Shown here: positions 1 through 24,363 of the stretch, piece after piece
Layout of the letters: each line of letters starts with the position of its first letter
Position numbering within the stretch: the first letter of the stretch is position 1
Source of the DNA: a virus
DNA length: 24,363 nt
IMG/VR virus record: IMGVR_UViG_3300031624_000012
Span: 1-24,363 of that record
Strand: one strand, 5' to 3'
Notes under the pieces: generated by a model
Database searches by the model: none
Told to the model about the DNA's origin: nothing
The model's input: only the letters and a program-made list of their open reading frames with translations
Made by a program: the position numbers and the translations under genes

Positions 1-19
1 GTCTCGCGCAAATGCGTAC

Positions 20-28
20 TGGTATAAT
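20..28 (+). promoter_or_regulatory. extended -10 promoter ahead of the packaging genes
   Basis: The sequence TGGTATAAT is a perfect -10 hexamer (23-28) preceded by the TGn extension. No good -35 is visible in the short stretch upstream, which is typical for extended -10 promoters. It lies about 25 bp before the first small gene and would drive that gene and the terminase genes. Confidence 0.55.
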
Positions 29-54
29 ATTTTTTTAGCGGGGAGGAAATGAAA

Positions 55-219
55 ATGGAAATTTCCAAAGAAGATAGAACATGGCTGATATCATTTACAG
101 ATGATCTTGAATATTTCGTTAGCCGATCAAAAGAAAATAGAATATGGTTCACTAAAGGACAAGCCAGAGATATCATAGCGAATTTAAATAGAATCACTCA
201 ACGAAAGAAGAGAAAATGA
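55..219 (+). CDS. small hypothetical protein upstream of terminase
   Basis: A 54-residue protein, basic at its C-terminus (ending QRKKRK), with no family that I recognise. Two in-frame ATG codons exist, at 49 and 55. The Shine-Dalgarno GGAGG at 42-46 is only 2 nt from the first but 8 nt from the second, so I chose 55. The stop overlaps the start of the terminase small subunit (ATGA at 216-219), which indicates translational coupling. Its position directly before terS is often taken by HNH nucleases or small regulators, but no HNH motif is present here. Coding is supported by the promoter, the ribosome site and the overlap; the function is unknown. Confidence 0.6.
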   Translation: MEISKEDRTWLISFTDDLEYFVSRSKENRIWFTKGQARDIIANLNRITQRKKRK

Positions 220-671
220 AAGGTCCTGCGGCCGCACCCACGGCATTAAAAATCCTCAAGGGCGTTCGTCCTGCCCGCATCAATCAGAATGAGCCGAAGC
301 CACGAAGTGTAAGTGGCAATATTCCTTCCGGCTGGTCTCAGTCGATGAGTGATGGTGCCAAACGATTCTGGAAGAAATATGCACCGATACTTTCCGGGCT
401 TGGGATATTGACTGAAGCTGATTTGCCGGCCCTGCGGATTCTTGCCGAGCTATGGTCTCAATGGCTGAAAGTTACTCTCGTAATCAGCAAGGGCGGAATG
501 ACATATGAAACAGAGACTGGTTATCAAAGAGAACGGCCGGAAGTGAAACTTGCGGACAAGCTTGAGACACAGATGCTCCGATATCTACAGCATTTTGGAA
601 TGACCGCCTCCAGCCGGGGGAATCTATCAGTAAGCGGATTGCCTGATGAGGAAGATGGCTACCTCGATTAA
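216..671 (+). CDS. terS: terminase small subunit, P27 family
   Basis: A 151-residue protein that matches the P27 family of phage terminase small subunits. It opens with the typical proline-rich PTALKILKG segment (8-16) and EPKP (26-29), followed by the helical region with W52 and the GLGILTEADLPALRILAEL stretch (61-79), which is the family hallmark. The protein binds the packaging start site and hands DNA to the large subunit. Its 3' end overlaps the large-subunit gene by 26 nt, so the two are co-translated. The length is normal for the family. Confidence 0.9.
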   Translation: MKGPAAAPTALKILKGVRPARINQNEPKPRSVSGNIPSGWSQSMSDGAKRFWKKYAPILSGLGILTEADLPALRILAELWSQWLKVTLVISKGGMTYETETGYQRERPEVKLADKLETQMLRYLQHFGMTASSRGNLSVSGLPDEEDGYLD

Positions 672-2337
672 AAAGCTGGGCGAACAGCGAGTTGCAGAAG
701 TCATACATTTTTTCGAGCATAGACTTCATCATACTAAGGGGCGATGGGCCGGCCAGCTCTTCAAGCTTCTCCCCTGGCAGCGGGAACTGATCACAAAGTT
801 ATTTGGTACGCTAAAACCGGATGGAACCAGGCAGTACAATTATGTCTATTGCGAGATCCCGAAAAAGAATGGCAAGAGTGAGTTAGCAGCCGGCGTGGCC
901 CTTTATCTTCTCTTCGCAGACCATGAGCCGGGGGCGGAAATCTACAGTGCGGCAAGTGATAGAGATCAGGCGAGTATTGTTTTCAATGTCGCCGCGCAGA
1001 TGGTCAGATATTCGAAGCTTCTTTCCAGCAAATGCAAGATCATAGATTCGACTAAACGTATCGTCCATCATAATGGCGGTGTATACCGTGTACTTTCGGC
1101 CGAGGCCTATTCCAAACATGGCTACAATATCCATGGATGTATTTTTGATGAGCTACATACACAGCCGAACCGCGATCTCTTTGATGTACTTACCAAAGGT
1201 GCCGGCGATGCACGATTGCAGCCTTTGTTTTTCATGATTACTACGGCCGGTTATGATAGGCATTCGATTTGCTGGGAGGTGCATGAACACGCCCGGCAGG
1301 TACGGGATGGAATTATAAAAGATCCTACGTTCCTGCCAGTGCTTTATTTCGCGCCGGAAGATGCGGAATGGACTGATCAGAAAGTATGGGAAGGCTGCAA
1401 TCCTTCCATGACTACCCTGTATGAGGATGGCAGCGGGATACTCGATCCGAAAAAAATAAAAGCCCACTGTCGCCGCGCCCTGGATAATCCAGCGGAAGAG
1501 AATATGTTTCGGCGGCTGCGGCTGAACCAGTGGGTAAAACAAGAATCCCGCTATATCCCCATGAAGGCTTGGGATGCCTGCGGAGATCCGTTTGTACCGG
1601 ACTTGCTGAAAGGTAAGGACTGTTATGCTGGCTTGGACCTCGCTTCATCTATTGATGTTGCTGCGCTAGTGCTTGCATTTAAACAAGATGATTTGATTTA
1701 TGTGCTTCCCTATTTCTGGGTGCCGGGAGATAATATTGAGAAGCGGGCCCGCACCGACAAAGTGCCATATGATGAATGGGTACGGCAGGGATTCATCAAA
1801 GCTACGCCAGGGAATGTAATCGATTACGCAACCATTCGTCATGACATAAATGAATTGAGTAAAACTTTCGAGATAAAGGAAGTCGCCTTCGATCGCTGGG
1901 GTGCGGTGGAGATGTCGCAAAATCTTACTGATGATGGATTTATGATGGTGGATTTCGGCCAGGGATATAAGAGCATGAGCCCGCCGACTAAGGAGTTGCT
2001 CAAATTGATTCTGGCCGGGAAAATTCGACATGGCGCAAATCCGGTTCTTAGATGGATGTGCGATAATACTGTAGTTGTCATTGATTCAGCAGAAAATGTG
2101 AAACCTGATAAAAGTAAGAGTACAGAAAGAATTGATGGAATTGTAGCGATGATCATGGCAACCGATCGCCTGACAAGAAAAGAGCCGCCTAGCGTTTATG
2201 AAGAGCGCGGGATTATTGCAGTAGAGGCGGAAGAGAAAAAGCAAGAAGAAAAAGAAGAGCAGGAAGAGAAACCATTGGGAATGATGAACCCGCGGCAAAG
2301 ACGACAGAGATATCAAACGCTTGACAAAAAAGTATGA
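646..2337 (+). CDS. terL: terminase large subunit (packaging ATPase and nuclease)
   Basis: A 563-residue HK97/Terminase_1-type large subunit. The ATPase domain shows a Walker A IPKKNGKS (71-78), a Walker B CIFDE (165-169) and a coupling motif TTAGYD (199-204). The C-terminal RNase H-like nuclease has acidic residues at D331 (GLDLASS), D416 (AFDRWG) and D497 (ERIDG), as expected for metal binding. The protein drives DNA into the prohead and cuts it. The last 45 residues are a highly charged Glu/Lys tail. An in-frame ATG at 655 is an alternative start; GAGG at 648-651 is close to it. The order terS-terL-portal is canonical. Confidence 0.95.
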   Translation: MRKMATSIKKLGEQRVAEVIHFFEHRLHHTKGRWAGQLFKLLPWQRELITKLFGTLKPDGTRQYNYVYCEIPKKNGKSELAAGVALYLLFADHEPGAEIYSAASDRDQASIVFNVAAQMVRYSKLLSSKCKIIDSTKRIVHHNGGVYRVLSAEAYSKHGYNIHGCIFDELHTQPNRDLFDVLTKGAGDARLQPLFFMITTAGYDRHSICWEVHEHARQVRDGIIKDPTFLPVLYFAPEDAEWTDQKVWEGCNPSMTTLYEDGSGILDPKKIKAHCRRALDNPAEENMFRRLRLNQWVKQESRYIPMKAWDACGDPFVPDLLKGKDCYAGLDLASSIDVAALVLAFKQDDLIYVLPYFWVPGDNIEKRARTDKVPYDEWVRQGFIKATPGNVIDYATIRHDINELSKTFEIKEVAFDRWGAVEMSQNLTDDGFMMVDFGQGYKSMSPPTKELLKLILAGKIRHGANPVLRWMCDNTVVVIDSAENVKPDKSKSTERIDGIVAMIMATDRLTRKEPPSVYEERGIIAVEAEEKKQEEKEEQEEKPLGMMNPRQRRQRYQTLDKKV

Positions 2338-2348
2338 TGTGTTAGATT
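2321..2348 (+). promoter_or_regulatory. possible sigma-70 promoter before the portal gene
   Basis: A perfect -35 TTGACA (2321-2326) is followed after 16 bp by TAGATT (2343-2348), a 4/6 match to the -10 consensus. It overlaps the last codons of terL and precedes the 70-nt gap and hairpin ahead of the portal gene. The weak -10 makes this tentative. Confidence 0.35.
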
Positions 2349-2365
2349 TATATACAAACTGGGAC

Positions 2366-2396
2366 ACCGCACAACTCGGCCCCGACCGGGGGTGAG
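2366..2396 (+). promoter_or_regulatory. portal leader hairpin covering the ribosome site
   Basis: The motif ACCGCACAA (2366-2374) is followed by an imperfect hairpin: CTC (2375-2377) pairs with GAG (2394-2396) and CCCC (2380-2383) with GGGG (2388-2391) around the loop GACC. The G-rich arm (GGGGGTGAG, 2388-2396) is the only plausible Shine-Dalgarno for the TTG start at 2408, so the hairpin would hide it. A copy of the same motif precedes the prohead protease gene at 4624. Confidence 0.45.
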
Positions 2397-2407
2397 ATAT
2401 CGCTCTC

Positions 2408-4420
2408 TTGAATAGACTATCTAAAATCCTCAAAGCATCGCGTATGTCTGTTTCTGATTTGGATGAAATTATTGATAAACAGCAGACGGGAATACCAACG
2501 CAATCTGGTATAAAAATATCTCATGATATGGCACTTAATTTTTCTGCCGTATTTAATGCTAACTATATAATTTCGAATACTGTAGCATCTCTTCCTTGCA
2601 TTTTATATCGCCGTATTGATGAGCATAATAAAGAAAGAGCTACTGATCATCCTTTATATGATGTACTTCATAATCAACCTAATCCCGAAATGACTTCTTA
2701 TAATTTCCGTGAAATGATGCAATCTAGTCTTAATATGCGCGGAAATGCCTGTGGAGAAATAATAACTGATAAACTTGGTAGGACAGTGGAAGTATGGCCT
2801 TGGAATTATGCTGATGTAAAAGTAGAACGAGACAAAGAAACAAATAAAATTATTTATAGATTAAGACAGAAAGACGGAAGTCAAGATAAAATATATCCAG
2901 CAGAAAAAGTCTTTCATGTCCCTGGTCTCGGGTATGATGGCCGCGTTGGTTATTCGATTCTTCAACTAGCCCGCGAGACAATGGGACTCGGCCTTGCTAT
3001 GGAAACATTCCAGGCCCGTTTCTATGGAGCTGGAACAAATATTGGCGGATTTCTTGCACATCCAGGACGACTTGGTGATAAAGCATTAGAACATCTACAG
3101 GAAAGCATCAAGAAAAAATATAGCGGTCTATTAAAATCTCATGGTTTGATGATCCTTGAAGAGGGCATGAAATTTGAGAAATCTGGTATGCCCTTGGAGG
3201 ATGCGCAGTTTCTTGAAAGTCGGGTGTTTCAGATAGGCGAAATAGCCCGCTGGTTCAATCTTCCACCACATAAGTTAAAGGAATTAACCCGTGCCACATT
3301 TTCAAATATTGAAGAGCAGCAGATAGAATTTGTGCAGGACTCCATACGCCCCTGGCTGATACGGTGGGAGCAGCACATTTCCTGGAAGCTTCTCACTAAG
3401 GAAGAGCGCAAGCAATATTTCGCTGAGTTTCTTGTTGATGGACTTTTGCGCGGGGATACAGAATCGAGAATGAAAGCCTACTTAATTGAAAGACAGAATG
3501 GCATCATAGATGCGAATGAATGGCGCGCCCGCGAAAACAGAAATCCCCTGGAAGGCAAGGCTGGTAAGGCAATCTGGATGCCCTTGAATATGATAGATGC
3601 TAATGCTCCGCTGCCGGAGCCAAAAGCAAAAGAGCCTTTTAAGCCGAAGCAAGAAGGCGAGGAAGAGAAAAGCCTACCCAATTTCGAGTTGCGGGCCTTG
3701 CGCTCGTTGAAAGCGAGACGCCGGATAGCAGAAGTCTATAAAGAAGTTTTTCGGGCAGTTGAGAAAGACATACTCTCAAAAGAGATTCCAGCGGTAAAAA
3801 AGATAATGCGCAAAACCTTGAAAACCCGCGACATAAAACAATTTGTCGATAGCATGGGAGAATTCTACACTGAATTCAGGGAATATGTAAGACAGCGGTT
3901 TGCCGGATTGTTTGCTACTTATGGCGAGGCTATTTATCCGCTGGCCGCCGAAGAGATAGGTGCAAGCCCGGATCTCACCGATGAGTATAGAGTCTATTTA
4001 GTTGAGCATGCAGATCATTCGACAAACCGCTATATTGAAAGCTCGCGCGGACAGCTAAAATCCGTGGCGTTCAAGCACCGAGAAAACGATCCAGTAAAGG
4101 CCATAGAACAAAGATTGGCCGAATGGGAAGAGAAGCGCCCAGACAAGATAGCCGATTTAGAAGTGGTGAATGGGGAATGTGGTACAGCCCAATTTGTTTA
4201 TTATGCCGCCGGTCTGCGGACTGTTTGGGTAACATTTGATGATAGCTGTCCATATTGCGAATCACTTAATGGAATGACAATAAGCAGAGGCATGAGCTTC
4301 ATAAATGCCGGGACCGATTTCAAGCCTCCAGGGGCTGACATTCCGTTAAAAGTAAGTCAGAATATTTCGCATCCGGCAGCGCATGAAGGATGTGACTGCT
4401 CAGTGAGGGCTGCATTATGA
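2408..4420 (+). CDS. portal protein with fused MuF-like (SPP1 gp7) C-terminal domain
   Basis: A 670-residue protein. Residues 1-400 are an HK97-family portal: the region around HPLYDVLHNQPNPEMTSYNF (81-100) and the PWNYADVKV segment (131-139) are typical. The portal forms the dodecameric DNA gate and binds terminase. A charged Pro/Glu/Lys linker (about 400-425) joins it to a helical region and a C-terminal MuF-like module with CPYC (614-617), H655, H659 and CDC (662-664). Normally portal and MuF proteins are separate adjacent genes. The start is a TTG; the next ATG (2444) has no ribosome site. Codons in roughly the first 170 residues are clearly more AT-rich than the rest, suggesting recombination inside the gene. 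Confidence 0.88.
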   Translation: MNRLSKILKASRMSVSDLDEIIDKQQTGIPTQSGIKISHDMALNFSAVFNANYIISNTVASLPCILYRRIDEHNKERATDHPLYDVLHNQPNPEMTSYNFREMMQSSLNMRGNACGEIITDKLGRTVEVWPWNYADVKVERDKETNKIIYRLRQKDGSQDKIYPAEKVFHVPGLGYDGRVGYSILQLARETMGLGLAMETFQARFYGAGTNIGGFLAHPGRLGDKALEHLQESIKKKYSGLLKSHGLMILEEGMKFEKSGMPLEDAQFLESRVFQIGEIARWFNLPPHKLKELTRATFSNIEEQQIEFVQDSIRPWLIRWEQHISWKLLTKEERKQYFAEFLVDGLLRGDTESRMKAYLIERQNGIIDANEWRARENRNPLEGKAGKAIWMPLNMIDANAPLPEPKAKEPFKPKQEGEEEKSLPNFELRALRSLKARRRIAEVYKEVFRAVEKDILSKEIPAVKKIMRKTLKTRDIKQFVDSMGEFYTEFREYVRQRFAGLFATYGEAIYPLAAEEIGASPDLTDEYRVYLVEHADHSTNRYIESSRGQLKSVAFKHRENDPVKAIEQRLAEWEEKRPDKIADLEVVNGECGTAQFVYYAAGLRTVWVTFDDSCPYCESLNGMTISRGMSFINAGTDFKPPGADIPLKVSQNISHPAAHEGCDCSVRAAL

Positions 4421-4587
4421 AAGTTATGACAGCCATGACTTTTGTTGTGAGTCATGGAATAGCACAAAATATGAAAACAGAAGCTTTGAAAATCGCAGAT
4501 ATCTATGAAGGTAACATTCAAATTCAGATAGACGTGAAAAAGAAAGATGGGCTTGCAATAATGAAAATTACTGAGTACAATATTTAA
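4417..4587 (+). CDS. small HPr-like protein lacking both phosphorylation sites
   Basis: A 56-residue protein started by an ATGA overlap with the portal stop. Its pattern fits the HPr phosphocarrier fold: GI (14-15), then A28, Y30, I34-Q35, K41-K42 and AIM (47-49) line up with HPr positions in GIHARPA, the first helix, the IQ strand, KK and the SIMG helix. The residue in the His15 position is A16, and that in the Ser46 position is A47; the 31-residue distance between them is the same as in HPr. It therefore could not carry phosphate as HPr does. At 56 residues against about 85 it also lacks the C-terminal strand and helix. The family assignment is my alignment by eye. A role in the head, or as a decoy of a host partner, is speculation. 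Confidence 0.5.
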   Translation: MKVMTAMTFVVSHGIAQNMKTEALKIADIYEGNIQIQIDVKKKDGLAIMKITEYNI

Positions 4588-4630
4588 AAGATCTCTGAAA
4601 ATATATCGTTAGAATAACGGAGTACCGCAC

Positions 4631-4669
4631 AAACCGGCCCGTTCTCGATTGAGGACTGGCCGGTTTTTT
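4631..4669 (+). terminator. rho-independent terminator before the protease gene
   Basis: AAACCGGCC (4631-4639) pairs with GGCCGGTTT (4658-4666). An inner stem GTTCTC/GAGGAC (4641-4646/4651-4656) closes on a GATT loop, and six T follow (4664-4669). It sits inside the late operon, only 15 nt from the protease start, so it is likely to be partial or regulated. Confidence 0.8.
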
Positions 4670-4683
4670 ATTTGGAGGCAAAA

Positions 4684-5592
4684 ATGCCATTACCAAAACC
4701 GAAAAATAGTGAAGAACAAGATGAATGGATTAAACGTTGTATGTCTAATGATTCGATGAAAAAAGAATTTCCCGACAACGATCAACGCCTAGCCGTATGT
4801 TTTCAAAAATGGCGCGACAAAGACAAAAAGGATTTTACCCCGCAAATCGAGCGCCGCTATTTCGATAATTTTGAGATACGCCTTTCCAGCTCTAATGATG
4901 GAGAAGAGAGCGATACCATCACCGGCTATGCGGCTGTTTTCAATCGATGGAGTGAGGACTTGGGATTCTTTAAAGAAAAGATAGCCCCCGGCGCCTTCAA
5001 GAAAACAATCCAAGAGAATGATATCCGCGCCCTGATTAATCACGATCCTAATCTCATAATCGGCCGCACAAAAAACAAAACACTTAAGCTCTGGGAGGAT
5101 GATGAAGGATTAGGATTTGAGGTCAAACTTCCAGATACCTCTTATGCCTCCGATCTGCGAGAAAGCATCAAGCGCAAAGATATCACGCAAAACAGTTTTG
5201 GTTTCCAGACAATCAAAGACGAATGGTCACAGGATGGCAAAAAACGAACGCTTATTGAAGCGAGATTGTTTGATGTTTCGCCGGTGACATTCCCGGCGTA
5301 TAAACAGACTACAGTGAAAATGCGACTACAGGAAATAGGAATCGATTATGAAACCCTGAACATGGCGCTCATCCGTGCCGATCGGGGTGTAATAACTGAT
5401 TCCGATGTGGACTTGATTGAATCGACAATAGCAATTCTGAGGACATATATACCAGCCGAGGAAGAGCCGAACATTGTGGCCGAAAACGGTCCTGTTCACT
5501 CTCCAGCCGACATAGAGCCGGAGCTAGTCTCCACTCTGATACGTGCCAGGATGGCGAATATGCGAATCAGGAGATATTTATCTAGGAGGTAA
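4684..5592 (+). CDS. prohead protease, HK97 family, with an extra N-terminal domain
   Basis: A 302-residue protein. Residues 57-212 are a U35/HK97-type prohead maturation protease, with the catalytic His in INHDP (H120) and the Ser in QNSFGF (S171); E192 in IEARLFDVSPVTFPAY is a candidate third residue. It trims capsid subunits and scaffold during head maturation. Residues 1-45 (start MPLPKPKNSEEQDEWI, then C19 and QRLAVCFQKW) form a small Cys-containing module found before other phage head proteins, and the C-terminal 90 residues are acidic. The start at 4684 is fixed by TTGGAGG at 4672-4678. The gene sits directly upstream of the capsid gene (5-nt gap). Confidence 0.9.
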   Translation: MPLPKPKNSEEQDEWIKRCMSNDSMKKEFPDNDQRLAVCFQKWRDKDKKDFTPQIERRYFDNFEIRLSSSNDGEESDTITGYAAVFNRWSEDLGFFKEKIAPGAFKKTIQENDIRALINHDPNLIIGRTKNKTLKLWEDDEGLGFEVKLPDTSYASDLRESIKRKDITQNSFGFQTIKDEWSQDGKKRTLIEARLFDVSPVTFPAYKQTTVKMRLQEIGIDYETLNMALIRADRGVITDSDVDLIESTIAILRTYIPAEEEPNIVAENGPVHSPADIEPELVSTLIRARMANMRIRRYLSRR

Positions 5593-5597
5593 ATCCG

Positions 5598-6920
5598 ATG
5601 GCAAAAAAGAAAGAGGATTTACAGAATGAACTTATCCAGCTTGAGGCACGGGTTCAGGAGCTTCTCGATAAGGAAGAGCGCTCACTTGAGGATGTAGAAA
5701 CACTCAGTGGGCTATGTGATCAAATCGAGGAGCTTACGAATCGCCTTGAGACTGAGGAAAGGGCGGTCAAAACGATCGAAGGACTTCGCAAACCGCAGGG
5801 TGAACCGGCAGATCCCGGTCAGCCCGGTGGGGATGGGAACGAATTCAGGAGTTTTGGTGAATATCTTCAGGCGGTGGCACGGGCCAGCTCACCCGCTGGA
5901 ACGCGGGTCGGTGGGCTGCCAGGCGGACGCATCGACAATCGTCTGATGAATCTGGAAGTTGAGGAACGATCAAGTGGGCTCGAATCGGCCACGCCTTCGC
6001 TTGGTGGCTTTCTTGTGCAGAAAGACTTTTCGGCGGAGATCTATAAGAAAGCCCATGATGCGGCAGTGCTTTTCCCGCTTGTGCGTAAGATCCCGATTTC
6101 CAGCAACAGTAACGGGCTGAAGATCCCCTACGTTGACGAAACGTCTAGAGCGGATAGCTCCCGTTGGGGTGGAATCAGGCTTTACTGGACCGAACAGGGC
6201 GAAGAGAAAACGGCCAGTCATCCAAAGTTCGGACTCATGGAGCTATCGCTTGAAAAACTGGCTGGTATTTGCTATGCGACCGATGAGTTACTTGAGGATG
6301 CCGCAGCTCTGGGAGCAATCATAAGTCAAGGATTCAGCGAGGAGCTGGGATTCAAACTTGACGACGCGATCATCAACGGAACTGGCGTAGGGCAGCCACT
6401 GGGCATTCTGAATGCCGCCTGTCTGGTCAGCGTTAGCAAAGAGACTGGCCAGCCGGCCACTACAATCGTGTGGGAAAATATCAAGAAAATGTATGCTCGC
6501 TTGCACTCCAGCTCCAGGGCCAACATGCTTTGGGTTGCCAACCAGGATTGTCTACCGGAGTTGATGTCCATGACTCAGGCTGTTGGTACGGGTGGTGTTC
6601 CGGTATGGCTTCCGGCAAACGGGGCATACGGGTTGTCGCACGATACGCTCATGGGCCGGCCTATCCGCTACCCAGAGCAGTGTCAGACGCTCGGCACGGT
6701 CGGAGACATCCTGCTGATCGATCCCACGCAGTACCTCTGCATCACGAAGGGTGGGCTGGCGTCTGCTTCCAGCATGCACGTCCGCTTCATCTATGATGAA
6801 ATGACTTTCCGATTCGTATATCGGATTGACGGTCAGCCGATGTGGAATGCCGCGTTGACGCCGTACAAAGGTTCGAGCAATACGCAATCGCCTTTCATCG
6901 CACTGGCGACGAGAAGCTAG
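5598..6920 (+). CDS. major capsid protein, HK97 fold
   Basis: A 440-residue protein. Residues 1-65 form a charged coiled coil, the scaffold-like delta domain, followed by a Gly/Pro-rich linker (about 66-82), where the upstream protease probably cuts. The rest fits the HK97 capsid family: SLGGFLVQKDFSAEIYKKA (134-152), the E-loop region around SRWGGIRLYWTEQGEE, and the GTGVGQPLGILN segment. It builds the icosahedral shell. GGAGG precedes the ATG by 8 nt. The gene is visibly richer in GC than the portal and protease genes. Confidence 0.95.
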   Translation: MAKKKEDLQNELIQLEARVQELLDKEERSLEDVETLSGLCDQIEELTNRLETEERAVKTIEGLRKPQGEPADPGQPGGDGNEFRSFGEYLQAVARASSPAGTRVGGLPGGRIDNRLMNLEVEERSSGLESATPSLGGFLVQKDFSAEIYKKAHDAAVLFPLVRKIPISSNSNGLKIPYVDETSRADSSRWGGIRLYWTEQGEEKTASHPKFGLMELSLEKLAGICYATDELLEDAAALGAIISQGFSEELGFKLDDAIINGTGVGQPLGILNAACLVSVSKETGQPATTIVWENIKKMYARLHSSSRANMLWVANQDCLPELMSMTQAVGTGGVPVWLPANGAYGLSHDTLMGRPIRYPEQCQTLGTVGDILLIDPTQYLCITKGGLASASSMHVRFIYDEMTFRFVYRIDGQPMWNAALTPYKGSSNTQSPFIALATRS

Positions 6921-6932
6921 GAGGTATGAGAG

Positions 6933-7397
6933 ATGTACGGATTTAACGTAGTAGAAAACGGGCACGTTGTTACGCTGATTGCGCCGCAAACACAGACCGC
7001 AGCATTGACGAGTGAAATATTCTCCATGGAGAATTGGGCACATGCCACAATCATCGTCCAGGGCGGGGCCGGGAGTGCAAGTACCGTTACTGTTAGCGAA
7101 TGTGATGACTTCTCTCCTAGTAATGCCGCAACGAAAACTTTCCGCTATGCGCAAGAGGCAACGGCCGCTGGGGATGTTGTTGATGCTGCACTTGCAAGTG
7201 CGGCTACATCTGGCGTCGCAGTTGGAACTGCTACAGGTATCTTTCTCATCATTGAGATTGATAAAGACGAACTGACTGATGGATATCCCTGCGTACAGAT
7301 TAATGTTAGCGCTTCAGGTTCGAAGTTGATCAGTGCGCTTGCAATTCTCAGTGGTGGGCGGTATCAGAAGGATATTACCGCTACGGTAATAAGCTAG
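6933..7397 (+). CDS. probable head structural protein
   Basis: A 154-residue protein, rich in Ala, Thr, Ser and Val, with the pattern of a small beta sandwich (HATIIVQGGAGSASTVTVSE, 37-56; then DGYPCVQINVSASG near 120). Proteins of this type often directly follow the capsid gene and are thought to be capsid-associated. The ribosome site TAGGAGG lies between the capsid stop and this ATG. I do not recognise a named family, and the role is inferred from position. Confidence 0.7.
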   Translation: MYGFNVVENGHVVTLIAPQTQTAALTSEIFSMENWAHATIIVQGGAGSASTVTVSECDDFSPSNAATKTFRYAQEATAAGDVVDAALASAATSGVAVGTATGIFLIIEIDKDELTDGYPCVQINVSASGSKLISALAILSGGRYQKDITATVIS

Positions 7398-7422
7398 GCG
7401 CGAGCCTTGGATTGAAGATAAT

Positions 7423-7446
7423 GGGAGCCCTCTCGCGGGGGCTTCC
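7423..7446 (+). other. intergenic hairpin without T-run
   Basis: GGGAGCCC (7423-7430) pairs with GGGCTTCC (7439-7446) over 8 bp, with one G-T pair and an 8-nt loop. No T-tract follows, so it is not a clear terminator. It may stabilise or limit the mRNA between the two structural genes. Confidence 0.45.
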
Positions 7447-7478
7447 ATGTACCAAACATTGGAGATAAGGGGAACAAC

Positions 7479-8216
7479 ATGGAGAGTTTTTCTGCGGTAC
7501 GATCAAGGCATGTGCAGGGGCAGTTAGTCTTTTATGATTCGCAGTATCGGCACAGATGGTTGGATGCCATCGGTCCGAATGCGGTTAAATTTATAGAAGA
7601 TTTTGGGGCCTGTCTTTATGATACAGCCTGGGAATCCACGGTAGTAGAATCCGGTTCGGGAAGCTCGTTGATACTGCCTTATAGCTCGGAAGGCGGGCAT
7701 GCATTCTTCACGGCGGCCGGAAGTGATAACGATGGGATACAGATCCAATCATCGAATGAGGGCTTCAAGCTTACGGATAATGATCCGCTTTACTTCGGTG
7801 TGCGATGGGCCATACATGGGACGACCGGATTTTGTTCGGCCGATACCGTGATCGGTCTATGTAACAAAGATACTACGTTGACTGGCGGTTCTACATCCGG
7901 TGTGTTTTTCATGACCGTTGATGCTGCCAGTGCGGTAACGTTTGTGGCCTCAAAAGCTTCAAGTGCAACTTCCCATACGATTCTCGTTACCGGGGTTGTG
8001 GATACTTTTTACGTCGATGAGTTTTACTGGGACGGATCGAGCACGATCTACTGCTGGCATAACGGAGTAGCGCAGACCTCACATGTATCTCAGATTCCAT
8101 CAAGCCAATCCCTGGCCGTGAGTATCTCTTACTTGAACGGCGCGGCACATGGAGAGAATGTGGCTGGGTTGGTAGTTGACTGGGTGCGCTGCATTCAACT
8201 GCTCGCATCCCGGTAG
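7479..8216 (+). CDS. structural protein, probably lectin-like beta sandwich
   Basis: A 245-residue beta-rich protein. The central part (YFGVRWAIHG, 105-114; DTVIGLCNKDTTLTGG; GVFFMTV; VDEFYWDGSSTIYCWHNGVA) has the strand order and the late Asp-Gly-x-x-x-Ile-Tyr motif of concanavalin-like jelly rolls seen in phage virion proteins. It lies between the capsid gene and the connector genes, so a capsid decoration or surface-adhesion role is likely. AAGGGG precedes the ATG. The fold assignment is by eye only. Confidence 0.65.
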   Translation: MESFSAVRSRHVQGQLVFYDSQYRHRWLDAIGPNAVKFIEDFGACLYDTAWESTVVESGSGSSLILPYSSEGGHAFFTAAGSDNDGIQIQSSNEGFKLTDNDPLYFGVRWAIHGTTGFCSADTVIGLCNKDTTLTGGSTSGVFFMTVDAASAVTFVASKASSATSHTILVTGVVDTFYVDEFYWDGSSTIYCWHNGVAQTSHVSQIPSSQSLAVSISYLNGAAHGENVAGLVVDWVRCIQLLASR

Positions 8217-8228
8217 GGGAGGTGAGCG

Positions 8229-8606
8229 ATGGCGGCAGCAGGTAGCGCTTCTATCATAGAGGAAATATTCGGATCTCCCCAGCTCATCAAATGGGAATGG
8301 ACGTCTGGCACAGGCGGGACAGTTCTTGCGGACTGCACAACCACGAACTTCTACAGCGGAAAGCTTTTGTTTTGCGTGACGGTTCCGGGAGCCGCAGGGG
8401 CAGCCCCTACGGATAACTATGACGTGACGATACTTGATCGCAATGACGTGGACCTGCTCGCGGATAACGGCCTGAACCGCGCCGAGGGAACCACCGAAAG
8501 CATACTCGATGCGAGCTTAGGAGTTACCAAAGATAGCCAGCTAGAATTGAATGTCGAGAACGCTGGTTCTTCAAATACAGGAGTAGTGTATCTCTGGATT
8601 CGTTGA
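8229..8606 (+). CDS. small structural protein of the head module
   Basis: A 125-residue protein with alternating beta strands and acidic loops (for example NYDVTILDRNDVDLLADNG). It resembles the small proteins that sit between capsid and neck genes in many phages, but I cannot name a family. A strong GGGGAGG ribosome site lies just before the ATG. The stop overlaps the next ATG by 1 nt. Confidence 0.65.
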   Translation: MAAAGSASIIEEIFGSPQLIKWEWTSGTGGTVLADCTTTNFYSGKLLFCVTVPGAAGAAPTDNYDVTILDRNDVDLLADNGLNRAEGTTESILDASLGVTKDSQLELNVENAGSSNTGVVYLWIR

Positions 8607-8785
8607 TGGCTTACGATAGTTTTGACAAGAAAGGGCGCAGGAGAAAAGACAGGCGGCGTTTCACATATGAGACGGCGATGCTAGAGCAAGAAGAAGAAGA
8701 AATGATCAAGGCGGGAAAGAAACATGGCACTGACAATAGTGACGGGACCGGCTACAGAGCCGGTCATAGTCGCAGACATAAATAA
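8606..8785 (+). CDS. small charged hypothetical protein
   Basis: A 59-residue protein: a very basic first third (KKGRRRKDRRR), an acidic middle (EQEEEEM) and a basic end. It starts at TGATG, overlapping the previous stop by 1 nt, and its last 62 nt overlap the connector gene in another frame. Its 3' end, out of frame with a well-supported gene, looks unconstrained. It may be real and serve to couple translation, or only its first part may be translated in a meaningful way. Confidence 0.45.
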   Translation: MAYDSFDKKGRRRKDRRRFTYETAMLEQEEEEMIKAGKKHGTDNSDGTGYRAGHSRRHK

Positions 8786-9308
8786 TCATCTCCGTCTTAC
8801 CGGGACCGCAGGCAGCGGCGATACGATCATCTCCGATTTTATTACATCGGCCAGGCGCCACTGCGAGCAGTTCCAGAATCGCGCCTATATTGAGCAGACG
8901 TGGAATCTAATTCTGGACAGGTTTCCAGGTGAGAAATACATCGAGATACCTCGCCCACCGCTCCTGTCTGTCAGTCATGTGAAATATTATGGGACTGGTG
9001 GGACTGCTAATACCATGACCACTTCCGCTTACTATGCGGACACAGATAGCGAGCCAGGTAGGGTGCATCTTGAATACAACGAGATATGGCCGACTGAAAC
9101 GCTGAGGCCGGCGAATGGCGTGGAGGTGCAGTTTATCGCTGGTTACGGCAGCGCGGCGGCAAGCGTGCCGAGCGAGATCAAACAATCCATCATGCTTTTA
9201 GTAGGCCATATGTGGGAGCATCGGGAGAACTCGGATATCAAGGAAGTGATCGAAACGGCGGACGGCGCCCATAGCCTTCTCTGGCTAGAAAGGATTGTGC
9301 CGGTATGA
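8724..9308 (+). CDS. head-tail connector, gp6/phiE125 gp8-like
   Basis: A 194-residue protein. The start (LTIVTGPATEPVIVADINNH, 3-22) is the classical opening of this family, where the EPV segment is followed by an acidic helix. The middle helix FITSARRHCEQFQNRAYIEQ and the later RPPLLSVSHVKYY strand complete the match. The protein forms the ring under the portal. Its ribosome site is weak, so translation is probably coupled to the small gene it overlaps. It is followed by the adaptor gene with an ATGA overlap. Confidence 0.85.
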   Translation: MALTIVTGPATEPVIVADINNHLRLTGTAGSGDTIISDFITSARRHCEQFQNRAYIEQTWNLILDRFPGEKYIEIPRPPLLSVSHVKYYGTGGTANTMTTSAYYADTDSEPGRVHLEYNEIWPTETLRPANGVEVQFIAGYGSAAASVPSEIKQSIMLLVGHMWEHRENSDIKEVIETADGAHSLLWLERIVPV

Positions 9309-9628
9309 GAGCCGGAGAGCTGCGGCATCAAGTATGGCTGAAAAGTCCGACTCATCCCTCAGATGGAAAGGGAGGGAAAACGACAACCTGGGGAACCACC
9401 ACGGTATGTTGGGGAGCATTCAAGCCGACACGGGGAAGGGAATGGATAGAAAGCGGGCTGGAGAACTCAGAGATTACCGAGATATTCAGAATGAGATATT
9501 TCAACGGCATAACTCCGGATATGAGAATCTATATCGGCTCAAGGAAATTTGAGATTGTTTCGGTTATCAATGTGGATGAGCGCAATAGGGAACTTGAATT
9601 GGTATTGAAAGAACTGGTGATAGCATGA
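9305..9628 (+). CDS. head-tail adaptor, SPP1 gp16-like
   Basis: A 107-residue protein that fits the phage head-tail adaptor/closure family. It begins MRAGELRHQVWLKSP, the usual first strand, then has the conserved W at 29 and 36, a turn with GREWIESG, and the strand FRMRYFNGITPDMRIYIGSR (61-80). It forms the stopper ring of the neck. It overlaps both neighbours by 4 nt (ATGA). Confidence 0.88.
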   Translation: MRAGELRHQVWLKSPTHPSDGKGGKTTTWGTTTVCWGAFKPTRGREWIESGLENSEITEIFRMRYFNGITPDMRIYIGSRKFEIVSVINVDERNRELELVLKELVIA

Positions 9629-10014
9629 GCTTTGGAGTACAGACATCGAAGGCATGGAATGGAAAGGAGATCGCCGGCGATATGAAGCTTGAGCTATCGA
9701 ATGCATCATTCAATACGGCGGGTCGAATCGTCATAGACGCCAGAAGCAGAATACATAATGTGTCTGGTAGGCTAGCCAAGTCCGTGCGGCGGCGCCGATC
9801 GCGTACCGATAACGCAGCTTTCGTTTTCGCCGGCAATAGGAGAGAAGGGGTATACTGGCACTATTTTGTGGAATACGGAACCTACAATAAGCCGGCGCAT
9901 CCTTTTATTCGGCCCGCCGCGGACAAGAATTTCAATTCTGCCAGGGCCGAACATGAACATGCGGTGAGGCGGGTGCTCAATAAAAAACGTCGGGAAGCGA
10001 AAAGGATAACCTGA
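9625..10014 (+). CDS. HK97 gp10-like neck/tail-completion protein
   Basis: A 129-residue protein with the signature of the gp10 family: the basic helix RLAKSVRRRRSR (49-60) followed by YWHYFVEYGTYNKPAHPFIR (73-92), where the YGT and HPF motifs are diagnostic. It is very basic at the C-terminus. It acts in joining tail to head. It shares ATGA with the gene before it, and its stop overlaps the next start by 1 nt (TGATG). Confidence 0.9.
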   Translation: MSFGVQTSKAWNGKEIAGDMKLELSNASFNTAGRIVIDARSRIHNVSGRLAKSVRRRRSRTDNAAFVFAGNRREGVYWHYFVEYGTYNKPAHPFIRPAADKNFNSARAEHEHAVRRVLNKKRREAKRIT

Positions 10015-10409
10015 TGGATGTGTGGGAGATGATCGGATACACATTGCTGAATGAATCCGAGATAACGGATATTGTAGGAACCCATATCTATCACGGCCAG
10101 CGGCCGGAAAAGGGTGATCCATGCATTAATTATTTCGAGGTTAGCTACATTCCACTTTACAATGGAGTAATCGAAATGCCGCGATATCAAATAAGTTGCC
10201 GGGCGAGTGAGCCTGGGACTGCACAGGACTTGGCCCGCAAGATATGCATTTTGTTCCACAATAAGAAAGGTCCGATAGGAACAAGCAGCGTGTTTTGGTT
10301 GCAGCAGGCCACGGTAGAAGGAAAAATACTTCTGCCGGAGCCGGAGACAAATCTTTATCATGTCCCTGTGGATGTGAGATTTGTATATAGCGAAGCTACT
10401 GTAAGCTAG
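10014..10409 (+). CDS. tail completion protein, DUF3168-like
   Basis: A 131-residue protein whose pattern, VGTHIYHGQRPEKGDPCINY (21-40) followed by strands and a helix with AQDLARKICILFH, corresponds to the DUF3168/tail terminator group. Such proteins cap the end of the tail tube nearest the head. The place between the gp10-like gene and the tail tube gene is the expected one. Confidence 0.8.
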   Translation: MDVWEMIGYTLLNESEITDIVGTHIYHGQRPEKGDPCINYFEVSYIPLYNGVIEMPRYQISCRASEPGTAQDLARKICILFHNKKGPIGTSSVFWLQQATVEGKILLPEPETNLYHVPVDVRFVYSEATVS

Positions 10410-10421
10410 GAGGTTTACACT

Positions 10422-11033
10422 ATGGCACTTGGACATTATCAGCAGACGAGCCTCACGAATGCTGGCACCATATTGCAGGGCGGCTTCCGGCTTGGAGTAG
10501 CCGCATCGGCCGCCGCATTTGGTGGAGGCTCATTGGGTACGGTTCTCGGAATCGGGAACCTTACGGGAGTGACGGAAAACCTGGAGTTTTCCACTACCCA
10601 GGCCGGCAACAGCAACATGCCGGATAAGGTCGTTGCGAATCATACCATCACTGTGAATTTTGAATTGCTTGAATTCTGGCCCACTACATTTGATGCAATT
10701 CGCGGGGGAAGCCTTGATACCGAAAATTCTCCTACTGCATCGACATATATCGATGGAGCTGGGACGTCAAACACCATCTCCAGCGGTGGCTTGAATACGC
10801 TTACTGAAAAGGCGTTCATCTTTGAGAATACTACGATGGTAAGCGGCGCTACTGCCGTGACTGTGCTTGTAATTTACAAGGCGAAGATCGAGCAGGGATT
10901 GGCTTTCACGCCGAAAACCGATCATGATACTGATCCGGCTATGGTAATTCCATTTGTAATCAAGGGTGAGCTGGAAACCACCCGCACCGCTGGGGATCAG
11001 TTGTACATGATCGAGAGTGAGCTGGGAGTATAA
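10422..11033 (+). CDS. major tail tube protein
   Basis: A 203-residue protein rich in Thr, Gly and Ala with a beta-sandwich pattern. The strands GVTENLEFSTTQAGNSNMPD (48-67), TVNFELLEFWP and the late AMVIPFVIKGELETTR fit tail tube proteins of long-tailed phages. A strong TAGGAGG ribosome site agrees with high expression. It precedes the tail assembly chaperone pair, as usual for a tube gene. Confidence 0.85.
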   Translation: MALGHYQQTSLTNAGTILQGGFRLGVAASAAAFGGGSLGTVLGIGNLTGVTENLEFSTTQAGNSNMPDKVVANHTITVNFELLEFWPTTFDAIRGGSLDTENSPTASTYIDGAGTSNTISSGGLNTLTEKAFIFENTTMVSGATAVTVLVIYKAKIEQGLAFTPKTDHDTDPAMVIPFVIKGELETTRTAGDQLYMIESELGV

Positions 11034-11036
11034 TTG

Positions 11037-11453
11037 ATGGCTGAGAACAATCCTATCATTCACGACCTTGATATTCTGAGGCCGAAGCCGGAGTATATCC
11101 AGCTTGCCGGAAAGAGAATAGATATCAGCTTCATTCCGTCTGGCATAGCTCTGGACATCATGAAGATGCAGGGCGAGTTGCAGGAGTTGACCGATACGCC
11201 AGAAAAGCTTGAAAAGATACGGTCCGGCGGGAAAGAAGCAATCCGCAGTTTTGAGTTGGCGGCCGAGCTCTGCGCCGCCATCACGAAAAACCAGCATGAA
11301 GAGATGGACAAGGACTGGCTTCTAAAGAATACGGATGTCATGCAAATCAAAGCGCTGATGGATCACATAACGAAAGCGGTGTTCAGAAGTCTGGAAAGCT
11401 CGGAGGACGAAGAGTTAAAAAAGCAGCAGGCGGACAGTCAAAAGAGCCCCTAA
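11037..11453 (+). CDS. tail assembly chaperone, short form (gpG-like)
   Basis: A 138-residue acidic helical protein that lies between tube and tape-measure genes, the position of the lambda gpG type chaperone. It binds the tape measure and helps tube assembly. The ATG at 11037 follows a TTG codon (11034) that is less likely as a start. Near its end a slippery site leads some ribosomes into the next frame (see 11417-11467), which makes the long form. No family name is claimed beyond role by context and frameshift. Confidence 0.85.
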   Translation: MAENNPIIHDLDILRPKPEYIQLAGKRIDISFIPSGIALDIMKMQGELQELTDTPEKLEKIRSGGKEAIRSFELAAELCAAITKNQHEEMDKDWLLKNTDVMQIKALMDHITKAVFRSLESSEDEELKKQQADSQKSP

Positions 11454-11467
11454 GGCTGGGCCGCCTG
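11417..11467 (+). promoter_or_regulatory. programmed -1 frameshift site with stimulatory stem
   Basis: The heptamer A AAA AAG (11417-11423) is in the correct phase of the short-form gene (codons TTA AAA AAG). Three nucleotides downstream, CAGGCGG (11427-11433) pairs perfectly with CCGCCTG (11461-11467); AGCC/GGCT can pair inside the loop. The -1 frame is open through to 11686. Confidence 0.88.
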
Positions 11468-11686
11468 TTTGCAATAATGGGGATCCTATACGGGTGGAAA
11501 AAAGAATATTTGCTGGATCAAATGTCTTTCGGACAGATAGTCATGTATATGAACGAGGGATTGAGATTCAAATATCCTAAGCCAGAGAAGAAGGGCGGCA
11601 GTCTGGTAGGGGCTTCCGCAGAGGAAATAAAAAAGCGCCGTGACGAATTGCGCAGGCAATACGGGCAAAATATTGAAGGACTTTAA
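11423..11686 (+). CDS. tail assembly chaperone, frameshift extension (gpT-like)
   Basis: This is the part added by the -1 frameshift: 87 residues read from 11423 in the new frame, giving a long form of about 216 residues together with the first 129 of the short form. An ATG at 11477 lies inside but has no clear ribosome site, so the frameshift is the likely route. The segment contains GWKKEYLLDQMSFGQIVMYM, a typical short-helix region of such extensions, and a basic end (KKRRDELRRQYGQ). The stop overlaps the tape-measure start (TAATG). Confidence 0.82.
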   Translation, partial: AAGGQSKEPLRLGRLFAIMGILYGWKKEYLLDQMSFGQIVMYMNEGLRFKYPKPEKKGGSLVGASAEEIKKRRDELRRQYGQNIEGL

Positions 11687-13917
11687 TGGCTTTACTTGGA
11701 GACCTGGTTGTACGCATTGTCGGAGACACGGCGCAATTTGTCCGCTCGATTGATCATTCCGGGCAAAAGCTAAATCAATTCGAGAAAGATCTCAAGAAAA
11801 TAACAGACACGATGTCGAGGGTCGGGAAGAAGATGACGACCTTTGTCACCTTGCCGATTATCGGTATCGGAGCGGCATTTGTAAAGGCGGCTGCGGATGC
11901 GGAGGAAATAAATAGCAAATTCAATGTCGTCTATAAAGAACAGGCCGAATCCGTGCGTGAATGGGCTAAGGAATTCAGCCAGGCTACCGGCAGAGCGAAT
12001 GTAGATAACATCAGATTTCTTGCTTCCGTCCAGGACCTGTTTGTACCTCTTGGAATAGCCAGGGACAAAGCGGCGGAGCTGTCAAAGTCAGTAGTCACAC
12101 TTTCTACGGACATAGGTTCCTTCAACAATCTTCCAACGGCCGATGTGCTTCGGGATATCGAAAGTGCACTCGTCGGGAATCATGAAACGGTGCGCAAATA
12201 TGGAGTGGTTCTTTCCGAAGCGACGATAAATCAAGAGCTGCTCAACATGGGAATCACAGGCGGATATAAAGCCGCCAATGCAGCGGAGAAAGCGATTGCC
12301 CGATATAATCTAATAGTTGCCGGAACGGCGGACGCCCAGGGCGATGCAATCAGGACATCCGGCTCATTCACGAATCAATTTCGAGCTTTGAAGTCAAGCG
12401 TCAAGGACCTGGCGGAAGGCTTCGGCACACTCTTGCTTCCCTCGATTCTCAAGTTGGTTCAGCATGTGAAGGACACCGTTAACTGGATAAACAACCTCGA
12501 TGAATCCAAGAAGAAGCTAATCATCCGGGTACTGGCCCTGGCGGCGGCAATCGGTCCAGCCTTGCTTATCATCAGCAAGTTGATTGTTGCCATACAGGCG
12601 ATTATCCCCGTATTCGTCGCCTTCAACGCCGTGCTTGCGGCTAACCCGATATTGGCTATCGTGACCGCGGTGGCCCTGCTGGGCACGGCTGCCTATCTGC
12701 TTGTTAAGAACTGGGAGAAGGTGGCACCATTTTTCAAGAAAGTCTGGAACACAATCATAGACATATTTGATTTTGCAGTCGGTCCTATCATCGCCCTGGT
12801 TCAGGAAATCATAAACGTAGCCAAGGAATGGCTGATAGATAAGTTTATTGTTATAGCCGAGGGCGTAGCCAAGATCATAGATGGTATCGTTACGGCCTTT
12901 GGCGGCGAGGCAAAGGCACATCAGAAAATAACAGCCTGGATCGATACATGGGAGATACCCGCGAGGAAAAGGCTCAATTATTCCCTGCGGGACTTGAAGG
13001 TTGAGACTGAAGGCGCATCAGAAACTCTTGAAAAAGATTTCACGCCGGCCCTGGAAGATACAAAAGAGCAGGCGGATAATCTGGCGACGTCCACGGAAAA
13101 CCTGCTGGACAAGGTAGAAAAATTAGATATTGATCTGGCGGAATGGATATCCGCGCAGACCGAAATTGTTTATGGGCTGGGTGAAATCAGTCTAGCGCAA
13201 CTTGGGCTAACTGACATAATGAGTAATTTTATTGAAAAACAACAGCAGGCAATAGAGGAAACGAATCAGCAGGCGGAATCGATGGGAAGCCTCATAGATC
13301 AATACTATAGGGCTGATGCCGTACTCGCTTCTCTTCTCATACCGACCACGGATGAATTGCAGAAGAGGAATCAAGAGCTGATAGAAAGCTATCGCGCTGC
13401 TGGAGAAATGATAACTGGATATGCATCGCCAATATTCGAGGCCTTTGGGCAGGCAATAATAGATCAAGCGGATGCGGCAGAAATATTGAAAGAAGCTTTT
13501 AAGAATCTCATCGTCGGGATACTCAGGGCGCTGGGTAGAAAGCTCGCAATCATGGGAGCTGAGGCTCTTGTTCCGCTTCCTGGATTATTCAATCCGGCCG
13601 GGGCGGCGGCGGCTTTTGCGCTATCCGCTGCTGCATATGTAGCGGCTGGCGTCGTAGCAGCACTTCAAGAAGGCGGTGTGACAAAGGGAATGACGCCGGC
13701 CATGCTTCATCCTAATGAGGCGGTGCTGCCGTTGGATAACAGCGAGGCCATGGGACGCATAGCGGATGCAATAGCGAATGCCCCCAGGCCGACAGTACAG
13801 ACCGGCGAGCAACTCTTTCACGTTATGGTGAATGTAGCCGGAAAGAATTTTTATGATGACATAAGCAAGGCCTCCAGGGATGGCATGATTATCGTAGATG
13901 CGAGGAATGTGCGGTGA
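11686..13917 (+). CDS. tape measure protein
   Basis: A 743-residue, mainly helical protein that sets tail length. From the usual 1.5 Angstrom per residue, the tail would be roughly 110 nm. It has a hydrophobic segment near 50-70 (FVTLPIIGIGAAFV) and a long multi-pass hydrophobic stretch at about 277-340, common in tape measures and thought to help DNA enter the cell. The C-terminus shows the family motif LQEGGVTKGMTPAMLHPNEA shortly before the end. No lysozyme or peptidase motif is visible. Confidence 0.93.
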   Translation: MALLGDLVVRIVGDTAQFVRSIDHSGQKLNQFEKDLKKITDTMSRVGKKMTTFVTLPIIGIGAAFVKAAADAEEINSKFNVVYKEQAESVREWAKEFSQATGRANVDNIRFLASVQDLFVPLGIARDKAAELSKSVVTLSTDIGSFNNLPTADVLRDIESALVGNHETVRKYGVVLSEATINQELLNMGITGGYKAANAAEKAIARYNLIVAGTADAQGDAIRTSGSFTNQFRALKSSVKDLAEGFGTLLLPSILKLVQHVKDTVNWINNLDESKKKLIIRVLALAAAIGPALLIISKLIVAIQAIIPVFVAFNAVLAANPILAIVTAVALLGTAAYLLVKNWEKVAPFFKKVWNTIIDIFDFAVGPIIALVQEIINVAKEWLIDKFIVIAEGVAKIIDGIVTAFGGEAKAHQKITAWIDTWEIPARKRLNYSLRDLKVETEGASETLEKDFTPALEDTKEQADNLATSTENLLDKVEKLDIDLAEWISAQTEIVYGLGEISLAQLGLTDIMSNFIEKQQQAIEETNQQAESMGSLIDQYYRADAVLASLLIPTTDELQKRNQELIESYRAAGEMITGYASPIFEAFGQAIIDQADAAEILKEAFKNLIVGILRALGRKLAIMGAEALVPLPGLFNPAGAAAAFALSAAAYVAAGVVAALQEGGVTKGMTPAMLHPNEAVLPLDNSEAMGRIADAIANAPRPTVQTGEQLFHVMVNVAGKNFYDDISKASRDGMIIVDARNVR

Positions 13918-14660
13918 GAATTATATACTCCAATCTCTGGGATGATTACACACTCACCGAAAGCCAGGAGGACGCGAATTATCTGGCCGAGAACACGCAG
14001 GATATCAGGCTCACTGAAGTCTGGCGCACTTCTACTGCATCAGCAACCACGATATCTATTGATGCGGGAACCGGAGCCACGATTACCTGCGATTGCGCGG
14101 CTATAGTAAATCACAACTTCACTTCCAGCGCTCTGACTTTTGTTCAGGCAAGTACGGCGGCGACTTTCGTACCGACAGCTCTTAGTGCCAGCGTGACGTA
14201 TCGCGGAGATCTGATGTTAGTGTTCTTCGCGTCGGGCGCCTATAGATACTGGCGATTCAATTTTTCAGATACATCAAACGGCGATGGATATTATGAGGTG
14301 GGTCGGCTTGTGCTTGGCACATACTTGCAGGTAAGTCCGAGCTCTATCGTAGAGTTTCCGGAAGCTCATCCACGCACAGATGTAGCGAGCTTCGGATTGA
14401 CTAACCAGCTCTATTCGGATGAGGGAATCGGATATAAGACATATGACTACAAGTTTGAATATGTGAGCAATGCAATGAAAAGCTCGATTGAGACAATGTG
14501 GGGTTCGGTAGGGATGTTCAAGCCGATAATTTTTGTGAATTACGATACAACCTATTCCGAGGTCCCGCCGATTTATTGCTCGATAGTCAATCCGATTGAA
14601 TTCAAGCATAGACCGTTTGATAGATGGGATTTCAATCTTTCTTTAAGGGAGTGTGATTGA
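13914..14660 (+). CDS. distal tail-type protein
   Basis: A 248-residue beta-rich protein following the tape measure, where distal tail proteins normally lie. The first part (IYSNLWDDYTLTESQEDANY, 4-23) and the middle YRYWRFNFSDTSNGDGYYEV resemble the discoidin-like modules that phage tail tips use. The start is GTG, overlapping the preceding stop (GTGA). It probably joins the tube to the tip complex; the exact family is not certain. Confidence 0.7.
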   Translation: MRIIYSNLWDDYTLTESQEDANYLAENTQDIRLTEVWRTSTASATTISIDAGTGATITCDCAAIVNHNFTSSALTFVQASTAATFVPTALSASVTYRGDLMLVFFASGAYRYWRFNFSDTSNGDGYYEVGRLVLGTYLQVSPSSIVEFPEAHPRTDVASFGLTNQLYSDEGIGYKTYDYKFEYVSNAMKSSIETMWGSVGMFKPIIFVNYDTTYSEVPPIYCSIVNPIEFKHRPFDRWDFNLSLRECD

Positions 14661-14661
14661 T

Positions 14662-15444
14662 ATGGCATGTACACTGCTGGCAACGCCCAGCGTTGGAACA
14701 AGTGACTGGACGAATTTTATAACACAGGTGGAAGAACAGCGCACAGGATTCATGCGCCTATCTTTCACTAACTTTTCTGGCAGCGTTGCTTCGGCAGTCG
14801 CAACAGGTGGGATTGTCGATATAGCCGGATCTATCTATCAGTTCACCGAGACTTCAATCACGTACACCGGAGCGCCCAGCACAAATACGGATCTGTACAT
14901 TTATGTGGAACCGGATGCTGCTGTTAGCACGGCCAGTGTAGTTGCTACTGATGCGACGCCAGTATGGATAGATGCCAAACAGGGGTTCTATGGATCGGCG
15001 GCCAGCCTGAAACGCTATGTCGGTGGCATGTATGTAGGCTCGGCTGGAAGATATTATAATAAATATTTATATCAGGGAGAGCATTTGACATATTGTCTGG
15101 AAACCGGAGAAACACGTCCCATTCTTAAGAAGATACTTCAGATAGGTGAATGGAACATGGACGCAATGACAACTGTATCTATTGTTCATGGTTTGGGTAG
15201 CGTTATTATAACAAAAATTGTGGGAATTAATGCTGTGATCCGAGATGATACGGGTACAGCGGTTTTTCAATGCAACAAGAGCACTGCTGACTGGACTGCC
15301 AATGAATTAGATATTCTTGGGTGTAATACAACAGTAATCGGTCTTAATAGGCAAACCGGTGGCGGTTTTGATAGTATAAGTTATAATGCTACGGCTTCGA
15401 CTGTCGCAAATCGAGGATGGATTTTTATCGAATATGTAGCGTAA
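14662..15444 (+). CDS. tail structural protein of unknown family
   Basis: A 260-residue protein, rich in Thr, Ser, Ala and Gly, with beta patterns throughout, such as SIYQFTETSITYTGAPSTNT. The ATG at 14662 has AAGGGAG 10 nt upstream and is preferred over the GTG at 14653. From about 15050 on the base composition turns AT-rich, continuing into the next gene. It lies between the distal tail and tip genes, so a tip or fibre part is likely. I recognise no named domain. Confidence 0.65.
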   Translation: MACTLLATPSVGTSDWTNFITQVEEQRTGFMRLSFTNFSGSVASAVATGGIVDIAGSIYQFTETSITYTGAPSTNTDLYIYVEPDAAVSTASVVATDATPVWIDAKQGFYGSAASLKRYVGGMYVGSAGRYYNKYLYQGEHLTYCLETGETRPILKKILQIGEWNMDAMTTVSIVHGLGSVIITKIVGINAVIRDDTGTAVFQCNKSTADWTANELDILGCNTTVIGLNRQTGGGFDSISYNATASTVANRGWIFIEYVA

Positions 15445-15459
15445 GTATATGAGGCATAG

Positions 15460-18009
15460 ATGAGCACTTATACTGATTTCATAACTGAACCTACATCCGC
15501 AAAACAGACTCTTGTTGAATTAGATATCGGCGAAAGCTCTAAGTTTGTCAACGTCGGTCATGGCGTTTGGATGATTCCCTATTCTGTAGATGAAAATAAT
15601 ACAGCTTTTGATTTCGGCTCTGGCGCTTTCGGCTATGGTACATTCGGTACATCTGGGACAATGGATCTTGGCAATGATAATGCGCGGAGCAAGATAGGAT
15701 CAGTATGGGTTGATGGCGAATATCTATCACGGAGATATACACTTTCTGATGTGCAATCAAATAAGCGATCGTTTTACTTCGATGCATCAAACAGCGTACT
15801 TTATGTTTCCTTCGATGACTTTAATCCACCCTGGGCATTCGATTTTAAACAGATCGGAGTTACGAGAGGATACGCGAATAGGTCCGTATCCCTTGATGAT
15901 ATTTACTATGATGGCCGTCTAAAATCTATTCCAACAATAGTAAAAAAGAAAGATCCACTATTTTTTGGTGTGCTCCGCTTCGAGGGTGGTGATATTTCTT
16001 TTCTAAATGCTGATGGTGAATTAGACAATCTCGCACTTCTGAATGTATTCGGACAGCCATGCAGGATAAAATTTGGTTCCGCCTCGATGGACTACTCCGA
16101 TCTGGAAACCGTATTCGAGGGATATGTTGAAAGCATCAATTATTCAAGCGATTCTGTAGCAATTTCGGTTCAGGATAAGCGCAAGTCTCTATCAAGGGAC
16201 ATACCCATAAACCATTTCGAGGGCGCGGATTATCCCAATATGAAAAGCAATAATATTGGGCAGCCGATTCCCATTGCATACGGGCCGATTGTAAACGCGC
16301 CTGTACTTTGCACAAACGAAAATGGCAGTGCACCTTTTTATTTCAAAATAGCAGACTCATCCAATCATGGGATAGGTGGGATAACCCAGGTATATGTCGA
16401 TGGCACGGCCGTAAACCATGGGGAAGGGGATTTGACTGGAGCGACATTCAGCCTGTCTGCTGGCGTCTATACGGCCGGCGATGATGTCTCAGTTGATTTC
16501 GATGGCTACGTGGATTCCGGCGGCAGCGCGATAGAGAACGCCCTGGATGTAGTCAAGGACCTGATGTCCCTTTATGCGGGCGTGAGCTACGATGCAATTA
16601 ACTATGATACTACCGAATGGGAATCTGAGCAGGCATCGGCTCCGAATATCAATCTATTCTTGGATGAAGAGAAAAAGCTGATAGATGTGATCGGTGATAT
16701 ATGCGCGTCGGTTCCGGGCATATTTCTTGTACAGGACGATGGTAGATATACGTTCAAGGTCTATGATTCCGGGAAGTCACCGGATAGGACAATAGCAATC
16801 GGAGAGCTGCTTGAGCCTCCTTCCGTTTCATATAACTCAGGGGAATTCCTTAGCTCTGTTCTAGTGCGGCATACGAAAGATTGGACAGAAGATAAATACC
16901 AGACCTATATAGATGATGATCAAGAGGAAGCCATATTCGAGGACTACAAAACTAGGCGACAGAAGGTCTTCGAGACTCTTCTAACTTCATCTGCCGATGC
17001 GGCTACGTTCGCGGATAGCATCATGGATCTCGCCGGGGAGATAAAGCCGACATTCTCCGTAATTACCAAAACGCAGAATATTGATTTGGAACTGGAGGAC
17101 GTGGTCGATCTTGAGGTATACAAAGTAACAAACAATGTCTATGGCACCGTGCGCTGTGAAATCATAGGTATTGAAAAGGACATGCTGAAATATACCGTGC
17201 GCCTTACTCTTCGGTATATTCAGAGCATCACGGCGGACCTGAATCTTGCTACACTGATTAAATGGCAATCTGGCGTATCTTATTCTACGGGCGCTGTCAC
17301 CACATACGGTGGAAACCTGTGGCGGGCCATTGCGCCATCATCCGGCGAAACACCGACATTCTCCTCTGAATTTTGGGCCGCCTTTGCCGCCATAACCTGG
17401 CAGTCTACAGTAACATATTCAGCAGATGAGATTGTCAATTATGAAGGTACTATATATCGGGCGCTGCGGGAAACTATTGACGATCAACCCGATGTTTCCT
17501 CCAGCGACTGGGAAGAATATACGGTAAGCGGATCGGCCGTCACTATAGCTGATGCTGGCGGATATTATGATGGGACTGAAGTTGAATCCATACTTCAGGA
17601 GATAGGTGCTGATCTTGCAGTTTCAAGTGGATGGTCAAAAGTAGAAGATCCAAACACGGGTTGGCTTGCTAGCAAAACGGCAGGTTGGACAGCAGATTCT
17701 TTTAGCGGCGGATTGGAAGTGGATTTTTCGGATTATGTGCCAGCAGGAACAAGGGCAATACGAATATATATATATATTGCAACTACCGCTGGAAGGGTGT
17801 ATGGGCGAAAATATGGTGATTCTAATATTTCCAATACCCCAGAAGCTGATGAAGAATGGTCAGCAAGATTTTTATGGTCTGGGTCTGTATCTTATGTTCG
17901 CAGCGCGATAGTAGTTGTCTGGTTATCAGAAGATTATAAAGCTCAATTTGCTGTATCTGATACAGCAACAGATTTATATTTAGCCTATCCTTCCGAGTGT
18001 CTATTATGA
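15460..18009 (+). CDS. tail-tip protein with carbohydrate-binding repeats
   Basis: An 849-residue protein. Residues 1-590 form the tip or hub body, with a region similar to other phage hub proteins around IGQPIPIAYGPIVNAPVLC and the helical part 350-560. Two tandem modules of the CBM5/12 kind follow, near 601-642 (WQSGVSYSTGAVTTYGGNLW) and 645-690 (WQSTVTYSADEIVNYEGTIY). Then a link with YYDGTEVESILQEIG leads to a C-terminal domain of about 130 residues, likely receptor-binding. The last part is strongly AT-rich and includes a pure AT run (17764-17777). The protein probably contacts the cell surface. Confidence 0.78.
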   Translation: MSTYTDFITEPTSAKQTLVELDIGESSKFVNVGHGVWMIPYSVDENNTAFDFGSGAFGYGTFGTSGTMDLGNDNARSKIGSVWVDGEYLSRRYTLSDVQSNKRSFYFDASNSVLYVSFDDFNPPWAFDFKQIGVTRGYANRSVSLDDIYYDGRLKSIPTIVKKKDPLFFGVLRFEGGDISFLNADGELDNLALLNVFGQPCRIKFGSASMDYSDLETVFEGYVESINYSSDSVAISVQDKRKSLSRDIPINHFEGADYPNMKSNNIGQPIPIAYGPIVNAPVLCTNENGSAPFYFKIADSSNHGIGGITQVYVDGTAVNHGEGDLTGATFSLSAGVYTAGDDVSVDFDGYVDSGGSAIENALDVVKDLMSLYAGVSYDAINYDTTEWESEQASAPNINLFLDEEKKLIDVIGDICASVPGIFLVQDDGRYTFKVYDSGKSPDRTIAIGELLEPPSVSYNSGEFLSSVLVRHTKDWTEDKYQTYIDDDQEEAIFEDYKTRRQKVFETLLTSSADAATFADSIMDLAGEIKPTFSVITKTQNIDLELEDVVDLEVYKVTNNVYGTVRCEIIGIEKDMLKYTVRLTLRYIQSITADLNLATLIKWQSGVSYSTGAVTTYGGNLWRAIAPSSGETPTFSSEFWAAFAAITWQSTVTYSADEIVNYEGTIYRALRETIDDQPDVSSSDWEEYTVSGSAVTIADAGGYYDGTEVESILQEIGADLAVSSGWSKVEDPNTGWLASKTAGWTADSFSGGLEVDFSDYVPAGTRAIRIYIYIATTAGRVYGRKYGDSNISNTPEADEEWSARFLWSGSVSYVRSAIVVVWLSEDYKAQFAVSDTATDLYLAYPSECLL

Positions 18010-18266
18010 AACAATTCTATCTGAAAGAATATCCAGACGATGGCAGCGGGATTCCGCAGATCGAGATAAGGCCAATGGGGAATTATAACAATCTTGAGGG
18101 ATTCCGCATTGTCACCGAGAAAGAACTCGCATCAATCCAGGCAAAGCTTTCCGGCGGCAGTGAATATATCGAGCCGCCTGACGTCACGAAAGAAAAAATG
18201 AATGAACTTGAACAGCGCATAGTAGAACTAGAAAGTAAAATCACAGCAGCAAAGGAAAAACAATGA
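18006..18266 (+). CDS. small tail-associated protein with coiled coil
   Basis: An 86-residue protein. The first 45 residues are mixed (YPDDGSGIPQIEIRPMGNYN, 8-27) and the last 30 form a coiled coil (MNELEQRIVELESKI). Start by ATGA overlap with the tip gene; an upstream GTG at 17997 is possible. Small genes after tip genes often encode fibre chaperones or tail attachments. I recognise no family. Confidence 0.6.
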   Translation: MKQFYLKEYPDDGSGIPQIEIRPMGNYNNLEGFRIVTEKELASIQAKLSGGSEYIEPPDVTKEKMNELEQRIVELESKITAAKEKQ

Positions 18267-18490
18267 GTGAACAGCAACAGGAAGATTTAGCCCAACAGTT
18301 GCGCATCCGGGAATTCCTGGATCAGACCGCTAAGACGGTGGCCGAGAACTGCGGACATATTAAGACGATGCGAAGAGATATTCGGGAGATCAAGAAGAAT
18401 AGCGATTTCACGCGAAAGGCCGTCAGCATGATGATGACATTTCTGGAAGTAAGACTGAACGGCGGGAAGCACATAGATGAACGAACCTAG
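18263..18490 (+). CDS. small helical hypothetical protein
   Basis: A 75-residue basic, helical protein (QQLRIREFLDQTAKTVAENC, then KTMRRDIREIKKN). The ATG shares ATGA with the previous stop, and its end overlaps the next gene by 14 nt. There is no membrane segment, so it is not a holin of the XhlA type, although its place before the lysis genes is similar. Confidence 0.6.
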   Translation: MSEQQQEDLAQQLRIREFLDQTAKTVAENCGHIKTMRRDIREIKKNSDFTRKAVSMMMTFLEVRLNGGKHIDERT

Positions 18491-18896
18491 ACAGAAAATC
18501 ATGCTCACATTGGGCGAGGGCGGCTGCTACTTCCTGAGCATGGTACGATTGGCCGAAGATTTGCTCGGAAAGCGCATAGACGCGGTGCTGGAATTTCAGA
18601 AGTGCGTGGCAATGAATCTTTGCCGGGAAGATTGCTATATCTATGATCCGGCAGCGATCATGCACCAACTCTATGGTGGTGATTGGAGAGCCCGCAAAGA
18701 GGACGCTGATTATGAGCCGATAGACGGAGAATTTGAGATTCTTCGATTCGAACGATCCACGCCAGCGAGAATCTATAGCCATTTTGTACTCGGTAGCAAT
18801 AAAGGAGAAGTGGAGTATGACCCATTGGGCAACTCGAATACCGTAGCGCATGGCCAATTGGTATCCAAGAGGATACTTCGATTGATTGCGACATGA
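18477..18896 (+). CDS. DUF261-like protein, candidate cysteine peptidase (lysis)
   Basis: A 139-residue protein that I recognise as similar to DUF261, a family described from Borrelia plasmids and related prophages. It has a papain-like pattern: GEGGCYFLSMVRLAE with C17, then H102 in YSHFVLGSN, and D115/N119 in YDPLGNSNTV. A C-H-D/N order of this kind suggests a C39/NlpC-like fold, so it may cut peptidoglycan peptides as an endolysin. It comes directly before the holin-like gene, as a lysin would. No signal peptide is seen. The enzymatic role is inference; the family resemblance is from memory. Confidence 0.6.
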   Translation: MNEPRQKIMLTLGEGGCYFLSMVRLAEDLLGKRIDAVLEFQKCVAMNLCREDCYIYDPAAIMHQLYGGDWRARKEDADYEPIDGEFEILRFERSTPARIYSHFVLGSNKGEVEYDPLGNSNTVAHGQLVSKRILRLIAT

Positions 18897-19111
18897 ATGC
18901 CAAACGATTCATACAGATAGCCTGGGTATGTGAGGTAATATGGCTGCTTCTCAATTGGACAATTTGCCTTTATCTTTTACCTAATCGAGCCGAGTTGTTC
19001 ATACGGGCGCTTCCTTTGCTTTCGAGTTTGATAGGCGGTCAAGGCCTCTTTGCTGCTGTCGGACCCGAAGTCAAACGGTGGATTGAATCAAAGAATGGAG
19101 GGGGTATGTGA
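18893..19111 (+). CDS. holin-like membrane protein
   Basis: A 72-residue protein with a basic start, two hydrophobic segments (8-29 and 35-57) and a charged C-terminus (KRWIESKNGG). This is the outline of a two-pass class II holin, which opens the inner membrane at lysis. It overlaps the peptidase-like gene before it (ATGA) and the spanin-like genes after it. The family is not recognised, and the holin assignment rests on topology and context. Confidence 0.62.
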   Translation: MNAKRFIQIAWVCEVIWLLLNWTICLYLLPNRAELFIRALPLLSSLIGGQGLFAAVGPEVKRWIESKNGGGM

Positions 19112-19518
19112 GTGTTAAAATCAAGTGGCTTTTCCTTGTGGCGATTGTGGCGGGCTTGGCCGGCTTGGCGGTTGGGGCGCGGTTTAATCTGTTTGATTTT
19201 TCTGGCCTTGGTTCTCGCATATCCGGCCTGGAACGCTCCCTTGGAAGACTCGGAACCGGACTGGCTGGAGCTCAAGAATTACTTGGACGAGATTGGCAGC
19301 GGCTTGCAGATGACCGAGCAGCCCTTGAGCGAGATAGAGAGCTATTTCATCAACGAGAGCGAGCGATTGAGGCAAGAGAAGGCAGACTTACAGAACGAGA
19401 AGCAGCAGTTGCAGCAGGAGAAGAACAGCTTAGACAAACGCGAGCAGGCCTTGAGCGAGCGGGAGAAGGACTTAGACAAGCGCGAGAGTTTGTACGACGG
19501 TATGCAGACGGACCTTGA
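19108..19518 (+). CDS. possible inner spanin-like protein (frame 1 of an overlapping pair)
   Basis: A 136-residue reading frame starting at GTG 19108: an N-terminal membrane segment (6-24, LFLVAIVAGLAGLAVG) followed by a long charged coiled coil to the end. That is the outline of Rz-type inner spanins. It overlaps the frame at 19112 over its whole remaining length. The ribosome site GGAGGGGG (19097-19104) is only 3 nt from this start. It is less certain than the other frame because repeated Glu/Lys codons can produce helix-like composition in neighbouring frames. Confidence 0.4.
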   Translation: MSVKIKWLFLVAIVAGLAGLAVGARFNLFDFSGLGSRISGLERSLGRLGTGLAGAQELLGRDWQRLADDRAALERDRELFHQRERAIEAREGRLTEREAAVAAGEEQLRQTRAGLERAGEGLRQAREFVRRYADGP

Positions 19519-19630
19519 GGATGCCACGACGGCGCTCAAGAGGGCAAAGATCCTAGGTATCATCATCACAGTAGCAGTTGCAACTGCGGCAGGTTATGGT
19601 GGTTATCGATTGGGTAAGGCAATTAACTAG
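19112..19630 (+). CDS. membrane-anchored coiled-coil protein, spanin candidate
   Basis: A 172-residue protein starting at GTG 19112, 7 nt after GGAGGGGG. It has an N-terminal hydrophobic segment (24-40), a long coiled coil (about 75-145, with heptad-like LQNEKQQLQQEKNSL) and a C-terminal hydrophobic segment (147-164). A protein with membrane segments at both ends can span the periplasm, like unimolecular spanins, which join the inner and outer membrane at lysis. Alternatively it is a lysis-module partner of the frame at 19108. It ends at 19630 in a CTAG shared tail-to-tail with the - strand gene. Confidence 0.62.
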   Translation: MLKSSGFSLWRLWRAWPAWRLGRGLICLIFLALVLAYPAWNAPLEDSEPDWLELKNYLDEIGSGLQMTEQPLSEIESYFINESERLRQEKADLQNEKQQLQQEKNSLDKREQALSEREKDLDKRESLYDGMQTDLEDATTALKRAKILGIIITVAVATAAGYGGYRLGKAIN

Positions 19631-19980
19631 GGCTGATTTTCATTGCTGATTCGCAGATAGAAACGATTATATCCTGAATAATCGCCCTTAAAGTAAAAAT
19701 CCTCAAATTCATGAATGCACATATGCTCGGCACCTAATATCAGCATCCCAAAACGAATTTGCGCAAAGGCAGTAAATTCGGCCTGAAAAGGTGTAAAGAA
19801 AGGTACACCGCTTGGTATAAATCGATTTTTGACAATCCCGCCCAACTCCAGATGTTCCCACATGAGAACGCTGGCTTCCATCTCGGCATAGCCGTGCCAA
19901 TCCACTTCATGGCCGTCAAGCAGAAAATCGGTGTTCTCAACGCCGAGAGTTAGAGAAAAAAGGAAAATTAACCAAGTCAT
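19627..19980 (-). CDS. secreted beta-rich protein, possible small outer-membrane barrel
   Basis: A 117-residue protein with a short hydrophobic start (MTWLIFLFSLTLGVE) that looks like a signal peptide. Beta-strand-like stretches follow (AEMEASVLMWEHLELGGIV, FQAEFTAFAQIRFGMLILG) with an EHMCIHEFEDF motif and a final YNRFYLRIS strand. It is on the opposite strand with its own promoter, as are many lysogenic-conversion genes. The start is fixed by GGAGG 5 nt upstream. I recall similar sequences from prophages but cannot name a family. It could alter the host surface. Confidence 0.65.
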   Translation of the reverse strand: MTWLIFLFSLTLGVENTDFLLDGHEVDWHGYAEMEASVLMWEHLELGGIVKNRFIPSGVPFFTPFQAEFTAFAQIRFGMLILGAEHMCIHEFEDFYFKGDYSGYNRFYLRISNENQP

Positions 19981-19990
19981 ATCATCCTCC

Positions 19991-20072
19991 AAAAAATCCC
20001 CCGCACCGGTGTGAGCGCAAGAATAGACTTGCCCGGTTTGGGGGATAATTGCTGGTGATTTCTTGCGCTCAC
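19991..20072 (-). promoter_or_regulatory. leader with competing terminator and 13-bp alternative stem
   Basis: Read on the - strand, GTGAGCGCAAGAA (20072-20060) can pair with TTCTTGCGCTCAC (20023-20011). Between and after these lies a terminator: ATCCCCC (20046-20040) with GGGGGAT (20002-19996), CCGG (20036-20033) with CCGG (20009-20006), an inner GCAAG/CTTGC, then six T (19996-19991) directly before GGAGG. The CTTGC strand belongs to both structures, so they compete, as in an attenuator. The whole unit lies between promoter and start codon. Confidence 0.6.
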
Positions 20073-20078
20073 AATTAT

Positions 20079-20107
20079 AGCATAGTCCATATCGGTTACT
20101 TTATCAA
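20079..20107 (-). promoter_or_regulatory. promoter of the - strand secreted-protein gene
   Basis: On the - strand TTGATA (20107-20102) and TATGCT (20084-20079) are 17 bp apart; a perfect TATAAT (20079-20074) lies next to it. It is followed at once by the attenuator-like leader. Confidence 0.5.
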
Positions 20108-20131
20108 GAAATATTTTAAGGGAATTCGAGG

Positions 20132-20143
20132 CCCGATATCGGG
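20132..20143. repeat. 12-bp perfect palindrome
   Basis: CCCGATATCGGG lies in the gap between the divergent genes at 19980 and 20191. It could be an operator. Confidence 0.45.
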
Positions 20144-20190
20144 AAAATCCTTACTAGAAAATCTCTGAAATAACATAAAATTATATTGTT

Positions 20191-20400
20191 TTGACACATA
20201 CACACCCCAAGAAGAAAGATCTTATTGAGAATAACATATTGCTGCATCAGCTTATCATTACCTTCAGAAGGCTCAATAAGCTGGAAAAATCATTTGATCG
20301 CTTCATGGCTATATTTTACACATTTTTCAACGAACTCAGATCCTGGCAGGAAGAGATGGAAAAGAGAATAAAAAAAGTGGAAGAATTAAATCAGAGATAA
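20191..20400 (+). CDS. small helical protein, start uncertain
   Basis: A frame of up to 69 residues from a TTG at 20191, with no good ribosome site. Translation may start later, for example at the in-frame TTG or ATG codons within the first half. The product is a charged helical protein whose SFDRFMAIFYTFFNELRSWQ resembles RIDRFMEADERRWRLLWEM of the gene at 21689, so the two may be distant paralogues. It is followed by the terminator shared with the - strand gene. Confidence 0.45.
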   Translation: MTHTHPKKKDLIENNILLHQLIITFRRLNKLEKSFDRFMAIFYTFFNELRSWQEEMEKRIKKVEELNQR

Positions 20401-20423
20401 AAAAGCCGGGATTACTCCCGGCT
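20399..20423 (-). terminator. terminator of the two-gene - strand unit
   Basis: On the - strand AGCCGGGA (20423-20416) and TCCCGGCT (20411-20404) form a perfect 8-bp stem around a 4-nt loop (GTAA) that includes the TAA stop of the gene at 20765-20412. Six T follow (20404-20399). Confidence 0.8.
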
Positions 20424-20765
20424 CTTCCGTGGGCGTCCTTTGGGCCAACCGCCCAGCTTGGCGTTCTCCCGCACGGCCTTGGTCTTGGCTTCGCTGCGGA
20501 CCGAGCCGCCCTTGCGGCCGAGAGCCGCAGCTGCTGCTGATAATTCTGCTTCTGCTTCAACTGCCGATTGCTCGATTATGTCAACTCCGACGGCTTCCGC
20601 CGCCTCGCGGGTAATCTGATACCATACGCCGAGATGTTTGGCAGACTCCAACACCGCAACCACGTTGTCGAGTCCGTCGGCCCGCAATACTCGCTTGACA
20701 TGAGGACGCTTGGACACGTCCGGCCAATTATGGAGTACATCATAAGATCTCTTGGTCCAGCCCAT
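20412..20765 (-). CDS. hypothetical protein with basic Gly-rich tail
   Basis: A 117-residue protein. The first 70 residues are mixed helical (SYDVLHNWPDVSKRPHVKRV, 7-26; AKHLGVWYQITREAAEAVG). The end, GRKGGSVRSEAKTKAVREN followed by KGRPRKS, has the Ser-Glu-Ala-Lys and GRP pattern seen at the tail of many small bacterial and phage proteins and could bind nucleic acid. The start is set by GAGGAGG and the stop lies inside a terminator. It is transcribed with the gene at 21205. Function is unknown. Confidence 0.65.
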   Translation of the reverse strand: MGWTKRSYDVLHNWPDVSKRPHVKRVLRADGLDNVVAVLESAKHLGVWYQITREAAEAVGVDIIEQSAVEAEAELSAAAAALGRKGGSVRSEAKTKAVRENAKLGGWPKGRPRKSRE

Positions 20766-20794
20766 GTTAACCTCCTCGCCCCTGTTGGAGCTAC

Positions 20795-20840
20795 AGCGCC
20801 GGGCCGGAGTCGAGCCGGCCCTATGCCACCGGGCGGCGCT
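20795..20840 (-). other. tRNA T-arm-like structure between two - strand genes
   Basis: On the - strand, AGCGCC (20840-20835) pairs with GGCGCT (20800-20795), and GGGCCGG (20821-20815) pairs with CCGGCCC (20807-20801) around the 7-nt loop CTCGACT. Stem, loop length and loop sequence copy a tRNA T-arm and acceptor stem, but no D-arm or anticodon arm fits. It may be a tRNA remnant or an RNA structure that protects or separates the two cistrons. Confidence 0.45.
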
Positions 20841-21205
20841 TAGATGGTAGCAATCACTCCACCGGATGCCGGACCCCAAGAAATTGCCTTGCGCTGATAT
20901 TTGGGGGTGTTATCCTGAGCAATCCTGAGAGCCTGCACAAACTCGGGTATAGCAGCGATAGCGGCTGTTTTGGCCGTCTCAATATCCACGGCCTCGCGCA
21001 TGATGTATTGAGGTGCAGACCCACCGGGAGTATTATATCTCAGGCCCCATTTGCCATTAGGTGCAGCAATCAGCATGATTGACTCGCGGGCATATCCACC
21101 CTGGATCTCACGTCCGTCTGAATACACATAATGGATTGTTGCATTCGCAATGGCAGCTTCTCCCCCTCCGGCAGCGGGTTGCTTTTCCCATCTCAGTTCC
21201 ATCAT
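20840..21205 (-). CDS. hypothetical protein, phage accessory
   Basis: A 121-residue protein with an alpha/beta pattern: a start EAAIANATIHYVYSDGREIQ (16-35), then ESIMLIAAPNGKWGLRYN, and a helical region IETAKTAAIAAIPEFVQALR. I recognise no family. The first of two adjacent ATG codons (21205) lies 8 nt after GGGAGG and is chosen over an upstream ATG at 21223. It is the first gene after the - strand promoter at 21237-21266. No membrane or signal segment is seen. Confidence 0.65.
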   Translation of the reverse strand: MMELRWEKQPAAGGGEAAIANATIHYVYSDGREIQGGYARESIMLIAAPNGKWGLRYNTPGGSAPQYIMREAVDIETAKTAAIAAIPEFVQALRIAQDNTPKYQRKAISWGPASGGVIATI

Positions 21206-21236
21206 CTCTCGTACCTCCCTCATCCTTGATAATACA

Positions 21237-21266
21237 AGTATATAGCTAACCGTTTAGGCTTGTCAA
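21237..21266 (-). promoter_or_regulatory. sigma-70 promoter for the - strand gene pair
   Basis: On the - strand a perfect TTGACA (21266-21261) is followed after 16 bp by TATATA (21244-21239), or after 18 bp by TATACT (21242-21237). It lies 30 bp before the start of the gene at 21205 and diverges from the + strand promoter at 21382. Confidence 0.7.
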
Positions 21267-21381
21267 GCATCTGAGCAAAATATTTCAAGATTTTTTCTCT
21301 TTTTTGAGGAAAACTACTTAACATATGTATGAAATAAGCCAAAATATTTCTTCAAATTTCCCAGAATTCGATAAATTTCGT

Positions 21382-21409
21382 TTGACAAGTTCCCGGGAAG
21401 TGCTATAAT
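21382..21409 (+). promoter_or_regulatory. near-consensus promoter with palindrome in the spacer
   Basis: TTGACA (21382-21387) and TATAAT (21404-21409) are both perfect and 16 bp apart. The spacer contains the palindrome TTCCCGGGAA (21390-21399), and a related TTCCCAGAA lies just upstream (21357-21365). Both could be repressor sites. It would drive the small genes to the right. Confidence 0.85.
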
Positions 21410-21423
21410 GATAGTATGCGCTT

Positions 21424-21513
21424 CATGGGTAATGCTAAAGAGAATGATTTAAGCCCCAAACGATCCGGTCACATCCATACCCATGGGGCGCGCCGGCGGG
21501 AGGGGCTTTTTAG
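21424..21513 (+). promoter_or_regulatory. 5' leader with interlocked stems and a possible terminator
   Basis: CATGGGTA (21424-21431) can pair with TACCCATG (21479-21486), while AAGCCCC (21451-21457) can pair with GGGGCTT (21503-21509), followed by a short T-run. The two stems are interlocked (A-B-A'-B'), so they form a pseudoknot or exclude each other. Confidence 0.4.
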
Positions 21514-21518
21514 CAATC

Positions 21519-21650
21519 AAGCCAGCGTGAGCCAAGGTGTTAAGGGCCAGTGTTGTCGTAAAAAGAGGTCACATGACAAGTGGCTGAGATTGGGGAGTGG
21601 GGCAACCTACTGTGAACCAATTGCCGCAGAGTGCCGCCTGCCGCTGGCTT
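21519..21650 (+). ncRNA. candidate structured RNA in the leader
   Basis: AAGCCAGCG (21519-21527) pairs perfectly with CGCTGGCTT (21642-21650), enclosing 114 nt. Inside are GCCA..TTGTC / GACAA..TGGC (within 21546-21584) and GGCAA/TTGCC (21601-21605/21621-21625), which gives a multi-branched shape. T-rich sequence follows the closing stem. The region has no convincing codons, although a frame is open through it from 21416. I can match it to no known riboswitch or RNA family. Confidence 0.35.
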
Positions 21651-21668
21651 TTCCTTGTTTATCTGGGA

Positions 21669-21696
21669 GGGGACAAAAAGGAGTTTTTATGTCCCC
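21669..21696 (+). promoter_or_regulatory. hairpin with ribosome site in its loop
   Basis: GGGGAC-AAAAA (21669-21679) pairs with TTTTT...GTCCCC (21684-21696). The four-base loop is the Shine-Dalgarno GGAG (21680-21683), and the AT of the ATG start is bulged. It would limit initiation of the gene at 21689. Confidence 0.65.
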
Positions 21697-21901
21697 TTCA
21701 AGTAGACAGAATATTTATTACCCTGTAGAGGCCCGGTTTCCAAGGGCGCAGCAAATCAAAGACAACAAATCTCTCACTACTAGAATAGACAGATTCATGG
21801 AAGCCGATGAGCGCCGATGGCGGCTACTGTGGGAAATGATCTGTGAATGGGAAGGTTGGAGAGATCACGTAGAGCAGTGGATGGCTAGAGGAATTGAGTA
21901 G
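21689..21901 (+). CDS. small Trp-rich helical protein
   Basis: A 70-residue protein: NKSLTTRIDRFMEADERRWR (26-45) followed by a helix with six further aromatic or Trp positions (LLWEMICEWEGWRDHVEQW). The same frame is open back to 21416, but that part has non-coding composition. AAAGGAG 5 nt before ATG 21689 fixes the start. It resembles the product of 20191-20400 around DRFM. Such short helical proteins may be regulators or inhibitors; the function is unknown. Confidence 0.6.
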   Translation: MSPSSRQNIYYPVEARFPRAQQIKDNKSLTTRIDRFMEADERRWRLLWEMICEWEGWRDHVEQWMARGIE

Positions 21902-21910
21902 AAAGAAATG
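21887..21910 (+). repeat. 24-nt initiation cassette, copy 1
   Basis: Begins AGAGGAATTGAGTAG and ends in the ATG of the gene at 21908. Here it also encodes the last residues (RGIE) and stop of the preceding gene. Confidence 0.7.
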
Positions 21911-22327
21911 AGCAAGAAGCAAGTTTTCCGAAGTTGGGAAGTTATAAAACGAAAGGCTGGCAATCCTCCTGTCCAATTGGTTACAGAAACCGAATATAAA
22001 CAGAAATGTCATTTTGGATTAGGGGGATATATTGGAAGAGCAAATCCGAAAAATGGTTTGATTTGCGTTCGTTATAATCGCCCACTTGAAGATATTAAAG
22101 AAACCTTATGGCATGAGCTCTTGCACTGTCTTTTCCCTTCTAAACCACATTGGTGGATTGAATGTGCAGCTAGACGGTTATCCGGGCATGAATCATATTA
22201 TGGATGGCCCGGACGCTATTCACGGCGATACGCTCATACACCAGAAGATTTGCCGGGAAAATCAGAACTTTTACAAAAAGTAAAAAAGGCATCAAGAAGA
22301 CTAGAGGAATTGAGTAGGAGGAAATGA
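21908..22327 (+). CDS. HExxH metallopeptidase-like protein
   Basis: A 139-residue protein with the zinc motif HELLH (69-73) inside ETLWHELLHCLFPSKPHWWI, and E85 twelve residues later as a candidate third ligand, as in gluzincin-type enzymes (for example the SprT or ImmA groups). The rest is short and basic (RYSRRYAHTPEDLP). It may cleave a repressor or host protein, as ImmA-type enzymes do, or be a structural zinc protein. Which family it belongs to is not clear. It starts within cassette copy 1 and ends within copy 2. Confidence 0.62.
   Translation: MSKKQVFRSWEVIKRKAGNPPVQLVTETEYKQKCHFGLGGYIGRANPKNGLICVRYNRPLEDIKETLWHELLHCLFPSKPHWWIECAARRLSGHESYYGWPGRYSRRYAHTPEDLPGKSELLQKVKKASRRLEELSRRK
22303..22326 (+). 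repeat. 24-nt initiation cassette, copy 2
   Basis: Begins AGAGGAATTGAGTAG and ends in the ATG at 22324. It differs from copy 1 at two positions (GGAGG rather than GAAAG). Here it is read in another frame as the end of the HExxH gene. Confidence 0.75.
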
Positions 22328-22524
22328 TGGAACTGAGAAATGAATTTTGTGAATTAGTCGATAGAGTTTGGGAACTAATTGGTAAATTAGGCGATGCTGA
22401 TGATAGCAAGGTTGTTTATCTTGATGTCTCTGAACATCTAATTACTGCAGCTCGTGAGATTCAAAATGCAATCATAGCTTTCAGAGATATAGAAATATTA
22501 GCACTAAAGGCGGATATCAATTGA
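22324..22524 (+). CDS. small acidic helical protein
   Basis: A 66-residue acidic helical protein (ELRNEFCELVDRVWELIGKL, 3-22) of no recognised family. It starts at ATGATG 22324, overlapping the previous stop by 4 nt, with a strong GGAGG in the repeated cassette. The end AAREIQNAIIAFRDIEI resembles the beginning of the next gene (TREIQDAVRDILAG), perhaps by duplication. Confidence 0.55.
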   Translation: MMELRNEFCELVDRVWELIGKLGDADDSKVVYLDVSEHLITAAREIQNAIIAFRDIEILALKADIN

Positions 22525-22547
22525 GAGGAATTGAATAGAAGGAAATG
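22524..22547 (+). repeat. 24-nt initiation cassette, copy 3
   Basis: Begins AGAGGAATTGAATAG and ends in the ATG at 22545. Unlike the other two copies it lies almost wholly after the preceding stop, so it is not protein-coding there. Confidence 0.7.
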
Positions 22548-22718
22548 ATAACCATAACACGCGAGATACAAGATGCAGTCCGAGATATTTTAGCTGGGGA
22601 ATACGAACATCGTCACACGGTGGGTAATCGCACTTTGGAAATGGCTTTTATTCGAGCGTTGAATTCATCACCAGTGCGGGAAGCAATTAGCACGGCACTG
22701 GATATTTATTTGGAATAG
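22545..22718 (+). CDS. small hypothetical protein
   Basis: A 57-residue helical protein (TREIQDAVRDILAGEYEHRH, 5-24, then TLEMAFIRALNSSPVREAI). It is in a gene string with small accessory genes on both sides, and its start is in cassette copy 3 (GAAGGAAATG). No family recognised. The following 40 nt to the next gene contain only its ribosome site. Confidence 0.55.
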   Translation: MITITREIQDAVRDILAGEYEHRHTVGNRTLEMAFIRALNSSPVREAISTALDIYLE

Positions 22719-22758
22719 AATACAACCCCAACTATGGGGCAAGAGAAAGAGGATGGGC

Positions 22759-23091
22759 ATGCATACGCCAGGACCGTGGAAATGGAAAGAAGTATCTACA
22801 TCGATAGGACGTGCTTTTAAAATTAATACACCGGAACACTTGGACGATGAGCATGGACTCATCGCATGTATTTATGACGATAATACTAGCTTGAATACAA
22901 GATCACATGATGAGCATGCGGCGAATGCCAAACTTATTGCTGCCGCACCGGATCTCAAATCTGAACTAATCGCTTATCACGATAGGGAATGGATGGATTC
23001 TCATGAAGGTCTTCCGGCACATAAAGCTGGAGAATTTCCCGAAGAATGCGGAGGCTGTGCCGCCATCGCCAGGGCGGGGGGCCGCGCATGA
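22759..23091 (+). CDS. phage HTPGPW-family hypothetical protein
   Basis: A 110-residue protein with the start MHTPGPWKWKEV and the later HAANAKLIAAAPDLKSELIA (52-71). These two motifs mark a small protein family that is common in phage and prophage accessory regions but of unknown function. AGAGG 6 nt before the ATG at 22759 sets the start; an ATG at 22753 is too close. The C-terminus has ECGGC, a possible metal knuckle. Stop shared with the next start (ATGA). Confidence 0.72.
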   Translation: MHTPGPWKWKEVSTSIGRAFKINTPEHLDDEHGLIACIYDDNTSLNTRSHDEHAANAKLIAAAPDLKSELIAYHDREWMDSHEGLPAHKAGEFPEECGGCAAIARAGGRA

Positions 23092-23291
23092 CACAGAACC
23101 AGCAATCCCTCATAGCCACCGCTTGTAAGCAGTACGGCGATTATCCGTGCGGGTGTTGCTGGAAGAGGAAGGCGGACGGCAGTTATATGCACTATGTGCA
23201 CCCAGATTGTCCATTCGATCAAAACAAGTCGGGATGCCGGGGTTATAGATATGTACCCTGGGACTACGATGAAAAAAGGCAAGGCGAATGA
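23088..23291 (+). CDS. Cys-rich small protein, paralogue A
   Basis: A 67-residue protein. The first 18 residues (MTQNQQSLIATACKQYGD) are nearly the same as in the next gene. It contains several Cys and His (CGCCWKRK, HPDCPF, GCRG), which could bind zinc. It overlaps both neighbours by ATGA. Function is unknown; the pair came from a tandem duplication. Confidence 0.6.
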   Translation: MTQNQQSLIATACKQYGDYPCGCCWKRKADGSYMHYVHPDCPFDQNKSGCRGYRYVPWDYDEKRQGE

Positions 23292-23527
23292 CACAAGGCC
23301 AGCAATCTCTCATAGCTACTGCCCGTCAGCAGTATGGCGATATCCACCCCTGCTCCGGTAAGCGCAGTCTGCTGGAGTGCTTCACCCGCGAGCCGGAATA
23401 CGGTTGGATGCTTTGGTTCAATGATACTAAGGGGAATACCCATATCATATTGGAGAAACCGGGCCGGGTACGAGATTCCCGTCCTCCTTGCTTGTGCCCG
23501 CGCCCGCATTATGAGGCGAGAAGATGA
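23288..23527 (+). CDS. small protein, paralogue B
   Basis: A 79-residue protein that starts MTQGQQSLIATARQQYGD, matching paralogue A, then diverges (GKRSLLECFTREPEYGWMLW). A few Cys near the end (PPCLCPRP) remain. The shared start and direct overlap show a duplication of the 5' part followed by divergence or replacement of the 3' part. Stop and next start share ATGA. Confidence 0.6.
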   Translation: MTQGQQSLIATARQQYGDIHPCSGKRSLLECFTREPEYGWMLWFNDTKGNTHIILEKPGRVRDSRPPCLCPRPHYEARR

Positions 23528-23661
23528 AAAAGAAATATGAGAATGCGACAGTACAATGTCCTATTTGCGGATATGAGCATGATGTTCTTGATATCAAAAC
23601 AGCGAACAAATTATATCGAGAATGGAAAAAGCGAATTAAAGAAAAAGCGAAGAAATCATGA
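23524..23661 (+). CDS. tiny zinc-ribbon-like protein
   Basis: A 45-residue protein: CPICGYEHD (12-20) is a single zinc-knuckle half, followed by a basic helix (YREWKKRIKEKAKKS). Start and stop both overlap their neighbours as ATGA. With one CxxC it might bind zinc as a dimer. No family recognised. Confidence 0.55.
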   Translation: MKKKYENATVQCPICGYEHDVLDIKTANKLYREWKKRIKEKAKKS

Positions 23662-23714
23662 CACGCAAGAAACACACCTATAGAGCTACCGATGAGGATT
23701 GCTGTGATTCGTAA
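23658..23714 (+). CDS. very short ORF, possibly a leader
   Basis: Eighteen codons (start MTRKKHTYRATDED) opened by an ATGA overlap and ending inside the start of the GIY-YIG gene in another frame. It may be a coupling leader peptide or the rest of a frameshifted longer start. Confidence 0.3.
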   Translation: MTRKKHTYRATDEDCCDS

Positions 23715-24330
23715 AAAACGAGTCTATTTTACAGTCAACGAAGAAGAATGGATTCAGCTTAAATTAAGGGCCGAGAGACAATACAGGAGTCTTTCCAATT
23801 ACATACTTCGTGCTGTTTCAAGCGAGGTGAGGAAACATGCTCCGTCTGTCCGAAAAATCAATAAAGCAATGAAATTATTATTTGAAAATAAGTCGGAGAA
23901 TTCATTGATTGAACTTATGAAAATAGAAAGAACAGATGGTGGATATGTTTATTTCATACAAGAAGCCGGAACAGAATTCGTTAAGATAGGATACTCCAAA
24001 GATCCATATCAAAGAATCAAAGGAATGACAGTAGACAATCCCCATGATCTTGAACTATTAGCTATTATTCCTGGCAGTAGGAAGCTTGAGAAAAGATTAC
24101 ATGATCTTCTTCTTTTCTCTCTTTATGGAGGAGAATGGTTTCTGCTTACAAACAAAGTTACTGAAATAATAGCGGCAGCAAAAGCAATCGGAAATTCTAT
24201 TTTTTACGTGCAAAATGGGGAAAAGGTAAAACTATTCAAAAAAGTAATAACGCACGTGGGAAAAAAATCTAATGGACGTTCTGAGGCAATTTTGGAACAG
24301 GTCAACGAGTATAGGAACAAATTTGAATAA
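23692..24330 (+). CDS. RHH-GIY-YIG fusion protein (T5orf172/MUG113-like)
   Basis: A 212-residue protein. Residues 9-48 (KRVYFTVNEEEWIQLKLRAE, then SLSNYILRAV) have the strand-helix-helix order of a ribbon-helix-helix DNA-binding domain. Residues 84-160 form a GIY-YIG-type nuclease module: GYVYFI (84-89), KIGYSKDP (98-105), R108, E133 and H137 (LEKRLH) and GEWF (147-150). The protein probably binds a DNA site and nicks or cuts it. A GTG at 23704 with GAGG 6 nt before it is an equally good or better start than the ATG at 23692. The last 50 residues are basic. Confidence 0.8.
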   Translation: MRIAVIRKKRVYFTVNEEEWIQLKLRAERQYRSLSNYILRAVSSEVRKHAPSVRKINKAMKLLFENKSENSLIELMKIERTDGGYVYFIQEAGTEFVKIGYSKDPYQRIKGMTVDNPHDLELLAIIPGSRKLEKRLHDLLLFSLYGGEWFLLTNKVTEIIAAAKAIGNSIFYVQNGEKVKLFKKVITHVGKKSNGRSEAILEQVNEYRNKFE

Positions 24331-24334
24331 TCCG

Positions 24335-24363
24335 ATGAAAAACACGCATAAAATCAAGCGTTT
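24335..24363 (+). CDS. partial ORF at window end
   Basis: Starts MKNTHKIKR and runs off the window. There is no clear ribosome site, so it is a weak call. Confidence 0.25.

Follow-up and report, generated by a model that had tools for sequence, protein, structure and literature searches.

A candidate transcription attenuator without a recognisable aptamer in the leader of a phage open reading frame

On the minus strand of an IMG/VR virus record of 24,363 bases, with genes for terminase, portal, head and tail, a long inverted repeat and a terminator lie between a promoter-like stretch and an open reading frame (ORF). What might such an arrangement do? We analysed the whole record, referred to here as the window. 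An earlier note had described the locus as attenuator-like in architecture, and the sequence, shuffled controls and folding energies support that description. Our best single reading, to which we give slightly under even chances, is that the leader is a transcription attenuator that lacks an aptamer, i.e., a conditional terminator. On the minus strand, the order is promoter, arm 1 of the repeat, 13 nt, AUCCCCC, the interior with arm 2, GGGGGAU, T6, GGAGG and ATG 19980. The parts are as follows.

20079..20107, minus strand: promoter-like TTGATA-17-TATGCT, 9/12 consensus matches
20074..20082, minus strand: perfect extended -10 TGCTATAAT, overlapping the TATGCT promoter, from a motif scan
20060..20073, minus strand: arm 1, proposed antiterminator strand, TGTGAGCGCAAGAA, from an inverted-repeat search and shuffles
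20040..20046, minus strand: 5' strand of the outer terminator stem, AUCCCCC, from folding
20010..20023, minus strand: arm 2, inside the terminator, TTCTTGCGCTCACA, from an inverted-repeat search and shuffles
19996..20002, minus strand: 3' strand of the outer terminator stem, GGGGGAU, from folding
19991..19996, minus strand: U-tract of six T, from the sequence
19986..19990, minus strand: Shine-Dalgarno GGAGG directly 3' of the U-tract, from the sequence
19627..19980, minus strand: putatively controlled ORF of 117 amino acids with ATG at 19980 and coding-like codon use

The 14-nt repeat is far beyond chance, and chance is excluded as its source. The arms (20073-20060 and 20023-20010) match at 100% and are 36 nt apart, so that the perfect 13-bp repeat reported before is indeed perfect but one base longer. 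No other inverted repeat in the window exceeds 9 nt, five bases fewer, and among 300 dinucleotide shuffles of the complete window a single one produced a repeat of 14. When the terminator was held fixed and the upstream 60 nt were shuffled, a 14-nt complement to the terminator interior arose once in 20,000. Mobile-element ends were considered and rejected, because the flanks ACCGG and ATTAT differ and there is thus no target duplication.

The intrinsic terminator (20046-19996, minus strand) has a folding energy of -26.2 kcal/mol alone and -26.7 kcal/mol (z -3.2) within a longer piece. Inside the AUCCCCC/GGGGGAU stem it contains the inner pairings ACCGG/CCGGU and GCAAG/CUUGC. A full terminator with six T had been proposed previously and is real, but the local stem proposed for it is not the stable form, which uses the upstream C-run; the G-U-rich local stem, in which arm 2 takes part, reaches just -10.4 kcal/mol. 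Likewise, the two folds do cross, but they do not have a whole strand in common: arm 2 lies mainly in the terminator loop and only its CUUGC belongs to the inner stem. The six T (19996-19991) directly adjoin GGAGG (19990-19986), which confirms the contact between terminator and ribosome site. This places a strong terminator between the promoter and the ribosome site, with no space for another promoter. The generic attenuator trait, an intrinsic terminator between promoter and start codon, is thus present, with the promoter recognised by consensus only. The element is not required as a terminator for the upstream minus-strand genes, as these have a strong one of their own:

20404..20421, minus strand: intrinsic terminator GCCGGGAGTAATCCCGGC-T6, which ends the upstream genes 21223-20412

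Two overlapping promoter elements predict different RNA starts. From the spacing, we infer that the TTGATA/TATGCT promoter would start RNA at about 20072 and would include arm 1 at nearly full length. The better -10, TGCTATAAT, would start RNA at about 20067 (20068-20066), leaving only 7-9 nt of arm 1. TGnTATAAT occurs five times in the window against 1.06 expected, and TGCTATAAT is identical to the -10 of the consensus promoter at 21382-21409. Near-consensus divergent promoters at 21237-21266 (minus strand, 11/12) and 21382-21409 (plus strand, 12/12) flank about 115 bp that are probably an early control region.

Only a transcription start near 20072 leaves the two folds in balance. For RNA from this position, the arm hairpin and the terminator are 0.1 kcal/mol apart at the point where the terminator stem has just been completed, and the terminator is ahead by 1.9 kcal/mol once the U-tract is out. 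The lead of the terminator grows to 4.4, 8.9 and 12.4 kcal/mol for starts at 20070, 20068 and 20067, and with starts near 20067 the advantage of the terminator within the U-tract is 9-14 kcal/mol. By these energies, an alternative fold that excludes the terminator would be available with a start near 20072 but not with one near 20067. When transcripts that start at 20072 are folded as they lengthen, the arm hairpin wins while the growing end lies between about 20012 and about 20000, and the terminator is preferred only from 19997 on. A heuristic that ignores pseudoknots puts the refolding barrier along the direct path at 22.6 kcal/mol. Near-equal energies combined with such a barrier suggest that read-through would be the default with the 20072 start, and that masking or shortening of arm 1 would cause termination. 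The mutual exclusion claimed earlier applies to nested folds, in which only one of the two forms, but arm 1 paired with arm 2 and the outer 7-bp stem can also be drawn together as a pseudoknot. The outer stem alone has -12.1 kcal/mol, and it might coexist with the arm hairpin and still terminate. A translational switch was also considered and rejected, as the accessibility of the ribosome site is not improved in the antiterminator state.

We interpret these features as a potential attenuation mechanism. RNA polymerase would start at the promoter before 20073, and a short 5' leader would come first. An arm 1 that is present in the RNA and not masked would pair with the emerging arm 2 before GGGGGAU is made, and the 14-bp arm hairpin would trap the C-rich strand of the terminator in its loop, so that the polymerase would read into the gene. 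With arm 1 absent due to a later start, or masked by a protein or an antisense RNA, the terminator would fold and transcription would end just ahead of the ribosome site. An unlikely variant is that attenuation is gated, without ligand, peptide or protein, by the choice between two -10 elements that overlap at an offset of five bases, TATGCT (start at about 20072) and TATAAT (start at about 20067). The -10 used would then decide how complete arm 1 is, and hence whether the downstream terminator is off or on.

The promoter overlap also bears on a different explanation, in which the inverted repeat acts in DNA as two sites for a regulator, the first over the start region (20060-20073) and the second some 50 bp further downstream, and the terminator is separate and partly leaky. 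We consider this improbable overall, but it deserves serious attention. Arm 1 begins at the first base 3' of TATAAT, so the 14-nt match reaches this hexamer. With a start near 20067 from the extended -10, the outer 5-6 bases of the repeat would be absent from the RNA although they are perfectly matched, which points to a role at the DNA level; for a repeat acting purely in RNA, a chance match there is expected about once in 1000-4000. The repeat probably does extend into untranscribed bases, which gives weight to the operator alternative. A site over the start region would also suit a repressor, and the first 12 bases of the arm, AATTGTGAGCGC, resemble what we take to be half of a lac-type operator. 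Against this, the 14-mer is hardly symmetrical within itself, inverted sites are not usually separated by 36 bp, and the location of arm 2 inside the only terminator with such a layout would be a coincidence. There was also no extra copy beyond chance in the window, which has three matches at up to 3 mismatches (2.4 expected), and none in the other loci compared.

Somewhat less probable again, but likewise a serious rival, is a constitutive, partly leaky terminator that simply lowers expression, next to a functionless recent inverted micro-duplication. Template switching is known to yield inverted copies of 10-20 bp. Terminators that adjoin ribosome sites and lack an arm recur in this phage group, and the window itself has a second one (at 4664):

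4634..4669, plus strand: second terminator adjoining a Shine-Dalgarno site, before the prohead protease ATG at 4684, without an antiterminator arm

Terminator-like hairpins precede the ribosome site of the prohead protease in the window (4634-4684, plus strand) and in the phage contigs L026 (4008-4063) and L051 (6300-6341), and L062 has a hairpin at this position (about 5320-5378) with a shorter, weaker T-run. The position is the same in these four phages while the stem bases differ; no antiterminator arm was shown for any of the four, and the hairpin is absent in six other relatives examined. Since contact between a terminator and a ribosome site recurs in the group, this contact is not what is special at our locus; the 14-nt repeat is. 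The leaky-terminator reading does not predict that arm 1 would start exactly after the -10 hexamer or that arm 2 would lie wholly within the terminator.

We scanned IMG/VR with the pattern AUCCCCC, 25-50 nt, GGGGGAUUUUU and GGAG, which matched three contigs (L073, L074 and L075). L073 (9568-9638) was picked up by its terminator and ribosome site alone, and upstream it has a promoter-like stretch followed by GGTCGCGC and then TCGGTT. In the terminator loop, AACCGA and GCGCGACC form nested complements of these two stretches, and the resulting hairpin (-24.8) stays the most stable fold until the last terminator strand emerges. The sequence hints that this second phage contig may have a similar interlocked leader, with weak pairing statistics (29 of 1000 shuffles; 0.19 when scored against the whole hairpin). 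L074 and L075 have no comparable upstream pairing. Across 585 terminators in about 800 kb of loci, upstream pairing at p <= 0.05 was found for 4 of the 27 terminators that lie no more than 30 nt from a gene start (three without the window) versus 5.6% of the 558 others. Terminators before genes are therefore not clearly enriched in upstream pairing and form no clear general class.

The downstream ORF has codon use like that of the structural genes of the phage (0.185 bits per codon). It had no match in PHROGs, Pfam, NCBIfam or PDB, and no relatives were detected in IMG/VR, GTDB genomes, INPHARED phages, PLSDB plasmids or 25 TerL-related viral records, where the genome and viral scans used short exact peptide patterns that detect close relatives only. 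No homologues of the leader were found either: a scan of IMG/VR with the exact arms as a pattern gave no match, and the loci of relatives reached via TerL, the tail protein, DUF261 and the 21223-20843 protein are without the element. A single-sequence AlphaFold model was uninformative (pLDDT 38). The N-terminus MTWLIFLFSLTLG is hydrophobic without positive charge and, with neither a family nor a PDB match nor a homologue, the description of the product as a secreted phage protein is unsupported. The coding-like codon use and the well-spaced GGAGG, a ribosome site that directly adjoins the terminator, argue against the idea that the unit, from promoter to terminator, yields a small RNA of about 75-80 nt with little expression of the ORF. 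The distance of 75-80 nt from the promoter to the strong terminator would suit such an RNA, and we regard this explanation as quite improbable.

On the plus strand, one ORF ends at 19630 and overlaps the end of the minus-strand ORF. We found no strong plus-strand terminator between this end and the leader, so late transcripts could run antisense through it. An antisense attenuator of the pT181 type, in which such late transcription or a small antisense RNA would mask arm 1 and force termination, has a similar layout (PMC5435934) but is very improbable, as the leader is far shorter than the approximately 320-nt leaders of the pIP501 type (PMC5703833) and no convincing plus-strand promoter leads into it (none between 18647 and 20231 by consensus only, a weak test). 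The plus-strand ORF is one of two long ORFs (19108-19518 and 19112-19630) that overlap in different frames, each with a hydrophobic N-terminus and a charged part that resembles a coiled coil. The pair resembles embedded spanin pairs, and the codon score of the alternative frame is positive (0.087). The neighbouring protein at 18477-18896 (plus strand) belongs to DUF261 (Pfam E 5.7e-17), which was otherwise found mainly in Borrelia and Borreliella plasmids, a weak hint that the host could be a spirochaete. On the other side of the leader, 32 residues near the C-terminus of the 20415-20762 protein (minus strand) are 87.5% identical to a Methanomicrobiales virus protein (BK063671), and the remainder of the protein is without a match.

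If the attenuator is real, it would be a very compact phage switch without a recognisable sensor, and it would allow a clean test of whether termination can hinge on a few 5'-terminal bases of an RNA. The recurrent layout of terminator and ribosome site in this phage group is absent from standard annotation.

How does the leader compare with known systems? A classical riboswitch, one option raised in the earlier note, is unlikely, as arm 1 and the terminator are just 13 nt apart, which leaves too few bases for an aptamer. A search of the leader against Rfam gave no family at the gathering score and only sub-threshold, implausible matches at E <= 5, in agreement with the note's remark that no known aptamer was recognisable. 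The absence of a leader peptide was also borne out: the frame from GTG 20072 to TGA 19977 has neither a ribosome site nor runs of regulatory codons nor a coding signal (0.032 bits per codon, non-coding-like). In bacterial operons such as trp (with TRAP) and pyr, protein-gated or start-site-gated attenuators have a mutually exclusive antiterminator and terminator in the 5' leader. The phage leader shares such competing folds but, unlike these, has no identified protein-binding motif and no leader peptide with regulatory codons.

The put RNAs of phage HK022 are likewise structured RNAs of about 70 nt just 3' of a phage promoter, but their two stem-loops make the polymerase ignore distant terminators (PMC9378689), whereas the arm hairpin and terminator compete locally here. 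In the pT181 rep attenuators, an antiterminator sequence prevents a terminator beside the ribosome site from forming (PMC5435934). With the pT181 and pIP501 rep-mRNA attenuators, our leader shares a 5' antiterminator and an intrinsic terminator in the 5' UTR that adjoins the ribosome site of the controlled gene. It differs from them in that it has no evident antisense promoter, is much shorter and precedes a gene that is not a recognised replication gene, and in that arm 1 pairs with the terminator interior and not with its 5' stem strand. In its layout, the phage leader would thus work most like the pT181 rep attenuators, a likeness that we propose as an analogy and not as membership of that family.
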